A stretch of 64,000 nt of DNA from the NCBI RefSeq assembly GCF_900100875.1, contig NZ_FNKQ01000003.1, positions 186,001 to 250,000 on the forward strand, given 5' to 3'. The notes beneath the pieces are model-generated. The model had not been told where the DNA came from and did not search any database. It saw nothing but the letters and a program-made list of their open reading frames with translations. Below are positions 1 through 64,000 of this stretch, one piece after another; within the stretch, counting starts at the first letter, position 1, and every line of letters starts with the position of its first letter. Made by a program: the position numbers and the translations under genes. This DNA comes from Halopelagius longus. Lineage in GTDB: Archaea > Halobacteriota > Halobacteria > Halobacteriales > Haloferacaceae.

Positions 1-165
1 GCGAAAGTCGACGGCGACGACGTGACGCGCGTCGGCACGGGCATCTGGAAGAACGAGGAGACGGGCGAACTGTTCACCGGCGGCACGTACCGCCCGCAGA
101 CGCCCGGCGGAAAGCAGGTCCGTCGCTCCATCCGCGCGGCGCTCTCGTCGGACGACGACGAGTAA
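1..165 (+). CDS. rpl37ae: 50S ribosomal protein L37Ae (eL43), C-terminal part
   Basis: Open from the window edge, 54 residues then TAA. The segments [13 protein letters not shown] and TPGGKQV followed by RRSIRAAL match the C-terminal half of eL43, a small rRNA-binding protein of the large subunit. In most archaea this half carries the second CxxC pair of a zinc ribbon, between GIW and the F-G-G motif. Here that stretch reads KNEETGELF, so the pair is absent. The N-terminal half is outside the window. It is followed 39 bases later by rpoP, a pairing usual in archaea. Confidence 0.85.
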
Positions 166-204
166 CGCGGAAGATACAACACGCTTCACAACTCACGATA
201 CACA

Positions 205-339
205 ATGAGCTACAAGTGCTCTCGCTGTAAGCGCGACGTCGAACTGGACGAGTACGGCGGCGTGCGCTGTCCGTACTGCGGGCACCGCGTCCTCCTGAAG
301 GAGCGCGCGCCCGACGTGAAGGAAGTCCCGGTCGAGTAA
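205..339 (+). CDS. rpoP: DNA-directed RNA polymerase subunit P
   Basis: A 44-residue zinc-ribbon protein with CSRC near residue 5 and CPYC at residues 22-25, the two zinc-binding pairs of archaeal RpoP (eukaryotic Rpb12). It sits in the core of RNA polymerase and helps hold the assembly together. The length is typical and the start is the only ATG in frame after eL43. The gene lies between eL43 and Pcc1 and is probably cotranscribed with them. Confidence 0.93.
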
Positions 340-363
340 CTCCTGTCTTTCTCTCTCGACTCG

Positions 364-621
364 ATGGACGGCGCGCACGACGCGACGCTCGAATTTTCCT
401 ACGCCGACGAGCGACGCGCCCGCACCGTCGCCGAGAGCGTTCGCGTCGAAGTCGGCGAGATAGACGACGCGCGGTCGGCCGCGGGCGTCGAACGCGAGGG
501 GAACGTCGTCCGCGTCCGCGTGGACGCCGCGGACCTCGTCGCCCTCCGGGCGGGGACGAACTCGTGGCTCCGCCTCGTCTCCGTCGCGGAGACGGTGGCG
601 GCGGACGCACGAGAACGCTGA
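364..621 (+). CDS. pcc1: KEOPS complex subunit Pcc1
   Basis: An 85-residue alpha/beta protein with the Pcc1 pattern: N-terminal beta strand (ATLEFSY), a helix rich in Ala/Val, and the central motif VDAADLVALRAGTNSWLRLV. Pcc1 dimerises and bridges Kae1 subunits in KEOPS, which makes the t6A modification on tRNAs reading ANN codons. It begins 24 bases after rpoP and is likely in the same transcript. The length fits the family. Confidence is high from the AGTNSWLRL helix region. Confidence 0.85.
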   Translation: MDGAHDATLEFSYADERRARTVAESVRVEVGEIDDARSAAGVEREGNVVRVRVDAADLVALRAGTNSWLRLVSVAETVAADARER

Positions 622-705
622 CTCGGAGGCGCAGGAGGCGTCCCGGCGTCCCACTCGGCGGGCGGAATACGGGCCTTTTTCAGTCAGCATCCCGTCGGCC
701 CGAGT

Positions 706-1095
706 ATGCAGGGTAATCTGCCGCCGGAAGCACAGGAGAAGCTCGAGGAACTGCAGGACCTCCAGGAGACCGCACAGCAGGTCGCCGCGCAGAAACAGCA
801 GGCCGAGTCCACGCTCACCGAGTCCAAGACGGCGCTCGAAACGCTCGAAGACGTCGACGAGGACACCGTCATGTACCGAGAGATCGGCGAACTGCTCGTC
901 GAGACGGAGTACGACGAGGCGTACGACGACCTCGAAGAGAAGGTCGACACCCTCGAGATTCGCGTCGAGCAGCTTCAGAAGCAGGAAGAGCGCGTCCAAG
1001 AGCAGTTCGAGGACCTCCAGAGCGAACTCCAGCAGATGCTGCAGGGCGGCGCGGGCGGCGGCCCGATGGGCCCCGGCGGCGCAGGCGGCGCGTAA
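706..1095 (+). CDS. pfdB: Prefoldin subunit beta
   Basis: 129 residues: two long heptad-patterned helices (about 5-50 and 70-115) joined by a beta hairpin around [12 protein letters not shown], the classic prefoldin beta coiled-coil layout. The C-terminus is a Gly/Met-rich tail. Prefoldin beta forms a jellyfish-shaped hexamer with the alpha subunit and hands unfolded proteins to the thermosome. The ATG is followed by QGNLPPEAQ, the normal start. It is separated by only 6 bases from the DUF3194 gene. Confidence 0.95.
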
Positions 1096-1101
1096 GCGAC
1101 G

Positions 1102-1359
1102 ATGCCGTCCGACGAAGAGGTCGTGGAGACGGCCGCCGAGGCCGCGGAGGGCGTCATCTTCGCGCGCTACAAGCAGTCCGAGGTCACCGACTTCGACGTG
1201 ACGGTGACGTTCGAGGACGGCGTTCTCGACGTGGACGTGTACGTCAACGCCCCCGAGGACGCCGACGCCGACGCCGACGAGGTGGCCGACGAAGCCGCAC
1301 TCGCGGCGCAGGACGCCGTGGACGAACTGTTCGGCGAAACCGACGCGGCCGAGTCGTAG
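1102..1359 (+). CDS. DUF3194 family protein
   Basis: 85 residues, very acidic. The pattern is an N-terminal helix (EEVVETAAEAAEGVIF), two beta strands around FDVTVTFEDGVLDVDVYV, then a C-terminal helix. This matches DUF3194, an archaeal family repeatedly encoded directly after prefoldin beta. No enzyme motif is visible and the function is unknown. Position suggests a link to protein folding or translation. A short ADADADAD run at residues 53-60 reflects a GCCGAC tandem repeat in the DNA. Confidence 0.8.
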   Translation: MPSDEEVVETAAEAAEGVIFARYKQSEVTDFDVTVTFEDGVLDVDVYVNAPEDADADADEVADEAALAAQDAVDELFGETDAAES

Positions 1360-1378
1360 CGGTCAGCGCGAAACGCAC

Positions 1379-1383
1379 TTTTT
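1379..1383 (+). terminator. Oligo-T terminator candidate
   Basis: A TTTTT run lies 20 bases after the DUF3194 stop, in otherwise GC-rich sequence. Archaeal RNA polymerase ends transcription at short T runs, so this may close the eL43-to-DUF3194 unit. No hairpin is seen. The evidence is position and composition only. Confidence 0.4.
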
Positions 1384-1412
1384 GACGACACCCGCTCGTT
1401 CGTGAGAAATCG

Positions 1413-1419
1413 TTATATT
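1413..1419 (+). promoter_or_regulatory. TATA box of the zinc-finger gene
   Basis: TTATATT lies 23-29 bases before the ATG at 1442, the spacing expected for a leaderless haloarchaeal transcript. A second AT-rich block (CTATAT) follows closer to the start but is too near to act as the TATA box. Confidence 0.55.
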
Positions 1420-1441
1420 CCTGTGTGCTATATGGTGCCAT

Positions 1442-1642
1442 ATGGCAACCAGAAACCGAGGCGGTGGGACGCCGCTGGAGCGGCTTCGAACGCACTACGA
1501 ACGGACGCGGTCGCGGTGTACGGCCTGCGGATACGTGGACGAAGACTGCGAGTGGACGGCGACGACGACGGGCCGCCGGGTGACCTACGAGCACGTCTGC
1601 CCGAGTTGCGGAACCGTCGATACCGCGGAGATACGCCTGTAA
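1442..1642 (+). CDS. Small zinc-finger protein (HVO_0649-like)
   Basis: 66 residues with two CxxC pairs, CTACG near residue 26 and CPSCG near residue 54, separated by a Trp-containing beta hairpin. This is a treble-clef or zinc-ribbon micro-protein of the type common in haloarchaea. A role in nucleic-acid or protein binding is inferred from the fold only. The start is chosen because the TATA box sits about 27 bases upstream. A longer overlapping frame from 1402 lacks the cysteine pattern. Confidence 0.7.
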   Translation: MATRNRGGGTPLERLRTHYERTRSRCTACGYVDEDCEWTATTTGRRVTYEHVCPSCGTVDTAEIRL

Positions 1643-1685
1643 GGCGGAGTTGAAAGCGGCGTTCGAAGGAGTTCGAGGGAAGCCG

Positions 1686-3599
1686 CTACGCGAACAGGAA
1701 GATGAGGACGCTGACGGCCATCGCCGCGAGGATGACCGAGGCGGCGAACGCGCCGCCCATCGAGACGACGGCGTTCGCGTGACTGGCGAGCGTCTCCGTG
1801 CGGTCGTTCCCGAAGACGGTCACCTCGGCGAGTTCGACCGCAACCCCGGCCTCGACGGGTTCGCAGTCCGCCTCGGCCTCCTCTACGAGGTCCGCGACGA
1901 GCGTCCGGAGTTCGTCCCAGTCTATCGCCGCACCGACCTGATTGTCGGCTTTGACGGTGTTGACGATGTGGGTGTCAGTCGTCATCACCTCCGCCACGTC
2001 GGCGGGGGCGTCCTCGCCCTCGGTGAGGTCCGAGAGCAGTTCGTCGCGGAGTCCCGGTTCCATGTTGTTGCCGTCCACGAGGACGTACGCCGTCGTCTGC
2101 CCGTTCACCTCGGTGACGGAGACGCGGATGCCGAGGGGGCCGATTCCCTCCATCGGCGTCCAGTTCGTCCGGTGCCACGCGACGCCTAGAGAGACGTCGC
2201 CGCGGTCGGCCTCGCGCAGTTCCTCGCCCGCCAGTCCCGCGGCGGTTATCATGTCGAAGGAGCGCTTCGACCCGGGCGTGACGTGCCCCAAGTCCGGGCC
2301 GTCGAGGCCGTTGTTGGAGTTGTGCGCGTCCACGAGGAGCACGTCGTCTAACCCCTTGGTCCGCGCCTCCGCCGCCGCCGAGAGGCCGACGGCGTACTCC
2401 ACGTCGTCGGCGAAGCCCGGCGCGTACGTCGACACCAGCAAGGCGTCGTCGCCGAACCCCTGCCCGAGCATCTTCGCCTCGCCGGACTCCGTGCGGACGC
2501 TCTCGGTCGCTTCGGTGCCGTACTCGATGCTCCGGTAGGCGTCCTCGGCGGTGTCGAGGATGGTGTCCACCTCGCGTTCGGTGACGAGGTTGAAGTCGTG
2601 ACCCGCGGTGGCGTGCGGCGGGAACGCCAGTCCCTCCGAACGCCGGGCGACGCGTTCGGGGAAGTTGCCGCCGCCGATTTCGCCCATCGGCCCGGGGTGG
2701 ATCATCGGCAGGACGAACCGCGCCTTCTCGGAGCCGCCGGGTTCGCGGAACGACAGGACCGTGACGGGCACGACGGCCTCCTCGCCCAGTTTCTCGAAGA
2801 ACGTCTCCAGTTCCCGGGAGCCCTCGGCGACGTGGCCGATGAACCCGCCGAGGAAATCGAGCATGGAGACGCCGAGGCTCCGCCGCCACGGTCGGTCCAC
2901 GACGACGATGAAGCCGTAGACGAAGGCGGCGTACACCGAACACATCACGCCGAGGATGAGGAAGTGGTCCGGCGAGAGCGCAGAGAGCGCGGCGGGGGCG
3001 TGGTCCGCCCGGGAGAGGTACGGCGTCAGGTACGCGCTGAGGAGCGACCCGCCGAACGAGAGATACCGGAGGGTTCCGCTGTAGACGAACAGGAGCACCG
3101 CCGCCGTCAGCGTCTGGATGCTCGCCGGCACCGCCGCGACGAGAATCGACAGTTGCGAGACGGCCATGATGACGAGTAACCGGAAGGCGAACACCGACGC
3201 GAGGGCGACGACGAGGGCGTCGAAGACGAACCGCTGGTCGAGGGGGGTGAACACGGAGACGATGGCGGCGATAGTGACGATGGCGACCATTATCACCTCC
3301 GAGACGAGGGCGAGAAGCGACGACCGGTTCGGCGTCAGTTTCCCGCCGACGAACCGGTCGACGCCGGTCGTGCCGAACACCGCGACGATGGTCGGAACGC
3401 CGATGAAGAAGATTCCCTCCCACGCGTCCTTCCCGAGGAAGAACAGGCCGCGCCACGTCCGAACCGCCTCGCCCGTGTCGAACGCGGCGACGCCGGCCAT
3501 CGCCGCAAGAAGGAGGGCGAACCCGAGGCTGGCGTACCAACTCGGGGCGCGGAAGATGAACCGCGACAGTCCCGCGAGGTCACTTTGAGTCGCCGTCAT
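1686..3599 (-). CDS. DUF2070 family membrane protein
   Basis: 637 residues. The first 250 or so contain about seven hydrophobic helices. The rest is soluble except for a last membrane helix at the extreme C-terminus (AFAASVILAAMAVSVLIFLF). The soluble part has conserved-looking motifs PMIHPGPMGEIGGGNFPE and VDAHNSNNG, with His and Asp residues that could bind metal. This layout matches archaeal DUF2070, whose biochemical role is unknown. The gene converges on the zinc-finger gene. It starts 95 bases before the minus-strand stretch leading to guaA. Confidence 0.85.
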   Translation of the reverse strand: MTATQSDLAGLSRFIFRAPSWYASLGFALLLAAMAGVAAFDTGEAVRTWRGLFFLGKDAWEGIFFIGVPTIVAVFGTTGVDRFVGGKLTPNRSSLLALVSEVIMVAIVTIAAIVSVFTPLDQRFVFDALVVALASVFAFRLLVIMAVSQLSILVAAVPASIQTLTAAVLLFVYSGTLRYLSFGGSLLSAYLTPYLSRADHAPAALSALSPDHFLILGVMCSVYAAFVYGFIVVVDRPWRRSLGVSMLDFLGGFIGHVAEGSRELETFFEKLGEEAVVPVTVLSFREPGGSEKARFVLPMIHPGPMGEIGGGNFPERVARRSEGLAFPPHATAGHDFNLVTEREVDTILDTAEDAYRSIEYGTEATESVRTESGEAKMLGQGFGDDALLVSTYAPGFADDVEYAVGLSAAAEARTKGLDDVLLVDAHNSNNGLDGPDLGHVTPGSKRSFDMITAAGLAGEELREADRGDVSLGVAWHRTNWTPMEGIGPLGIRVSVTEVNGQTTAYVLVDGNNMEPGLRDELLSDLTEGEDAPADVAEVMTTDTHIVNTVKADNQVGAAIDWDELRTLVADLVEEAEADCEPVEAGVAVELAEVTVFGNDRTETLASHANAVVSMGGAFAASVILAAMAVSVLIFLFA

Positions 3600-3638
3600 G
3601 CTGAGACGTTCACGTCTTCCGTACTAAAACTCGTGCGA

Positions 3639-4190
3639 CTACTGTTCGCAGATGGCGAGGAAGTTCTCGAACACTTCTCGGCCCTCCTCGGTGTGGGCGA
3701 CTTCGGGGTGCCACTGGACGCCGTACAGGTCGCGGTCGGTGTCGCTCATCGATTCGATGCCGCAGACGTCGCTCGTTCCGGTGTGGACGAACCCCTCGGG
3801 GAGTTCCTTCACCTCGTCGGCGTGACTCGCCCAGACGCGCGTCTCCGGCGAGAGCGACCCCACGAGGGGGTCCTCGTCGTCGAGGATTTCGACGTTGACG
3901 TCCGCGTACCCGCCGTAGTCGCCGGATCCGACCGCACCGTCGAGTTCGGCGGCGAGAATCTGCATGCCGAGGCAGATGCCGAGGACGGGAACGTCGAGTT
4001 GGAGGTACTCCGCGCAGTTGCCGATGCGGTCCATGTCGGGGCCCCCCGAGAGGACGATGCCGTCGGCGTCTATCTCCGCGGCGGGGGTGTCGTTGTCGAG
4101 GAGTTCGACGTCCACCCCGAGATCGCGGAGCGCCCTGTGTTCGAGGTGGGTGAACTGGCCGTGGTTGTCGATGACGACGATGCGGGTCAT
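3639..4190 (-). CDS. guaAA: GMP synthase (glutamine-hydrolysing) subunit A
   Basis: 183 residues forming a class I glutamine amidotransferase. The nucleophile Cys lies in GICLGMQIL near residue 78, and the catalytic His/Glu in QWHPEVAHTEEG near residue 165. The family releases ammonia from glutamine for the separate synthetase subunit, which turns XMP into GMP. Archaea commonly encode the two halves as separate genes and the partner is not in this window. The ATG at 4190 (MTRIVVIDNHGQF) is chosen over a longer frame because the extension is Arg-rich and unlike the family. Confidence 0.93.
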   Translation of the reverse strand: MTRIVVIDNHGQFTHLEHRALRDLGVDVELLDNDTPAAEIDADGIVLSGGPDMDRIGNCAEYLQLDVPVLGICLGMQILAAELDGAVGSGDYGGYADVNVEILDDEDPLVGSLSPETRVWASHADEVKELPEGFVHTGTSDVCGIESMSDTDRDLYGVQWHPEVAHTEEGREVFENFLAICEQ

Positions 4191-4330
4191 CAGTTGCGCA
4201 CCGCTAGTCGGGACGCGGACAAAAAGCGTCCGAAACGTCTCGGCGGGGAGACGACGCCGATGTCGGCCGATTCGGCGGTGTTCTGCGGGAAACCCGACAG
4301 GTAAAGGGCTCCGCCCTCCTGCGTGGGGAC

Positions 4331-5380
4331 GTGGACACACCCGGCGTCGCAACGTACACGCGCCTCCGACCGGCGGCGCGGGCGGCCATCGGCCTCGCAC
4401 TCGCCGTCGTCGTCCTCGCGGTGTTCGTCTGGTTCACCGGGGGCGTCGCCGTGCTTCGGGCCATCTCGCGGGCGGACCCCGGCCTCGTCGCCGTCGGAAG
4501 CGGCGCGGGCGTGGCGGCGATTCTCTCGTGGGGGGAGGCCCTCCGGCGCGCCCTCGGCGGGACGAGACCCATCGGCGGCCTGAAGTACCGCCTCACCTAC
4601 CTCTCGGGCGACTTCGCCCGGCAGGTGCTTCCGATGGGACGCCTGAGCGGGTCGGCGATAATCGCGTACGCGGTGAGCAGGCCGTTCGACTACGAGTACG
4701 AGGAGGGACTCGCCGCGGTGACCGTCACCGACCTGTTGAACCTCGTCTCCGCCATCTCTCTCTCGACGCTCGGCCTCGCCACCGTGTTCCTCCGCGCGGA
4801 CGTGGGCGACGTGCGGACGTTCCTCGGCGGTCTGACCGGCGCACTCGTCGTCGCCGTCGGCGTCGTCGCGTTGGTGACCCGGCGGCGACGCGTCGTCGAA
4901 CGCGCCGTCACAGCGGTTTCCGGCGGCATCCACCGCGGGGCGGCGCGCCTCGGCGTCGAGTCCGTCGCCGCCGCCTTCGAACCGGAGTCGATGCGCTACC
5001 GCGTCGAGAGCTACTTCGGCGCGTTGGACGCCGTCGCCGGAGACAGGCGGCGCGTCGTGGCGACGGCGTCGTTCGTCGCCGTCGGGTGGATGGCGTTCGC
5101 CGCGTCGCTGACGGCGGCGGCGGCGGCGTTGGGCGTCGGCGTCCCGTTCGCGGCGGCGTTGTTCGTCGCGCCCGCCGCCGGCCTCGTCGGGTGGTCGCCG
5201 CTTCCCGGCGGGGCCGGCGGCGTCGAAGTGGCCGTCACCGCCGGGTTGGTCGCCGTCGCGGGCGTCTCCGTCGAATCCGGCGCGGCCGTCGCACTCCTCT
5301 ATCGCGTCTGCAGTTACTGGGTCGTCGTCGCCGTCGACGCCCTCGCGACGGGGCTGCTGACGGCCATCGAGGCGAACTGA
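4331..5380 (+). CDS. Flippase-like integral membrane protein (UPF0104/LPG synthase TM family)
   Basis: 349 residues with about eight hydrophobic segments from residue 15 to the end. It carries the patterns PMGRLSGSAIIAYAV and GWSPLPGGAGGVEVAV that mark the lysylphosphatidylglycerol-synthase TM-region/UPF0104 superfamily. Related proteins move lipids or lipid-linked sugars across membranes; the substrate here is not known. GTG start. The stop lies 6 bases from the stop of the convergent VOC gene. Confidence 0.75.
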   Translation: MDTPGVATYTRLRPAARAAIGLALAVVVLAVFVWFTGGVAVLRAISRADPGLVAVGSGAGVAAILSWGEALRRALGGTRPIGGLKYRLTYLSGDFARQVLPMGRLSGSAIIAYAVSRPFDYEYEEGLAAVTVTDLLNLVSAISLSTLGLATVFLRADVGDVRTFLGGLTGALVVAVGVVALVTRRRRVVERAVTAVSGGIHRGAARLGVESVAAAFEPESMRYRVESYFGALDAVAGDRRRVVATASFVAVGWMAFAASLTAAAAALGVGVPFAAALFVAPAAGLVGWSPLPGGAGGVEVAVTAGLVAVAGVSVESGAAVALLYRVCSYWVVVAVDALATGLLTAIEAN

Positions 5381-5386
5381 GCCGAC

Positions 5387-5872
5387 TCAGAGCGACTGCG
5401 GGTCGAACCGCCGGTTCTCGCCGTCCCACTCCGTCCTGTCGTTGTCCTCGCGGGTGTCGAGGTACACCTCCACGCCGTTTCCGTCCGGGTCCTCGAAGTA
5501 CAGCGCTTTGCTGATGCGGTGGTCCACGGGGGCGAACTCGACGCCGCGGTCGGAGAGGCGTTCGGCGGTCAGGCGGAGGGCCTCGGCGGACGGCACCTCG
5601 AACGCGGCGTGGTAGAGGCCGACGCCCATCCCCGGCCCGGACGCATCCGGACCGACCGCTTGGAGGGCGACGTCGTGGTGGTGGTCGCCGAAGGAGAGGA
5701 AGGCGTAGTTCGCGTAGCGTTCGGCGACGGAGAGGCCGACGACGTCGCGGTAGAACTCGACGGCGCGGTCCACGTCGCGGACTTTGAGGTGGACGTGCCC
5801 GAGTTCCGATGGGACGGCGTCGGCGGGCGTCTCGTCGCCGGGCGTCTCGTCGGCGGACGCGTCGTCGTTCAT
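5387..5872 (-). CDS. VOC family (glyoxalase/extradiol-dioxygenase-like) protein
   Basis: 161 residues. After an acidic 20-residue N-terminus come two beta-alpha-beta-beta-beta units: GHVHLKVRDVDRAVEFYRD and LYHAAFEVPSAEAL. His in GHVHLKV, His in LYHAAFEV and Glu in NGVEVYLD sit where the family binds a divalent metal. The family includes glyoxalases, dioxygenases and resistance proteins. Catechol-2,3-dioxygenase-like is the nearest impression, but the substrate is unknown. Confidence 0.8.
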   Translation of the reverse strand: MNDDASADETPGDETPADAVPSELGHVHLKVRDVDRAVEFYRDVVGLSVAERYANYAFLSFGDHHHDVALQAVGPDASGPGMGVGLYHAAFEVPSAEALRLTAERLSDRGVEFAPVDHRISKALYFEDPDGNGVEVYLDTREDNDRTEWDGENRRFDPQSL

Positions 5873-5942
5873 ACGGCGGGTACGCGTTCGACCGCAAAGA
5901 CGTTCACCCCTCCGAACGGGCGTTCGACGCCCGTACCCGAGG

Positions 5943-6476
5943 CTACTCCCCGCCGAATCTGTCCGCGGCCGACTGGAAGCCGAACTCCGCCTGTTCCTTC
6001 GACCGGCGTTCCTCCCGCGCGGCGAACGCCTCCGGGTCCGGCGAGGCGTCGTCGTCGATGCGGGCGAACGACTTGTGGACCTTCGTGTGACACCACCGAC
6101 AGAGCGCGACGGTTATCTCGTGGCTCGGTTCGTCGGCGTCGGCGTCGCTACTGCCGCCGTACGACAGGTGGTGTTCCTCCAAGAGCGGTCTGCTGTCGGA
6201 CTCGTGGGCCATGCGCACCTCTTCGAGTCCGCACCGGACGCACTCGCGCCCGTCGGTGGTCGAACGGTAGTGCGGGCAGTCGCGCCACTCGCAGTCCTCG
6301 TCGGCGACGAGGCACTCGTAGTCGTCTGCGCGTCGCGCGGCGGCGAACTCCGGGTCGTCGCCCGCCCTGTCGAGTGCGAACCGGCACCGGCCGTCGCCGG
6401 TGAGGTGGTCGCACGCGCCCGCGTGGTCGTACGGGTCGTCCACCCCCACGGGCGTCCCGGTCGGCGTCTCCTCCAT
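5943..6476 (-). CDS. Cys/His-rich HNH-like protein (DUF7097-like)
   Basis: 177 residues starting METPTG-like (MEETPTGTPVGVDDPYDH). The N-terminal half has scattered Cys residues (GACDHLTGDGRC, YECLVADEDCEWRDCPHY, ECVRCGLEE). The C-terminal half contains EEHHLSYG and ITVALCRWCHTKVH, which resembles the HNH nuclease pattern of paired Cys and His around a catalytic His. This suggests a zinc-stabilised HNH-type fold, possibly DNA acting; activity is unproven. The ATG at 6476 is preferred because upstream frame residues overlap the divergent DUF192 promoter. Confidence 0.65.
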   Translation of the reverse strand: MEETPTGTPVGVDDPYDHAGACDHLTGDGRCRFALDRAGDDPEFAAARRADDYECLVADEDCEWRDCPHYRSTTDGRECVRCGLEEVRMAHESDSRPLLEEHHLSYGGSSDADADEPSHEITVALCRWCHTKVHKSFARIDDDASPDPEAFAAREERRSKEQAEFGFQSAADRFGGE

Positions 6477-6626
6477 GTCCGTCGCTTCGGACCCCGGAGG
6501 CCTTCGTTCTTCCGTCGCGAGGCGGACGGTGCGGGCGTCCGGTAGGACTCGACGCGGCCGTACGAGCAGTTCGCCGACACGTACCCGACCTGAACTGTTT
6601 TGTAGGACGACCGCAGAAGGCAACGC

Positions 6627-6971
6627 GTGCAGGTCGAACACCTCCGCGACGGGAACAGACGAACGCTGGCCACGGACGTCGAAGTGGCCGACTCCTTCCT
6701 CACGAAAGCCCGCGGGCTGATGTTCCGCCGGGACGTGCCCGACGACTACGCCTTGGTCTTCCCCTTCGACGACACCGACAGGCGAAGCCTCCACATGGTG
6801 TTCGTCCCGTTCCCCATCGACGCCCTCTGGCTCTGCGGGGGCGAGGTCAAGAAGAAGAAGCGACTCTCGGCGTGGACGGGCATCGGGTTCGGCGTCGCCG
6901 ACACCATCGTCGAACTCCCCGCGGGGGCGGCCGACGACGTGGACGTGGGCGATACGGTTCGCATCGAGTGA
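6627..6971 (+). CDS. DUF192 family protein
   Basis: 114 residues with the DUF192 core: a helix with SFLTKARGLMFRRD, then VFPFDDTDRRSLHMVFVPFPIDALWL, and a C-terminal strand ending TVRIE. The family is a small beta barrel found in archaea and bacteria, with no firmly established function. GTG start. A T-rich box (CTGTTTTGTA near 6594) lies about 30 bases upstream. The lysine cluster KKKK near residue 76 is unusual for a halophilic protein. Confidence 0.85.
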   Translation: MQVEHLRDGNRRTLATDVEVADSFLTKARGLMFRRDVPDDYALVFPFDDTDRRSLHMVFVPFPIDALWLCGGEVKKKKRLSAWTGIGFGVADTIVELPAGAADDVDVGDTVRIE

Positions 6972-7032
6972 CGCTCGAACCGGACGGCACTCCGACGCGA
7001 ACCCGACGGACAAAATCTGTCGAGAGGGTTCG

Positions 7033-7039
7033 TTTTAAG
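7033..7039 (+). promoter_or_regulatory. TATA box of the leuA-type gene
   Basis: TTTTAAG, a near-consensus haloarchaeal TATA element. It is about 31 bases before the ATG at 7070 and 38 before the GTG at 7077. Transcription should therefore begin only a few bases before these starts. Confidence 0.55.
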
Positions 7040-7076
7040 TACGTCCGCGGCAACGGAGTGTGTGAGCACATGACTC

Positions 7077-8636
7077 GTGGTCGATTTATTCGGGGGTAAC
7101 CCCAACAACACCCCTACATCCGTTTTGGATTCAGACGACCGGGTACAGCTTCTAGACACTACTCTGCGCGACGGAGAGCAAGCGCCGGGTATCTCGTTGA
7201 CGCCCGACGAGAAGGCGGACATAGCCCGCGCTCTCGACAGGGCGGACGTCCCGTACATCGAGGCCGGGAGCGCCTGCACCGGCGAGGGCGAACGCGAGAC
7301 CATCCGCAAGGTCACGTCGCTCGGACTCGACGCGACGGTGACGAGTTTCGCCCGCGGCGTCAAGCGGGACGTCGACCTCGCACTCGACTGCGACGTGGAC
7401 GGGGTGACCATCGTGGTCCCCGGAAGCGACAAGCACATCGAGCGAAAGGTCGGCACGACGCACGACGAGGTGGTCGAAGACACCGAGGAACTCGTCGCCT
7501 ACGCGAAGGACCACGGCCTCTGGGTCGAGGTCATCGGCGAGGACGGGTCCCGCGCGGACCTCGATTTCCTCGAACGCCTCATGCGCGCGGCGTACGACGC
7601 GGGCGCGGACCGCCTCTGTTACGCCGACACCGTCGGGCACGCCGGTCCGGAGACGACGTACTCGTACGTCGCTCGCCTCGCGGACATCGGCCCCACGTCC
7701 ACCCACACCCACGACGACTTGGGGCTGGGCATGACGAACGTCTACGCCAGCCTCGCGGCGGGCGCGGACCTCGTTCACGCCACCGTCAACGGCATCGGCG
7801 AACGCGCGGGCAACGTCGCACTCGAAGAGGTCGCCATCGCGCTGTCGCACTGCTACGGCGTCGAGACGGCGAAGCTCGACGAACTGTACGAACTCGCACA
7901 GAAGGTGGCGATGGCGACGGGCGTGCCCCTCCCGCCGAACAAGGCCGTCGTGGGCGAGAACGCCTTCACCCACGAGAGCGGCATCCACACGGACGGCACG
8001 CTGAAGGACGACACGATGTACGAACCGTACCCGCCGGAGACGGTGGGTCGGGAGCGTCGCCTCGTTCTCGGGAAGCACGCCGGCCGCGCGGGCGTCCGCG
8101 CCGCACTCGAAGAACACGGCGTGGACGTGAGCGAGGAGGAACTGGCCGCCGTCGTCGAACGCGTGAAAGCGCTCGGCGACCGGGGCAAGCGCGTCACCGA
8201 CGCGGACCTCCTCGCCATCGCCGAGGACGTGCAGGGCCGCGAACGCGACAGGCGCGTCGAACTGGTGGACCTCACCGCCGCCTCGGGCGGCGGGACGCCA
8301 ACCGCGAGCGTCCGCCTCCGCGTGGACGACGAGGAACGCGTCGCCTCGGGCACGGGAAGCGGACCGGTGGACGCCGCCGTCGAGGCGGTTCGCTCCGCGC
8401 TCGGACCCGACGCCGACGCGCAACTGGACTCCTACCACGTCGACGCCATCACCGGCGGCACGGACGCCGTCGTCACCGTCGAGGTGGAGATGAGTCGCGG
8501 CGACCACTCCGTCACCGTCGCCGCCTCGGACGCGGACATCACCCGCGCCAGCGTGGACGCGATGGTGAACGCCCTCGACCGACTCCTGCAGGCGGAAGCC
8601 GAGGAGTCGAAGCCCGCGCCGCAAGCGGACGACTGA
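7077..8636 (+). CDS. leuA: 2-isopropylmalate/(R)-citramalate synthase family protein
   Basis: 519 residues. The DRE-TIM barrel is marked by LLDTTLRDGEQAPG near residue 25, STHTHDDLGLGMTN near 215, and HATVNGIGERAGN, which supply the metal and 2-oxoacid site. The linker has NAFTHESGIHTDG. The C-terminal 120 residues form the LeuA regulatory dimer domain, so feedback control by Leu or Ile is likely. The family condenses acetyl-CoA with 2-oxoisovalerate (leucine) or pyruvate (isoleucine). The two cannot be told apart safely here, and citramalate synthase is a real alternative. The GTG start gives MVDLFGGN. A 9-codon frame at 7070-7099 overlaps it. Confidence 0.88.
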   Translation: MVDLFGGNPNNTPTSVLDSDDRVQLLDTTLRDGEQAPGISLTPDEKADIARALDRADVPYIEAGSACTGEGERETIRKVTSLGLDATVTSFARGVKRDVDLALDCDVDGVTIVVPGSDKHIERKVGTTHDEVVEDTEELVAYAKDHGLWVEVIGEDGSRADLDFLERLMRAAYDAGADRLCYADTVGHAGPETTYSYVARLADIGPTSTHTHDDLGLGMTNVYASLAAGADLVHATVNGIGERAGNVALEEVAIALSHCYGVETAKLDELYELAQKVAMATGVPLPPNKAVVGENAFTHESGIHTDGTLKDDTMYEPYPPETVGRERRLVLGKHAGRAGVRAALEEHGVDVSEEELAAVVERVKALGDRGKRVTDADLLAIAEDVQGRERDRRVELVDLTAASGGGTPTASVRLRVDDEERVASGTGSGPVDAAVEAVRSALGPDADAQLDSYHVDAITGGTDAVVTVEVEMSRGDHSVTVAASDADITRASVDAMVNALDRLLQAEAEESKPAPQADD

Positions 8637-8759
8637 CCGGGTTCGCCCGGTAGTCGAGGCTCGTCCGGGTTCCTCGCCCGGCGACTCGTTCTCCTCCGAC
8701 GCCGCACCCGCCAGCGACCGCTCTCCCGTCCGTCGAAACCGGCGAAAAAACCGAGGCCG

Positions 8760-8939
8760 TCAGCGGTCCGCTTCGGCGACGAGGTGGGTCCGACCGGGCC
8801 GTCGCTCGAACCGAACGTCCATCCCGTCGAGGTTGGACCGCGCGAACTCCGCGACGTCCCACGTGGAGACGTCCGTCACGTCGATTCGTTGCGTCTCGCT
8901 CGGACGGCTCGCTCGTTTCTCGACTGTCGTCGCGTGCAT
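8760..8939 (-). CDS. Small hypothetical protein (59 aa)
   Basis: ATG at 8939, 59 residues, with a basic N-terminus followed by a helix-like segment DVSTWDVAEFARSN and a strand MDVRFERRP. Third-position G/C matches the neighbours and a TATA-like GTACATATC lies upstream on the minus strand. I do not recognise the family. The inverted repeat at 8940-8991 flanks its promoter, so it may be regulated. Confidence 0.5.
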   Translation of the reverse strand: MHATTVEKRASRPSETQRIDVTDVSTWDVAEFARSNLDGMDVRFERRPGRTHLVAEADR

Positions 8940-8991
8940 ACTTTCACTACGACCTGAACGGATATGTACCTCAGCCTAGGAGAGTGAAAGT
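8940..8991. promoter_or_regulatory. Inverted repeat around the promoter of the 59-aa gene
   Basis: ACTTTCAC at 8940-8947 and its exact reverse complement GTGAAAGT at 8984-8991 are separated by 36 bases that contain the TATA-like element of the minus-strand gene. The spacing fits a pair of half-sites for a dimeric regulator better than an RNA stem. The remaining bases to 9167 show no gene. Confidence 0.4.
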
Positions 8992-9167
8992 AAAATCGAC
9001 GGAAGGCGCGTGGGCGTTCCGGATCTGGTATCTCGATGGTAACTTCTCCGCGCGAAGGGACGAGTGCGGTCGGAGAAACCACCCCCCGCCGTGGTTTCGG
9101 CCGGCGAGTGCCGCCACTTTGGGGCCTCCCGACCGGCGACGGGACCGAACCCCGGCGGGGAGTGCGA

Positions 9168-9503
9168 CTACGCCTCTACGAGGGCGCGAACCGACTCGAT
9201 ATTCTCTCCCGGCGTTATCCGCCCGGACTCGGGGCAGTAGCGGACGGCGCCCACCGACTCCAGTTTCGGGAGGTGAGTGTGGTGGAGCCTCATCTCTATC
9301 TGTCGGCGGTCGTGTTCGGGTAGCGCATCGAGCGAAGCGTTCCGCCGTCCGGACGTCAGCCACCCGGCGAGCAACGAGAGCGGAATCGGACGGTCCTCTT
9401 CGGCGAGGATTTTCACGACGGTGCGGCGACTCTCGTCGACGAGAACCGCGAGATAGCCGTCGAGAACGTCTTCGGATGGAGGGTTTTCGTGTTGGTCTGA
9501 CAC
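9168..9503 (-). CDS. DUF7344-type winged-helix regulator
   Basis: 111 residues with the pattern of haloarchaeal DUF7344 proteins: a helix (DVLDGYLAVLVDESRRTVVKILAEED), a second helix LSLLAGWL, then HDRRQIEMRLHHTHLPKLESVGAVRYCPESGRI, a winged helix-turn-helix with a wing. It probably binds DNA. GTG start. Just upstream, CATAC-CAAAA-GTATG (9526-9540) is a short inverted repeat that could be an autoregulatory site. Confidence 0.75.
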   Translation of the reverse strand: MSDQHENPPSEDVLDGYLAVLVDESRRTVVKILAEEDRPIPLSLLAGWLTSGRRNASLDALPEHDRRQIEMRLHHTHLPKLESVGAVRYCPESGRITPGENIESVRALVEA

Positions 9504-9611
9504 GGTACGCTACATACGTCCCCCACATACCAAAAGTATGCACATTCTCGTGCGGTAGCACTTCCGGTCGAGGGACCTACTCGACGCGCGGTGTCGGAAC
9601 GCACCGCTCGA

Positions 9612-9653
9612 AGGTGAGTCTCCGAGAAAGCGCCGAGGGTGAGATTGTGAACT
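9612..9653 (-). repeat. Partial copy of the tRNA-Ser 3' end and flank
   Basis: About 41 bases match 9751-9791, the last bases of the tRNA-Ser gene plus its downstream flank, with three differences including one inserted base. The copy lies 139 bases beyond the original, in the same orientation. At 9679-9693 part of the T arm appears again inverted (AGTTCAAATCTCAC). Tail copies of this kind are left by elements that integrate into tRNA genes. No integrase is present here. Confidence 0.75.
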
Positions 9654-9769
9654 ACGGTCGCTCCCGATGATCGCTCCCTAGTTCAAATCTCACGTCCGCG
9701 CTGCACGGCGACCCGCGCGTACCGCGGCGCGACGAGACGCGCCGCTTGTGAGGTGGGTCTCTGAGAAAG

Positions 9770-9854
9770 CGCCGAGGGTGAGATTTGAACTCACGTGTCC
9801 GAATGGACAGTAGATTTCGAATCTACCGCCTTGGCCGGGCTAGGCTACCTCGGC
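9770..9854 (-). tRNA. tRNA-Ser (anticodon CGA)
   Basis: Read on the minus strand, the 85-base cloverleaf has acceptor stem GCCGAGG/CCTCGGC, a D arm TAGCCTAGCCCGGCCAAGGC, an anticodon arm with loop TTCGAAA (CGA), a long variable arm typical of class II tRNAs, and T arm GTTCAAATC. The discriminator is G, as in archaeal tRNA-Ser, and CCA is not encoded. It reads UCG codons. Confidence 0.95.
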
Positions 9855-9948
9855 TTGCACACGTTGGTAGTCGCGGGGTTCATTAATCGGTTTCGATTTT
9901 CGCAGACACCGCGGGCGTGACCCAGACTACTAAGTCACGAGGGGACGC

Positions 9949-10908
9949 GTGACAGTCATGGACATCCCCGACGCGAGCGAAGCGTGCGACGAGGTGCTCC
10001 GCGAGGTGTCGCGGGCCGTCGTCGCCGACAGCGCGTTCCTCGAACGAATCCTCCTCGGCGTCCTCGCGCGCGGCCACGTCCTGATAGAGGACGTGCCGGG
10101 GACGGGCAAGACGCTCACCGCCCGGAGCGTCGCCACCGCCCTCGGCCTCTCCTTCTCGCGCGTGCAGTTCACGCCGGACCTCCTCCCCTCGGACGTGACC
10201 GGAACCAACATCTACGACGAATCGAACGGGACGTTCGAGTTCTCGAAGGGCCCCATCTTCGCGAACGTCGTCCTCGCCGACGAGATAAACCGCGCGCCGC
10301 CGAAGACGCAGGCCGCCTTGCTGGAAGCGATGGAGGAGGGACAGGTGACGGTGGACGGCGAGACGCACGCTCTTCCGAGTCCGTTCTTCGTCATCGCCAC
10401 GCAGAACCCCGTCGAGAGCGAGGGGACCTTCCCCCTCCCGGAGGCGCAGGTGGACCGCTTCGTCGTCAAGACGGACGTCGGCTACCCCGGCGCGGAGGGC
10501 GAAGTCGAACTCCTCCGCCGGCGACTCGGACGCGAGGCGCGGAGCCCCGAGGTGGGGTCCGTCCTCCGCGGCGACGACGTGGCGGAACTCCGCCGCGCGC
10601 CCGAGGCGGTTCGCGTGGACGACGACGTGCTCCGGTACGTCGCGGACGTCGCGCGGGCGACTCGCTCGGACCGGCGAGTCGAAGTGGGCGTCTCCCCGCG
10701 CGGGACGCAGCGACTGCTCGAAACCGCCCGCGCCCACGCCGTCCTCGCGGGGCGGGAGTACGTCACCCCCGACGACGTGAAAGGCGTCTCCCCCTCCGTG
10801 CTGGCGCACCGACTCGTTCTCACCCCGGACGCGCAGGTGAACGACGTGCGGAAGGCCGACATCGTCGCGGACGTTCTCGAACGCGTCGAAGTGCCGACTA
10901 TCGAGTGA
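9949..10908 (+). CDS. MoxR-type AAA+ ATPase
   Basis: 319 residues. Walker A is GTGKT in EDVPGTGKTLTARS (near residue 52), Walker B is VVLADEINRAPPKTQAALLEAMEEGQ, sensor 1 is FFVIATQNPVE, and the C-terminal lid has SPRGTQRLLETARAHA. MoxR ATPases act as chaperones for metal or complex maturation and usually stand beside DUF58 genes. Here the DUF58 operon runs toward it from the other strand, with no base between the two stop codons. The start may be GTG 9949 or ATG 9958. Confidence 0.9.
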   Translation: MTVMDIPDASEACDEVLREVSRAVVADSAFLERILLGVLARGHVLIEDVPGTGKTLTARSVATALGLSFSRVQFTPDLLPSDVTGTNIYDESNGTFEFSKGPIFANVVLADEINRAPPKTQAALLEAMEEGQVTVDGETHALPSPFFVIATQNPVESEGTFPLPEAQVDRFVVKTDVGYPGAEGEVELLRRRLGREARSPEVGSVLRGDDVAELRRAPEAVRVDDDVLRYVADVARATRSDRRVEVGVSPRGTQRLLETARAHAVLAGREYVTPDDVKGVSPSVLAHRLVLTPDAQVNDVRKADIVADVLERVEVPTIE

Positions 10909-11442
10909 CTAGCGCCCGCGCCTGACCGTCCGGCCGGACTCGCCGCTTCCGCGGAGTGCGGAGACGAGCGCAACCGTCCCGAGGAGCAACAGGACCACCG
11001 CGGAGACGGGTTGACCGCCGCCCGCAGCGAGGTAGACTGCGTAACAGACGGCGGCCCCGAAGACGCCGACGAGGAGCGTCGTCGCCGCGTGGACGACGAC
11101 GAGGCGCGAGGTGTCGGTTTCGCGCCCGAGTTGCTCGCCGACGCCGAGGGCGTTGTCGGCGGTGTCCCACGCGAGGACGGTTCCGAGCGCCGCCAAAAGC
11201 AGGGGCTCCGGGGGGGCGCCTCGCACGCCCGCGAGAAGGACGCTCACGAACAGGGCCGCCGAACCGAGCGTGACGAGGCGGCGCGAGGCGCGGTAGAGGC
11301 CGACGCCGAGGAGGAGAACCCCCGCCGCCGCCGGCGCAATCGCGCTCTGGGACGCGAGCGTCGCCGAGAGGAGCGCAACCGTCGCCGCGACGAGAGCGAG
11401 CGACGACCCGAGGACGGGCGGCGACCGGGTTATCTCGCTCAC
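10909..11442 (-). CDS. DUF7519-type membrane protein
   Basis: 177 residues, mostly hydrophobic, with about five transmembrane helices and a short basic tail (SGRTVRRGR). The GTG start at 11442 overlaps the TGA of the DUF58 gene (GTGA), showing translational coupling. It is the last gene of the DUF4129-DUF7269-DUF58 operon, where haloarchaea usually have such a protein. Function unknown. Confidence 0.7.
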   Translation of the reverse strand: MSEITRSPPVLGSSLALVAATVALLSATLASQSAIAPAAAGVLLLGVGLYRASRRLVTLGSAALFVSVLLAGVRGAPPEPLLLAALGTVLAWDTADNALGVGEQLGRETDTSRLVVVHAATTLLVGVFGAAVCYAVYLAAGGGQPVSAVVLLLLGTVALVSALRGSGESGRTVRRGR

Positions 11443-12710
11443 GCCGACCACCGCCGGGCGGCGCGGGCGAGTTCGGTCGCGAGGGGTTCCTCCCCCCAGT
11501 CGAGGACGCGGATTCCGGACCGCCTGAGCGCGTCGATTCGGTTCTCGCGTTCGATGCGGGCGAGGCGGCGGCCGGGCGAGTCGTCCGCCGTCGGGTCCGG
11601 GCTGACGACTGTCACGAGGTGGCCGTAGGCGTCGATGCGCCGGGCGGTGAGCGTCGCCACGTCGTCGGCCAACGGGGAGAAAAAGAGCACCTGCGCGTCC
11701 GTCGGGAGGCGGCGGCGGAGGCGACGGATGGAGACGGCCACGAAGTACGCCTCCTCGGAGGGCGTCGGCGCGAGTGCCGGGTGCGACCCGAACAGTTCGC
11801 GGGCGCGGGCGCGGTGGTCCGCGCCGGTGCCGGGCGGGAGCCAACACTCGTGCGGCGAGAGGGCGGCGACGCCGACCCGGTCACCGCTATCGAGGAGCGA
11901 CGTGAACGCCTGCGTCGCGGCGTCGACGCTCCGTTCGACGGCGTTCCGGTCGCCCTCGGCGGGCGCGACGTACGCCTCCGTGCGGGCGTCCACGAGGAGC
12001 ACCACCGTCGCGGCGCGTTCCTCCCTGAACTCGACGGTGCCGAGTTCGCCCGTCTTCGCCCGGCGCTTCCAGTCGATGCGGTTCAGCGGGTCGCCGTGGC
12101 GGTACTCGCGGGTCGCGAAGAACTCCAGTCCGACCCCCGAAACGTCCGTCGCGACGCGGCCGGTGTACTGCGTCGTGAGGCCGCGAAGCGGCAGGTCCGC
12201 CGTCGCGTCCAACGAGGGCGCACAGCCGAGAACCGTCGCCGTCTCGGCTTCGAACTCCGCCGTGCGCTCTTCCTCGCCGCTCGGACTGCGGACGACGGCC
12301 GTCAGCGGCCCCCACTCGTGTTCGCCGCGGACCGCCTCCACCTCGTAGGAGAACGTCGCCGACGCACCGGGTCGGAGGGCGGTGCCGAGGCGCGCCGACC
12401 CCTCGACGACTTCCAAGGCGGGCGGCACCTCGTCCACGAGGCGGAGGTCCGAGAGCGTCGAGTCTCCGGCGTTCCTCACGGTGACGGTCACCGTCACCCG
12501 GTCCCCGGCGTCGGGGGCGTCGTCGCTCAGTTCGCGCGTCAGTTCGAGCGTCGGCGGCGGCGCGACGCCGAACCACGCGTAGGCGGTGTAGGCGACGCCG
12601 AGACCGGCGACCAGAAGCAGCGACGGTTGCTGGGCGACGACGCCGACGGCGCCGGCCAGAAGCGTCGCCCCCTCGATTCCGGTCCACCGGTTCGTCTCGA
12701 AGGCGCTCAT
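11439..12710 (-). CDS. DUF58 domain-containing protein
   Basis: 423 residues. Two membrane helices lie in the first 50 residues, then a beta-sandwich region with VTVTVTVRNAGDSTL. The DUF58 core has EYRHGDPLNRIDWKRRAKTGEL near residue 210 and a VWA-like domain starting VVLLVDARTEAY. DUF58 proteins partner with MoxR ATPases. The ATG overlaps the TGA of the preceding gene by 4 bases. Membrane anchored with most of the chain soluble. Confidence 0.88.
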   Translation of the reverse strand: MSAFETNRWTGIEGATLLAGAVGVVAQQPSLLLVAGLGVAYTAYAWFGVAPPPTLELTRELSDDAPDAGDRVTVTVTVRNAGDSTLSDLRLVDEVPPALEVVEGSARLGTALRPGASATFSYEVEAVRGEHEWGPLTAVVRSPSGEEERTAEFEAETATVLGCAPSLDATADLPLRGLTTQYTGRVATDVSGVGLEFFATREYRHGDPLNRIDWKRRAKTGELGTVEFREERAATVVLLVDARTEAYVAPAEGDRNAVERSVDAATQAFTSLLDSGDRVGVAALSPHECWLPPGTGADHRARARELFGSHPALAPTPSEEAYFVAVSIRRLRRRLPTDAQVLFFSPLADDVATLTARRIDAYGHLVTVVSPDPTADDSPGRRLARIERENRIDALRRSGIRVLDWGEEPLATELARAARRWSA

Positions 12711-13306
12711 CGCGCCTCCCTCCCGTCGCGCGCGCGTCGTGACGCCTCGGACTCCCGCCGGTCGCTCCCGTCTCGGAGTCGTTCGACCGCCGCGACTGCT
12801 CGTGTGGCCCGAACCGCCGCGACGTCTCCGCGGACGGCGAGGCGGATGCGAGTCCGGAGGGGAACCGCCGCGTCCGCCCCGAGATACCGCGCCGCGACGG
12901 GGTCGTCGGTCCACGACCCCTCGTCGATTCGCGCCTCGGCCTCCGCCTCGGTGCAGTTGTCCCGGAGGACGAGCGTTTCGACCGCCGACTCGCGGATTCG
13001 CTCCCGGACGCCGGAGGACCCGCGACCGCCGCGCCACCCGCCCGCCACGGAGAGTTCCCGGTCCGCGTCCTCGCCCGGGACCGGAACCCGGTAGCGACGC
13101 TCCGTGTCGCCCGTCTCCGTCGCGAAGACGGTCACGTTCCGCCGCCGGAGGGCGTACCGGAGTCCCTGAACGCCCGCGATGAGGCCGACGAACGTCACGA
13201 ACACAGTCGTCGCGTTCAGTCCGGGGACGGCGAACCCCGCCAGACCGGCGAGGCCGCCGAGGACGAAGACGCCGCCCGCCGCGGCGGTCAGGTCCGAGAG
13301 GTTCAC
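12707..13306 (-). CDS. DUF7269-type protein
   Basis: 199 residues with two membrane helices in the first 50 and a long soluble part rich in Arg and Glu (RDNCTEAEAEARIDEG, DDPVAARYLGA). The GTG at 13306 overlaps the TGA of the DUF4129 gene by 4 bases. It matches the small protein found between DUF4129 and DUF58 genes in haloarchaea. Function is unknown; membership of the MoxR-DUF58 module is inferred from position. Confidence 0.7.
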   Translation of the reverse strand: MNLSDLTAAAGGVFVLGGLAGLAGFAVPGLNATTVFVTFVGLIAGVQGLRYALRRRNVTVFATETGDTERRYRVPVPGEDADRELSVAGGWRGGRGSSGVRERIRESAVETLVLRDNCTEAEAEARIDEGSWTDDPVAARYLGADAAVPLRTRIRLAVRGDVAAVRATRAVAAVERLRDGSDRRESEASRRARDGREAR

Positions 13307-14247
13307 GTCTCCTCCCCCGCGCCGGCGTACGTCGATTCGATTCGGCGGAGCGCCTCGATCGCTCGCGCCTCTCTTTCCTCCGTCGGCGCTTCGCCGCCGT
13401 AGCGCACGTCCTCGAACAGGCGAGTGAGTTCGGTCACGTCGTCGCGCGCCATCCCGGCGGCCACCGCCGCGTCGGCGAACTCGCCGGGCGTGCTCGCCTT
13501 CGGGTTCGAGATGTCGAGGAGGTCGGTCATCTCGCCCCACGCGCGGTACACCTCGTTTTCGACGTCGGCGTCGCGTTCGATTCTGTCGGCCGCCGCGCCC
13601 GCCGCCCGACCGATGTCGCCGACGTCGACGTCCGGTTCCTCCGCGTCCTCGTCGACGGCGGCGTCGGACGCCTCGTCGTCGCCCGTCGAGAGGACGAGGA
13701 GGGCGACCGCTCCGACGAGTGCGAGAGCGAGGACGAGACCGAAGACGGCGCTCGGGGCCGTCAGTGCGCCGCCACCCGAACCCGACGCTCCGCCGCCTCC
13801 GATAGGCGCAGAGACGTTCGGGAGTCCGGCCCCCGGCACGACGCCGGCGGATGTAGAGCCCTCGACGGAACAGACCGTCAGAAACGCCCACAGCACGTAC
13901 CCCGGAACGCCGAACGAGACGAAGACGGCGAGGGGAGGTAACACCGACCGCGTCTTCCTGTACGTCGCGGCGACGACTCCCGCGAACAGGACGAGGAGAC
14001 CGACCATCACCAGCGGACGGGTGAGAAACGGGATGCAGACCGGGCCGAAGAGTCCGCCGCCCGACCCCCCTTCCTCCGCGGGGCCGACGTCGTCCACCGT
14101 CGTCGGGCCGGCACCCGTCGCGCCCGACGGCCCGACCCCGCCGCCGGCCCCGCCGGTCACGGCCGTATCGATGGTGGCCGCAGCGACGCCGAGGGCGACG
14201 AGTGCGAGGAGGGCGAGGGCGAGCGTCCGACCGGCCGATCGCTTCAC
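13303..14247 (-). CDS. DUF4129 domain-containing membrane protein
   Basis: 314 residues. Signal-like N-terminal helix, then Gly-rich loops and three further membrane helices up to residue about 180, an acidic linker, and a C-terminal DUF4129 domain with VYRAWGEMTDLLDISNPKAS and GEFADAAVAAGM. DUF4129 is often linked to transglutaminase or DUF58/MoxR systems in the cell envelope. It is the first gene of the four-gene operon, with a likely TATA element (ACTTTATCG) about 30 bases before the ATG. Confidence 0.82.
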   Translation of the reverse strand: MKRSAGRTLALALLALVALGVAAATIDTAVTGGAGGGVGPSGATGAGPTTVDDVGPAEEGGSGGGLFGPVCIPFLTRPLVMVGLLVLFAGVVAATYRKTRSVLPPLAVFVSFGVPGYVLWAFLTVCSVEGSTSAGVVPGAGLPNVSAPIGGGGASGSGGGALTAPSAVFGLVLALALVGAVALLVLSTGDDEASDAAVDEDAEEPDVDVGDIGRAAGAAADRIERDADVENEVYRAWGEMTDLLDISNPKASTPGEFADAAVAAGMARDDVTELTRLFEDVRYGGEAPTEEREARAIEALRRIESTYAGAGEET

Positions 14248-14789
14248 GACACGGGATACCGCGACACACGATAAAGTAGTTTCGAGGGAGAACAGTCCGC
14301 CGGAGGCGAATCCGTCGCCGCCGACTGTCGCGACGCACGTCCCCGGGGCCGTTCGCAGGCGGCGACGCCGGAGGCTAAAGTTATATCAGGGTGACACGAA
14401 GACGGATGCGTGTCGGTGGTCCGACTCGAACGAAACGCTCGGGCGAGAGCCGAAAAGTCGCACAGACGCCGAGTATCTCGGTCTCGTTCTCTCGACGGGA
14501 ACCGTTCCAGCCCGACTGGAATTTTCGATTCGGCGTGGAACTTTATTGTCAGACTAAGTAAAGGTTAAAGTAGTCGTGCCGCCTATCCAAAACTGTCTCC
14601 GGGACACCTCCCCGTGCAGGAGTGTCGTGGAGATACAACGGCCCCGAAGCCCCCCCGTGACCCCAACCGGTGTGCCGGGACGAACTCTCCCAACCGGGGG
14701 ATGCCGTTCCCCATCCCCGTTCTTCGGCCCTCCGAGCGAATCGACTCTCTCCGCTGGGTTTAGGTTCACTCGTTTCCGATTACCCGTTT
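14248..14789. other. Gene-free divergent intergenic region
   Basis: 542 bases between the divergent DUF4129 and FilR1-like genes. It holds promoter-like AT-rich spots, TTATATC near 14377 and an AT-rich block at 14521-14575. There is a short inverted repeat TTCCAG-CCCGA-CTGGAA at 14505-14521 followed by TTTT. A 51-codon frame from ATG 14406 has a well placed TATA box but atypical codons. C-rich tracts lie near 14642-14664. I see no supported gene. Confidence 0.5.
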
Positions 14790-15590
14790 ATGAGCAGTAT
14801 AGAGCGTGAATCGTTCGTCGAATTCGTCACGAGTTCCGCAACCCGGGAGTCCGTCCTCTGTCGCGTGGCGGACGCGCCCGCGACGACGCAGACTCTCTGT
14901 GGCGAACTCGACGGAAGCGAGTCCGGCATCTACGCGGCCACCAGTCAACTCGAAAAGAAGGGTCTGCTCCGTCGCGAAGGCGAGGAGTGGTCGCTGACGG
15001 GACTGGGCCTCATCGTCCGAGAAGTCGTGACGGACCGCCGCAAACTCGACGCTCTCCTCTCTTCGAACAGCGATTACTGGCGGACGCACGACGTGACGGC
15101 CCTGCCGAAGGCGTTCCGGTCGCGACTGCAGGCGCTTCTGGGGTCGGACGTGGTTCAGGTGTCGGACGCCGACCCGGCGGGCATCGTCCGACTCATCCGC
15201 GAACGACTCGTCGAGTCGAAACGAGTCGCCGTCGCCGCGCCGGTGCACTTCCCGAACCTCGGACAGACGCTCAGAGAGGTGTGCGCGGAGTATCCCGGTC
15301 GCCTGCTGATCACGGAGGCCGTCGTCGAGGAGATTCGACGCCACGACGGCGGCGAGGTGCCGGTACCGGAGAACCTCTCGATTCGCGTCGCCGACGTGAA
15401 GTTCGCCCTCGCGGTGACCGACGACATGTCGTTCCTCTCGCTTCCCACCCTCGACGGCGAGTACGACGCCCGGACCGAAATCGTCGCCGACGAGGACCAG
15501 TCGACCGAGTGGGCACTCGACCTGTTCGAGTGGTCGTGGCGACGGGCGACGCCCATCGAGGAGTACCCGGTTCCGACGCGCCGCATCTGA
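14790..15590 (+). CDS. FilR1-like winged-helix transcriptional regulator
   Basis: 266 residues. An N-terminal winged helix (residues 1-75) has recognition pattern SGIYAATSQLEKKGLLRREGEEWSL. A C-terminal sensing domain starts at SDYWRTHDVTALPKAF, typical of the methanogenesis-regulator FilR1/DUF1724 group. Haloarchaea have many such regulators and the ligand is unknown. The ATG at 14790 (MSSIERESF) is chosen; the extended frame upstream is not conserved-looking. It precedes the pilus operon and could regulate it, which is inference. Confidence 0.8.
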   Translation: MSSIERESFVEFVTSSATRESVLCRVADAPATTQTLCGELDGSESGIYAATSQLEKKGLLRREGEEWSLTGLGLIVREVVTDRRKLDALLSSNSDYWRTHDVTALPKAFRSRLQALLGSDVVQVSDADPAGIVRLIRERLVESKRVAVAAPVHFPNLGQTLREVCAEYPGRLLITEAVVEEIRRHDGGEVPVPENLSIRVADVKFALAVTDDMSFLSLPTLDGEYDARTEIVADEDQSTEWALDLFEWSWRRATPIEEYPVPTRRI

Positions 15591-15971
15591 CGCCGCCACG
15601 ACCACTTCGGTTCTCGCTCTCTCCTCCGCGTTTCGCCCCCGGTTTTCCGCCTCGTTCGTCTCCTCCCCGCCCGACGCGTAGTCCGTACTCGACCCTCCAC
15701 CTCCGTCCGTCGCCGCCTCCCCTCGCCGTCGTCTCGGCGACGTGGTTATCACTTACGATACTCTTCCTATAATCTCGATTCAATTTCCTGACTGAACGCT
15801 TTTCGATTCGCCGCCCTGTCCCCCGAATATCTGCGCCTCGAACGGTCTCCTCGGCGGTTCGTTTCAGCGGCGTCATATTATCAGTCTCGAATCGGCTTCT
15901 CTATCCTTAAGTACGGAGACGAGGCAAGTCGTCGTCATGTTCGGAACGAGGACTGTCGCGCGGGGGAGTCG
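15591..15971. other. Gene-free region before the pilus operon
   Basis: 381 bases. The first 130 (15600-15730) are strongly pyrimidine-rich on the plus strand and may serve as terminator for the upstream regulator. The middle is AT-richer. The end contains the promoter TTAAGTA (15907-15913) and a 12-codon frame (15937-15975). No other gene is seen. Confidence 0.5.
15907..15913 (+). promoter_or_regulatory. TATA box of the pilus operon
   Basis: TTAAGTA lies 24-30 bases before the ATG at 15937 and 59-65 before the gspE ATG. Spacing therefore suits a transcript that starts at the small upstream frame. Confidence 0.5.
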
Positions 15972-15975
15972 ATGA
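15937..15975 (+). CDS. Candidate 12-codon upstream ORF coupled to gspE
   Basis: ATG-TTC-GGA ... CGA-TGA encodes MFGTRTVARGSR. Its TGA overlaps the gspE ATG (ATGA), the same coupling seen at most junctions in this operon, and a TATA box lies about 27 bases upstream. It may let leaderless ribosomes reach gspE. No conservation data are available, so it is a candidate only. Confidence 0.3.
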   Translation: MFGTRTVARGSR

Positions 15976-17150
15976 GTCGCGGGCCGACGCTCTCCGTCGG
16001 GGGGACGGACGATGCGAACGAGGCGAACGGACGGGTACCTGCCCCCGTACCGCCGTCGGACGGCGACGCGTGGTACGCGCCGGACGTTCGGGCGCAGTAC
16101 GAAGTCGCGCCGGGCGTGGTGACGACGGTGCGCGACGACGGAGACGGCGTCGGGTTCGTCTACGAGGTTCGGGAACCCGGATTGGGGCCCCGCGAGGAGG
16201 AAGCCCTCGAGGCGATTCGGTCGCACTTCTCCGTCGTCAACCGGCGGCGACCGCTCACCCGCGAAGGCACCTCGGAACGCGCCTCGGGCGGCGTGCCGCC
16301 GAAGTACCGCCGCGTGTTCGACCGACTGTTGGACGCCTCGCCCGCCGCCCGGCGGCGCGTAGAGTATTACGCCCTCAGGGAACTGCGCTTGCTCGGCGAG
16401 GTGACGCCCCTCGCACTCGACGACCGAATCGACGTGGTGGACGTGAGCGACGAGGACGGGAGCGGTTCGCTCGTCGTCCACACGAGGGACTACGCGCCCG
16501 CGGTCACCGAGTACCGCGCCGACGCGGAGTTCGCAGACCGAATCGCCGGAGAGCGACTCAGACACTACACCGTCCCGTTCTGCGGGTTCGACGTGGACGT
16601 GGTCGTCTACCGCGAACATCTACTGGGCGACGACCGGTTCACGACGAAGTACGCCGTCCTCGAACCCGACCTCCTCCCGGGCGACGAGGAACTCATAGAC
16701 GAGTGCAAGGAGCGAATCTGGGAGGCGAACGTCGACGAGGTGGTCGAGGACAGACGCGCGTTCGTCGCCGAACGCGCCCGGCAGTTCCTCTCTCGACAAC
16801 TCACCGCGCGCAACACTCGCGCGTGGATGGAGGCGACGGAGTACCGCGTCCGGACCGCACTCGCGGAGTACGGTCTGGCCGTCCCGCCCGTGGACCGGCG
16901 GTTCGCCGAGGACCGCTTGGACGACTTGGTGTACTACGTCCTCCGCGACTACGTGGGCGAGGGCGTCCTCACCGTCCCCATCCGCGACGGGCACCTCGAA
17001 GACGTCGAGGCCAACCGCGTCGGCGAACGCGTGAAGGTCATCCCGCGGGCGGGCATCGGCGATGGGAACCGCGTGCCGACGAACCTCGCATTCGAGGACG
17101 AGACGAGTTTCGTCAACGTCGTCACCCAACTCGCGGCGTCACGAACGTAG
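15972..17150 (+). CDS. gspE: Pilus/type II secretion ATPase GspE, N-terminal half (interrupted gene)
   Basis: 392 residues matching the N-terminal domains of archaeal GspE/TadA secretion ATPases: an adaptor-like domain (RVEYYALRELRLLGE), CGFDVDVVVYREHLLGDDRFTTKYA-type sequence, and the start of the second domain ending at SFVNVVTQLAAS. After that serine only RT and a stop follow. The continuation of the protein resumes at 19670, beyond an AT-rich islet. No Walker motif is in this half. The parent enzyme is a hexameric ATPase driving pilin assembly. Whether this fragment is made or useful is unknown. Confidence 0.8.
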   Translation: MSRGPTLSVGGTDDANEANGRVPAPVPPSDGDAWYAPDVRAQYEVAPGVVTTVRDDGDGVGFVYEVREPGLGPREEEALEAIRSHFSVVNRRRPLTREGTSERASGGVPPKYRRVFDRLLDASPAARRRVEYYALRELRLLGEVTPLALDDRIDVVDVSDEDGSGSLVVHTRDYAPAVTEYRADAEFADRIAGERLRHYTVPFCGFDVDVVVYREHLLGDDRFTTKYAVLEPDLLPGDEELIDECKERIWEANVDEVVEDRRAFVAERARQFLSRQLTARNTRAWMEATEYRVRTALAEYGLAVPPVDRRFAEDRLDDLVYYVLRDYVGEGVLTVPIRDGHLEDVEANRVGERVKVIPRAGIGDGNRVPTNLAFEDETSFVNVVTQLAASRT

Positions 17151-17230
17151 TCTCTGATTCAAATTAAGGAATTCTGCCAGTGTTATTGGAGGAAGAATGA
17201 CTAGTAATGAATCCAACCATATTTGGAAAC

Positions 17231-17237
17231 ATATTTC
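17231..17237 (+). promoter_or_regulatory. TATA box of the islet gene
   Basis: ATATTTC lies 25-31 bases before the ATG at 17262, giving a leaderless transcript. The islet therefore appears to bring its own promoter. Because the surrounding DNA is AT-rich, chance occurrence is more likely than elsewhere. Confidence 0.4.
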
Positions 17238-17261
17238 AACAATGGTATTTTTCTAGTAACT

Positions 17262-19640
17262 ATGAGTTCAAAGTGTTCGTTCTCAGTTAAAGATGAAAAC
17301 ACTCAGTATGAGTGTTCTCGTCCAGTTTGTGAGAAGAGCGAAGATAGATGCATATTCCATTTGGATGACGAAACACTAGAAGAAATCGATCAAAAAGAAG
17401 TTTTTGAGGAGTTTAAACGAGAAGTCGAAACAGAATCAAACCTCGATTTTAGAGGCATAAATATCCCCTATATTGATTTTTCTATGGTGAAAATACCTTC
17501 TGAATATTCCACCTGGTTTGACTTTGATCATGCCACAATTGGAACATTAGATCTTTCTAATTGCGATATTACGATTCCACTTTCGATTTTAAGTGCAGAA
17601 ATCGATAAGATGGATCTGAGCGGGGCAAGAGTAACAAGCATAATAGAATGCACGGATTCGACGATAGGAACAGTAGACCTACAACATTTGATTAGCGACT
17701 CCGCAATTTCATTCAATGATTGTGATATTGAGGGAGATGTTAAATGTGGATCATCGAACCACCATATATTTAACATTATGAGGAGCAACGTGAAGGGAGA
17801 TTGTGACTTTCTAGGATCAGAGTTGGATGTTATTCGACTCACCGGATCCTTACTCAAGGGATACGTCAAACTGAACGGAACATCAATTAAGGAAGTCCAC
17901 TGTCACGGTGTAGATTTCAAAGGTGGAATCTCATGTATGAGGGCTGAATTCACTAAAGCAGTCCACTTCCAAGAATCAACGTTTCATGAATCTGCTGATT
18001 TCAGAGCTACTAATTTAGGAGGGGACGTTGATTTCCGTGGCGTGATATTCTATTGTGGACCCACATTTAGAGAAGCAGATATCCATGCAGGGAATTTCAG
18101 ATGTATTCGATCTAACAGTGAGATCTCTTTTTACCAGGCAGAGTTTTCTGGACAAACTAGGATATCATCGTGCGAACAGCAGATATTTGACCATTTTGAC
18201 ATTGATGATAGCGAGGATGAAATCGAATCTCTAAATTTTAACGGAGCTTACTTCCACGGAGATCTAATTATTAGAGATTCTAAGGTAAATAATGATGTGG
18301 CATTATCTAGGTCGGACTTTAACCGTAACTTACACATCCTGAATGTAGAGGTTGGCGGAAACATGGAAATGATTTCTTCAGTTGTGCGGTCTCGATTTGT
18401 GATCAACTCCACAGAGGTGAATGGGGATATAGAGATGGTCCACAGTCAGCTTGTATGTATAGTTGAGTTCACCGAACTTACTGCCAATTCATTAAATCTT
18501 AGTCGAACAGAGCTAGGAAAAGTAAGCCGAATAACAGATATGAGCCTCATGGGGGAGTTTGATATTTCTAATGTAAATCAGGAATCTGACCTCATAATTG
18601 AGGATTCTTCGATAGAGAAGATAAATGCGATAGCAAGTTACTTCTCAAATCTCCACCTACACGATATCGATATAGATTCAATTGGGCGCTTCGATAGCAC
18701 GACCTTTGACAATTTCCATATAGATCCAGTTGATAACGGCCATATCCAAATATATTCCTTTTTGGAGTCAACGATCAAGAAAGGTCGAATCGAACATCCA
18801 TCAGAAAATCAGCCATTTTACGATATGACTTCCACTACTTTAGGCCCTATCGACATAATTGCACCAGAAGGCGTAGAAAGTCTTTCACCCTTCCAATTTG
18901 TGGAAACTGATTTTGAAGGATTTGACTTTACAGACCACCGGCAGGAATTAGAAGAAAACAATTGGGAATTTGACTATTCTAAGGTAGACGTGGAACGGAG
19001 GTTAGGCGAGTCAGACATCAATATAAGGGAAGTGACTGATGAAGAACTGACAGAAGAGATGATGTATAGATTCCCGGACGTTTCTAAAGAACAAAAATCA
19101 CAAGAAACGACATATCTTAAGGCTAAGATTGGTGCGAAAGAGGTTGGGGACTATAAATCTGCGTCAGAATTCCTCATACAGGAAATGCGGATGAATAGAA
19201 GTCGGCATCGAAATACTCTATCCTCTGAATCACTTATTGAACAGGTTCCAGGCACAATACAACGAGACGTTAATTGGAGATGGATTCGGTCGTTCTTGTC
19301 ATATACAACGAATAGTATATTGGACCATAGTTGCGGATACGGTGAGAAAATCTGGAAGATTGGTGGATGGATGTTACTATTCATATTTGTTCCGGCAGCC
19401 ATATATCCATTTACAGACGTAGTGAATGGAACGACCGGAAGAACGCTATCAGAGGGAACAGTTATTGAAGTAGCTATTAGCAGCCTATACTTTAGTATAT
19501 CAACATTTACTACTCTTGGATATGGAGATTTCCAACCAAGAGGCGATATTGCACGGATAGTCGCAAGCACAGAAGCCTTTGGAGGAGTATTTTTAGTTGG
19601 GTTACTCTTATATGCGCTTGGGAAACAGGCTTCAAGGTAA
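17262..19640 (+). CDS. Pentapeptide-like beta-helix protein with C-terminal potassium-channel pore
   Basis: 792 residues. Residues 1-35 hold Cys and His (CSFS, ECSRPVCE, DRCIFH), a likely zinc site. Residues about 55-560 are quasi-repeats of five residues (LDFRG, ADFRATNLGGDVDFRG, LDLSN), which fold as a right-handed beta helix. A charged helical linker (TYLKAKIGAKEVGDYKSA) follows. The end is a two-helix channel: TM1 (GGWMLLFIFVPAAIYPF), pore helix plus filter STFTTLGYGD, TM2 (GGVFLVGLLLYALG). TTLGYGD is the potassium-selectivity signature. ATG 17262 is preferred over TTG 17223. An ion-channel sensor or defence effector is inferred. Confidence 0.82.
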   Translation: MSSKCSFSVKDENTQYECSRPVCEKSEDRCIFHLDDETLEEIDQKEVFEEFKREVETESNLDFRGINIPYIDFSMVKIPSEYSTWFDFDHATIGTLDLSNCDITIPLSILSAEIDKMDLSGARVTSIIECTDSTIGTVDLQHLISDSAISFNDCDIEGDVKCGSSNHHIFNIMRSNVKGDCDFLGSELDVIRLTGSLLKGYVKLNGTSIKEVHCHGVDFKGGISCMRAEFTKAVHFQESTFHESADFRATNLGGDVDFRGVIFYCGPTFREADIHAGNFRCIRSNSEISFYQAEFSGQTRISSCEQQIFDHFDIDDSEDEIESLNFNGAYFHGDLIIRDSKVNNDVALSRSDFNRNLHILNVEVGGNMEMISSVVRSRFVINSTEVNGDIEMVHSQLVCIVEFTELTANSLNLSRTELGKVSRITDMSLMGEFDISNVNQESDLIIEDSSIEKINAIASYFSNLHLHDIDIDSIGRFDSTTFDNFHIDPVDNGHIQIYSFLESTIKKGRIEHPSENQPFYDMTSTTLGPIDIIAPEGVESLSPFQFVETDFEGFDFTDHRQELEENNWEFDYSKVDVERRLGESDINIREVTDEELTEEMMYRFPDVSKEQKSQETTYLKAKIGAKEVGDYKSASEFLIQEMRMNRSRHRNTLSSESLIEQVPGTIQRDVNWRWIRSFLSYTTNSILDHSCGYGEKIWKIGGWMLLFIFVPAAIYPFTDVVNGTTGRTLSEGTVIEVAISSLYFSISTFTTLGYGDFQPRGDIARIVASTEAFGGVFLVGLLLYALGKQASR

Positions 19641-19735
19641 CTAGAAGTTATCAAATTTTTACAGTATTCGTCGCCCTCCCCGTCATCTCCGAGGGCGGCC
19701 CGCACGTCTCCATCCGCAAGCAGTCCGCCGAACCG

Positions 19736-20710
19736 ATGACCCCCGTCGATCTGGTCGAACTCGGCTCGCTTCCGACGGAACTGGTCGCTCTGCTGTGGAT
19801 GCTGTACGAACACCACCGCGTCGTCCTCTTCTCGGGGCCGACGGGCGTCGGGAAGACGACGCTGATGAACGCGCACATGCCCTTTATCCCGTTCGACCAC
19901 CGCCCGGTGAGCATCGACGAGGGGTCCCGAGAGGTCCACCTGCCGCACGAGACGGGCATCTCCCTGACGACGCGCGACCACGAGAACGAGTTCAAGCGCG
20001 TCTCGATGGCCGACCTGATGACGGAGGCGAACTACCTGAACCCGGACGTGGAAGTCATCGCCGAGGTGAACACGCCCGAGTCGTTCGAGACGTTCGCGGA
20101 GGTTCTCAACACGGGCCACGGCGTCATCGGCACCACGCACGCCGAGGACGTGGAGACCCTCGTCAACCGCGTCGTCGAACAGGGCCTCCCCACCTACCTG
20201 CTCGAAGAACTCGACTTAGTGGTGTTCCCGCGCCGCATCGACGGCGACCGGTACGTCGGCGAGGTGGTCGAACTCGTCGACGAGGAGGGGTACGAGGAAC
20301 TGCCCGCGACGGCGCGGAAGGGTACCATCGAGAAGAACGGGCGGACGCTCCGGTGGAACACCGTCCTGCGCCGCGAGACGGACGGCACGTTCTCGATGCA
20401 GTACGACCACCCGCGGATGGGCGACGACCACCGCAGACTCGGTCACCGCGTCTTCCACCGACTGGCGACGGCGACGGACCGCGACGTAGAGAGCGTGGAG
20501 GCGGAGTTCCACCGCAAGCACGGCTACGTGCAGTATCTCGTGAAGGAGGGCGTCGCGGAGTTCGACCGCCTGTTCGCGTTCCTCTCGGACCTCCGGACGG
20601 ACGAGGCGGCGACGGTCGAACGCGTCCGGCGTCGCATGGCGGAAGCGGAGTCCGCGACGGAAGGCGACGGCGAGAGCGAGGCCCGAACCGACGGTGGTGC
20701 GCGTGAGTGA
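19736..20710 (+). CDS. gspE: Pilus/type II secretion ATPase GspE, C-terminal half (interrupted gene)
   Basis: 324 residues from ATG 19736 with the ATPase core: Walker A GPTGVGKTT at residues 34-42, Asp box SIDEGSREVHLPHE, Walker B region PDVEVIAEVNTPESFE, His box GHGVIGTTHAEDVETLVNR. The conserved codons VALPVISEGGPHVSIRKQS at 19670-19735 precede the first ATG in frame, showing that the gene once continued from upstream. Compared with intact relatives, about 25-35 residues between this and the N-terminal half are missing. The end overlaps the TadC gene. It could be made as a separate ATPase domain from the islet's transcript. Confidence 0.82.
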   Translation: MTPVDLVELGSLPTELVALLWMLYEHHRVVLFSGPTGVGKTTLMNAHMPFIPFDHRPVSIDEGSREVHLPHETGISLTTRDHENEFKRVSMADLMTEANYLNPDVEVIAEVNTPESFETFAEVLNTGHGVIGTTHAEDVETLVNRVVEQGLPTYLLEELDLVVFPRRIDGDRYVGEVVELVDEEGYEELPATARKGTIEKNGRTLRWNTVLRRETDGTFSMQYDHPRMGDDHRRLGHRVFHRLATATDRDVESVEAEFHRKHGYVQYLVKEGVAEFDRLFAFLSDLRTDEAATVERVRRRMAEAESATEGDGESEARTDGGARE

Positions 20711-22631
20711 GGCGTTCGGCGCGGAGAACTCCGAGGGCGGCGGTGTCACCGGCCGCCGAACCTCGTTCGCCGCCGCGGACCGGGTCTGTTACGCCCTGTT
20801 CGCCCGCCACGCCGACGCCGCGCGCCACGAACGCGCCCGCCGCGCCTACCGCGGGACCGACCTCCGGATCGGGTTCGACGTGTACCTCGCCCGCGTGTAC
20901 GCTGTTTCGTGGCTGTTCGCCCTCCTCGTCGGCCTCCCGGCGGGCGTCGTCGCCGTCGCGCTTCCGGATTCGACGCTCTCGGCGGCGGTGGCCGCCGTCG
21001 AAGGTGCCGTCCCCCTCGTCGAGACGGCCCCGGTTCCGCGAGTTCCGCGACCGGTCGTCGCAGTCGCGGCGGCCGTCTTCGCCGGGTCGATGGCCAAACG
21101 GGGCGTCGTCGCCCTCGGCGGCCGGTACCTGCGGTGGGTCGCCGCCGCCCGTCGGTCGAACATCGAACGGACGCTTCCGGGCGCGGTGCGCTACCTACAC
21201 GTCCTCGCGTCGGGGAGCGACGGCCGCCGGGCGATGCTCCGGCGCGTCGCAGACACCGAGGCGTACGGCGAGACGGCCGTCTCCGTGCGGAAGGCGCTGA
21301 ACACCGCCGCGATGACCGGCAACGTCAACGAGGGACTGCGGCGCGTCGCCCGCGACACGCCCGCGCAGGACACCCTCTCGCCGTTCCTCCTGAAGTACCG
21401 CGAACACGCCGACCAAGGCTCCGACGCCCTCCGGAACTACCTCCGGATGGAGAGCCGGATGCTCGGCCACCGACAGGACCGCCGGCGCAAACGTTCCGAG
21501 GGCTTCCTCGAACTGCTCTCTGAGGTGTTCATCGTCCTGTTGGTGATGCCCGCGCTGTTGGTCATCGTCCTCACGGTGATGAGCATCATCGCGCCCGGGC
21601 TCTCCGCGCCGGTGTGGACGCCCGTCGGAGAAACCACCGTCCGCGGGTTCGCCGTCTACGCCAGCGGTCTCCTCATCCTCGTCGTCGGCGTCGTCGCCTC
21701 CGCGTTGGTCGCCGCCCTCCGCCCGCCCGACCAGACCATCGGGTACGAACGCCCCGCCTCGAAGGTGGAAACGCTCGCCACCGCCGCCTCGAACCCGGCG
21801 AGTGCCGCCCTCGTCTTCCTCCCCGTCGGCGTCCTCGGAGCGGTGACCGCCGTCTTCCTCGGTGCGAAGTGGGCGGACGTCGCCCTCGCGGGGTACGTCG
21901 TCTACGCGCTACCCGTCGGCGCGGTGGCCGTCCGCCGCGCCCGCCTCGACGACGCGAAGGATCGCGAGATAAAGGACTTCGTCCACGCCGTCTCGGGGCA
22001 CGTCAGCCTCGGCCGCCCGTTCGGCGAGGCGGTCGAACACGTCGCCCGCGACGTGGATTTGGGTCCGCTCTCCGCCGACGTGGCCGACCTCGCGTCGAAC
22101 CTCCAACTGACGACGCCGAACACCGGCACCGACGAGGACCTGCGGACGGCCGCCTTGGACCGGTTCGTCGAACGCGTCGGCACGCCGATGGCCGAACAGA
22201 CGATCGGCCTCGTGACGGGTGCGCTCGACGCCGGGAGCGACACCGGAACCGTCTTCGAGACACTCCAGAGCGAAATCGGGCGGCTCTACCACGAGAAGCG
22301 CGAACTCCGCTCGGGACTGCTCGTCTACGTCGCCGTCGGGTGGACGACGGCGCTCCTCGTCGTCGGCATCACCGTCGCCACGAGTGCGCAGGTGTTCGAC
22401 GGGTTCGCTCAACTGTCCTCCATGTCGGACCTCTCGGGCGTCTCCTTGGACCCGACGGCCGTCGACCTCGAACGGGACCGCTTCCGAATCTACGTGACGA
22501 CCCAGACGACGATGCTCGCGTCGGGGTGGTTCGCCGGCGCGGCGAGTCGCGGCCGCTACGAGTCGCTGCTTCACTCGGCGATACTCGTCGTCGTCTGCCA
22601 CGTCGTCTTCCGGGGGGCTGGCGTGATATGA
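20703..22631 (+). CDS. tadC: TadC/GspF-type pilus membrane platform protein
   Basis: 642 residues with two copies of the type II secretion F domain: soluble helical parts (NIERTLPGAVRYLHVLASG near 155 and DREIKDFVHAVSGHVSLGRPFGE near 420), each followed by membrane helices. About eight to nine helices in all. It is the inner-membrane platform that works with the GspE ATPase. GTG 20703 overlaps the gspE stop by 8 bases; GTG 20694 is an alternative. The gene is intact even though its ATPase partner is split. Confidence 0.88.
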   Translation: MSEAFGAENSEGGGVTGRRTSFAAADRVCYALFARHADAARHERARRAYRGTDLRIGFDVYLARVYAVSWLFALLVGLPAGVVAVALPDSTLSAAVAAVEGAVPLVETAPVPRVPRPVVAVAAAVFAGSMAKRGVVALGGRYLRWVAAARRSNIERTLPGAVRYLHVLASGSDGRRAMLRRVADTEAYGETAVSVRKALNTAAMTGNVNEGLRRVARDTPAQDTLSPFLLKYREHADQGSDALRNYLRMESRMLGHRQDRRRKRSEGFLELLSEVFIVLLVMPALLVIVLTVMSIIAPGLSAPVWTPVGETTVRGFAVYASGLLILVVGVVASALVAALRPPDQTIGYERPASKVETLATAASNPASAALVFLPVGVLGAVTAVFLGAKWADVALAGYVVYALPVGAVAVRRARLDDAKDREIKDFVHAVSGHVSLGRPFGEAVEHVARDVDLGPLSADVADLASNLQLTTPNTGTDEDLRTAALDRFVERVGTPMAEQTIGLVTGALDAGSDTGTVFETLQSEIGRLYHEKRELRSGLLVYVAVGWTTALLVVGITVATSAQVFDGFAQLSSMSDLSGVSLDPTAVDLERDRFRIYVTTQTTMLASGWFAGAASRGRYESLLHSAILVVVCHVVFRGAGVI

Positions 22632-23347
22632 CGGACAGAGCCCAGTCGGCCGTCGTCGGCGTCGCACTCCTCTTGGCGATGACCGTCGTCGGAATCGGCG
22701 CGCTCACCGCCGCCGCGGGCACCGCCCTCCAAGACGGCGTGGCGGCGAGCGAGTCCGCTCGAATCGCGGACGCACTCGACGACTCGCTCGACCACACGGA
22801 CGGCGCGGGCCGAGACGAATCGACGGTCGAAGTCGCGGGCGGGACGCTCCGCGTCGAGAACCGGACGGTCCGCGTGCTGAACGATTCAGACACCGTGTGG
22901 GCCGCCGACGCGGGCGCGGTCGTCTACGAGACGGGAGACGGGAGTCGCCGCGTCGCGTACCACGCGGGGGCGGTGACTGCGAGTCACGCGGGCGTCGGAC
23001 GCATGGACGCGCCGCCGTCCGTCGCGCCCGCGAACGGGACGTTATACGTCGGAGTGCCGGTGCTGAACGCGACCGGTTCCGACGCCGTCTCCGCGTTCGG
23101 TACGTCGGTGGACGTGACGTTCCGGACGAACGCGACGCACGAGGCGCACACCCTCCCCGAGAACCGCTATCGGGTCGCCGTCGAGACGCCGACGCCCGCG
23201 CCGTGGGAACGGCACTTCGCGGAGCGAAACGCGACGACGACGCGGCGGGACTTCGACGGCGACGGAACCGAGAGCGTCGTCGCCGCCTTCCCCGGCCGGC
23301 GGAGCGTCCGCCTCGTCGTCCACGACCTGCGACTGGAGGTGGCCTGA
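22628..23347 (+). CDS. Pilin-operon protein, DUF7289-like
   Basis: 239 residues with N-terminal RAQSAVVGVALLLAMTVVGIGALTAA, a charged end followed by a hydrophobic helix as in pilins and archaellins. Behind it is a beta-rich, N-glycosylation-sequon-rich domain (NRTV, NDSD, NATG, NATT). Coupled to tadC by ATGA overlap. Likely exported and membrane held; a minor pilin or surface component is inferred from operon and architecture. Confidence 0.7.
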   Translation: MTDRAQSAVVGVALLLAMTVVGIGALTAAAGTALQDGVAASESARIADALDDSLDHTDGAGRDESTVEVAGGTLRVENRTVRVLNDSDTVWAADAGAVVYETGDGSRRVAYHAGAVTASHAGVGRMDAPPSVAPANGTLYVGVPVLNATGSDAVSAFGTSVDVTFRTNATHEAHTLPENRYRVAVETPTPAPWERHFAERNATTTRRDFDGDGTESVVAAFPGRRSVRLVVHDLRLEVA

Positions 23348-23880
23348 TGGGCCGTCCGCCGCGTTCGGCGCATCCGTCGCGTTCGTCGCGGACTCTCCCC
23401 TCGGACCGCGCCCTCTCGCCGGTCGTCGGCAAGGGCCTCGAAGTCGGGCTGGTCGTCCTGTTCGTCGCGTTGCTGACGACGACGCTCTACGGCGGCGTCG
23501 TCCCCGACTACCGCACCGCCGCGGGGGACGAAGTCGGCGAACGCGCACTCGTCGGCGCCGCGGAACGCATCGAGGGGGCGGTTCCGGAGCGCTCGGTCCG
23601 CGTCGAACGCGCCGTCTCGGCCCCGCTTCCGACCACCATCCGCGGCGACCCCTACCGCGTCCGGGCGGCGAACGGAACGCTCGTCCTCGACCACCCGACC
23701 CCCGGTATCGGGGGGCGGGTCAGACTCGCGGTGCCCTCGCGCGTGACGAACGTGACCGGAACGTGGGCGAGTTCGACCCCCTCGTGGGTCGTCGTCCGTG
23801 ATGGCGCGCGCGGCCCGCGCGTCTACTTGGCGAACGGAAACCGGACCGAGGTGGCGAACGAAACGGGGGTGGACCCGTGA
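23347..23880 (+). CDS. Pilin-operon protein, DUF7266-like
   Basis: 177 residues. After a basic Ser/Arg-rich lead (about 20 residues) comes SDRALSPVVGKGLEVGLVVLFVALLTTTLYGG, the RALSPVVG pattern of haloarchaeal pilin-like proteins, followed by a beta-rich domain ending in NGNRTEVANETG. It shares a base with the previous stop (TGATG), so it is translationally coupled. Probably a pseudopilin; not identified further. Confidence 0.68.
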   Translation: MGRPPRSAHPSRSSRTLPSDRALSPVVGKGLEVGLVVLFVALLTTTLYGGVVPDYRTAAGDEVGERALVGAAERIEGAVPERSVRVERAVSAPLPTTIRGDPYRVRAANGTLVLDHPTPGIGGRVRLAVPSRVTNVTGTWASSTPSWVVVRDGARGPRVYLANGNRTEVANETGVDP

Positions 23881-24572
23881 ACGACGCCGATTCGCCGCGC
23901 TCCGACGCGCGCGGGCAGGCGAATCTCCTGGCTCTCGCCGCCGCACTCGTCCTCCTGACCGCCGCGACGGTCGGAAGCGTCGCCCTCGCGGACCGAGCGC
24001 TCGGCGGTGCGGACCGCGACCCGGGGGCGAGACACGCCGCCGAGGCGGCCGCCGCCCGCCTCGTCGCCGCCGAATCGAACTACACGCGGCGCGCGAACGT
24101 CGTGAACCGAACGGCGGTTCGGACGCTCGACGCGGACGATATCGACCGACTCGCGCCGCCCGTCCGGGGCCGGGCGGTCCGGGTCCGACTGGGGAACGAG
24201 ACGTTGCTAGAACGGGGCGACCCCGAGGGGGCGACCGCCCGCAGACTCGTCCGCGTCGAGGGGGGCGACCGCCGGTCCGAGTCGGTGAACTTCACGGAGC
24301 GAACGGCCGTGTCGCTTCCCGACCGGGTGCGGCGCGTCCGCCTCGGCGTGTCCGCCGGAGGCAACACCTCGGTCGTGACGGTGCGAGCGAACGACCGGGT
24401 CGTCCTCCACGACCGGTCGGGACTCTCCGGCGAGTACGTCGTCTCCGTCCCGCCCGTCGCGTCGCCGAGACTGTCGTTCGCGGTCGAAAACGGGAGCGAC
24501 GGGACGGCCACCGTCGAGTGGACGGCGACGAACGCGACGGCGGAGACGCTGGAGGTGACCGTCGGTGCGTGA
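23877..24572 (+). CDS. Pilin-operon protein, DUF7263-like
   Basis: 231 residues. DARGQANLLALAAALVLLTAATVGSVALADRAL at the N-terminus gives a single export/membrane helix. The mature part is beta-rich with several N-x-T/S sequons (NYTR, NRTA, NFTE, NTSV, NATA). GTG start overlapping the previous TGA (GTGA). Assigned by position and architecture in the five-gene pilin-like set. Confidence 0.68.
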   Translation: MNDADSPRSDARGQANLLALAAALVLLTAATVGSVALADRALGGADRDPGARHAAEAAAARLVAAESNYTRRANVVNRTAVRTLDADDIDRLAPPVRGRAVRVRLGNETLLERGDPEGATARRLVRVEGGDRRSESVNFTERTAVSLPDRVRRVRLGVSAGGNTSVVTVRANDRVVLHDRSGLSGEYVVSVPPVASPRLSFAVENGSDGTATVEWTATNATAETLEVTVGA

Positions 24573-25002
24573 GTCGAGAGCCGAGTCGGGCGAACGCGCC
24601 CAACTCGCCACGTCGCTGGCGGAAGCGGTCGTCGGCATCCTCCTCGTCGCCGCCGTCGCGGCGGGGTTCGCCGTCGCTCCCGTCGGCGGCGACGCGGACG
24701 CCGCCCCGTCGCAACGACTCGACCGGCTGGCGTCGGACGCGCTGTCGGTCCTCGCCGCCGAACCGCCGACCGGAAGCGGTATCTCTCGTCTGACCGCCGC
24801 CTGCCGGTCGGAGTCGGCGTTCGAAAACGAGCGCGAGGCGTTGGCGACGCGCCTCGACTCCCTCCTGCCGGACTCGGTGGCGTACCGCCTCGCCACGCCC
24901 CGCGGCCGCGTCGGGTACCCCCCGCCGGACGGACTCCCCGCCGGTCGCGCCGACCGCCAGACCGCCGGGTGCGCGGTGACGCTCAGGGTGTGGTACGTGT
25001 GA
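24565..25002 (+). CDS. Pilin-operon protein, DUF7262-like
   Basis: 145 residues. N-terminal ERAQLATSLAEAVVGILLVAAVAAGFAV is a pilin-like helix preceded by charges. The mature domain has two Cys (AACRS, AGCAV) that could form a disulfide outside the cell. GTG start within the end of the previous gene (8-base overlap). Function inferred as minor pilin or assembly protein. Confidence 0.68.
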   Translation: MRESRAESGERAQLATSLAEAVVGILLVAAVAAGFAVAPVGGDADAAPSQRLDRLASDALSVLAAEPPTGSGISRLTAACRSESAFENEREALATRLDSLLPDSVAYRLATPRGRVGYPPPDGLPAGRADRQTAGCAVTLRVWYV

Positions 25003-25526
25003 GCCGAAATCGCGGGCAGGTCGTCCTCCTCGCGGCCGTCGTCGTCGCCGTCGCCCTCGTGCCGATGACGCTCGCGTACGCCCAACTGGGGTACGACGCC
25101 GACCGGACGCCCTCGCCCGGGCCGACCGACCCCTCGGGAGTCGACGAGGCGCGCGAGACGCTCCGAACGTCGCTCGTCGTCGCCGCCGCCGACGTCGACG
25201 GCGAGTACGCGTGGGGGAATCGCGAGGCGGCGGCGACGGCGGTTCGGGAAGCTATCGACGCCGACGCGCGCCGCCTCGCCGAAGACAGGGCGGGCGAGGA
25301 ACGGTCCCTCGCCGTCGCCGCCAACGGGTCGGCGGCCGGGCGGTGGGCGGGGCGGAACTGCCCGACCGGAGACGGGCGAGACTTCGGAGCGTGCCGCGTC
25401 GAAGAGGGCGTCGTCGTCCAAGAACGCGCGAACGAGACGACCGTCGTCGCCGCGGCGTTCGACGTCTCGGTCGTCGCTCCGGGCGAACGGAGTGAAGTAA
25501 CGGTGGTCGTCCGTCCCGTCGCGTAG
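24999..25526 (+). CDS. Pilin-operon protein, DUF7261-like
   Basis: 175 residues. SRNRGQVVLLAAVVVAVALVPMTLAYAQLGYD is an N-terminal export helix; the rest is acidic, with NCP and ACRV cysteines near residues 122 and 133 and sequons NGS and NETT. GTG 24999 gives a GTGA overlap with the previous stop. Last gene of the pilus operon; the next gene has its own intergenic space of 159 bases. Confidence 0.68.
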   Translation: MSRNRGQVVLLAAVVVAVALVPMTLAYAQLGYDADRTPSPGPTDPSGVDEARETLRTSLVVAAADVDGEYAWGNREAAATAVREAIDADARRLAEDRAGEERSLAVAANGSAAGRWAGRNCPTGDGRDFGACRVEEGVVVQERANETTVVAAAFDVSVVAPGERSEVTVVVRPVA

Positions 25527-25685
25527 GGCGTCCGTACCCCGACGAGAGCGACGCGGCGGCGCTTCCGGAGCCCGATAACGGTACGAAATAGAGAGTGTAA
25601 CTATTCGACGATATACGCGACATATTCTAAATTATTCGTGGCTTCGGCCCGCACTCTTTTCGATTATCGAAGCAAATTCACGTCT

Positions 25686-25928
25686 ATGGCAAACTCAACC
25701 GACTCCAAGCAGACGATGGACCGACAGGAGTTCGCAGAGTACCTCCGAGAACTGGCGAACCAGTTCGACGGCGAGTCGGACGCGAACATCCCCGTCGGGA
25801 ACAAGCGCGTGAACTTGAGTCCGACGCGGAACGTGAAGACGGAGATAGAGGTCATAGAGCGGTCCTCGATGCTCCGCGGGAACAAAGAGTCGATAGAGCT
25901 CAACGCCCGATGGAAGCGGGACAAATAG
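25686..25928 (+). CDS. Amphi-Trp domain-containing protein
   Basis: 80 residues. RQEFAEYLRELANQFDG is an amphipathic helix, followed by strands and the terminal IELNARWKRD, the pattern of the amphi-Trp domain found in haloarchaeal small proteins. The function is unknown. ATG 25686 is chosen; the in-frame upstream extension (from 25638) lies across the promoter. The next gene follows with no gap. Confidence 0.8.
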   Translation: MANSTDSKQTMDRQEFAEYLRELANQFDGESDANIPVGNKRVNLSPTRNVKTEIEVIERSSMLRGNKESIELNARWKRDK

Positions 25929-26297
25929 ATGGTCGAAAGCATCGTCAGTTCGGCGCTCATCTGGTTCGTGGGACTGCTCGTCGGCGCGGTCGGAATCGCG
26001 GCCGGCGCGAAACTGCTGTTGGACCGCGACACCGGGTTCCGCCGGGCGATACTCACCGCTCTCATCGGCGCGACCGTCTGGGCGTTGGTGAGTTACTTCA
26101 TCGGCGGCATCCCCCTCATCGGCCCGATACTGATGCTCATAATCTGGATCGGCGTCATCAACTGGATATACCCCGGCGGATGGGGGACGGCCGCGGGCAT
26201 CGGCCTCGTCGCGTGGTTGGTCGCCGTGGGCATCCTCTTTGCCCTCAGCACCGTCGGCGTCGTCACGCCCGACGCGTTGGGCATCCCCGGCGTCTGA
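25929..26297 (+). CDS. Small four-helix membrane protein
   Basis: 122 residues with four hydrophobic helices: ALIWFVGLLVGAVGIAAGA, AILTALIGATVWALVSYFI, LIGPILMLIIWIGVINWIY and GIGLVAWLVAVGILFALS. No catalytic motif. The ATG begins immediately after the amphi-Trp TAG, so the two are surely cotranscribed. I do not recognise a named family. Confidence 0.7.
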   Translation: MVESIVSSALIWFVGLLVGAVGIAAGAKLLLDRDTGFRRAILTALIGATVWALVSYFIGGIPLIGPILMLIIWIGVINWIYPGGWGTAAGIGLVAWLVAVGILFALSTVGVVTPDALGIPGV

Positions 26298-26341
26298 ACC
26301 GCCGGAGCGCCGTCGCCGCGCCGCCTCGCCCGTCCGACCGC

Positions 26342-27079
26342 CTATTTTGAAGCGAACCGCTCCCGTTCGCGCCGTAGCACTCGCTCCCACGCGTCGAAGA
26401 GGAGGCTATCCAGTTCGTACCGGTCGTCCACCTCGCGGACCCACGTCTCGTCGGTGAAAAGCAGGCGTTGAAACCGGCGAGCGTCGGGCGAGAGGTCGGC
26501 GACCGACCGCCGCCCGACGTACAGTTCGACGGTCTCGCGGCGCGTCCGTTCGACGAGGTCCGAGGGGAGAGAGAGCCCCCACTCGCGGGCGACGGGGGCG
26601 AACCACTCGACGTGCAGGAGGGCCGACGCGAACGCGAACCGGTCGGCGAATCCGGAGACGAACGCGGTCGCGGGGCGGCCCTCGACGAGAACGTCGCGGG
26701 GGCGACTGAACCGCGGCACCGAGACGTGGTCCAGCGTCTCCGCGTACCGCGCGGCGATCCGGCGGAGTCGCCAGTCGGCGTAGTGCGTCGGCCCGGTCAG
26801 CGCGAGTTCGTACCAGACGGGCGTCCACTCCAGAAACGGCGGGCCGAACGCGGCGTCTGCGAGGAGAGCGGAGGAGACGACGCGGGCGACGGACTCCGAG
26901 ACGTCCGTTCCGGCCCGCCGGGCGCGCATCGCGGCCTCGGCTTCCTCGACGACGTCCGGGAGGCCCTCCGTCTCCAGTCCCATTCCCTCTGCGACCCGCA
27001 GGACGTACTCCGCGCCGGGGCGAAACCAGTCGGCGAAGTCCGCCGACGTTCGAAGCGGAACCAGCGTGAGAACTGTCAC
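26342..27079 (-). CDS. Hypothetical alpha-helical protein (245 aa)
   Basis: 245 residues from GTG 27079, mostly helical, with Trp- and Arg-rich segments (FADWFRPGAEYVLRVAEG, FLEWTPVWYELALTG, AFASALLHVEWFAPVAREWGL). No known catalytic motif and no signal peptide. Acidic composition and codon use fit the host. The longer frame upstream begins in Pro/Arg-rich sequence and is not credible. A function cannot be given. Confidence 0.6.
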   Translation of the reverse strand: MTVLTLVPLRTSADFADWFRPGAEYVLRVAEGMGLETEGLPDVVEEAEAAMRARRAGTDVSESVARVVSSALLADAAFGPPFLEWTPVWYELALTGPTHYADWRLRRIAARYAETLDHVSVPRFSRPRDVLVEGRPATAFVSGFADRFAFASALLHVEWFAPVAREWGLSLPSDLVERTRRETVELYVGRRSVADLSPDARRFQRLLFTDETWVREVDDRYELDSLLFDAWERVLRRERERFASK

Positions 27080-27154
27080 GCGTCGCCCTTCGGCGACCGG
27101 CGGGTTAAGTCGGGGCGGTTGGGGCGGCGTGAGGCGTCCGCCGCGCGGCCGCAC

Positions 27155-27709
27155 TCACTCTAACTGGTCCGACAGTCCCCACTCCTCGGCGCGCGCGGCC
27201 GCCTCCTCGCGCGCCTCCTCGCGGATGGCCTCGATTCGGTCGGCGTCGGCGAGGAACTCCTCGACGGCGCTCTGCCCCTCACCGGCGTCGAGTCGGTCCG
27301 CGGGCGCGGCCTCGCGGGTTCGCTCCGCGAGGGACGGGTCGTCGGCCAGTCTGTCCGCGGGTTCCGTCGGCGGCACTCGGAGTTCGTCGGTCCCGTGCGC
27401 CGCATCCAGCGCGGACGCCGGGAGTTCGTACACCTCGACGCGGTAGGGTCCCGCGGCGGCGAAGTCCGCGAGGGCGTCGCTCCCGCCGCGGTCCGTCGCG
27501 GGGTCGTACGCCAACACGGGAACCCCGTCTTCGAAAGTGAGGACGGCGCGGCCGCCGTCGCCCAACAGAAGGGCGTCCTGCGGTTCGACGACGGCGTAGC
27601 CCGTCAACTCGTCGTCGAGGGCGGCCGAGAGCGTGACGCCCGCGTCGGCGACGACGCGGGAGCGAATCAGGTCGCCTTCGGGTATCTGGACGTCTGCGGG
27701 CACGGTCAC
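27155..27709 (-). CDS. Hypothetical protein encoded with MinD-like ATPase
   Basis: 184 residues. The N-terminal half is beta-rich (LIRSRVVADAGVTLSAALDDEL, LTGYAVVEPQDALLLGDGGRAVLTFEDGVPVLAYD). The C-terminal third is a charged helix rich in Glu/Ala/Arg. GTG start overlapping the TGA of the MinD gene by 4 bases, so its translation is coupled to it. It may be a partner or cargo adaptor of that ATPase; this is inference from coupling. Confidence 0.65.
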   Translation of the reverse strand: MTVPADVQIPEGDLIRSRVVADAGVTLSAALDDELTGYAVVEPQDALLLGDGGRAVLTFEDGVPVLAYDPATDRGGSDALADFAAAGPYRVEVYELPASALDAAHGTDELRVPPTEPADRLADDPSLAERTREAAPADRLDAGEGQSAVEEFLADADRIEAIREEAREEAAARAEEWGLSDQLE

Positions 27710-28482
27710 ACCCTGTCGGGGACGACGGCGCTTCGGAAGCGTTCGGCGACGCCCGCCGCGTCGCCGTCCGAGCGAACCTCAAGCGACGCCGCCGCCTCGC
27801 GGAAGGCGTCCGCCGCCGGGTCCGCCGGCGCGTGTTCGAGGAGGGGTTTCCCCTCCCGCCGGGCCGCCCGCACCGCGTCGCTCTCGGGGACGGCGGCGAG
27901 CGTCGTCCCCCCGAAGTACTGCGCCGCCTGCTCTGCGACCCGTTCGACGTCCTCGTCGGGGCGGACGCGGTTGAACAGGACGCCCGCCGTCTCCGTGCCG
28001 TAGGAGCGAGCGTACTCCTGTACCTTCAGGCCGTCCGAGAGCGAGGGTATCGTCGGTTGGAGGACGACCACCACCCGGTCCGCGAGGACGACGGGGAGGA
28101 CGGCGCTCTTCGACCCGAGGGCCGCCGGCGAGTCCAAGAGGAGCACGTCCGTGTCGGCGGCGAGTTCGGCGACGACGTCGCGGAGGCGCGCGGGGTCGGC
28201 CGCCTCGAACGCGTCGAGGCTGGTTCCGCAGGGAACGACCGAGAGCCCGAACCGCTCGTAGACGGCGTCTCCGACGGCCGCGCCGCGCCCCTCCACGAGC
28301 AGGTCGTGCAGGGTCACGTCGGCGTCGTCCAAGCCGGTGTGAAACAGCATGTTCGCCATCCCCGTGTCGGCGTCGATGACCGTCACGTCGTACCGGTCGG
28401 CGAGCGCCATCCCGAGTGCGAGCGTGCTCGTCGTCTTCCCCGTTCCTCCCTTCCCGCTTGCGACGGCGAACGCCTCGACCAT
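27706..28482 (-). CDS. minD: MinD/ParA-like P-loop ATPase
   Basis: 258 residues. Deviant Walker A SGKGGTGKTTST near residue 9 with the signature lysine, switch I region VIDADTGMANM, switch II LLLDSPAALG. MinD-like ATPases in haloarchaea place structures such as archaella and chemoreceptors at cell poles; the gene has several paralogues and which one this is cannot be told. The C-terminus ends in a basic helix that may touch membrane. Confidence 0.85.
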   Translation of the reverse strand: MVEAFAVASGKGGTGKTTSTLALGMALADRYDVTVIDADTGMANMLFHTGLDDADVTLHDLLVEGRGAAVGDAVYERFGLSVVPCGTSLDAFEAADPARLRDVVAELAADTDVLLLDSPAALGSKSAVLPVVLADRVVVVLQPTIPSLSDGLKVQEYARSYGTETAGVLFNRVRPDEDVERVAEQAAQYFGGTTLAAVPESDAVRAARREGKPLLEHAPADPAADAFREAAASLEVRSDGDAAGVAERFRSAVVPDRV

Positions 28483-28581
28483 ACGCCCGCCACGCGACCC
28501 CCCGTCAAAAGTGTTGAAACTCGACTGCCGCCAGTGATTCTGTGGCGAACGCCTACGTCACCCCCGAGCGTACGGACCGGT

Positions 28582-28884
28582 ATGTCTACCGAGACAGAAA
28601 CCGGCGAAACCGAAGAGACGGACGCCGAGACGGAAGAAACGCAGGCCGACGATGAAGCGACGAAGCCGGACGAGGCGACGGTTCGGACCACCGCGGACGC
28701 CCAAGCGGACGCGGACGTGACGAGCGATGCGGACGAGGAGACCGAATCGGACGCCGACGAATCGGAGAACGGCGGCGGCCTCGGAAAAGGCAAGCTCGTC
28801 GCCGGAATCCTCCTCTTCGCCCTCGTCCTCGCGTTCCTCTGGCGGCGGCGGGGCGACGGAAACCACCTTACGGCGCCGTTCTGA
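28582..28884 (+). CDS. Acidic tail-anchored membrane protein
   Basis: 100 residues. The first 70 are almost all Thr, Glu, Asp and Ala, disordered in appearance. Then GGGLGKGKLVAGILLFALVLAFLWRRR forms one C-terminal membrane helix with positive flanks, so the acidic part should face the cytoplasm. No family recognised. It lies 59 bases before the NuoF-like gene and might belong to the same unit. Confidence 0.65.
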   Translation: MSTETETGETEETDAETEETQADDEATKPDEATVRTTADAQADADVTSDADEETESDADESENGGGLGKGKLVAGILLFALVLAFLWRRRGDGNHLTAPF

Positions 28885-28943
28885 CCGCACAGGTTAGTGA
28901 ATCGCCAATAAACCTTTCCCCGGCTCTCTTCTGACAGGGACGT

Positions 28944-30515
28944 ATGTCAACAACCGGCAGCGGCGACGGTCCGACCGTCCGCGTCACGGTGGGATCGCAC
29001 GGCCACCGCGACGAACCGGAGGAGGAACGCCGCGTCTCCGCGGCGACGGCAGTCCTCGACGGGGCGAGAGACGCCGCCACCGACGTCACCGTCGTGGAGA
29101 CGGGGCCGACGGGGGCCGACCGATGGGAACCGCTCGTTCTCTGCACGCTCGACGGTCGAACCGCGTACCACCCGAGTTGCGACGGTTCGCGGGCGAAACG
29201 ACTCGTCGAGACGCTCGAATCGGGGAGCCTCCCGACCGACGGCGCGGCGGCAGTCGTCGAGCACGGCGACTCGCCCGACTCGCTCCCCACGCCAGAGGAC
29301 GGACCGCTCTCGGTCGGCCGCCGCCGCGTCCTCGCGCGGTGCGGGTGGGCCGCCGCGGACGACGCGCCCGACCCGGTGCCCGTGGCCGACGCCGAGAGCG
29401 TCCACGAACGCGTCGCCGAGGTGGGACTCCTCGGGCGCGGACGGGGCGACGCACACCGAGACGAACCCATCGCCGACGCGTGGGAGACCGCACGCGAGGA
29501 GGACGGCGACCCGGTGGTCGTCGTCAACGCGAACGACCGCGACCCGCGGAGCCACGCGGACCCCCTCCTGTTGGAGTCCGACCCCGCCAGCGTCGTCGAG
29601 GCGGCGGCGCTCACCGCCGACGCCGTCGGCGCGACGGACGTGGTGGTGTACACCACCGCCGACGAGTTCCTCCGCCGCCGGGTGCGGGAGGCGGTGGACG
29701 CACTCATCGAGGAGGACCGACTCGACGCGCGGCCGCAGGTCGTCGCCGGACCGGACCGCTACATCGCCGGCGAACCGACGATAGCGCTGGAGGCGTTGGA
29801 GGGGTCGGACCGAATCGAGGCGCGACTCACGCCGCCCTCGCCCGCCGTCCACGGCCTCTACGGGCGGCCGACGCTGGTCCACACGCCCCGAACGTTCGCG
29901 CAGGTTCGCCTCGCGCTCTCGAACCCCGAAGCGTTCGACCCGGACGACGCCGACCCGGGGACCCGACTCGTGAGCGTCACGGGCGACGTGGACTCGCCCG
30001 CGACGGTCGAACTCCCGACCGGCGGGTCGATGTCCGCCGTGCGCGACGCCGTCGAGTTCGAGGGGTCGCCGAAGATGGCCGTCGTCGGCGGGCAGTTCGG
30101 CGGCTTCACCACGCACCTCGACCACACGATATCGTCGCCCGCCCTCGACGCCGCGAACCTCGGCACCGAGGGCATCGTCGAACTGTTCGACGAGGACAAG
30201 TGTCCGGTCGCGACGGCCGGGAAGCGCGCCCGGTTCGCGCAGGACGAGAACTGCGGGCGGTGCGCCCCCTGCCGCGAGGGGACGAAGCAGTTGGTGAATC
30301 TGCTCAGGGAGGTGTACGACGGCGACTACGACGACGACATGATTCGCGAACTCGCGCGCACGATGCGCGCGACGAGCACCTGCGGCTTCGGCCGGAGCGC
30401 GGGCCGAACCGTCGACACCGCCATGAACGCCTTCGAGACCGAGTTCCGCGTGCACGCCGACGGTCGGTGTCCCGCCGGCGAGTGTCAGGTGGCGAGTCGG
30501 GAGGTGAACAGATGA
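28944..30515 (+). CDS. NuoF-like iron-sulfur subunit of formate-dehydrogenase-type complex
   Basis: 523 residues. The C-terminal 110 residues have the NuoF [4Fe-4S] site, CGRCAPCREGTKQL with a fourth Cys in STCGFGR, preceded by an SLBB-like region. Where NuoF has the NADH/FMN loop GRGGAGFPTG, this protein reads GRGRGDAHRDEP, and the later NADEGEPG motif is NANDRDPRS. NADH binding is therefore doubtful. It is coupled to the large molybdopterin subunit by ATGA overlap and probably carries electrons to or from it. Confidence 0.8.
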   Translation: MSTTGSGDGPTVRVTVGSHGHRDEPEEERRVSAATAVLDGARDAATDVTVVETGPTGADRWEPLVLCTLDGRTAYHPSCDGSRAKRLVETLESGSLPTDGAAAVVEHGDSPDSLPTPEDGPLSVGRRRVLARCGWAAADDAPDPVPVADAESVHERVAEVGLLGRGRGDAHRDEPIADAWETAREEDGDPVVVVNANDRDPRSHADPLLLESDPASVVEAAALTADAVGATDVVVYTTADEFLRRRVREAVDALIEEDRLDARPQVVAGPDRYIAGEPTIALEALEGSDRIEARLTPPSPAVHGLYGRPTLVHTPRTFAQVRLALSNPEAFDPDDADPGTRLVSVTGDVDSPATVELPTGGSMSAVRDAVEFEGSPKMAVVGGQFGGFTTHLDHTISSPALDAANLGTEGIVELFDEDKCPVATAGKRARFAQDENCGRCAPCREGTKQLVNLLREVYDGDYDDDMIRELARTMRATSTCGFGRSAGRTVDTAMNAFETEFRVHADGRCPAGECQVASREVNR

Positions 30516-33500
30516 GCTCCGACGACCTGTCGCCCGTCGACGCGGCGGACTCGGACCCGCTTCCGGGCGTCCCGGACGTGGAGGACCCTCAACCCTCCAC
30601 ACCGCTGACGGAGGACTTCGTGACGGGCACCGCGAACGACCCGGAAGTCGGCTCCCGGACCAAGGGGATGGCCCAGATCACCGTCGACGGCAGGAACATC
30701 TCCCTCCCGCCGGGGTCGACCATCAAGGACGCCCTCGACGCCGTCGAAACCGAGGGGAACGTCCCGGCCCTCTGTGCGTACGACAGAGACACCGAACAGG
30801 GCGACAACGTCGGCCCGCGGAGCGAGTGCCGGACGTGCGTGGTCGAGACGGAGGAACACGGCATCGTGCCCTCGTGCAGTTACCCCGTCGAGGACGGCAT
30901 GACCGTCCGCACCGACGACGAGGACGCCGCGAACATGCGCGACGTGAACCTCGATCTGACCCTCTCGAACCACAACCTCCGCTGTACGACGTGCGGGCAG
31001 AACGGACGCTGCGAACTGCAGGACGCCTCCATCGAGAACGGCGTCCACGAACCGCGGTACGGCGTCTTCGAGGACAGAGACGAGTACGTTCCGCTCGACG
31101 ACTCCTCGTCGGTCATCCAGATAGACCGCAACAAGTGCATCTTCTGTAACCGGTGCGTCGAAGCCTGCAACGACGTGCAGGTGGAGGGCGTCCTCCGGAT
31201 GAAGGGCGACACCGGCCAGGACCTGCACATCGACTTCCAGAACGGCGCGGACAAGTTCGACGACTCCACCTGCGTCTCCTGCGGTCACTGCGCCACCGTC
31301 TGCCCGACCGGCTCTCTGGTCGAGAAGGGACTCGTGGACGCCGCGACCCTCCCCATCCCGGGGTTCTCACAGAAGAACTCCATCGGGAAGGTCATAGAGC
31401 ACGTCCCCGTCGAGACGGCCGAGACGTCCGACAGCCCGAACCGCGACATCTACGGCGGCGGCGCGACGGCCGCGACCGGTTCGGCCGAATCGGACGAACT
31501 CTCCGGCGTCGCGCGCTACATGGCGAAGGCGAAGCGACAGGCGCGCGAGAACGGGACGCGCGTCGGGAAGACGATGATGCAGCGAATCGAACACGTCGCC
31601 GAGGACGTCACCTCCGAGTCGATTCCGGCGGGGTGGCTGTTCGGCATCGCGACCACCGTCGCGGACGCCCGCCTCTCGCGGGTCAACAAGGCCGAGACCA
31701 CCTGCAACTACTGCGCCGTCGGCTGTCGGTTCGAGTTGTACGGCAAGGACGGCGAGATACTCGGCGTCCGCCCCACCGAGAGCGACGATTCGGCCCCCGC
31801 AAACGACTTCTCGACGTGCGTGAAGGGGAAGTTCGGCTACGACTTCGCCGACAGTCCGGACAGGCTCGACACGCCCCTCATCAAGGAGGACGGCGAGTTC
31901 CGCGAGGCGACGTGGGAGGAGGCGCTAGACGAGATATACGAGAACCTCACCGCCGTCCGGGATGAGTACGGCACCGACTCCATCGCCGTCACCTCCTCCT
32001 CGAAGGCGACCAACGAGGAGAACTTCCTGAACCAGAAGTTCGCCCGGCAGGTGCTACAGACGCCGCACGTGGACAACTGCGCGCGCCTCTGTCACTCCTC
32101 TACGGTCGCCGGCTTACAACAGACCGTCGGGTACGGCGCGATGGCGACGCGAATCAACGAGGACGTCGGCGAGACGGACTGTTACCTCATCACGGGGTCG
32201 AACACCACCGAGAGCCACCCCGTCCTCGCGACGCGCATCAAGCAGAACGCCCGAAGCGGGGCGGACCTGTTCGTCTTCGACCCGCGGAAGGTCGGACTCG
32301 CCGAACACGCCACGCAGTACACCCGAACGCGCCCCGGCAGCGACATCGCGTGGATAAACGGGATGATCAACCACATCATCTCCGAGGACCTCCACGACGA
32401 GGAGTTCATCGAGAACCGGACGAAGCACTTCGAGGAACTGAAAGAGAAGGTCGAACCGTTCACGCCCGAACGCGTCGAGGAACTGTCGAGCGTCCCGCCG
32501 GAGGACCTGAAGGAGGCGGCCGAGACGATAGCGACGGCCGACACCTGCATCTTCGGGTGGGCGATGGGGATGACCCAACACGCCCACGGGACGCGGAACG
32601 TGCTCGCGATGACGAACCTCGCCCTCGTGACGGGCAACATGGGCAAGCAGGGCGCGGGACTGTCGCCGTTCCGCGGCCAGAACAACGTGCAGGGCGGCGG
32701 CGGCGACATGGGCCCCGCCCCCCACACGCTCCCGGGGTATCAGGACCTCCAAGACGACGAGGTTCTGGACAAGTTCGAGGAGGCGTGGGGCGTCCGCCCG
32801 CCGGACAGAGTCGGCCTCCGCCTCCCCGAACAGTACGAGGCGATGATGGACGACGAACTCCACGGGATGTACATCATGGGCGAGAACCCCGCGCTGTCGG
32901 AACCGAACAACACCGAGGCTCAAGAGGCGGTCCAGAAGTTGGACTTCCTCGCGGTGCAGGATATCTTCCTCACCGAAACCGCCCAGTACGCGGACGTGGT
33001 GTTGCCCGCCGCCTCCGCCGCCGAGAAGTCGGGGACGTTCACGAACACCGAACGCCGCATCCAACGGGTTCGACCGGCCATCGACCCGCCGGGACAGGCG
33101 AAGTCCGACTTCGAGATACTCATCGACCTCGCGGAACGGTTCGGCTACGAGTGGGACTACGACGATCCCTCCGACGTGATGGAGGAGATATCGTCGCTCG
33201 TCCCCATCTACGGCGGCGTCGACTACGACCGACTCGCCGCGGAGGACGGCAGCCTCCAGTGGCCCGTCTGGGACACCGAACACGCGGGGACGCCGTACCT
33301 CTACGAGGAGGAGTTCAACTTCGAGGACGGACGCGCGCGGTTCGTCCCGGCCGACTACGCCGGGCCGAAGGAGATGCCGGACGAGGAGTACCCGCTGATG
33401 CTCACGACGGGGCGCGTCCTCTACCACTGGCACACGGGGACGATGACGCGCCGCGTCGAGGCACTCATGCACAGCGTCCCGGAGAGTTTCGTCACCATCC

Positions 33501-33844
33501 ATCCGAACATGGCCGAGACGCTCGGCGTCTCCGACGGCGAGTACGTCCGCGTCTCCTCGCGGCGCGGGAGCATCGTCGTCCGCGCGGACGTAGAGGAGAC
33601 GTCCGACGAGGGCGTCGTCTTCATCCCGATGCACTTCGCCCGCGGCGCGGTGAACGAACTCACGTCGCACGAAACCGACCCCACCTCGCACATCCCCGAG
33701 TACAAGGTGTCGAGCGTGAAGATCGAGCCGCTGGGCGCGGACCCCGACGAGGAACCGTTCACCGTCGAGATGCCCGGCGACGCCACGGCGGGCCGCGAAG
33801 AGGGACGGAGTCCGGGCGCCGGCGAGTCCGGCGCGGACGACTAA
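30512..33844 (+). CDS. fdhF: Formate dehydrogenase alpha subunit (molybdopterin oxidoreductase with NuoG-like N-terminus)
   Basis: 1110 residues. The N-terminus has a [2Fe-2S] ferredoxin (Cys 88, 106, 109, 122), a His-Cys [4Fe-4S] site (NHNLRCTTCGQNGRC, 153-167) and two ferredoxin clusters (CIFCNRCVEAC, CVSCGHCATVC). After a long linker, CNYCAVGC with C436 binds the proximal cluster, and LCHSS near 527 gives the Cys ligand of Mo/W, not selenocysteine. The C-terminal dinucleotide domain has TTGRVLYHWHTGTMTRR. No Tat signal, so cytosolic. Formate oxidation is the likely reaction; other substrates remain possible. No fdhD is seen nearby. Confidence 0.85.
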   Translation: MSSDDLSPVDAADSDPLPGVPDVEDPQPSTPLTEDFVTGTANDPEVGSRTKGMAQITVDGRNISLPPGSTIKDALDAVETEGNVPALCAYDRDTEQGDNVGPRSECRTCVVETEEHGIVPSCSYPVEDGMTVRTDDEDAANMRDVNLDLTLSNHNLRCTTCGQNGRCELQDASIENGVHEPRYGVFEDRDEYVPLDDSSSVIQIDRNKCIFCNRCVEACNDVQVEGVLRMKGDTGQDLHIDFQNGADKFDDSTCVSCGHCATVCPTGSLVEKGLVDAATLPIPGFSQKNSIGKVIEHVPVETAETSDSPNRDIYGGGATAATGSAESDELSGVARYMAKAKRQARENGTRVGKTMMQRIEHVAEDVTSESIPAGWLFGIATTVADARLSRVNKAETTCNYCAVGCRFELYGKDGEILGVRPTESDDSAPANDFSTCVKGKFGYDFADSPDRLDTPLIKEDGEFREATWEEALDEIYENLTAVRDEYGTDSIAVTSSSKATNEENFLNQKFARQVLQTPHVDNCARLCHSSTVAGLQQTVGYGAMATRINEDVGETDCYLITGSNTTESHPVLATRIKQNARSGADLFVFDPRKVGLAEHATQYTRTRPGSDIAWINGMINHIISEDLHDEEFIENRTKHFEELKEKVEPFTPERVEELSSVPPEDLKEAAETIATADTCIFGWAMGMTQHAHGTRNVLAMTNLALVTGNMGKQGAGLSPFRGQNNVQGGGGDMGPAPHTLPGYQDLQDDEVLDKFEEAWGVRPPDRVGLRLPEQYEAMMDDELHGMYIMGENPALSEPNNTEAQEAVQKLDFLAVQDIFLTETAQYADVVLPAASAAEKSGTFTNTERRIQRVRPAIDPPGQAKSDFEILIDLAERFGYEWDYDDPSDVMEEISSLVPIYGGVDYDRLAAEDGSLQWPVWDTEHAGTPYLYEEEFNFEDGRARFVPADYAGPKEMPDEEYPLMLTTGRVLYHWHTGTMTRRVEALMHSVPESFVTIHPNMAETLGVSDGEYVRVSSRRGSIVVRADVEETSDEGVVFIPMHFARGAVNELTSHETDPTSHIPEYKVSSVKIEPLGADPDEEPFTVEMPGDATAGREEGRSPGAGESGADD

Positions 33845-33846
33845 CC

Positions 33847-35610
33847 TCACCCGCCGAGGGGCGTCTCCGCGTCCGCGTCCGAGAGCAGGTCCAACCGTTC
33901 GAGCGTCGAACGGGTCGGCCGCCCCCGGTCGTCCCACCCGCGACGCTCGTAGTACGCCGAGAGCAACGACTCGAACGCGTCGGCGTCTAACCCCTCGCGG
34001 TGGCCCCGTTCCTGCGACCGACGGAGGGCCGCCGGCAGGGAGTCGTCCGAGCGGTCGAACCCCTCGCGGACGTTGAACAGGCGCGTGAGGTTCCACACTC
34101 GTTCTCCGAGCGTCTCCAAGTCGCCGTCGTAGCCGCGCTCTTCGAGCATCGCCGCCGCGCGGTCCGACAGCACGTCGCCCACGAAGTCGTCCGCGACGAG
34201 GCACCACGAGGCGGCGCGGGCGTCCTGTTCGGCGGCGACGCTGGCGGCGCGTTCCGCCTCCGTCCACGCCTCGGTGGCGAACACCTCCTCGACGACCGGT
34301 CGGGCGCGGCGGTGGCACGCGCCTCTGTCGCTCGTCGCGTAGGCGAGTGCCTGCGCCGGGGAGCCTCGGGGGTCGTACGTCGGGAGCGAGACGCCCTTGA
34401 TTATCGGAATCAGGTCCGCACCGCCGAATCGACTCGCGGCGGCCGCCACGCCGTCGGCCAGCGCGTTCCCCAGGTCCGTCTCCCGTCGGGCGACGTTCTC
34501 TAAGAGTTCCCGCGCGGCGTCGGGGTCGCCGAAGGTCGGCGCGTCCGCGGAGAGGTGCCCCTCCTCGGCGGCGCGGATGGCCCACGCGACGGCGTTACCG
34601 GCCGAGATGACGTCGAGACCGAGTCTGTCGCAGAGGCCGCCGAGTTCGGCGACGGCGTCGAAGTCGTCGATGCCGAGGGCCGCGCCGAGGGAGATGGGCG
34701 TCGCGCCGCGCGGCACCGTCTCCCCGTCGCCGGGCCCGCCGTCGTCGCCGTCGTCGTCTCGCCCCGCGACTCGGAAGTCGCCGGGAACGTCGTCGTCGGA
34801 CGTTTCGCGCGCGACGGCCGCCGCCCGCACCGCCTCGATGCCGATGTCCTCAGCGCCCGCGAACGTGCCGTCGCGCCACCCGCGCGTCGGAAGCACGTCC
34901 GCCGCGTCGGCGAACTCGACGGTGCCGACGGTTCCGTGGGCGTCCAACCACCGGCCGGCGTCGCTGGACCGGAACGACGCCGCGAGTTCCTCGGACTCCT
35001 CGCTCGGCGTCTCCGGGTCGTCGCTGGCGGCGACGGCCTTCAGTCGCTTCGACCCGAAGACGGCCCCGACGCCGCCCCGCCCGAAGTGGTGGTCGCCGCC
35101 GTCCACCGCGACGGTGGCGAACCGGACGCGGTTCTCGCCCGCCGGGCCGATGCAGGCGACGCCGCCGTCGAACGCCTCGTCGGTCGCGGGTGCGTCGTCG
35201 CCCCACGAGTCGGTCCGTTCGATCCGAACGTCGCCGTCGGAGACGACGAGCGCAGACGGTTCGGGGGCGACGCCCTCGACGACGAGGAGCGCGTTCGGTC
35301 GGAGCGACCCGACGAGGCGGGAGGCGAACGACCCGCCGACGTAGGAGTCGAGAAACGTGCCCGAGAGCGGCGACTTCGTGACGGCCGCGACGCGCGTCTC
35401 GCCCGGGAGATGGCCGGAGAGGGGACCGAGCGCGAAAATCAGGACGTTCTCCGGAGCGAGGGGGTCCGTTCCGGGGTCTAGCGTCTCGTAGAGGTAGCGC
35501 GCGGCGAGGCCCTTGCCGCCGACGAACCGCTCTCCCCAGTCTTCGGGGAGTCGTTCGCGGCGCGTCTCGCCCGTCGAGAGGTTCGCCCGGAGGGCGTACG
35601 GCGTCTCCAT
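33847..35610 (-). CDS. aor: Aldehyde ferredoxin oxidoreductase family protein
   Basis: 587 residues. The AOR N-terminal domain is clear (GGKGLAARYLYETL, ALGPLSGHLPGETRVA, GRGGVGAVFGSKRLKA), as is the C-terminal part (LGERVWNLTRLFNVREGF). The family oxidises aldehydes with a tungstopterin and one [4Fe-4S]. The usual CxxCxxxC ligand motif is missing: the region reads VARETSDDDVPGDFRV. Only an isolated Cys in SWCLVADD could match the fourth ligand. It may be a diverged paralogue. Its stop is 2 bases from that of fdhF. Confidence 0.82.
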   Translation of the reverse strand: METPYALRANLSTGETRRERLPEDWGERFVGGKGLAARYLYETLDPGTDPLAPENVLIFALGPLSGHLPGETRVAAVTKSPLSGTFLDSYVGGSFASRLVGSLRPNALLVVEGVAPEPSALVVSDGDVRIERTDSWGDDAPATDEAFDGGVACIGPAGENRVRFATVAVDGGDHHFGRGGVGAVFGSKRLKAVAASDDPETPSEESEELAASFRSSDAGRWLDAHGTVGTVEFADAADVLPTRGWRDGTFAGAEDIGIEAVRAAAVARETSDDDVPGDFRVAGRDDDGDDGGPGDGETVPRGATPISLGAALGIDDFDAVAELGGLCDRLGLDVISAGNAVAWAIRAAEEGHLSADAPTFGDPDAARELLENVARRETDLGNALADGVAAAASRFGGADLIPIIKGVSLPTYDPRGSPAQALAYATSDRGACHRRARPVVEEVFATEAWTEAERAASVAAEQDARAASWCLVADDFVGDVLSDRAAAMLEERGYDGDLETLGERVWNLTRLFNVREGFDRSDDSLPAALRRSQERGHREGLDADAFESLLSAYYERRGWDDRGRPTRSTLERLDLLSDADAETPLGG

Positions 35611-35656
35611 CGTCGGATTCGAAGGGCGCGAAGGGTATGAGGCGTTCGGCGGACGG

Positions 35657-37252
35657 TCACTCCTCGGAACCGGAAGCGAACGGCGCGTCGGTCCCGAAGA
35701 GCGCGTCGAGCGAGATATCCGAGACGAGCGTCGCCGCGCGGTCGTACGGGTCGGCGGGTCGGGCGTCCCCCTCGGATTCGCGCGCCGGCGGTTCGACCGC
35801 CGCCGCCTCGAAGACGCGGCGGACGAACGCCGCCCGCGCCGCGTCGTTCTCGAAGAGGCCGTGGAGGTACGTGCCGAGGGCGTCGCCGCGGCGAGCGCCG
35901 AGGGAGGCGTCGCTCGCGCCCGTATCGGGGTCCGTAAACGGCGTCTCCACCGCCGCCGTGGCCCGCGTCTCGCCCGCGTGAATCTCGTAGCCGGAGACGG
36001 GGCCTGCCGCGCCCGCGAGGGGACCCGACCCATCGACGGTCCACTCGACGGCCGCGACGCGTTTCTCCGGGGAGAACGCCGTCTCGACGGGGAGCAGTCC
36101 GACGCCGGGAATCTCCGTCCGGTCGCCCGTCCCCTCGGCGTCGGCCGCGAGGAGTCGCTCTCCGAGCAACTGATAGCCGCCGCAGAGGCCGACGACGGGG
36201 CCGTCGAACGCCCGCAGTCGGTCGTGGAGTCCGGCCTCGCGGCAGGCGAGAAGGTCGTCGGCGGTGTTCTTCGTCCCCGGGAGGACGACGGCGTCGGCGG
36301 AAGAGAGGTCCGAATCGAGGGGGACGAAGGCGACGCGGACGCCGGGTTCCGCCGCGAGGGGTTCGAGGTCCGTCGCGTTCGAGACGCGCGGCAGGCGCGG
36401 GACGGCGACGGTGACGCCGTCGTCGGCGGGCGAGGCGTCTCCGAGCGTCGCCCGTTCGCCCTCGGCGGGAAGCGAGACGCTGTCCTCCTCGGGGAGGCCG
36501 GGGTCGTCGTACGGCAGGACGGCCAGAATCGGGACCTCGGTTCGCTCCTCGAAGGCGTCGAGGCCCGGTTCGAGAATCGAGCGGTCGCCGCGGAACTTCG
36601 TCACCACCGCGCCGACGACGCGTTCGCGCACGTCGTCGGGCATCAGCTCGAGCGTTCCCACGAGGGAGGCGAAGACGCCGCCGCGTTCGATGTCCGCGAC
36701 GAGAAGCACGTCCGCGTCGGAAAAGCGCGTCGTCTCGACGTTCGAGAGGTCCCTGTCGTGGAGGTTTATCTCCGCTATCGAGCCCGCACCCTCGGCGACG
36801 ATAACGTCGTGGTCGGCGGCGAGGCGGGCGTGAGCGTCCGCCGCGGCGGTCCGCGCGCGGTCCCAGTGAGCGTCGTAGTACTCGCCCGCAGAGAGGTGCG
36901 CCACCGCCTCGCCGTCGACGACGAGTTGCGACTCGCCGTCGCCGCGGGGTTTCAACAGGACGGGGTTGTGGTCCGTCGTCGGGCGGACGCGCGCCGCCCG
37001 CGCTTGGACGTACTGGGAGACGCCCACCTCGCCGAAGACGTTCCGGTCGCTCTCGCTTTCGTCCCGAACCGCGTCGGCCCGCGGGACGGCGCGGGCGTTG
37101 TTGCTCATGTTCTGGGCCTTGAACGGCGCGACGGAGACGCCGCGGTCCGCGAGGCGGCGGCAGAGGCCGGCGACGACGGTGCTCTTGCCGACGTGGCTCG
37201 CGGTGCCCGCGACGAGGAGCGTTCGGGCGGGGCGGGGTTCTCCGTCGGTCAT
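35657..37252 (-). CDS. cobQ: Cobyric acid synthase
   Basis: 531 residues. The N-terminal dethiobiotin-synthetase-like domain has P-loop [14 protein letters not shown] and [10 protein letters not shown]; the C-terminal class I amidotransferase has [12 protein letters not shown] (nucleophile Cys) and LHGLFEND (His). It amidates adenosylcobyrinic acid diamide at four carboxylates using glutamine and ATP. Called CbiP in anaerobic-pathway nomenclature. It ends the cob operon and is 46 bases from the AOR gene, which may be read from the same transcript. Confidence 0.93.
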
Positions 37253-37283
37253 ACGCCCACGGTGGTCGCCCGGAACAAGAATA

Positions 37284-38039
37284 TCACCGGTCCGCGCCCG
37301 GCGGCCGCGACACCGCCGCCGTCTCGTCGGTGACGACGCCGTGTTCCGCCTCGGCGACGGACGCGGGCGGGTCCTCGTCGGCGTAACGCGAATCGAGGGC
37401 GGCGAGGAGAGCGTCGCGAACGCAGGCGCGGGCCGCGGCACCCACCTCCGTCGCGCTCCCGGAGTAGGCGGCGGCGTCGCCCGCGGGGTCGCAGGCGGCG
37501 ACCACCGCGTCCGTCGTCGTCCCCGGAACGCCCGTCCGCGAGACGAGCGTCGCCGCCTTCGCCTCGGCGGCGAGGGCGACGAGGTTTTCGAGCGCACCCG
37601 GTTCGAGGGCGCGCGTCGTCCCGACGAAGACGTTCACGGTGCCGGCGGGCGTCGCGTCCGTGTCGGCGTCGGAACCGCCGTCTCCAGCGGTCTTTTCCTC
37701 CGAGACAGGTAACGCGGCGGGGTTGTCGACGCCCGCCGTGACGACGGCTTCGACGGGGCCGAGTCGGGCGACGCGCGCGTGACGCATCGAGACGCCGGTG
37801 AGCAACGCCGGGCCGTCGGCGTCGAACCCGGCGTCCGCGAGTCGGCGCGCGACGTAGCCGTCTACGTCCCTTTCGGCCCAGCCTTCGGGGACGCTCACGT
37901 TGTACGCGACGGGGCCGACGGATTCGCCGCCGGCGTGCCCCGTCGAGAGCCACCGGGTCTCAGGTCTGCGGAGGCGGCAGACGCCGTCGCGGACGAGACA
38001 GTCGAAGACGCCGGCGGTCGGTTCGGCGGGGTCGGACAC
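37284..38039 (-). CDS. cbiZ: Adenosylcobinamide amidohydrolase
   Basis: 251 residues with the CbiZ pattern: [11 protein letters not shown] near residue 29, [30 protein letters not shown] and [13 protein letters not shown]. It removes the aminopropanol arm from salvaged cobinamide to give cobyric acid, allowing remodelling of imported corrinoids. GTG start. It is 3 bases upstream-adjacent to cobD in the same operon, pairing salvage with late synthesis. Confidence 0.85.
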
Positions 38040-38042
38040 GCC

Positions 38043-39053
38043 TCAGGCGTCGAGGAGGGCGTCGATGAGTCTGTCGTTCTCCTCCGGGAGGCGGACGGCG
38101 ACGCGGACGTGCGAGTCGAGGCGGGGGAACGTCCGCGCGTCGCGGAGCGTCAGGCCGCGCCCGCGGGCGTGGTCCAACAGGGCGTCCACGTCTCTGTCGC
38201 CCACGTCGAGGAGGAGGAAGGGAGCCTCGGAGGGGTGGACGCCGTACGCGCCGTCGAGGGCGTTCCGCATCCGGGCGCGTTCCTCGAACACCCGGTCGCG
38301 CGTCTCGGCGACGAACGACGACTGCTTCATGCAGTACTCGCCCACGTCGGCGGCGGGGGCCGACAGCGCCCACGTCGGGCGCGCGCATTCGAGTCTGTCG
38401 AGGAGGGTGCCGGTGGCGACGGCGAACCCCGCGCGCAACCCGGGCATGCCGAACATCTTCGTCAGGGAGCGAGCGACGACGACGCCGTCCTCGCCCGCCA
38501 GACTGGGGTAGTCCGTGAAGTCGAGGAACGCCTCGTCGGCGACGAGGACGGTGCCGGCCTCGCGGCACCGCGCGAGGAACTCGCGGAGGTCGTTCGGGTG
38601 GTACGCTTCGCCGGTCGGGTTGTTCGGGTTGCAGACGACGACGGCGGCGTGGCCCGACGGGTCCACGGAGAGCAGTTCGTCGTGGGCGACCGGAACGGGG
38701 ACGCCGCCCTGTAGCCGGACTTCGCGGTCGTACTCGCCGAAACTCGGCTCGGGGAGGACGACCGTTTCCCCGCTATCGACCGTCACGCCGAAGGCGAGTC
38801 GGAGGGCGGCGAGTCCGCCGGCGGTGGGCACGACCTGTTGGGGGTCGCAGTCGACGTATCTCGCGGCGGCGATGCGGAAGTCGGCGTAGTCGTCGGAGGG
38901 GTACCGCGAGGTGACGCCGAACGCCGCCTCGTACGCCATCGCCGCCCCCGGCGGTCGCCGCGGGTTCGTGTTGGCGCTGAAGTCCACGAGTCGGTCGTCG
39001 TCGGAGCCGCCGTGCGGAACCCGAGACACGGAGGAGACGGCATCAGGGTCCAT
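38043..39053 (-). CDS. cobD: Threonine-phosphate decarboxylase / histidinol-phosphate-type aminotransferase
   Basis: 336 residues of fold-type I PLP enzyme. PNNPTG near residue 145, DEAFLDFTD, and the lysine in SLTKMFGMPGLRAGF (Schiff base) are present. In the cob operon it should convert L-threonine phosphate to aminopropanol phosphate. Sequence alone does not exclude histidinol-phosphate transamination, but the neighbours decide. ATG 39053 overlaps the end of the cobT-like gene by 11 bases. Confidence 0.87.
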   Translation of the reverse strand: MDPDAVSSVSRVPHGGSDDDRLVDFSANTNPRRPPGAAMAYEAAFGVTSRYPSDDYADFRIAAARYVDCDPQQVVPTAGGLAALRLAFGVTVDSGETVVLPEPSFGEYDREVRLQGGVPVPVAHDELLSVDPSGHAAVVVCNPNNPTGEAYHPNDLREFLARCREAGTVLVADEAFLDFTDYPSLAGEDGVVVARSLTKMFGMPGLRAGFAVATGTLLDRLECARPTWALSAPAADVGEYCMKQSSFVAETRDRVFEERARMRNALDGAYGVHPSEAPFLLLDVGDRDVDALLDHARGRGLTLRDARTFPRLDSHVRVAVRLPEENDRLIDALLDA

Positions 39054-40035
39054 CGTCCGCGTTGAGACGTGCCAGCGTATCAAGCGTTGCGTCGATTACG
39101 CGCTCGCGGACCCCTTCCCGCGCGGCGAGATGCAACGCGCCGCCCATCGCGGCCCCCTCCTTTGCGACGCCGTCGGCGTACGCCGAGAGCGGACCGGCCT
39201 CGGGCGCGTCGAACCCGGGGTCGGTGACGACCAGGTCGAGGTCGAACGACGACGCCGCGGCGGAGAGTTCGGGCACGTCGTCGCGGAGGTACGACGTGGT
39301 GGCGAGCGTCATCGGTTCGGGGACGCCCGCGTGGCGGACGAGTGCGGCGACGGCGAGCATCTGCGTGCCGCCGCCGAGAATCACCTCGGTCCCCGATTCG
39401 AGTGCGCCCGCGGCCAGTCCCGCGGCGACGGCGAGGACGGGGTCGCCGACGAACCGGACGGCCAACTCGGGCGTGTGGGCCGCCTGCCCCGGGTCCATAT
39501 CCGACGACTCGAACGCCTCGGCGACGACTCGCTCTTTCAGTTCGACCGGGTTCTCGGGGAACGACGAGGAGACGGGCCACTCCTCGCCGAGGGCGCGGAG
39601 GACGGCCATCGCCGTCGTCGTCCCGCCGGGAACCGTCTCGCCGACGACTATCTCCGCGTCCGGAAGCGCGCGTCCGAGTTCCCGCGCGGCGGCGAACGCC
39701 CCCGGCGCGGTCTGGACGGGGTCCGGTTCGCCGATGTCGCGGCCGGGTTTCGCGCCCATCGCCACCGTCGGGGCCGCCGTCGGGCGGGCGAGACCGCCGT
39801 CTACGACCGTCGCCTCGAAGTCCAGCAGTTCGTACACCGCGCGGGTGACCGCCGCGGGGGTCGGACACCCCGACGGGCTGACGGGCGTGACCGGCGCGCG
39901 AATCGGCTCGCCGTACGTCAGAATCTCGGCGTCGGCGCTCGGCGTGTGCAGGAGGAGGTCGCGCGTCGCCCCGGCGGCGCTGATTCCGTCTCGCTCCGCC
40001 GTGCGGGTGGTGCCCGCGACGAGTATCAGTCGCAC
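39043..40035 (-). CDS. cobT: CobT-like nicotinate-nucleotide phosphoribosyltransferase family protein
   Basis: 330 residues, archaeal TIGR00303-type relative of CobT. Features: AGTTRTAERDGISAAGAT at the start, VDGGLARPTAAPTV, VVGETVPGGTTTAMAVL near 150, and VILGGGTQMLAVAAL. It activates the lower-ligand base as its ribotide phosphate. The GTG start lies within the end of cobY (10-base overlap). Confidence 0.85.
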   Translation of the reverse strand: MRLILVAGTTRTAERDGISAAGATRDLLLHTPSADAEILTYGEPIRAPVTPVSPSGCPTPAAVTRAVYELLDFEATVVDGGLARPTAAPTVAMGAKPGRDIGEPDPVQTAPGAFAAARELGRALPDAEIVVGETVPGGTTTAMAVLRALGEEWPVSSSFPENPVELKERVVAEAFESSDMDPGQAAHTPELAVRFVGDPVLAVAAGLAAGALESGTEVILGGGTQMLAVAALVRHAGVPEPMTLATTSYLRDDVPELSAAASSFDLDLVVTDPGFDAPEAGPLSAYADGVAKEGAAMGGALHLAAREGVRERVIDATLDTLARLNADDGP

Positions 40036-40619
40036 AGGTCCTCCGCGAGTTCCGCGTCGTCCGGTCGGTTCACGTTGACCGCGAGGCGGGCGTCGTACGT
40101 AATCCGCACGGTGTCGTCCGGTGCGTCCGACACGACGTTCAGTCCGGTCGGCGCGAGTTCCCGGCCCTCGCACTCGAACGTCGAGTCCGCCGACGCGCCG
40201 AGTCGACGCTTCAACGCCGCCGGGACGCAGACCGTCACCGAGTCGAAGGCGTCGTCCTCGCATCCCGCCTCGTCCCGGCGCGCCGCCGCGATAGCGTCGT
40301 CCACGTGGTCGGCCGCGAGGAGGGGGAGGTCGGCGGCGACGGTGACGACCGGTCGGCCCACCTCCCCGAGAGCACACTCTAGGTCCTCGACGTACCCCTC
40401 GCCGGGCGTCTCGACGGTCGGGACGCCCCGCTCTCGCGCGTGAGCGGCCGTCTCGGGGGCGTTCGGCGAGACGACGGCGTAGACGGTATCGACGCGACTC
40501 TCGCGGAGTGCCGCCGCCGCGCGGTCGAACATCGGCGTTCCGTCTATAGGGACGAGCGGTTTCTCCGTCTCACCGCCGAGTCGGGTGCCGCGGCCGCCGC
40601 ACATCAGAAGAGCGTCCAC
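40026..40619 (-). CDS. cobY: Adenosylcobinamide-phosphate guanylyltransferase
   Basis: 197 residues. The nucleotidyltransferase start DALLMCGGRGTRLGGETEKPLVPIDGTPMFD has the GGxGTR and Lys of the family, with VTVAADLPLLAADHV holding the metal Asp. It transfers GMP from GTP to adenosylcobinamide phosphate, the archaeal replacement for CobU. GTG 40619 overlaps cobS by 16 bases. Confidence 0.88.
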   Translation of the reverse strand: MDALLMCGGRGTRLGGETEKPLVPIDGTPMFDRAAAALRESRVDTVYAVVSPNAPETAAHARERGVPTVETPGEGYVEDLECALGEVGRPVVTVAADLPLLAADHVDDAIAAARRDEAGCEDDAFDSVTVCVPAALKRRLGASADSTFECEGRELAPTGLNVVSDAPDDTVRITYDARLAVNVNRPDDAELAEDLCD

Positions 40620-41374
40620 GCTATCACCCCCGCGTGGAGTCCGACGGCGCGCCCGAGTTCGTTCGCCGCGCCGAAGACGTCGCCGCTGACGCCGCCGAGG
40701 CGGTCCTCCGCCCACCGACCGACGAGGTGCGCGGCGCCGACGGGCGCGAGTGCCGCGGCGACGACGCCCGCCCCGCCGGCGAACGCGGCGACGAGGGCGA
40801 GAGGGATCAGCGGAACCAACGCGGACCGGAAGTCCGCCGCGTCCGCCTCGCCCGCGAGCGCCGATCCCATCCCCTCGTGGGCGGGCGACCCCGTACAGAC
40901 GAGATACGCCATCCCCGTCTTCGCACCGACTTCCGCCGCGAGGGCGATGGCGAAGACGGCCGCCGGGTACGCCCACCGGGAGGCGTCCGCGAGGGAGAGA
41001 GCGCCGAGGGCGAGAACGAGGAGGACGACGCCCAGAGACAGGGCACCCCCGACGCCGGTTGCGGAGTCTTTCAGCACCGCCGTGCGACGCTCGGCCTCGC
41101 CGTGGACGGCGGCGGCGTCGCCCACGTCCGCGAGGCCGTCGGCGTGCGTGACGCCCGTGAGGAGGTAGAGGACGAGGAGGTAGAGCGCAACCGCCGTCGG
41201 GGCCGGAAGCGAAAGCGAGAGGACGAGTGCCGCGAGGAGGCCGACGACGTAGCCGACGAGGGGGAACGCGGCGGGCGTCCGGCGGAACGCCTCCCACGAC
41301 TCCTCGTCGCTCTCGACTGGGAGGCGCGTGAGGAACGTCAGGCCGCCGCGGACGGCGGTCAGGGTCAGAACCAC
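40604..41374 (-). CDS. cobS: Adenosylcobinamide-GDP ribazoletransferase
   Basis: 256 residues, about six membrane helices, with FLTRLPV at the start and the signature THADGLADVGDAAAVHG carrying the metal-binding Asp residues. It joins adenosylcobinamide-GDP with alpha-ribazole (phosphate) at the membrane. GTG start overlapping cbiB by 10 bases. Confidence 0.92.
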   Translation of the reverse strand: MVLTLTAVRGGLTFLTRLPVESDEESWEAFRRTPAAFPLVGYVVGLLAALVLSLSLPAPTAVALYLLVLYLLTGVTHADGLADVGDAAAVHGEAERRTAVLKDSATGVGGALSLGVVLLVLALGALSLADASRWAYPAAVFAIALAAEVGAKTGMAYLVCTGSPAHEGMGSALAGEADAADFRSALVPLIPLALVAAFAGGAGVVAAALAPVGAAHLVGRWAEDRLGGVSGDVFGAANELGRAVGLHAGVIAWTLF

Positions 41375-42294
41375 GCGATCACCCCCGCGAGGGCGACGGC
41401 GAGCAGTCCGGCGCGGCGCGTCACCGCGACGGCGCGGGCGGCGTCGTCGGCGGAGGGAAGCGACGAGGACGGCCCCCCGGCGGCCGCGCCCGGGTCGAGG
41501 TCGTACGCGCCCGGTTTCGTCAGTCGCGCCGGGAGCGCCGCCGCCATCGCCGCCATCGGCCACCCCGAGTTCGGCGAGGCGGGCCGCCGGGCCAGCGAGC
41601 GAACCCGGTCGGACGCGACGAGCGTCGGCGTCCCGGCGGCGACGGCCACGAGGACGGCCGAGAGGCGCGCCGGAAGCCACATGACGGCGTCGTCCAGACG
41701 GGCGGGAGCCCACCCGACCGGCTTCGACCGGTAGCCGAGCATCGAGTCGAGCGTGTTGACGCCTTTCACCCACGCGGCCGCCCCGGCGGCGAGGGAGAGC
41801 GAGACGGGCGCGCAGACGGCGAAGGCCGCGAGGGGCGCGACGAGGCCGTCCGCGAGGTTCTCCGCGACGCTCTCGACGGCCGCAGAGCGGAGGTGCGCGG
41901 CGTCCAACGCGGAGGCGTCGCGCCCGGCCAGAGAGCGGAGCGACAGGCGCGCGGCGTCGACGTCGGCGTCCGCCTCGGCGACCACCTCGCGGGCGGAATC
42001 GAGGAGCATCCTGAGACTCGTCGTCGAGAAGAGGACGAGTCCGGCGAGGAGCGCGCCGATTCGGGGGTCGAGCGCCGACCCGAGGGCGACGGCGCCCGCG
42101 CCCGCGCCAGCGAAGAGGAGTGGGAGCGAGGCGGCGGCGGCGACGCCGACGAGTCGGGGACGGGACCACTCGCGGTCCACCGCGCCCACGAGGCGGCCGA
42201 ACCGCGCGACCGGATGGACGCCTGCGGGCGGTTCGGCGAACGCGGCGTCCAAGACGGCCGCGAGGCCCACCGCCGCGGTTGCGGTCAGGGGCAC
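41365..42294 (-). CDS. cbiB: Adenosylcobinamide-phosphate synthase
   Basis: 309 residues with several membrane helices. Family motifs: AEPPAGVHPVARFGRLV near residue 20, VESVAENLADGLVAPL, KGVNTLDSMLGYRS. It attaches aminopropanol phosphate, made by CobD, to adenosylcobyric acid. GTG start. Overlaps the HAD gene upstream by 10 bases. Confidence 0.92.
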   Translation of the reverse strand: MPLTATAAVGLAAVLDAAFAEPPAGVHPVARFGRLVGAVDREWSRPRLVGVAAAASLPLLFAGAGAGAVALGSALDPRIGALLAGLVLFSTTSLRMLLDSAREVVAEADADVDAARLSLRSLAGRDASALDAAHLRSAAVESVAENLADGLVAPLAAFAVCAPVSLSLAAGAAAWVKGVNTLDSMLGYRSKPVGWAPARLDDAVMWLPARLSAVLVAVAAGTPTLVASDRVRSLARRPASPNSGWPMAAMAAALPARLTKPGAYDLDPGAAAGGPSSSLPSADDAARAVAVTRRAGLLAVALAGVIAWF

Positions 42295-42920
42295 GGGTCC
42301 CCCCCGTCGCGGAGACGCGCCGCCAGCGTCTCCAGCGGTACCTCGGAAACGTCCACGAACCGCCCGCCGACGGCCTCGACGCCGCCGTCCGCCTCCGGGT
42401 CGTCGCCGACGTGGACGAGCGTCTGGGGGGCGACGTCCAGTCGGGTCGCCAGCGTGCGGAACGCCTCGGGGTGGGGCTTTCGCCACCCGCAGGCGACGCT
42501 CGTCACCGTCGCGTCGAACGCGTCGCGGTCGAAGTCCGCGCGGATGGTCGTCCGCGCGACGAGTTCGGGGACCGAACAGTTCGAGAGGAGACCCACGGGA
42601 CCGCGTTCCGCCGCCGCGGCGACGGCCTCCGCCGTGCCGGGACGCGTCTCCACATCGGGGTCGAAGGCGGCGACGACGGCCCGCCGGGCGGCGTTCGCGG
42701 GCACCTCGACGCCGCGAGAGCGCAGGGCGGCGGCGACGTGCGCCGGGAGGGGGACTTCCGCGCCCTCGGGGGCGTCCACGTGGACGTCGCCGTACGCCTC
42801 GGCCCAGTCGGCCGGGACGGCGACGCCCCGTTCGCGGAGTTCCGCCGCCACCGCCGCCGCGGGGTCTGCGGTGCGGTCCACGGAGACGAGGGTTCCGAAG
42901 AGGTCGAAAGAGACTGCCAC
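42285..42920 (-). CDS. HAD family hydrolase at head of cob operon
   Basis: 211 residues. Motif I is SFDLFGTLV, with the nucleophile Asp but Phe where phosphatases usually have a second Asp. Motif II is LLSNCSV, motif III Lys in CGWRKPHPEAF, and motif IV VHVGDDPEAD. The fold is a Rossmann core with a helical cap. It is translationally coupled to cbiB, so a step in lower-ligand or arm metabolism is possible. GTG 42920 is chosen over TTG 42950 because the core begins directly after it. Confidence 0.78.
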   Translation of the reverse strand: MAVSFDLFGTLVSVDRTADPAAAVAAELRERGVAVPADWAEAYGDVHVDAPEGAEVPLPAHVAAALRSRGVEVPANAARRAVVAAFDPDVETRPGTAEAVAAAAERGPVGLLSNCSVPELVARTTIRADFDRDAFDATVTSVACGWRKPHPEAFRTLATRLDVAPQTLVHVGDDPEADGGVEAVGGRFVDVSEVPLETLAARLRDGGDPCP

Positions 42921-42971
42921 GTCAGGAGAGTGAGCGAAATTCGACTTCAATATGCCGGAGGTGGACGGCGG

Positions 42972-43937
42972 TCAGTCGTCGCCGTCGCGGCCACCGTCGC
43001 CACCGCCGCCGTCGCCGCGGAGGGACGCCCACGCGCGGACGTAGTGCGCCCAGTACCCCCGACTGTCGCCGTAAGGGTCGCTCAACCGCACGATGTCGTC
43101 GTCGGTGGCGTCGTCGAGGCCGTACAGGTCGGCGACGGCCGTCCGGAGGCGACGCTCTCGGACGGGGAGGAGCGACGTTCGGCCGAACCCGCGGCGGGCG
43201 ACGAAGGTGGCCGACCGCGGGTCGAACCCTCGAATCTCGCAGAGGCGGGCGACGAGACTCCGCGACGACAGCGCCGAGAGGTCCTCGCTCTCGAACGCCG
43301 CCGCGGCCCCGAGGACGGCCCGCGCGGGGTCGTCGTCCAGCGTTTCGCGGACCGCGTCGGACGCCGCCGCGACGCGTTCCGGCGTCGGAAACAGTCGGAG
43401 GGGCGACTCCTCGACGTCGCCGGACGCGGGCCGGCGGGGCGGGCGCAGTCCGTCGACGGAGACGACGCGACCGGCCGACTCCGCGAGCGACCGTTTCCGC
43501 CGGAGGGCCGTCAGCGTCGGCGTCCGGCGGGAGAGGACGGCCCAACAGGCGGCCTCGAACGGCGTCGGAAAGCGGACGTGGTGGTAGCCGTACAGGTCGG
43601 CGACGGCGCGGGCGAACGCCGGGTCCGAGGCGGCGGCGTCGTACAACGGCGAGAGGTCGTCGGAGAGAGAAAGGAACGAATCGAGGCGCTCCGCAACCGC
43701 GCTCCCGTCGCCCGGTTCTTCGATCCACTCCACGCGGGCGTGGACGAGACCCGACTCGTCCGCGCGGAGGCGGGCGACGAACGGTTCGGGGGCGAACCCG
43801 CCCGTGACGACGGCGTCGCGATGGCGGGCGGTGCCGCCGGCCGCGGGCGCGAACTGGTCGAAGTACTCGACCGACCGCCGGAAGTCGTACGGCGGCGCGA
43901 CGGGAAGCGCGAGACTCGTCCGCTTCGCAACTGCCAT
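42972..43937 (-). CDS. AlkA-like DNA glycosylase family protein
   Basis: 321 residues. An N-terminal AlkA_N-like part is followed by a HhH-GPD-like core: PTPFEAACWAVLSRRTP near 130, then LVARLCEIRGFDPRSATFVARRGFGR near 235, with PYGDSRGYWAHYVRAW near the end. The family removes alkylated bases. Where AlkA has its catalytic Asp (a PDD motif), this protein reads LPVRERRL, so activity may be altered or lost. The C-terminus is Gly/Asp-rich. Confidence 0.72.
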   Translation of the reverse strand: MAVAKRTSLALPVAPPYDFRRSVEYFDQFAPAAGGTARHRDAVVTGGFAPEPFVARLRADESGLVHARVEWIEEPGDGSAVAERLDSFLSLSDDLSPLYDAAASDPAFARAVADLYGYHHVRFPTPFEAACWAVLSRRTPTLTALRRKRSLAESAGRVVSVDGLRPPRRPASGDVEESPLRLFPTPERVAAASDAVRETLDDDPARAVLGAAAAFESEDLSALSSRSLVARLCEIRGFDPRSATFVARRGFGRTSLLPVRERRLRTAVADLYGLDDATDDDIVRLSDPYGDSRGYWAHYVRAWASLRGDGGGGDGGRDGDD

Positions 43938-44020
43938 GGCGGGACCAGCGCTCGACTCCCCTTGAACCTCCGCCGAGAGCGGAGTGAAAGTGACCGGTTC
44001 GGCGGAAGTGGTGTGCGGCG

Positions 44021-45220
44021 CTACCGGATCACGTTCGATTCGAGGTCCCGTGGGTAGTACGTCATCGTCTCCGTCCCGTTCTCGGTGACCACGACGGTGT
44101 CGGAGTGGCGGTAACCCGCCTCCTCGGTGTAGATGCCGGGTTCGACGGTGTAGACGTGTCCCGGTGCCATCCGCTCGTCACCCTCGGAGGCGGCGGCGTA
44201 GTCCGCGGCCGCGTGGTCCGTCCACCCGCCGTCGATGTACGGCGGTTCGTGCCCGTCGAGGCCGATGTTGTGTCCGACGTGGTGGCGGGCTAAGTCGGCC
44301 ACGCCCTGTTCTTCGAAGTACTCGGTGACGGCGTCGTCCACGTACGCTATCTCGACGTCCGGGCCGAGAGCGTCGATGGCGACGGACTGGGCTTCGAGCA
44401 TCACCTCGAAGTAGTGGGCGTCCTCCGGCGAGGGGTCGCCGACGAACATCGTGCGTTCGAGTTCGGAGTAGTAGCCGTCGACGTTCGCCGTCGCGCCGGT
44501 GATTATCACGTCGCCCTCGGAGAGACGTTCGTTCGGCGTGTGGCCGTGCGGAAGCGCCGTCTCGCGGCCGCTTACGTACCCTGCGGTCACGGGGCCGTCG
44601 CCGCGGACGCGGACGGCGTACCGGTCGCCGAGGGTATCGAGCATCGCGCGCGACGCCTCCATCGAGGCGCGTTGGGAGACGGTGGCGGGGTGCGCGCCGA
44701 CTTCGGTGTACTCGGCGAGGCGGCGGTGCCCGAGGTTGGCCCACTTCGCCGACTCGCGGATGCAGTCGATTTCGGCGTCGGACTTCTCCCAGCGCATCCG
44801 TCCGACCCAGTTCTGCGTCTCGACGTCGAGAAACGCGGACAGCGACGGGCCGCGAAAGCCCATGACGCCCGGCGCGCCGTCGGCGTCTGCGGCGACGCGT
44901 TCCGCGCCGAGTCCGCGGAGCATCTCCGCCGCCGTCTCCGTGGGGTCGCCGCCGGGGTAGTCGAAGTAGTGGTGAACCTCGTCGATGGTCGGCGTCTCGG
45001 AGACGCGTTCGACTTCGAGGCGGGGGACGGTGATTTCGACGCGGTCCTCGGTCACCGCGAGGACGACCGGTCGCTCCGTCTGGACGTGGTGAAAGCCCGT
45101 GAGGTACTCGATGCTCGTCGCGTCGAACCACACCCCCGCGTCGGCGTCCGCGTCGGCGAGTCGGCCGCGGACGAGCGTGAGGCGGGTTTCGAACTCGGAG
45201 TCGGGGAGACGAGTCGTCAT
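44021..45220 (-). CDS. M24 family peptidase/creatinase-fold protein
   Basis: 399 residues: N-terminal creatinase domain (VWFDATSIEYLTGFHHVQTERP) then the pita-bread domain with GATANVDGYYSELERTM, HHVGHNIGLDGHEPPY and YTVEPGIYTEEAGYRHSD. The His and one Glu of the metal site are present, but the first Asp, the second Asp and the last Glu are replaced by Thr, Glu and Ser/His. Xaa-Pro peptidase is the family default; a metal-free creatinase-like activity is also possible. Confidence 0.82.
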   Translation of the reverse strand: MTTRLPDSEFETRLTLVRGRLADADADAGVWFDATSIEYLTGFHHVQTERPVVLAVTEDRVEITVPRLEVERVSETPTIDEVHHYFDYPGGDPTETAAEMLRGLGAERVAADADGAPGVMGFRGPSLSAFLDVETQNWVGRMRWEKSDAEIDCIRESAKWANLGHRRLAEYTEVGAHPATVSQRASMEASRAMLDTLGDRYAVRVRGDGPVTAGYVSGRETALPHGHTPNERLSEGDVIITGATANVDGYYSELERTMFVGDPSPEDAHYFEVMLEAQSVAIDALGPDVEIAYVDDAVTEYFEEQGVADLARHHVGHNIGLDGHEPPYIDGGWTDHAAADYAAASEGDERMAPGHVYTVEPGIYTEEAGYRHSDTVVVTENGTETMTYYPRDLESNVIR

Positions 45221-45309
45221 ACTCGCACGTCGGAAGTGCGCGGATAAATAGCCACGAGAGGCGGAAACGCTCGGACGGCGGGACGGTCGGAAGGGCGAGC
45301 GTCCGACGC

Positions 45310-45711
45310 TCAGGCGTCGTCCGTGCGGTCCTTCTCGACGTCGTCTATCTCTTCGAGGTTTCGCTGGTCGTTCGCCTCCGCCGCGTTGACGCCGCCCTCG
45401 GGCGTGCGGTCCGACATCGCCTCGCCGGTCAGTTCGTTGTAGACGGCCTCGCGCGCCTCTTGGGCCGTGTCGTACTCGTCGTCGAGGCGGTCGAAGACGC
45501 TTCCGAGCGACTCCGTCTCGTTCGGCAGGTCCGTGGTCTGGTCTCCGTACGCGCGGGAGAGTTCCTCGCTGGTCGCGGGGTACTTGTGGTCGTCGAGGGA
45601 GGTGTCCGTCTCTTTGAGGATGTTCTCGACGTGTTCCGTGCGTTCGTGTCTGCGGTCGTTCGCGTCTCGGATGTCCCGTTCCGCCAAGTCGTCGGAGTCG
45701 TCCTGTGCCAT
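45310..45711 (-). CDS. DUF5789-like acidic protein
   Basis: 133 residues, highly charged, with the segment SLDDHKYPATSEELSRAYGD and a following LGSVFDRLDDEYDTAQEAREAVYNELTGEA, similar to haloarchaeal DUF5789 proteins. No membrane helix, no Cys. Function unknown. Start at ATG 45711, well separated from neighbours. Confidence 0.65.
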   Translation of the reverse strand: MAQDDSDDLAERDIRDANDRRHERTEHVENILKETDTSLDDHKYPATSEELSRAYGDQTTDLPNETESLGSVFDRLDDEYDTAQEAREAVYNELTGEAMSDRTPEGGVNAAEANDQRNLEEIDDVEKDRTDDA

Positions 45712-45816
45712 ATCGGAGAGGAGGGTATCGACACGAAAGGGTCCTGTGGCCCCTCGGACGATAGGTCAGAAAGCGAGGTCGAAAGCGCGCGGCGGCCGAC
45801 CGCTCCGCGTCGGCGC

Positions 45817-46902
45817 TCAGTCGTCCGATGCGTCCGACGAGTTCGGCGTCGTCTCGGCCGTCGCCTCGGCGACGGAGTCGATGTCGATGTCCACCCACTC
45901 GCCGTCGGCGCGGGCCGACTCGTAGGCCGCCTCGGTGACGGCGGTGACGCGCAGACCGTCGTGGGCCGTCGCGGGCGGGTCCGTCCCGTCGCGGAGTGCG
46001 CGCAGGAAGTCAGCCGCGCGGTTGTGCTGCTTCTCGAAGTCCACGTACGGGACGTGCTCGGTGCTGTCGGGGTCGATGGTCTTCAGGTTGCGAGGCTCCC
46101 ACTCGCGGCCTTCGAGGTACACCGCGCCCTCGTCGTCCCAGACGTGGATGTGCTCGCGCGTCGCGGGGGCGTCGCCGTTCACCGAGACGGTGGCCGTCGC
46201 GCCCTCCTCGAACTTGATGCGCAGGCTTCCGACGCCGTCGACGCGTTGCTCGTCGTCGATGAACTGCATGTCGGCGGAGACGGCCGTCGGCGTCAGGCCG
46301 GTGGTCCAGAGGATGGCGTCGAGCAGGTGGCTCCCGGTGTCGTAGAGGTACCCGCCGCCGCTCAGGTCGGGGTCCTGCCGCCACGTCCCCTCGAAGCGGT
46401 CCACCCAGTCCTGCGTCACCTCGGCGGTGAGCCAGTTCGGCCACCGGTCGGGGCCCTTCCATCGCTTCCGGGCCGACCGGAACGAGGGGTTGAGGTGACG
46501 CTGGTAGCCGACCATCAGCATCTCCTCGCTCTCTTGGGACCGTTCGTACAACTCCCGGGCCGTCTCCAAGTCCGTCGTCATCGGCTTGTCGCAGTAGACG
46601 TGGAGGCCGGCGTCGAACGCGGCGGACACCTGCTCGTAGTGGAGCGTGTGGGGCGTCCCGACGAGCACCGCGTCCAACTCCGCCTCCTCGTCGTACATCC
46701 GCTGGTAGTCCTCGTACTGCGAGGACTCCGGGACGTGGAACGTCTCGCCGCCCTGCTTCCGCGCGGACTCGTTCACGTCGCAGAGCGCGGTGACGCTGAC
46801 GTCCGGATGCGCGTCGAACTCACCCCCGACGGTGGTCCCGATGTATCCCAGCCCGATGACTCCCATCTGTAGCGGCGTCGTGAAAGAGCGGTCGTCCTCC
46901 AT
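45817..46902 (-). CDS. Gfo/Idh/MocA family oxidoreductase
   Basis: 361 residues. N-terminal Rossmann fold GVIGLGYIGTTVGGEF near residue 13, then VLVGTPHTLHYEQ and YCDKPMTTDLETA, the EKP-type motif. The C-terminal domain has GGGYLYDTGSHLLDAILW with the catalytic-type His. The family oxidises or epimerises sugars and inositols with NAD(P). Substrate unknown. ATG 46902 is chosen because the frame upstream lacks similarity. Confidence 0.87.
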   Translation of the reverse strand: MEDDRSFTTPLQMGVIGLGYIGTTVGGEFDAHPDVSVTALCDVNESARKQGGETFHVPESSQYEDYQRMYDEEAELDAVLVGTPHTLHYEQVSAAFDAGLHVYCDKPMTTDLETARELYERSQESEEMLMVGYQRHLNPSFRSARKRWKGPDRWPNWLTAEVTQDWVDRFEGTWRQDPDLSGGGYLYDTGSHLLDAILWTTGLTPTAVSADMQFIDDEQRVDGVGSLRIKFEEGATATVSVNGDAPATREHIHVWDDEGAVYLEGREWEPRNLKTIDPDSTEHVPYVDFEKQHNRAADFLRALRDGTDPPATAHDGLRVTAVTEAAYESARADGEWVDIDIDSVAEATAETTPNSSDASDD

Positions 46903-47058
46903 GCGTGGTTTCGCCGGTAAGGGGGGCGGCGCAATAGGTGTTTGGTGGGTGTCATTCATCGGAAAAACACAGTCACAGTACGGAAAATAGGCGGGTTTAG
47001 GCAACGTCTCGATAAGTTCAGTTTCCGATACGTCCGTCCGAGTCGTCCCCCTACGGCG

Positions 47059-48048
47059 TCACCAGCGGTGGTGGACGTGTTCGCGCACGCGTTCGTCGTA
47101 CACCGACTCGACGCGTTCGAGTTGGTCCGCAGAGAGGGGCGGAAGCGACGCGGCGGCGACGTTGTCGGCGATGTGGTCGGGGTTCAGCGACCCGGGGATG
47201 ATCGTCGAGACGGCGTCGAACGAGAGAATCCACCGGAGCGTGAACTGCGCCAGCGTCGTACCTTCGGGGACGACGGCGTCCAGTTCCTCCGCCGCCGCCA
47301 GTCCCTCCTCGAAGGGGACGCCCGCGAACGTCTCGCCCACGTCGAACGCGTCGCCCTCGCGGTTGTAGTTGCGGTGGTCGTCCTCGGGGAACTCGGTATC
47401 CCGCGAGAGCGCGCCCGTGAGGAGGCCCGAAGCGAGGGGAACGCGGACGATGACGCCCACGTTCCGTCGCTTCGCCTCGCGGAAGAACACCTCGGCGGGA
47501 CGCTGACGGAACGGATTGAAGATTATCTGCACCGTCTCGACGCCCGGATACTCGATGGCCTTCAGTCCCTCCTCGACTTTCTCGACGCTCACGCCGTAGT
47601 GGGAGAGTTTGCCGTCGTCCCGCAGGTCCGCGAGGGCGTCGAACACCTCGGGGCGGTAGTACACCTCGCGGGGCGGGCAGTGGAGTTGAAGGAGGTCCAG
47701 CGAATCGACGCCGAGGTTCTCGCGACTCCGGTCGACGAACCGTTCGAGGTTCTCGGCGGTGTAGCCGTCGGCCTCGTGAGGGTCGAGACGGCGGCCCGCC
47801 TTCGTGGCGACGGTCACGTCGTCCCAGGCGTCGTACTCCTCTACGACCTCGCCGACGAGTCGTTCGCTCCGGCCGTCGCCGTACACGTCCGCGGTATCGA
47901 GGAAATCGATGCCCTCGTCCAACGCCGCGCGGACGGCGTCGCGCCCCGCCTCGTCCGACACGTCGCCCCAGTCGCCGCCGAGTTGCCACGTCCCGAGTCC
48001 GATTTCGGTCACGTCGTAGCCCGTCGTTCCGAGCGGTCGGTGGTCCAT
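47059..48048 (-). CDS. Aldo/keto reductase
   Basis: 329 residues, TIM barrel with RPLGTTGYDVTEIGLGTWQLGGDWG, catalytic tetrad residues Asp and Tyr in FLDTADVYGDGRSE, Lys in VTVATKAG and His in LLQLHCPP. Ends with PGSLNPDHIADNVAA for cofactor binding. NADPH-dependent carbonyl reduction is the usual reaction. It follows the Gfo/Idh gene by 156 bases in the same direction of reading, but the space suggests separate promoters. Confidence 0.9.
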   Translation of the reverse strand: MDHRPLGTTGYDVTEIGLGTWQLGGDWGDVSDEAGRDAVRAALDEGIDFLDTADVYGDGRSERLVGEVVEEYDAWDDVTVATKAGRRLDPHEADGYTAENLERFVDRSRENLGVDSLDLLQLHCPPREVYYRPEVFDALADLRDDGKLSHYGVSVEKVEEGLKAIEYPGVETVQIIFNPFRQRPAEVFFREAKRRNVGVIVRVPLASGLLTGALSRDTEFPEDDHRNYNREGDAFDVGETFAGVPFEEGLAAAEELDAVVPEGTTLAQFTLRWILSFDAVSTIIPGSLNPDHIADNVAAASLPPLSADQLERVESVYDERVREHVHHRW

Positions 48049-48214
48049 GGGTAACGGGTGTCGTCCCCGGCCCGTAAGTGTAGGTTCACCGGCAGAACGC
48101 GCGGGAGGACGCGGTAGAAAGCGTCTCGTCGGACGGATACGCCCGCGGGGGTGTCGTGCGCGCGAAGCACCCAACGGCCCCGAGGGTATACGCGCGGCGG
48201 CCGTCGCCACGGAC

Positions 48215-48697
48215 GTGACTCTCGAACAGACGCAAGCGCCCGACTTCACGCTCGAAAACACCGGCGGCGGCGAAACGACGCTCTCGGAGACGCTCGACTC
48301 CGGACCGACCGTCCTCCTCGTCAACCGCGGCCACTGGTGTAGCTTCTGCGCCGAACAACTCCAGACGTTCAGCGAGGTGTCGTACGACCTGTGGTTCAAC
48401 GACGGCATAGACGTCGTTCCCGTCGTGACGGACCCGATGGACGAGGTGACGGAGATGCGCGACCGCTTCGACCTCGACATCCAACTGCTCGCCGACCCCG
48501 ACGGTACCGTCGCAGAGCAGTACAGCGGAACCGAGGAGACGAGCCACGGACTCACGGGCGTCGCCGCGACGTACGTCGTCGACGAGGACGGGACCGTCCG
48601 GTACGAACAGGTCGCGGACCACCCCGCCGACCGAACGTACGGGAACTGGGTCCGGTACTTCATCCGCAACGACTACGAGGATCCGTTCGAGGGGTGA
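48215..48697 (+). CDS. Peroxiredoxin-like redoxin
   Basis: 160 residues with the thioredoxin fold: APDFTLENTGGGETTLSE, then VNRGHWCSFCAEQLQTF near residue 45 with Cys-x-x-Cys, and LADPDGTVAEQYSG. AhpC/TSA superfamily member likely reducing peroxides or acting as a thiol reductant. GTG 48215 (TLEQTQAPDF) is chosen; the longer frame upstream is Arg/Gly-rich. Confidence 0.8.
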   Translation: MTLEQTQAPDFTLENTGGGETTLSETLDSGPTVLLVNRGHWCSFCAEQLQTFSEVSYDLWFNDGIDVVPVVTDPMDEVTEMRDRFDLDIQLLADPDGTVAEQYSGTEETSHGLTGVAATYVVDEDGTVRYEQVADHPADRTYGNWVRYFIRNDYEDPFEG

Positions 48698-48708
48698 GCG
48701 GACCCGCC

Positions 48709-48715
48709 GTTTAAC
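48709..48715 (+). promoter_or_regulatory. TATA box of the Bat-type regulator gene
   Basis: GTTTAAC lies 26-32 bases before the ATG at 48741, right after the peroxiredoxin stop. Matches the haloarchaeal leaderless promoter pattern. Confidence 0.5.
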
Positions 48716-48740
48716 GGCCGGCCCGCCCCTATTGCTACCC

Positions 48741-49400
48741 ATGACGTCCATAGCCGACTTCCTCATGCCCGCCGCCGCCTTCCCGTTGGGGAGGGTCTTC
48801 GAAGAACGGCCGGAGGTGCGACTGGAACTCGACCGCGTGGTTCCGAACGCGGACACGGTGATGCCGTTCTTCTGGGTGCACTACCCCGGAGACGAGATGG
48901 AGGACATCTTGGCGGTGTTCGACGACCTCCCGGAGTTGCGGTCGGTCGTCCTGATGGAGGACTTAGGCGACAAGGGACTGTTCCGCGCGGAGTGGGACCC
49001 CGACTACATGGGCATCATGGGGGCTATCGCCGCGACGGACGTGACCGTCGTCTCCGCTAGCGGGGCGGAGTCGGGGTGGACGTTCGAACTCCGCGCCCGG
49101 TCCGCGGAGTCGTTCTCGCAGTTCCAACGCTACTGCGACGACCACGAGATACCCGTGCGACTCACCCGCCTCAGCAGACTCACCGAGACGACGACCGGTT
49201 CGGGCTACGACCTGACCGAAGAGCAGTACGAGGCGTTGGTCCTCGCCTTCGAGCGGGGGTACTACGACGAACCGCGGCGGACGAATCTGGAGGAACTCGC
49301 CTCGGAACTCGGCATCTCGCGTCCGTCGCTCTCGGCGCGCCTCAAGCGGGGATACCGCAACCTCCTCACGGCGACTATCGTCGATACTGACCCCTCGTAG
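48741..49400 (+). CDS. Bat-type HTH-10 transcriptional regulator
   Basis: 219 residues. The N-terminal sensor (MTSIADFLMPAAAFPLGRVFEERPEVRLELDRVVP) is the GAF/HTH-associated domain of bacterioopsin-activator relatives. The C-terminal HTH-10 has YDLTEEQYEALVLAFERGYYDEPRRTNLEELASELGISRPSLSARLKRG. DNA-binding regulator with unknown target. It directly precedes a palindrome and a HalOD1 gene. Confidence 0.87.
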   Translation: MTSIADFLMPAAAFPLGRVFEERPEVRLELDRVVPNADTVMPFFWVHYPGDEMEDILAVFDDLPELRSVVLMEDLGDKGLFRAEWDPDYMGIMGAIAATDVTVVSASGAESGWTFELRARSAESFSQFQRYCDDHEIPVRLTRLSRLTETTTGSGYDLTEEQYEALVLAFERGYYDEPRRTNLEELASELGISRPSLSARLKRGYRNLLTATIVDTDPS

Positions 49401-49402
49401 GG

Positions 49403-49418
49403 ACCCATTTAAATGGGT
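49403..49418. promoter_or_regulatory. 16-bp perfect palindrome before the HalOD1 gene
   Basis: ACCCATTTAAATGGGT is its own reverse complement and begins 3 bases after the Bat-type regulator's stop. Its centre TTTAAA resembles a TATA box and lies about 60 bases before the HalOD1 ATG. It could be an operator that blocks TBP access. A second AT-rich spot (CATAATTAG) follows at 49421. Confidence 0.5.
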
Positions 49419-49468
49419 TTCATAATTAGTGCCACCGCTGAACCGAATCCGAACCGAAGTAGGACATA

Positions 49469-49786
49469 ATGTCAAATTCTACGGGACGAAGCAAGCCGTC
49501 TCCGTTCGCATACGATATCTCCCCGAAGGAGTCTCCGAGTAACGCAGTCGTCTCGGCTGTGGCCGCGGTAGCGGGGTACAGACCCGTCGCGACCGAACCC
49601 GCGGGCGAGGGCGACACCGCCCCCGTACTCGACCCCCTGTACAGCGTCATCGACCCGGACGCCCTCGACGAGATGTTCCGAGACGACGGGTCGCCCGCCA
49701 TCTCCGGCCGAGTCCGGTTCAGTTACCACGACTGCGACGTCGCCGTTCTCAGCGACGGCGTGGTGGAGGTCACTCCGCCGGAGTGA
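49469..49786 (+). CDS. HalOD1 output domain protein
   Basis: 105 residues matching HalOD1: SNAVVSAVAAVAGYRPVA, then TAPVLDPLYSVIDPDALDEMFRDDG and a C-terminal strand pair ending VRFSYHDCDVAVLSDGVVEV. HalOD1 is a haloarchaeal output domain of signalling proteins; standalone copies are common and the function is unknown. Confidence 0.85.
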   Translation: MSNSTGRSKPSPFAYDISPKESPSNAVVSAVAAVAGYRPVATEPAGEGDTAPVLDPLYSVIDPDALDEMFRDDGSPAISGRVRFSYHDCDVAVLSDGVVEVTPPE

Positions 49787-49904
49787 GACGCCGTCCGGTT
49801 CGTCCCGCGGGGCGCGCGTCGGACGCCTCGCTTCGTTTTCTCCGCGAACAATGTCCGCCTCCCTCCCAAGAACATTCTACTACTCCGACCCCGTTCTACG
49901 CAAC

Positions 49905-50249
49905 ATGTTAGTCACTCTCTATCAGTACAAGCACGAGGAGGTCCAGTTCGACGACAACCGGACGACCGGCGAGTCCCAGACGGAGGACTCGGTGAACCCC
50001 GACTCGGAGGAGTACTTCGGCGAGGAACTCGACATCGACGCCGACATATGGGAGACCGTGGAGTACGAGGGGTCGCCGATTCAGCGCCGGGAGGTCACTC
50101 TCGACGACGTTACGGCCGTGACGATGCCCGAGGAGGCGGACTCGAGGGGCGGCGAACTTCCCGGGACGACGGTCCAGATTCGACGGGAAGGGACCATCGA
50201 ACAACTCGAACACGCGACGCTGGTCGAGGCGGAGGACCGGACGCCGTAG
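49905..50249 (+). CDS. Hypothetical acidic protein (114 aa)
   Basis: 114 residues from ATG 49905 (MLVTLYQYKHEEVQFD), acidic, with strands DIWETVEYEGSPIQRREVTLDD and TTVQIRREGTIEQLE. No motif recognised. An earlier ATG at 49851 is in frame but would read through the probable promoter region. Codon use fits the host. Confidence 0.55.
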   Translation: MLVTLYQYKHEEVQFDDNRTTGESQTEDSVNPDSEEYFGEELDIDADIWETVEYEGSPIQRREVTLDDVTAVTMPEEADSRGGELPGTTVQIRREGTIEQLEHATLVEAEDRTP

Positions 50250-50294
50250 CGTGAACCGCTACGACGCTCCGATTTCGGCGCGAAAACGAGTCAA

Positions 50295-50315
50295 TCCGCT
50301 CTCCCCGATTTGAAC
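50295..50315 (-). repeat. Copy of the tRNA-Tyr 3' tail
   Basis: 21 bases identical to 50398-50418, the acceptor and T-arm end of the tRNA-Tyr gene, in the same orientation and 103 bases further downstream of it. Immediately after comes CGCTCGC then CAAATCGGAG, an inverted piece of the same T arm, so 50303-50330 can form a hairpin. This looks like an attachment-site remnant or a tRNA-derived structure. Confidence 0.75.
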
Positions 50316-50397
50316 TCGCTCGCAAATCGGAGATTCGTTCGCTGCTCGAATCGGACCGAGACGGACCGTTCACCGCTCACTTCGTTCGCAGGAGAAG

Positions 50398-50471
50398 TCC
50401 GCTCTCCCCGATTTGAACGGGGGGCAAGCCGATCTACAGTCGGCTGCTCTACCAAGCTGAGCTAAGAGCGG
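50398..50471 (-). tRNA. tRNA-Tyr (anticodon GTA)
   Basis: On the minus strand a 74-base cloverleaf: acceptor stem CCGCTCT/AGAGCGG with discriminator A, D arm TAGCTCAGCTTGGTAGAGCA, anticodon arm CCGACTGTAGATCGG with GTA, short variable loop, T arm CCCCGTTCAAATCGGGG. The C1-G72 pair fits archaeal tRNA-Tyr. CCA is not encoded. Confidence 0.95.
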
Positions 50472-50576
50472 TCACGTTCGTCTATCGGACTGCCGCTCTT
50501 AAGGATTATCAATTTCGTCCGTTCCGAACCGACGCGTCCGAACATTGAAATACCATCGGGAGAATGGACGTGACGA

Positions 50577-51152
50577 ATGAGTAAAATAACGTTCCGCGCC
50601 GACGACGACCTCGTCGAGCGACTGGAGGGGTTAGACACCTCCAAGAGCGAGGTGATGCGCGACGCGTTGCGTACGTACCTCGACCGGGCGGAGCGTGAGT
50701 CGTCCGACGCCGACCGGTCGGGCGCGACTGGCACCATCGACGCCGCACTCGCCGCGTACGTCGACGAACTCGTCACCGAACGAGTCGACGAACTACTCGC
50801 CACGCGCCTCGGCGAGCGACGGACGCCGCCGCGCGACGTAAACGTCAACCTCACCGTCGAGGGAGCGAAAACCGTCGAAAACGGCGTAAACGCCGGCGAG
50901 AGCGCCGACGGCGCGTCCGAGGCGCGTAAGACAGAGGCCGACGAGGACCGGACGGCCGCCGAGAGTCGAACGGACGCCTGCGAGAAGTGCGGCGAGGAGG
51001 TGTCCGACGAACACGTGTACTGTCCGAACTGCGGCGAGAAAGCGAACCATCGGGTGTTCTGCGAGTGCGGGGACGAACTCCGCTCCGACTGGGCGTTCTG
51101 CCCCGGATGCGGCCGCCGCACCTCCGCGGCGGACGTGCTCGAACGCCCGTAA
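50577..51152 (+). CDS. cdrL: CdrL-type RHH regulator with zinc ribbons
   Basis: 191 residues. Residues 1-40 form a ribbon-helix-helix (KITFRADDDLVERLEGLDTSKSEVMRDAL). A variable linker follows, then two zinc ribbons: CEKCGEEVSDEHVYCPNCGE and CECGDELRSDWAFCPGCGR. In haloarchaea this long RHH protein upstream of the short RHH and ftsZ2 genes is known as CdrL, a regulator of cell-division genes. The assignment rests on gene order and domains. Confidence 0.8.
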   Translation: MSKITFRADDDLVERLEGLDTSKSEVMRDALRTYLDRAERESSDADRSGATGTIDAALAAYVDELVTERVDELLATRLGERRTPPRDVNVNLTVEGAKTVENGVNAGESADGASEARKTEADEDRTAAESRTDACEKCGEEVSDEHVYCPNCGEKANHRVFCECGDELRSDWAFCPGCGRRTSAADVLERP

Positions 51153-51191
51153 ACGCCTTCAGTCGTCCGCATACGACAGTCTGAGCGGTTT

Positions 51192-51346
51192 GTCTTACAC
51201 TCGCCGTTACATTTATAACGTATCGCTCTGTGGTAACTGTCGCGTAAGACGGTCGTCTTACACACCGGCCTCGCGGCGGGGAAACGCTCTCCGTCCCGCG
51301 TTTTCGGGTGTGTAAGATGCTCGCACAACGGTGCGCGCCGTCTTAC
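51192..51346. promoter_or_regulatory. Repeated GTCTTAC operator-like sites upstream of cdrS
   Basis: Five copies of GTCTTAC(AC) or its complement lie between cdrL and cdrS: 51192-51200, 51244-51250, 51255-51263, 51308-51317 (one mismatch) and 51340-51346. The pair at 51244-51261 is a palindrome, GTAAGAC-GGTC-GTCTTAC. RHH proteins bind such inverted half-sites, so CdrL or CdrS binding is likely. The leading copies flank the TATA box. Confidence 0.65.
51212..51218 (+). promoter_or_regulatory. TATA box of the cdrS-ftsZ2 unit
   Basis: TTTATAA is a strong TATA element between the first operator copy and the palindrome. Transcription from about 51243 would begin at the palindrome and give a leader of about 120 bases before cdrS, unusual for haloarchaea. 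Confidence 0.5.
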
Positions 51347-51363
51347 CGGGGGAATGCAAAAAT

Positions 51364-51543
51364 ATGGAGCGTGTGACACTACGAATTCCGAAGCAGCAGA
51401 TCGAGGAAGTTGAACGCATGGTCGAAACCGGGGAATTCCCGAACCGGAGCGAGGCCATCCGTTCAGCGGTGCGCGAGATGCTCAACGAACAGCAGTCCGA
51501 GAACCGCGAACACTCGGGCAAGCGAACCTGGGCCAAGGTGTAG
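51364..51543 (+). CDS. cdrS: CdrS short ribbon-helix-helix regulator
   Basis: 59 residues: [20 protein letters not shown], then [20 protein letters not shown], a complete ribbon-helix-helix and little else. CdrS is known in haloarchaea as regulator of ftsZ2 and cell division. It is 3 bases upstream of ftsZ2 and must be cotranscribed. ATG 51364 is preferred over GTG 51331. Confidence 0.87.
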
Positions 51544-51546
51544 ACG

Positions 51547-52764
51547 ATGCAGGATATCGTCCGCGAGGCCATGGAACGCGACGAGGAAGAGAAACAGGCC
51601 GCCGACATGGCCGACGACGACGACGGATTCGGTGACCCCCGAATCGTCATCGTGGGCTGCGGCGGCGCTGGAAACAACACGATCAATCGCCTCTACAACA
51701 TCGGCGTCGACGGTGCCGAGACGGTGGCCATCAACACCGACAAACAGCACCTGAAGATGATAGAGGCCGACACGAAGATTCTCGTCGGCAAGTCCCTCAC
51801 GCAGGGTCTCGGCGCGGGCGGCGACCCCTCGATGGGCGAGCGCGCGACCGAGATGGCCCAAGGGACCGTCAAAGAGGTCCTCGGTAACGCCGACCTCGTG
51901 TTCGTCACCGCCGGCATGGGTGGCGGCACCGGGACCGGTGCGGCGCCCGTCGTCTCGAAGATCGCCAAAGAGCAGGGAGCCATCGTCGTGGGCATGGTCT
52001 CGACGCCGTTCAACGTCGAGCGCGCGCGCACGGTGAAGGCCGAGGAAGGACTGGAGAAACTCCGCAACGAGGCGGACTCCATCATCGTCCTCGACAACAA
52101 CCGCCTGCTGGACTACGTGCCCAACCTCCCCATCGGGAAGGCGTTCTCCGTGATGGACCAGATCATCGCGGAGACGGTCAAGGGCATCTCCGAGACCATC
52201 ACCCAGCCCTCGCTCATCAACCTGGACTACGCGGACATGTCCACCATCATGAACCAGGGCGGCGTCGCGGTGATGCTCGTCGGCGAGACGCAGGACAAGA
52301 ACAAGACCCAAGAGGTGGTCAACGACGCGATGAACCACCCGCTTCTCGACGTGGACTACCGGGGCGCATCCGGCGGCCTCGTCCACATAACCGGCGGCCC
52401 CGACCTCACACTCAAGGAGGCCGAGGGTATCGCGAACAACATCACCGAACGCCTCGAAGCGTCCGCGAACGTCATCTGGGGCGCTCGCATTCAGGACGAG
52501 TACAAGGGCAAGGTACGCGTCATGGCCATCATGACCGGCGTCCAGTCGGCGCAGGTCCTCGGCCCGACGACCCAGAAGCAGGCCGACAAGTCGCGACAGA
52601 GCCTCGAGTCGCCTTCGGAGTTCGACGCGAGCAACAACGTCGAAGCCCCGAACCCGTCCGGTCGGTCCGGCACGTCCGGTCGGTCCAACACCGGCGGGTC
52701 GTGGCAGTCCGACGGCGGGCGCGACCAGTCCGAAGAGAGCAACGGGCTGGACGTTATCCGCTAA
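51547..52764 (+). CDS. ftsZ2: Cell division protein FtsZ2
   Basis: 405 residues. GTP-binding: [15 protein letters not shown] near residue 36, tubulin signature GGGTGTG at 125-131, and synergy-loop region [15 protein letters not shown] near 220. The N-terminus ([17 protein letters not shown]) and C-terminal NGLDVIR match haloarchaeal FtsZ2 rather than FtsZ1. FtsZ2 polymerises at midcell and drives constriction. The C-terminal linker holds a short [13 protein letters not shown] repeat. Confidence 0.93.
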
Positions 52765-52935
52765 CGTTTCGAACACGACCGCGGACTCTATCGGTCGCCC
52801 ACCTCGCCAACGTTAACTGAACTCGGTTCCTCGGGCCCGCGCGGCCAGACCCGCCGCGCGGGACCACTTTTGCGACGCTCGACAGTACCGAAGAGCGGTC
52901 GCTCTCGGCAGAAGATGTGAACCCGCAGACGCCGA

Positions 52936-53901
52936 CTACACCGCCCGAAGCGACTCCAGCAGGCGGCACTTCCGGCAGACGTCGCGGGCCGTCTTCGAAC
53001 CGCACCGCTCGCACTCGTTGAGGTCCACGTCGTCGTCGCCTCGGTACCGGTCGGCGGCGAGTTCGGCTATCTCCTCGTACCCGGACATTATCGAGTGTCT
53101 CGTCCCCGGGTGTTTGTCTTCGAGTTCGAGCATCAACTCCTGAATCTCGCCGCGGAACGCCTCGGAGGCGTGCGGGCACTCCGTGATGTGGGCGGGGAGG
53201 TCCTTCAGGTGGGCGTACAGGGCGACTTCCTTCTCGGGGATGTCACGGAGCGGTTTCGCCCGCGGGACGAAGTCCTCGGAGCGGTTTCGGTCCTCGAAGC
53301 GGCCGAGACTGGCGTCGAAGTGCCGCGCCATCTGCTCGACGTCGCCTTCGAGGATGTTCATCAGCGCCGTCTCCGCCTCGTCGTCCAAGTTGTGCCCCGT
53401 CAGCAGTTTGTCCGCGCCGAACTCGTCGGCGTAGCGTTCGAGCAGGTCCCGGCGGAAGACGCCGCAGTACGCGCAGGCGGCCATGTTCTCTGGGTCGTCC
53501 TCCACCACGTCGTCCATGCGGACGCCGAACTCCTCCTCGTAGGAGACGAGTTCGTGTCGCATCTGGATGTCCTCGGCGAGTTCGACGCAGGCGTCGACGC
53601 TCTCGTCCCGGTAGCCCTCGATGCCCTCGTGGATGGTCAACGCCACCATCTCGATTCGGGGGTCGGGGCCGAACGTCTCGTCTAAGATGTGGGTGAGCAC
53701 GACGCTATCTTTCCCGCCCGAGAGGCCGATGACCCACGTCTGGGGGTTCTCGGGCGTGGCGTCTCGCGGTACGAGACTGTCCTTCCGGATGCGGCCGCGG
53801 ACGCGCTTTTCGACCGAGGCACAGAAGTGCTTCTCGCACAGGTGACCCCCGGAGTAGGCCGCGTGCATCACCGCGTCGCGGTCGCACTTGTCGCACTCCA
53901 T
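52936..53901 (-). CDS. ncsA: tRNA 2-thiolation protein NcsA
   Basis: 321 residues. N-terminal zinc site CDKC plus HLCEKHF, PP-loop SGGKDS at 61-66, CAYC at 143-146 with a further Cys at 242, and C-terminal ribbon CERCGSKTARDVCRKC. It adenylates and thiolates U34 of tRNAs using a ubiquitin-like sulfur carrier (SAMP). The ATG at 53901 is chosen; a GTG precedes it directly. Convergent with ftsZ2. Confidence 0.92.
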   Translation of the reverse strand: MECDKCDRDAVMHAAYSGGHLCEKHFCASVEKRVRGRIRKDSLVPRDATPENPQTWVIGLSGGKDSVVLTHILDETFGPDPRIEMVALTIHEGIEGYRDESVDACVELAEDIQMRHELVSYEEEFGVRMDDVVEDDPENMAACAYCGVFRRDLLERYADEFGADKLLTGHNLDDEAETALMNILEGDVEQMARHFDASLGRFEDRNRSEDFVPRAKPLRDIPEKEVALYAHLKDLPAHITECPHASEAFRGEIQELMLELEDKHPGTRHSIMSGYEEIAELAADRYRGDDDVDLNECERCGSKTARDVCRKCRLLESLRAV

Positions 53902-54231
53902 CACCGGGTCGTTACCCGCCGGGAAGGATACCGGTTTCGTCTCCGGTCCCCCGACGACGCGTCGGTGACCGCGGCCGACGGACCCGCCGGTCGCCGGGCG
54001 TCGGTCGGAGGGGGAAGAAACGAGCGTGTGGAATGGGGGGAAGGGGGTGGGGATGGGGTGAGCATCCGACGAGTGCGCACCGGACGGCCCACGTGAGGGG
54101 GAAAGGGGAACGACCGAACCGAACGCCTCCCCGGATGCTACCGGTATATCCCGTCACGTCGCTTAAATGTCCATCGGTCTAACGGTACCGGTGGCGAAAC
54201 GTATTCCCCGACGAAGGTCGGACCAACGGCC
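53902..54231. other. Gene-free divergent intergenic region with G-quadruplex motif
   Basis: 330 bases between divergent ncsA and the DUF7095 gene. The + strand carries G6-AA-G5-T-G4-AT-G4 at 54035-54058, four long G tracts with loops of 2, 1 and 2, a strong quadruplex motif; further tracts lie at 54009-54014 and 54098-54108. TATA-like GTATATCC (54144) and CTTAAAT (54161-54167) follow. No gene is seen. Confidence 0.6.
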
Positions 54232-54876
54232 ATGGAGCGAACTCGCGCCCTCGACCGGGTGACGGAGATTCTCGACGCGGTGACGTCCGGGCCGACGCCG
54301 GTTCCCGTCCGCGAACTGTGGGTGTACGGCGACGTGGCACTCGGACTCGACCCGGTGGAGCGACTCGACGTGTACGTGACGAAGGACTTGCTCTTCGGCG
54401 GCGACGCCGACCGCGAGGAGGAGTTCCGGAAGTCCCACGGCGTCAAGGGCGTCGGCAAGAGCGTCTCCGCGGAGTGGGCCGAGGAGTACCCCGAACACCT
54501 CCGCGCGAACGCCAACGGCCACGCCGCGCCGGAGAAGTGCCTCGCCGCGCACCTCTTGGAGGAGGACGAACCCGTCCACCTCGAAGTGTGCAACGCCTCC
54601 TTCGAGGACAACGTCACGCAACGACTGAAGGGCGCGGTGGCCCGCGACGCGTACGAACAGATACTCGACCCCCGCGGCGTCTGCCTGTACGCCGACGGCC
54701 GACGTTCCGAGGACGCCCTGGAGAAACTCCGCGGCGGCGAACTCGTCTTTCCGACCCTCTCGGAGTCGCTCGAAATGCTCGGACTCGACGAGGACGAGGC
54801 CGAGGAGGCGGCGGCGGCGGTTCAGGACTACCGACTCTCCCAATCCGGCGCGACGGTTCGCGGCGACGTGGTCTGA
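54232..54876 (+). CDS. DUF7095 family protein
   Basis: 214 residues. Segments VPVRELWVYGDVALGLDPVERLDVYVTKD and NANGHAAPEKCLAAHLLEEDEPVHLEVCNASFEDNVTQRLKGA match haloarchaeal DUF7095 proteins. The first segment resembles a nucleotidyltransferase-type strand-loop (YGDVALG), but no full catalytic triad is obvious. Soluble, with no signal. Function unknown. Confidence 0.75.
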   Translation: MERTRALDRVTEILDAVTSGPTPVPVRELWVYGDVALGLDPVERLDVYVTKDLLFGGDADREEEFRKSHGVKGVGKSVSAEWAEEYPEHLRANANGHAAPEKCLAAHLLEEDEPVHLEVCNASFEDNVTQRLKGAVARDAYEQILDPRGVCLYADGRRSEDALEKLRGGELVFPTLSESLEMLGLDEDEAEEAAAAVQDYRLSQSGATVRGDVV

Positions 54877-54994
54877 GCGACGAATCCTCCGTAGTCCGTT
54901 CTCGAGACGTCTCACCCGCCAGAGAGACGTATCTAAAGGTTCCTCCTCCGCGTAGCGCGCTCGGGTCGGAGTCACGCTGTGAAAGTGTGAACAA

Positions 54995-55001
54995 AATTTA
55001 T
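54995..55001 (+). promoter_or_regulatory. TATA box of the GH97 gene
   Basis: AATTTAT lies 27-33 bases before the ATG at 55028 in an AT-rich patch, with a purine-rich stretch before it that may be a BRE. The palindrome at 55002-55015 abuts it. Confidence 0.5.
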
Positions 55002-55015
55002 CACAAACGTTTGTG
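55002..55015. promoter_or_regulatory. 14-bp perfect palindrome between TATA box and start of the GH97 gene
   Basis: CACAAACGTTTGTG is its own reverse complement. It sits directly after the TATA box and about 12 bases before the ATG, exactly where a bound repressor would block RNA polymerase recruitment. Sugar-responsive control of the secreted glycosidase is likely but the regulator is unknown. Confidence 0.6.
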
Positions 55016-55027
55016 TGTTGGGACGTG

Positions 55028-58000
55028 ATGTCAAACCAACGCGATGTACCGGAGTCGTCGCGGCTGAGTCGCCGGGGGTTCGTCGGCGGACTCACGTCGT
55101 TGTTCGCGGCGTCGGCGTTCTCGCTGTCCGTCGACGAGGCCGCCGCGGCGCAGGTGACGAACGGTGACGATTCGAACGCGCAGACGCTCTCCTCGCCGGA
55201 CGGAACCGTCGAGGTGACAGTCGACGTCTCGGACGGCGTCCCGAGTTACTGCGTCGTCCACGACGGAACCACCGTCGTCGAGGACTCGGCGCTGGGATTC
55301 GAGTTCCGGAATCAGGACGCCTTCGGCGAAGGAGTGTCCGTCACGGGCACCGAGCGTTCGACGACGGACGAGACGTGGACGCCCGTCTGGGACCAGTACG
55401 ACCGGATACGCGAGCACTACGAGGAACTCCGAATCGGGCTGCAGGAGTCCGGCGGCGAGGGGCGAGCGCTCACACTGGAGGTTCGAGCGTTCGACGACGG
55501 CGTCGGCTTCCGGTACGTCTTCCCGGAGGACAGCGGGTTCGGCGACTTCGTGATAACCTCGGAACGGACGGAGTTCGCCTTCGCCGGCGACTACACCTCG
55601 TGGTGGATACCGAACGACTTCAACAGCTACGAGTACGCCTACGAGGAGACGCCGCTGAGCGAAATCGGCGCGCAGAGCTCCTTCGGCGGCGCGCACACGC
55701 CGATGACGATGAAGGCTGGCGAAGACAGCTACGTGAGCGTCCACGAGGCGAATCTCGTGGACTACGCGTCGATGGCCGTCGAACCCGCCTCGGAGGGGTC
55801 GACCACGTTCGAATCGACGCTGGCCCCCCTGCCCGACGGGACGAAGGTGACGGCGTCCGCGCCGCACCGAACCCCGTGGCGGACGATTCAGGTGGCGACG
55901 CGGCCCGGCGAACTCGTGGAGTCGAACCTCGTCGTCAACCTCAACGAACCCCGCGACGAGGAGGCGTTCCCGCAGGGGACGGACTGGATAGAGCCGCAGA
56001 AGTTCATCGGCGTCTGGTGGCTGATGATAACCGGCCGCGCGGACTGGGAGTATCAGGGCCCGGAGACGGGCAACCACGGCGCACAGACCGGCCGGATGAA
56101 GCGGTACATGGAGTTCGCCAGCGAACACGGAATTCCGAGCGTCCTCGTGGAGGGGTGGAACCAAGGCTGGGACTCCTACCCCGGCGACGGGAACACGATG
56201 GACTTCGACGAGACGTACCCCGACTTCGACATCCGAGAGGTGACGGAGTACGGGCAGGAACTCGACCCGCCGGTGGCGATGACGTCGCACAACGAGACGG
56301 CGGGCAACGTCTCGAACTACGAGTCCCAACTGCGCTCCGACTCCAGCCCCTTCGCGTTCTACGACGAGTTGGGAATCAACTCCATCAAGACGGGCTACGT
56401 CGCAGATAGCGGCGTCACCATCGACGGGACGACGTACAACCACCACTGCCAACCGCTCGTCAACCACCACCACCTCGTCTACCGGGAGGCGGCGAAACAC
56501 CGCCAGATGCTGGAGGTGCACGAACCCATCAAGCCGACCGGCGAGCGTCGGACCTACCCCAACGTGATGACCCGCGAGGGCGTGTTGGGACAGGAGTACG
56601 ACGCCTTCGGCGATATCTCGCCGTCGCACCACGTCACGTTCCCGTTCACGCGGATGCTCGGCGGCCCCGTCGAGTACACGCCCGGCATCTTCGACGTGGA
56701 CTCGGGGTCCGGCGGCATCGAGACGACGCGGGCGAAGCAACTCGCCATGTACCCGACGTACTTCAGCGGCCTCCAGATGGTCGCGGACCTGCCGAGTTCC
56801 TACCTCGCGGACCGGGAGGCCACAGTCGGCGTCGGCGAGGTGGCGCAGGCGGAGTTCGGCGAGTCCGAGGGCTTCCCCACCGCCGCGAAGTGGGCCGGCG
56901 CGCAGGGCGAACGCTACGTCGCCGTGGACCCCAACAGCGCCGACGCCGGATCCTCCGTGTCGTGGACCGTCGAGGGCGTCGCGGAGGCGGGCGAGTACGA
57001 CGTCCACCTCCGCTACGCCAGCGACGAGGAGGAGAACGCCGTCCCCGCCGACGCCGACCGGACGGCCACCGTGACCGTAAACGACGAGAGCGCGCAGGTC
57101 ACCTTCCCGCCGACGGAGTACTGGGACGAGTGGGCGACGGTTTCGACCACCGTCTCGCTGGAATCGGGCGACAACGACCTCTCGGTGGTGCTGACCGACG
57201 AGGACACCGGCGGCCTCAACCTCGACGCCGTGGCGGTCACGGCGACGGGCGAGTCGATGCCCGACCCGGAGACGGACCCCATCCGCGGACCGACGGTGGA
57301 CGCCTTCCGGTTCATCGAGGACGTGCCCGCCGCGGGGTGGGACGACACCCGGATGCTCGACGGCGAAATCGGCTCCTACACCGTGACCGCCCGTCGCAAG
57401 GGCGAGGAGTGGTACGTCGGCGCGATGACCGACGAGGACGGCCGCGCACTCGATGTCCCGTTGGACTTCCTCGACGCCGCGCCCGGCGAACGGAAGGGCC
57501 ACGAGAAGGGGAAGGAAAACGGCGAGGGTCACGAGAAGAAGAACGGCGAGGGGAAGGGCCACACCAAAGGGACGTACGTCGCGGAGATGTACTCCGACGG
57601 CGTCGACGCCGCCTACGACGAGAACCTGACGGACGTGCGCGTCGACGAGTTCCTCGTGGACGCGGAGACGACGGTGCTGGCGTCGATGATAGAGTCCGGC
57701 GGCACCGCCCTCAGACTCCGCCCGGCCGGTCGGGAGGAGGCCGCCGAGTTGCCGACGTACGAACGGCCTCGACAGGACGTGGACGTCTCCATCTCGGGTG
57801 AGACGTTCGTCAGAGAGCAGTTCGTCGAAGCCACCGGTTCAAACGACGGCGACTACGTCGGCGGTACGACGGTCGAACTGGTCGTGGACGGGGAAGTGGC
57901 CGCGACGGCGAACGTCCGCTTCCCGCCGAACTCGGAGGAGGCGACGTACGAGTTCTCCTACGCCATCGACGACCCCGGCACGTACGACGTGACCGTTCGG

Positions 58001-58744
58001 ACGACGGACGGGACGACGCTGGCGTCGAAGCGCGTGACGGTCAAGCCGCCGGTGACCGTCGCCTCCCTCTCGGACCCGTCGGGCGACGACGCCGGCCCCG
58101 GCGAGTACACCTACCCCACCGCGGGCGACTTCGAGGAGGGGGCGTTCGACCTTCGGTCGTTCACCGTCGAACAGACGCCGAGCGAGTACGAGTTCACCTT
58201 CGAGGTGGCGAACCTGTACAACGCCTTCGGGAGCGACCGGGGCTTCTCGCCGCAGATGTTCGTCCTCTGGGTCCGGAACCCGAACGCGTCCGGCGGAACC
58301 ACCGAGACACTCGACGACCTGAGCGCCACCGCGTCGTTCGAGGACGCGTGGCACTACCGCCTCGAAATCAGCGGATTCACCAAGAGCGCGGTCGATTCCG
58401 CCGGCGCGACGTTGACCGACGCCGACGGGAACGCCGTCGCGGTCGGCGAGTCCGTGGACGCGTCGGCGAACACGGTCAGTCTGAGCATCGACCGCGCCGC
58501 GTTCGGCGGCGCCGACGCCGCCGAGTTAGAGGTCGTCCCGATGGTCCAATCGGAGGACCGGGGCAGTCTCCGCCCGGTCCAAGAGGAGAGCGCCGAGTAC
58601 GTCTTCGGCGGGGCGACGGCCGGAGCGGTCGAGAACGCGCCGCGCATCGCCGACCTGTTGACGCCCGAGGGCGTCTCGCAGTCGGACGCTCTGGCGTACG
58701 GCGAAGGCGAACTGGCGACGATTCCGTTCGTCTCGCTGGGGTAG
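55028..58744 (+). CDS. Secreted GH97-type glycoside hydrolase with CBM and DOMON-like domains
   Basis: 1238 residues. Tat signal LSRRGFVGGLTSLFAASAFS at the N-terminus. GH97 N-terminal sandwich about 45-290, TIM barrel about 310-595 (IGVWWLMITGRADW, VEGWNQGWDSYPGDG, MTSHNETAG, IKTGYVADSG). A CBM6/35-like beta-sandwich (about 600-745) is inserted before the GH97 C-terminal domain. A Lys/His/Gly-rich insert lies at about 822-848. A Big-like domain and a glucodextranase-C (DOMON-like) domain end the protein. Likely an exported alpha-glucosidase or galactosidase. Confidence 0.87.
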   Translation: MSNQRDVPESSRLSRRGFVGGLTSLFAASAFSLSVDEAAAAQVTNGDDSNAQTLSSPDGTVEVTVDVSDGVPSYCVVHDGTTVVEDSALGFEFRNQDAFGEGVSVTGTERSTTDETWTPVWDQYDRIREHYEELRIGLQESGGEGRALTLEVRAFDDGVGFRYVFPEDSGFGDFVITSERTEFAFAGDYTSWWIPNDFNSYEYAYEETPLSEIGAQSSFGGAHTPMTMKAGEDSYVSVHEANLVDYASMAVEPASEGSTTFESTLAPLPDGTKVTASAPHRTPWRTIQVATRPGELVESNLVVNLNEPRDEEAFPQGTDWIEPQKFIGVWWLMITGRADWEYQGPETGNHGAQTGRMKRYMEFASEHGIPSVLVEGWNQGWDSYPGDGNTMDFDETYPDFDIREVTEYGQELDPPVAMTSHNETAGNVSNYESQLRSDSSPFAFYDELGINSIKTGYVADSGVTIDGTTYNHHCQPLVNHHHLVYREAAKHRQMLEVHEPIKPTGERRTYPNVMTREGVLGQEYDAFGDISPSHHVTFPFTRMLGGPVEYTPGIFDVDSGSGGIETTRAKQLAMYPTYFSGLQMVADLPSSYLADREATVGVGEVAQAEFGESEGFPTAAKWAGAQGERYVAVDPNSADAGSSVSWTVEGVAEAGEYDVHLRYASDEEENAVPADADRTATVTVNDESAQVTFPPTEYWDEWATVSTTVSLESGDNDLSVVLTDEDTGGLNLDAVAVTATGESMPDPETDPIRGPTVDAFRFIEDVPAAGWDDTRMLDGEIGSYTVTARRKGEEWYVGAMTDEDGRALDVPLDFLDAAPGERKGHEKGKENGEGHEKKNGEGKGHTKGTYVAEMYSDGVDAAYDENLTDVRVDEFLVDAETTVLASMIESGGTALRLRPAGREEAAELPTYERPRQDVDVSISGETFVREQFVEATGSNDGDYVGGTTVELVVDGEVAATANVRFPPNSEEATYEFSYAIDDPGTYDVTVRTTDGTTLASKRVTVKPPVTVASLSDPSGDDAGPGEYTYPTAGDFEEGAFDLRSFTVEQTPSEYEFTFEVANLYNAFGSDRGFSPQMFVLWVRNPNASGGTTETLDDLSATASFEDAWHYRLEISGFTKSAVDSAGATLTDADGNAVAVGESVDASANTVSLSIDRAAFGGADAAELEVVPMVQSEDRGSLRPVQEESAEYVFGGATAGAVENAPRIADLLTPEGVSQSDALAYGEGELATIPFVSLG

Positions 58745-58756
58745 TCCCCCGGCGAC

Positions 58757-58948
58757 TCACTCTTCGCGGCGTCCGAGGTTCCGCGCCCGACGCTCCGCCT
58801 CCTCGCGGGCGATCGATTCGGCCTCTTCGCGTTCGACCACCCTCGGATTCGACGTCTCGGCGTCGATGACCGAGTAGAGCGCGAACGCTCCGGCGGCGGA
58901 GAGGAGGGCGAAGACGACGGTGAACAGGGCGAAGCCGGTACCTTGCAT
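58757..58948 (-). CDS. Small single-helix membrane protein
   Basis: 63 residues: N-terminal helix GTGFALFTVVFALLSAAGAFALYSVID followed by a charged Glu/Arg-rich cytosolic helix. Looks like a conserved haloarchaeal micro-protein, function unknown. It converges on the GH97 gene with 12 bases between stops. Confidence 0.65.
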   Translation of the reverse strand: MQGTGFALFTVVFALLSAAGAFALYSVIDAETSNPRVVEREEAESIAREEAERRARNLGRREE

Positions 58949-59002
58949 GCGCGAACGTCCGCGCTCTCGGGAAGTAATTCTTCCCCCACGTTACGGAGAA
59001 GA

Positions 59003-59009
59003 TATTTAT
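59003..59009 (+). promoter_or_regulatory. TATA box of the zinc-ribbon gene
   Basis: TATTTAT is 25-31 bases before ATG 59034, a close match to the haloarchaeal consensus and spacing for a leaderless transcript. Confidence 0.6.
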
Positions 59010-59033
59010 TCTCCTGTCGGAACTAGCGAACGT

Positions 59034-59249
59034 ATGAGCCCTCCAGAACGCGACGACGAGAAAGGCTGTCCGAAGTGCGGCGGCACCGAAACCGAGATGG
59101 ACTCGATAGCGACGAGCGGAACCGGCTTCTCGAAGCTGTTCGACGTACAGAACCGAAGTTTCACCGTCGTCACCTGTACGAACTGCGGCTACTCCGAACT
59201 GTACCGCCGCAGTTCCAGCGGCAACCTCGCGGACCTGTTCTTGGGGTAG
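59034..59249 (+). CDS. Zinc-ribbon protein (DUF2082-like)
   Basis: 71 residues with GCPKCGGTETEMDSIATSGTGFSKLFDVQNRSF and CTNCGYSELYRR, two CxxC pairs forming a zinc ribbon, as in the DUF2082 nucleic-acid-binding family. The start is fixed by the TATA box. The stop codon touches the stop of the methyltransferase gene on the other strand. Confidence 0.8.
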   Translation: MSPPERDDEKGCPKCGGTETEMDSIATSGTGFSKLFDVQNRSFTVVTCTNCGYSELYRRSSSGNLADLFLG

Positions 59250-60059
59250 TCACTCCGCGTCGGGCACGCGCCCGACGGTGACGTCGAACGGGACGACTTC
59301 CGCGCGGCGGTACCGCCCCTCGCGCATCTGTTCGACGACGGCCCGACCCATCTCCCGCCAGTCGCGGCGAAGCGCGTCGTACTCCGCCTCCGAGAGGACG
59401 CGCCGGAGTTCCGTCTCGTGGGCGTCGAGGCCCGCGCCGTTTGCCTTCCGCGCCGCACTCTCCAGTTGGTGTTGGTCGTACGGCGGTTCGACCGTCTTCT
59501 GGTGGTAGTAGCGCCGCGTCCGCACGTCGCGCAGGCCCGCCGCCTCGAACAGGTTGGCCACCCGGTCGCCGAGGGCGACGTTCGTGCCGACGCCCTCGAT
59601 GTACGCCTCGCGGACGGAGCGTTCGAGGGGGACTTCGGCGGCCACCGTCGAATCGACGCCCACGTCGGCGTTGTCCGGTTCGACGGCGGCGACGAGGTCA
59701 GAGGAGACGCGGGCGAACGCGGATACCGCTTCGGCGGGGTCGGGCAGGTTCACGAGAAGCGCCTGACAGACGGCTAAGTCGAAGGAATCGTCCGCGAACG
59801 GCGGTCGCGTGGCGTCGCCGGTCAGGGTCTGCAGTCCCGTCTCCTCGCGGGCGACGCGGGCGAGTTCGGGGTCCGCGTCGAGGCAGACCACCTCGCCGGG
59901 CGTCTCCTCGGCGAGGACGCGGGCGAGTTCGCCCGTTCCGGCCCCGGCGTCTAAGACGCGCGCTCGGTCGCCCAACGAGAGATCCGAGAGGGCGTCGCGG
60001 GAGTCGTCCCACATGCCCTCGCGCGTCCGCCGGAGGTACGATTTCGAGAACTTCCGCAC
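59250..60059 (-). CDS. Class I SAM-dependent methyltransferase
   Basis: 269 residues. Motif I VLDAGAGTGELARVL near residue 40, acidic motif II VVCLDADPEL, then DATRPPFADDSFDLAVCQALLVNLPDP. The C-terminal half has TRRYYHQKTVEPPYDQHQLES. Substrate unknown (small molecule more likely than nucleic acid). GTG 60059 (RKFSKSYLRRTREGMW) is chosen over TTG 60086. Confidence 0.8.
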   Translation of the reverse strand: MRKFSKSYLRRTREGMWDDSRDALSDLSLGDRARVLDAGAGTGELARVLAEETPGEVVCLDADPELARVAREETGLQTLTGDATRPPFADDSFDLAVCQALLVNLPDPAEAVSAFARVSSDLVAAVEPDNADVGVDSTVAAEVPLERSVREAYIEGVGTNVALGDRVANLFEAAGLRDVRTRRYYHQKTVEPPYDQHQLESAARKANGAGLDAHETELRRVLSEAEYDALRRDWREMGRAVVEQMREGRYRRAEVVPFDVTVGRVPDAE

Positions 60060-60128
60060 GGGCGTCGGTACCCGCGGCGGCGACAAAAGAGAGTCGGTCC
60101 GCGCCGTCCGGTCGACGCTCGCACCCGG

Positions 60129-61556
60129 TCAGTCGTCGCCGCCGCGCCGCGTCCGCCGGACGAGGGCGGCGACGCCGCCGACCACTCCGGCGAGGCCCGC
60201 CACCGGCCCGAATCCCGGCGCCTCCGCGTCCGAGGTGACCTCCGACCCGGGCCCCGCGGCCCCCGAGTCGTTCGCCGCCCCTCGCGTCGCGTTCGCCGTC
60301 CCGTTTGCGGCCGTCTCGTTTGCGGCCGTCTCGTTTCTCGGGTCCTCAGTCCGCGTCGGGGCGGCGGTTCGGTTCGTCGGCGTCGCCGTCCCGGACGCGG
60401 CCTCGTCGGCCGACGCCGTTCGCTCCCGAACCGACCCCGACCCGTCGGCGCGCCACTGGAGCGTCGCAATCACGCCCGCGTGGTCGGAGGGCCACAGCGT
60501 CCGCCCGTCGGACCCGTCCACGCGGTCGGACGGCGACGCGCCGACGAGAACCGCCTCCGCGGGCGTCGGACCGCCGCGGACGAGGACGTGGTCCACGCGT
60601 TCGTCGAGGAGGGAACGCTCGTTCCCGAGCGTCGGGTCCTGACAGCAGGTGTACCCCGCGTCGTCCGGGCGCGCGGTCGCCCACGCGTCGGTGAAGTCCG
60701 CCGAGAGCGTCTCGTAGGCACCGCCGCCGTACTCGGGGCTGTCGTTCAGGTCGCCGAGGACGACGAGGGGGTCGTCGAGCGACGACAGCGTCTCCTCCAG
60801 TTGGGTCGCCTGCGCGTTCCGGACGCGCTCCGACGCCGATTCGAGGTGGGTGTTCACCACGGACACGTCCCGCCCGCGAACCGTCGCGCGAACGACGCCG
60901 TACCCCCGTTCGAGCCGGTAGGTTTCCCCGTCGACGGGCATTTCGAGTGCGGCGTCGAAGTGCGTCTGCGACGCGGATTCGACGGAGACGTCGGCTCCCT
61001 CGCGGACGAGGACGGCGTCGCGGTCGGTCAGGCGCACGTCGAGGCGGCCGTCGTCGGTGGCGGCCGGAAACTCGGCGTCGGCGTTCGTCGTCACCTGCGC
61101 CACCTCGTACGGCGCCCCTCTCTCTGCGAGGGTCGCGGTGAGTTCGGCGAGGAAGTCGACGACGACGTGGTCGGCGTTCGTCTCCCCGAGCGACGTCGCC
61201 TCGGCGGAGTCGTCCGTCCGCACGAGGGCCGCCTCCTGGACGCCGACGATATCCGGTTCGTGCGTCGCGAGTTCGTCCGCGACGGCGGCCATCCGTTCGG
61301 GGACCGAACTGGCCCGAACGTCGCGGTAGAGCGTTCCGACCGTCTCGGCCAGTTCGTCCTCCGAGCGGACGAAAAACAGCGCAAAGAGGTTCGCGCCGAG
61401 ACCGAGGTTGCGCGTCGCGACTGTCACGCTCTCGTCCGCGCGGGCGCGCGCCGAACGAGACGCGGCGAGTCCGGTCACGGAGAGACCGGCGGCGAGTGCG
61501 CCGGCGCGGAGGGCGGTTCGTCGAGAGAGGGTCGTCACGGGGGTCCCGGAGTCCAT
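60129..61556 (-). CDS. Secreted, cell-surface-anchored endonuclease/exonuclease/phosphatase family protein
   Basis: 475 residues. Tat signal TLSRRTALRAGALAAGLSVTGLAA. The EEP core has TRNLGLGANL, VGVQEAAL (metal Glu), VVNTHLESAS, VLGDLNDSPEYGG (catalytic Asp/Asn) and WPSDHAGVIATL (Asp-His). The end is a Thr/Asn-rich stalk with several N-x-T/S sequons then PGFGPVAGLAGVVGGVAALVRRTRR, a PGF-CTERM signal for archaeosortase. Exported, lipid-anchored and probably glycosylated. DNA, RNA or lipid phosphodiester substrate unknown. Confidence 0.85.
   Translation of the reverse strand: MDSGTPVTTLSRRTALRAGALAAGLSVTGLAASRSARARADESVTVATRNLGLGANLFALFFVRSEDELAETVGTLYRDVRASSVPERMAAVADELATHEPDIVGVQEAALVRTDDSAEATSLGETNADHVVVDFLAELTATLAERGAPYEVAQVTTNADAEFPAATDDGRLDVRLTDRDAVLVREGADVSVESASQTHFDAALEMPVDGETYRLERGYGVVRATVRGRDVSVVNTHLESASERVRNAQATQLEETLSSLDDPLVVLGDLNDSPEYGGGAYETLSADFTDAWATARPDDAGYTCCQDPTLGNERSLLDERVDHVLVRGGPTPAEAVLVGASPSDRVDGSDGRTLWPSDHAGVIATLQWRADGSGSVRERTASADEAASGTATPTNRTAAPTRTEDPRNETAANETAANGTANATRGAANDSGAAGPGSEVTSDAEAPGFGPVAGLAGVVGGVAALVRRTRRGGDD
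60303..60332 (-). repeat. Tandem 15-bp repeat coding for glycosylation sequons
   Basis: GTTTGCGGCCGTCTC occurs twice without gap and its first four bases follow again. On the coding strand this encodes NETAANETAAN, repeating an N-x-T sequon in the stalk of the surface-anchored EEP protein. Slippage could change the number of sequons in steps of five residues without a frameshift. Confidence 0.8.
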
Positions 61557-61646
61557 TCGAGACGAACTCCTCCACCACACATAAAATATCTTCTAATTTT
61601 GATTAGTGAAAAAGTCAGATATACACGGACTTCGGTGGCTGTGTCG

Positions 61647-62477
61647 TCAGTCTTCTCGGAGTTCTCTCACTCGGTTGATATTCCACTCGAACCCTTTGCC
61701 GTCCTCGTTCGGCGTCTCCAAGACGAGGGGGACGTCAGCGAGGTCCGGGTGGTTGATGAACGCGCGCATCCCCTCCTCGCCGATGAGTCCCTCGCCGATG
61801 TGGGCGTGTTCGTCCTTGTTCGTCCCGCACTCGTGTTTCGAGTCGTTGAGGTGGACGCACTGCAGGTGTTCGAGGCCGACGGTGGCGTCGAGTTCCGCCA
61901 CCGTCTCCTCGACGCCCTCGGCCGTCGAGAGGTCGTACCCCGCGGCGAAGGCGTGGGCGGTGTCGAGGCAGATGTCGAGGTCCTGTTCGGATTCTTCGAG
62001 GACGTACGCCAGATGCTCGAACTCGTCGCCCATCTTCGTTCCGCTCCCGGCGTCGCTCTCGATGAGGACGGTCACGTCGTCGGGGATATCGAGTTCGTCG
62101 AGGACGGAGACGGCGTTGTCGAGGCCCTGCTGTTCCCCTGCGCCGGTGTGCGCGCCGAGGTGGACGTTGACGTACGGAATGCCGAGTTTGTGGGCGGCGT
62201 CGACCTCCTTCTGCATCGAATCGAGCGACTTCTTCCGGAGGCCGTCCTTCGGCGTACAGAGGTTAACGAGGTAGGAGGTGTGGATGACCCACGGCCCCAC
62301 GTCGTTCTCCTCCGACAGCGACCGAAACCGCTCCGCGTCGTCGTCGGCGATGTTCGGGTCCTGCCACACCTGCGGGGAGTGGGTGAATATCTGCCCGCAG
62401 TTGCCGCCGTCTTCCAGTTGCCTGTCGACGGCGTTGAACACGCCGCCCGCGATAGATTCGTGTGCGCCAACTCGCAT
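61647..62477 (-). CDS. nfo: Deoxyribonuclease IV (AP endonuclease)
   Basis: 276 residues, family-typical length. AP endonuclease family 2 motifs: [57 protein letters not shown] and [23 protein letters not shown], giving the three-zinc site of His, Glu and Asp. It nicks DNA at abasic sites. Start ATG 62477. Confidence 0.93.
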
Positions 62478-62577
62478 GACGGAGCGCAGGAACTACGGGG
62501 CTATAGGAACTTCGGAGTGGAGACAGTCAGTCGAACGGACGGGAGAGTGATCGAAGACGGCCGCCCGACGGACCCCG

Positions 62578-63402
62578 TTACCGACCCTTCGGACGCCGCC
62601 GGACCCACTCGTCGTCGGCGTACTTCTCCGCTACGCGTTCCCGCGCGCGGTCCAGTTCCTCGTCGCTCCAGGACCCCGCCGCGGCGTCGGCCCACTCCGC
62701 GAGGGCGGATTCGACGGCCGCCACCGCGTCCGAACGCGTCGTCTCCGAGAGTTCGTCGACGCCGACGACGCGTTCGCGGAACGCCTCCGGCGAGACGTCG
62801 TGGCCCGAGAAGACGTCGAGGTGGTCCTCCGCGTGCACCGAGTACGTGAGCGACCCGTGCTGGATGACCGCGTCCCGCCGGCGGTACTGGGCGTTACCGC
62901 TTATCTTCCGGCCCTCGGCCACCACGTCGTGGGCGGGGTGGAGTGCGCGCAGGTAGCAGGCGGGCGACCATATCTCGGGGGACTCCTCGGCCACGAAGTC
63001 GGCGCCGACGCCCATCCGGCGGAAGGCGTCGAGGATAGGTTCACAGAGGATGCGGTAACAGTCCATCAGGTCGCCCGGAAGGTCGGACTTCGGCGCGACG
63101 ATGGAGTACGAGACGTCGCCGTCGTAGTCGTGGTAGATGCCGCCGCCGCCCGTCTGCCGTCGGGTGACGGAGACGCCCGCCTCCGCGCAGTGATCCCAAT
63201 CGACGGTGTCGGGGTCTTGGTGGTAGCCGAGAGAGAGCGTGCTCGGTTCCCACCGGTAGACGCGCACGGTTCGCGGGCCGCCCGACGCCGCCGTCTCGGC
63301 GGCTATCTCGTCGAGCGCCATCTGCATCGGCCCGTCGCGGGCCTCCTCGCGTATCAGTCGCCACTCGCGGTCCGCGAGGGGTCCGCGGGCATCCTCGGTC
63401 AT
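62578..63402 (-). CDS. lplA: Lipoate-protein ligase A family protein
   Basis: 274 residues. Motifs RRQTGGGGIYHDYDGDVSYSIV near residue 80 and GRKISGNAQYRRRDAVIQHGSL near 165, where the Lys of KISGNAQ is the catalytic lysine of lipoate/octanoate ligases and transferases. It would attach lipoate to 2-oxoacid dehydrogenase or glycine cleavage H proteins. A biotin ligase is less likely given the motif. Confidence 0.88.
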   Translation of the reverse strand: MTEDARGPLADREWRLIREEARDGPMQMALDEIAAETAASGGPRTVRVYRWEPSTLSLGYHQDPDTVDWDHCAEAGVSVTRRQTGGGGIYHDYDGDVSYSIVAPKSDLPGDLMDCYRILCEPILDAFRRMGVGADFVAEESPEIWSPACYLRALHPAHDVVAEGRKISGNAQYRRRDAVIQHGSLTYSVHAEDHLDVFSGHDVSPEAFRERVVGVDELSETTRSDAVAAVESALAEWADAAAGSWSDEELDRARERVAEKYADDEWVRRRPKGR

Positions 63403-63471
63403 GCCCCGGGGTACGACTGAACGCCGGAAAGTGGTTTCGTCGCTCGGCGGGCGAACGGCGTCGGAGGGCCC

Positions 63472-63828
63472 TCAGGCCAGCAACTGACACATCAGCCTGA
63501 ACAACCGTTCGAGGTTCTTCGAGAGCGTCGACTGCTTCTCGCTCTGGAGGACGACGTTCTCCTTGGCCGTCTGCAGTTCGATGGTCTGGCCGTGGTCCGT
63601 GTGGTCCACCATCTTCAGTCCGGTGACGGCGTCGAGGGGGACGACGACGTACCGGAAGTCCTCGTCGGCGATGTCGGCCCGACAGTGCTTCCCTAAGACG
63701 TGGACGCTCCCTTCGGTCACGCCCACTTCGTACCCCACGTACTGCATCCCTGCGACTTCCGCGCCCGCGCGCTCTCCTTTCACCTTCGCTTTCAGGAGAT
63801 CGTCGCCGATGAGGAGTCCCTCGACCAT
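63472..63828 (-). CDS. Hypothetical protein (118 aa), PH-like beta protein
   Basis: 118 residues: MVEGLLIGDDLLKAKVKG, EVGVTEGSVHVLGKHC, FRYVVVPLDAVTGLKMVDHTDHGQTIELQTA and a final helix LSKNLERLFRLMCQLLA. The run of strands followed by one helix recalls pleckstrin-homology-like folds. Cysteines are isolated. Family not recognised. Good codon use and own promoter space. Confidence 0.6.
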   Translation of the reverse strand: MVEGLLIGDDLLKAKVKGERAGAEVAGMQYVGYEVGVTEGSVHVLGKHCRADIADEDFRYVVVPLDAVTGLKMVDHTDHGQTIELQTAKENVVLQSEKQSTLSKNLERLFRLMCQLLA

Positions 63829-63958
63829 AGTCGCCGGTGTTCGAGCGACGATATAAAACTACGCGAGAATGTCCGGATTTCGTATCGCAATATGTGGTGT
63901 ACGAGCGGGCGGCGGGGAACTCGCGTCCCTTATACGGCTCGCGGGCTTCGGGTCGGGT

Positions 63959-64000
63959 ATGGTGCGGAACGTCGCCGGCGTGATGGCCGAGCTCGAACCC
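63959..64000 (+). CDS. rio2: RIO2-like kinase, N-terminal fragment
   Basis: Only 14 codons (MVRNVAGVMAELEP) before the window ends. This opening matches the winged-helix start of archaeal RIO2 serine kinases, which act in 40S/30S subunit maturation. A TATA-like CTTATACG lies 25 bases upstream. Identification rests on these few residues. Confidence 0.5.
   Translation, partial: MVRNVAGVMAELEP

Follow-up and report, generated by a model that had tools for sequence, protein, structure and literature searches.

The timing of FtsZ-based division in archaea is an open question, and in haloarchaea a main regulatory entry point is the cdrS-ftsZ2 operon. We examined a 64,000-nucleotide stretch of the Halopelagius longus genome (the window) in which cdrL lies directly upstream of this operon, the gene order of a CdrL-controlled promoter, and asked what signals the space between the genes carries. 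By open reading frames and Pfam matches, cdrL (50577..51152, plus strand; 191 amino acids) encodes a ribbon-helix-helix (RHH) domain (PF01402), the CdrL middle region (PF24252, CdrL_M), and a double zinc ribbon (PF12773). The RHH regulator CdrS (51364..51543, plus strand; 59 amino acids; PF01402) has its nearest named relatives in Halogeometricum pallidum (93%) and H. limi (92%), and its gene is followed by ftsZ2 (51547..52764, plus strand), encoding a cell division tubulin homologue with a Tubulin family match. On the far side, a tRNA-Tyr (GTA) gene called by ARAGORN (50397..50471, minus strand) adjoins cdrL and served as a synteny marker.

The original prediction placed five GTCTTAC-type sites between cdrL and cdrS, two of them palindromic around the probable start of transcription. 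All five were found, four exact and one with a single mismatch, and the palindromic pair falls at the start that we predict below. Site 1 (51192..51198, plus strand) is an exact heptad upstream of the TATA box and is not transcribed from the cdrS promoter. Sites 2 (51244..51250, minus strand) and 3 (51255..51261, plus strand), also exact, form the left and right halves of the palindrome GTAAGAC-GGTC-GTCTTAC. Site 4 (51312..51318, minus strand) reads GTAAGAT, one mismatch from the GTAAGAC of most relatives, and site 5 (51340..51346, plus strand) is an exact heptad shortly upstream of the start codon. The window contains five exact heptads, all at the cdrL-cdrS locus; the fifth is site 0 (GTAAGAC; 50926..50932, minus strand), which lies within cdrL.

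Four GTCTTAC copies in the 211-bp gap were not reached by any of 5,000 dinucleotide shuffles (maximum, 2), and 28 of 2,000 shuffles contained some 7-mer at least four times. A repeated heptad in one sequence alone is only moderately surprising, and it is conservation that decides. Genome-wide, GTCTTAC is not enriched (74 copies versus 80 for a reversed control); at this background frequency, we rejected a genome-wide GTCTTAC regulon. The palindrome is the only one, at spacers of 0 to 12, in the 3.87-Mb genome.

We think it probable that the region is a two-layer element, a DNA operator that is read by Cdr RHH proteins and at the same time supplies the framework of a structured mRNA leader. A more tightly coupled version is possible but clearly less likely: the heptads, besides being the Cdr RHH operator as DNA, would form leader stems able to exchange partners (2:5 and 3:4 in one fold, 2:3 and 4:5 in the other), so that one sequence would set both initiation and translation, with CdrS as a CdrL-independent autoregulator.

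Comparison across haloarchaeal cdrS promoters, which the original prediction had called for, found the motif conserved, so that the lack of conservation named as its refutation did not arise. In each of the 80 named loci, three or more exact heptads precede cdrS, and their arrangement is similar. The exact palindrome (2- to 8-nt spacer) is present in 380 of 391 haloarchaeal genomes, covering 84 of 86 genera, and is single copy in nearly every one, with two copies in G240 and G363; the reversed-control palindrome, counted by eye, occurs in about 9 of the 391. Outside the class it was found in 3 of 241 genomes versus about 23 for the control (by eye), which is chance level. These three palindromes and the extra G240 copy were rejected as relatives because no CdrS-like start lies nearby. 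Among the 11 class genomes without an exact palindrome, three (G230, G348, and G362) lack a strong cdrS match, and the other eight have cdrS with one palindrome half altered.

For site counts, we used 155 palindrome-bearing loci, that is, 166 loci (some genomes being included twice, as L125/L205, L127/L204, and L133/L203) less the 11 without an exact palindrome; L139 to L141 had been left out as weak or different RHH genes. The palindrome spacer is 4 nt in 122 of these loci, 5 in 24, 2 in 6, and 3 in 3. Site 5 is exact in 144, site 4 in 111, and site 1 in 97, the last with at most one mismatch in 144. Site 1 most commonly lies 52 bp upstream of site 2 in the plus orientation or 62 to 65 bp upstream in the minus orientation. 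Haloquadratum-type loci (L112 to L114) have, in place of the palindrome, direct repeats GTATGAC-GTAAGAC-GTATGAC spaced 10 bp apart, a natural rearrangement of the operator. One Haloferacaceae chromosome record (CP132292.1) carries two similar cdrS loci, L061 and L072, one near each end, which is possibly an assembly overlap.

The position of the palindrome relative to the promoter is also constant. A TATA-like box, TTTATAA, lies at 51212..51218 (plus strand), and all 60 cluster representatives with a recognizable box have TTTA(A/T) 30 to 33 bp upstream of site 2; in 11 of 71, no box was recognized. Because of this consistent distance, transcription is predicted to start on or beside site 2, at 51242..51244 (plus strand) in H. 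longus. The leader would then be about 120 nt long, as had been proposed. Near its end lies GGGGGAA (51348..51354, plus strand), a possible Shine-Dalgarno-like segment that is invariant in all 21 aligned Haloferacaceae leaders.

Besides the intergenic sites, site 0 also bears a mark of selection. The heptad is written within the codons CGT-AAG-AC(A), encoding Arg-Lys-Thr. Among 127 distinct cdrL genes, we found 62 Arg-Lys-Thr linker motifs just upstream of the zinc ribbon, and 61 of them are written CGT-AAG-AC, which is the heptad; in these genes, CGT makes up 19% of Arg codons. When the set was thinned to 97 genes, CGT was used in 45 of 46 such motifs; other Arg-Lys pairs in the unthinned set used CGT in 0 of 13 cases. 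As a control, 560 nt of ftsZ2 coding sequence contained the heptad in 0 of 166 loci. Because synonymous choice is constrained while the flanks vary, this pattern argues for selection on the DNA at site 0.

The cdrL heptad is present in 59 of 121 examined loci, and 48 of 65 copies lie 311 to 333 bp from site 2. It accompanies a plus-oriented site 1, usually at 52 bp from site 2; in the alternative layout, site 1 is minus oriented and mostly 62 to 65 bp away. The lineages behind this association are not independent. Five loci of family f3 (L105, L106, L107, L110, and L111) have two cdrL heptads 45 bp apart, both in the Arg-Lys-Thr frame. In one locus without cdrL (L199, from G183), an exact heptad stands about 347 bp ahead of site 2, at a distance of 473 bp upstream from cdrS, and is possibly a relic of site 0.

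We then considered which protein reads the array. The original prediction held that CdrL acts at this promoter and that the heptads are its likely binding sites. The first point fits ChIP-seq in Halobacterium salinarum, where, according to the main text, the cdrS promoter region was the only reproducible CdrL site (PMC7439475), and a single ChIP site agrees with the palindrome occurring just once in almost every genome. An operator through which CdrL alone acts would account for both observations, as well as for the position of site 0 inside cdrL itself and for the detection of CdrL, weakly in a few cases, at E <= 0.001 in 371 of 382 class genomes, but we consider it unlikely because of the genomes in which CdrL is missing.

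Fifteen doubtful genomes were searched with a profile built from 22 CdrL proteins. By this search, 11 genomes from seven genera lack CdrL: ten have only weak partial matches (G001, G002, G007, G026, G093, G136, G138, G261, G282, and G311) and G183 has no match at all. Four of them (G002, G007, G136, and G261) are single contigs. The exact palindrome is kept in all 11. Site 5 is exact in all nine CdrL-less loci that were inspected (those of G261 and G311 not being among these); none of the nine has an RHH-like open reading frame besides cdrS, and in eight the tRNA-Tyr gene lies upstream of cdrS. Three further cases are not counted among the 11: G353 (87% complete, 210 contigs), which has the palindrome and no CdrL profile match; L060, which was CdrL-less by pattern scoring yet had a CdrL match in another search; and L276 (G388, 81% complete), which was CdrL-less by pattern scoring and lay outside the profile search.

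Pooled counts suggested that sites 1 and 4 decay upon cdrL loss. This was rejected by comparison with sister genera, in which CdrL-bearing genomes mostly share the same variants; the two sites vary mostly by lineage. The one clear difference is in genus g69, where two CdrL-bearing genomes have an exact site 4 and the CdrL-less genome reads GTAGGAC there. Neither the palindrome nor the sister comparison thus showed the array to depend on the presence of CdrL, and CdrL is dispensable for palindrome retention. The statement in PMC7439475 that all sequenced Halobacteria encode CdrL does not hold in the present sample. Of the proposal that the heptads are CdrL sites, what stands is that they are conserved, functional sites in the region of the CdrL ChIP signal (PMC7439475); CdrL as their sole or necessary reader is not supported.

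The other Cdr protein at the locus is CdrS. In Haloferax volcanii, CdrS was detected by ChIP at ftsZ1, and Table 1 of that study gives 18 ChIP-seq sites, none of them at cdrS (PMC8406309). The FLAG-CdrS used there was expressed from a plasmid with a different promoter (PMC8406309), which leaves the native cdrS promoter free for binding. We examined ftsZ1 upstream regions in 13 chosen genomes, and all 13 contain two GTCNGAC-like heptads with centers 11 bp apart, 63 to 68 bp before the ATG. At least 10 of 12 consensus positions match in every genome and at least 11 in 11 of the 13, with the caveats that the threshold of 10 admits a few other positions as well and that the consensus was derived here from these 13 promoters and not from the published CdrS logo. 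The cdrS palindrome (51244-51261) has the same geometry, two heptads with centers 11 bp apart over about 18 bp, and both elements have cell division targets. They differ in sequence and position: the ftsZ1 box, in our own reading, is GTCNGAC and lies upstream of the promoter, with the published motif at -50 (PMC8406309), whereas the cdrS palindrome is GTAAGAC/GTCTTAC, with outer triplets GTA/TAC in place of GTC/GAC, and sits on the predicted start site.

At dacZ, another CdrS ChIP target, we compared 15 upstream regions, of which 3 match the consensus at 11 of 12 positions; by eye, two Haloferax-like regions show only a degenerate pair. Because dacZ support is limited to 3 of 15, we do not confidently generalize the ftsZ1 motif. 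A generalized box, GTMNKAC-4-GTMNKAC, occurs 48 times versus 4 for the control in eight chosen genomes, many of the 48 copies lying inside predicted open reading frames, so that they do not represent 48 promoters.

These comparisons suggest CdrS as an alternative or additional reader of the heptads, one that is common to all genomes. A third regulator, neither CdrL nor CdrS, could instead read the heptads everywhere, which would agree with the absence of CdrL from 11 genomes and of a CdrS ChIP peak at cdrS in H. volcanii (Table 1 of PMC8406309); we regard this as rather improbable, since the CdrS operator at ftsZ1 belongs to the same class and cdrS adjoins the array wherever the locus was inspected.

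In the two-layer reading that we favor, the DNA layer would be a multisite operator composed of the heptad in cdrL, one heptad upstream of the TATA box, the start-site pair, and two leader sites. RHH dimers may bind single heptads and pair over sites 2 and 3, which lie about one helical turn apart upon the predicted start. Arc/MetJ-type RHH operators are likewise built of dimers on half-operators about one turn apart, and an RHH cell cycle regulator, aCcr1, is known from the Sulfolobales. CdrL would be the most likely reader where it is present, and CdrS the putative reader common to all genomes. Protein bound over the start site would block or tune polymerase, giving repression or tuning, and sites 0, 1, 4, and 5 could reinforce this through looping or cooperative loading.

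RHH proteins on 7-bp repeats are also known from the Omega/ParB arrays of pSM19035, where the repeats stand in direct and inverted orientation and four or more contiguous, gapless repeats are needed for full activation of the ParA ATPase (PMC9499535). The cdrS locus likewise has 7-bp repeats in both orientations, but unlike those arrays, its heptads occupy a stretch of about 420 bp in which only sites 2 and 3, 4 bp apart, form a close pair. The H. salinarum promoter of Darnell et al. (2020) shares the cdrL-cdrS-ftsZ2 gene order and is the only place bound by CdrL in vivo; its main text contains neither "motif" nor "palindrome," and the text covered does not mention a leader RNA structure (PMC7439475). 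More broadly, the matches listed for open-license PubMed Central text (excluding preprints, figures, and supplements and including PMC7617429 and PMC12284271) contained no description of the GTCTTAC heptads, site 0, or the leader fold.

Four of the heptads lie within the predicted transcript, and we therefore examined the leader as RNA, from site 2 to the ATG. Three helices are predicted, all on the plus strand. P1 would pair sites 2 and 5 as its 5' and 3' arms (51244-51252 with 51338-51346, an inverted repeat). P2 (51256..51317) is a stem-loop with 11-bp arms, 51256-51266 and 51307-51317, that form a perfect inverted repeat from sites 3 (5' arm) and 4 and enclose an inner hairpin. P3 (51322..51335) is a CGCAC/GTGCG hairpin between sites 4 and 5. 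Compared with dinucleotide shuffles, all 37 leaders chosen from two families (156 available) folded with z < -2 (mean, -4.5), whereas coding controls from 26 loci gave z values of -0.4 and -1.2. Among 16 further leaders, 9 without an exact palindrome and 7 without CdrL, 10 reached z < -2. In the Haloquadratum type, which lacks sites 3 and 4, P1 stays and P2 is predicted to re-form, e.g., as GACA:UGUC.

Covariation was analyzed in 71 cluster representatives of palindrome-bearing loci in which sites 4 and 5 could both be used; 28 loci lacking one or the other in usable form were excluded. Unconstrained folding paired 2:5 and 3:4 in 64 of the 71, while 3 preferred the alternative conformer B and 4 showed neither. 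Because all heptads are mutually complementary, we tested covariation outside them. Between the flanks of site 3 and those of site 4, 3.34 of 5 positions pair within species versus 2.54 across species (z = 7.0), and the signal disappeared when the register was slid by 1 or 2. Among all ten heptad pairs, 3-4 stands apart (outer flanks, z = 7.6) and no other exceeds 3.3: site 1 with sites 2, 3, and 4 gave 2.4 to 3.3, the inner flanks of 2-3 gave 2.8, and the rest were lower. In a test that swaps halves, the inner hairpin of P2 gave z = -11, against -2.5 (reversed) and -0.8 for controls. The energy/swap test of the P2 flanks gave -9.2 versus -5.5 for the reversed control, so that composition explains part of the latter signal.

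Support for the other two helices is weaker. P3 forms 4 bp or more in 58 of the 71 representatives, and its swap test gave z = -8.5 versus -4.6 for the reversed control, with composition again explaining part; we consider P3 only partly supported by these alignments. For P1, the two flanking bases gave z = 6.4 without clustering and the flanks gave 1.3 with it, and the heptads themselves hardly vary. Helix covariation beyond sequence conservation was thus found for P2 only. Overall, the transcribed heptads appear, from comparative sequence data, to be stems of a conserved folded leader RNA, with P2 carried by covariation and P1 a candidate.

Folding could also be a by-product of inverted heptad copies in a pure DNA operator with no role for the RNA. 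The heptads do explain much of the folding (in 40 leaders, mean minimum free energy [MFE] was -56.9 versus -45.0 when they were scrambled), and their sequence hardly drifts, as expected for a protein site. However, when the heptads were kept and the inner segments shuffled, the energy went from -53.5 to -43.6, a cost of about 10 kcal/mol (z = -30), and clear flank covariation was confined to the 3:4 pair, with flat slip controls. Folding also favors the transcribed strand, which has a lower MFE than its complement in 57 of 71 representatives and 231 G-U pairs versus 117; this excess goes beyond that of shuffled inner segments (z = -5.6), and in a cdrL coding control the strand preference leans the opposite way. 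We give the pure DNA operator little weight on these grounds. An RNA-only bistable switch, in which each of the four transcribed heptads is locked by two pairing partners and no DNA-binding protein takes part, would suit heptads that alternate minus, plus, minus, plus and are mutually complementary, as well as two stable folds (means of -55.4 kcal/mol for A, the better in 68 of 71, and -49.8 kcal/mol for the alternative, preferred by 3), but it is very improbable in view of the same heptad being retained at site 1, which the transcript does not include, and within the coding region of cdrL, of 4:5 stem extensions whose flanks do not covary (z = -0.7 to -2.8), and of the CdrL ChIP signal at the region (PMC7439475).

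In the two-layer reading, then, the leader of about 120 nt would adopt a three-way fold of P1 (2:5), P2 (3:4 with its hairpin), and P3 (between 4 and 5) that leaves GGGGGAA and the ATG unpaired, and this fold would likely set the stability or translation of cdrS-ftsZ2 mRNA. Such a fold would offer a cause for data from H. salinarum, in which cdrS-ftsZ2 mRNA levels do not match ribosome occupancy; the reanalysis reporting this suggests, in the text covered, posttranscriptional control of the operon (PMC8303175). In H. volcanii, a monocistronic cdrS RNA of about 250 nt has been reported (PMC8406309), shorter than the cdrS leader plus gene, which may reflect leader processing or an error in the size estimate. 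The outcome is an exact, class-wide cis element whose six predicted DNA sites and one RNA fold are separately mutable.

Like the structured 5' leaders and riboswitch-like RNAs in Rfam, this leader has a conserved, covarying fold between the start site and the first codon; unlike them, its stems double as DNA heptads. A known Rfam family was rejected, since no family matched the cdrS leader up to E = 1. A covariance model (R1) built from 22 leaders detected the element in 49 of the 53 class genomes searched, against 0 of 241 outside the class; because heptads dominate its matches, we used it for distribution only.

CdrS-type heptads also occur at other positions. Among Natrialbales leaders (L013, L017, L051, and others), most of the 16 that were aligned share a conserved GCGTCTGACAGGGGCGC block located between sites 4 and 5; it includes the CdrS-type heptad GTCTGAC, which falls in the P3 hairpin. 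In the Haloferax-like genome G240, a GTCTGAC-type two-heptad box (L227, 1501-1518) precedes a volactin gene (L227:402-1466, minus strand; Pfam PF25216) by 34 bp, hinting that CdrS-type boxes may also serve the archaeal actin. Bactofilin-like genes (PF04519) at L240:1554-2411 and L249:616-1464, in genomes of two families, have boxes at 1501-1518, 35 to 36 bp upstream. In a third genome (L252), the box lies within a predicted open reading frame, and the protein sequence is similar to the bactofilin-like ones.
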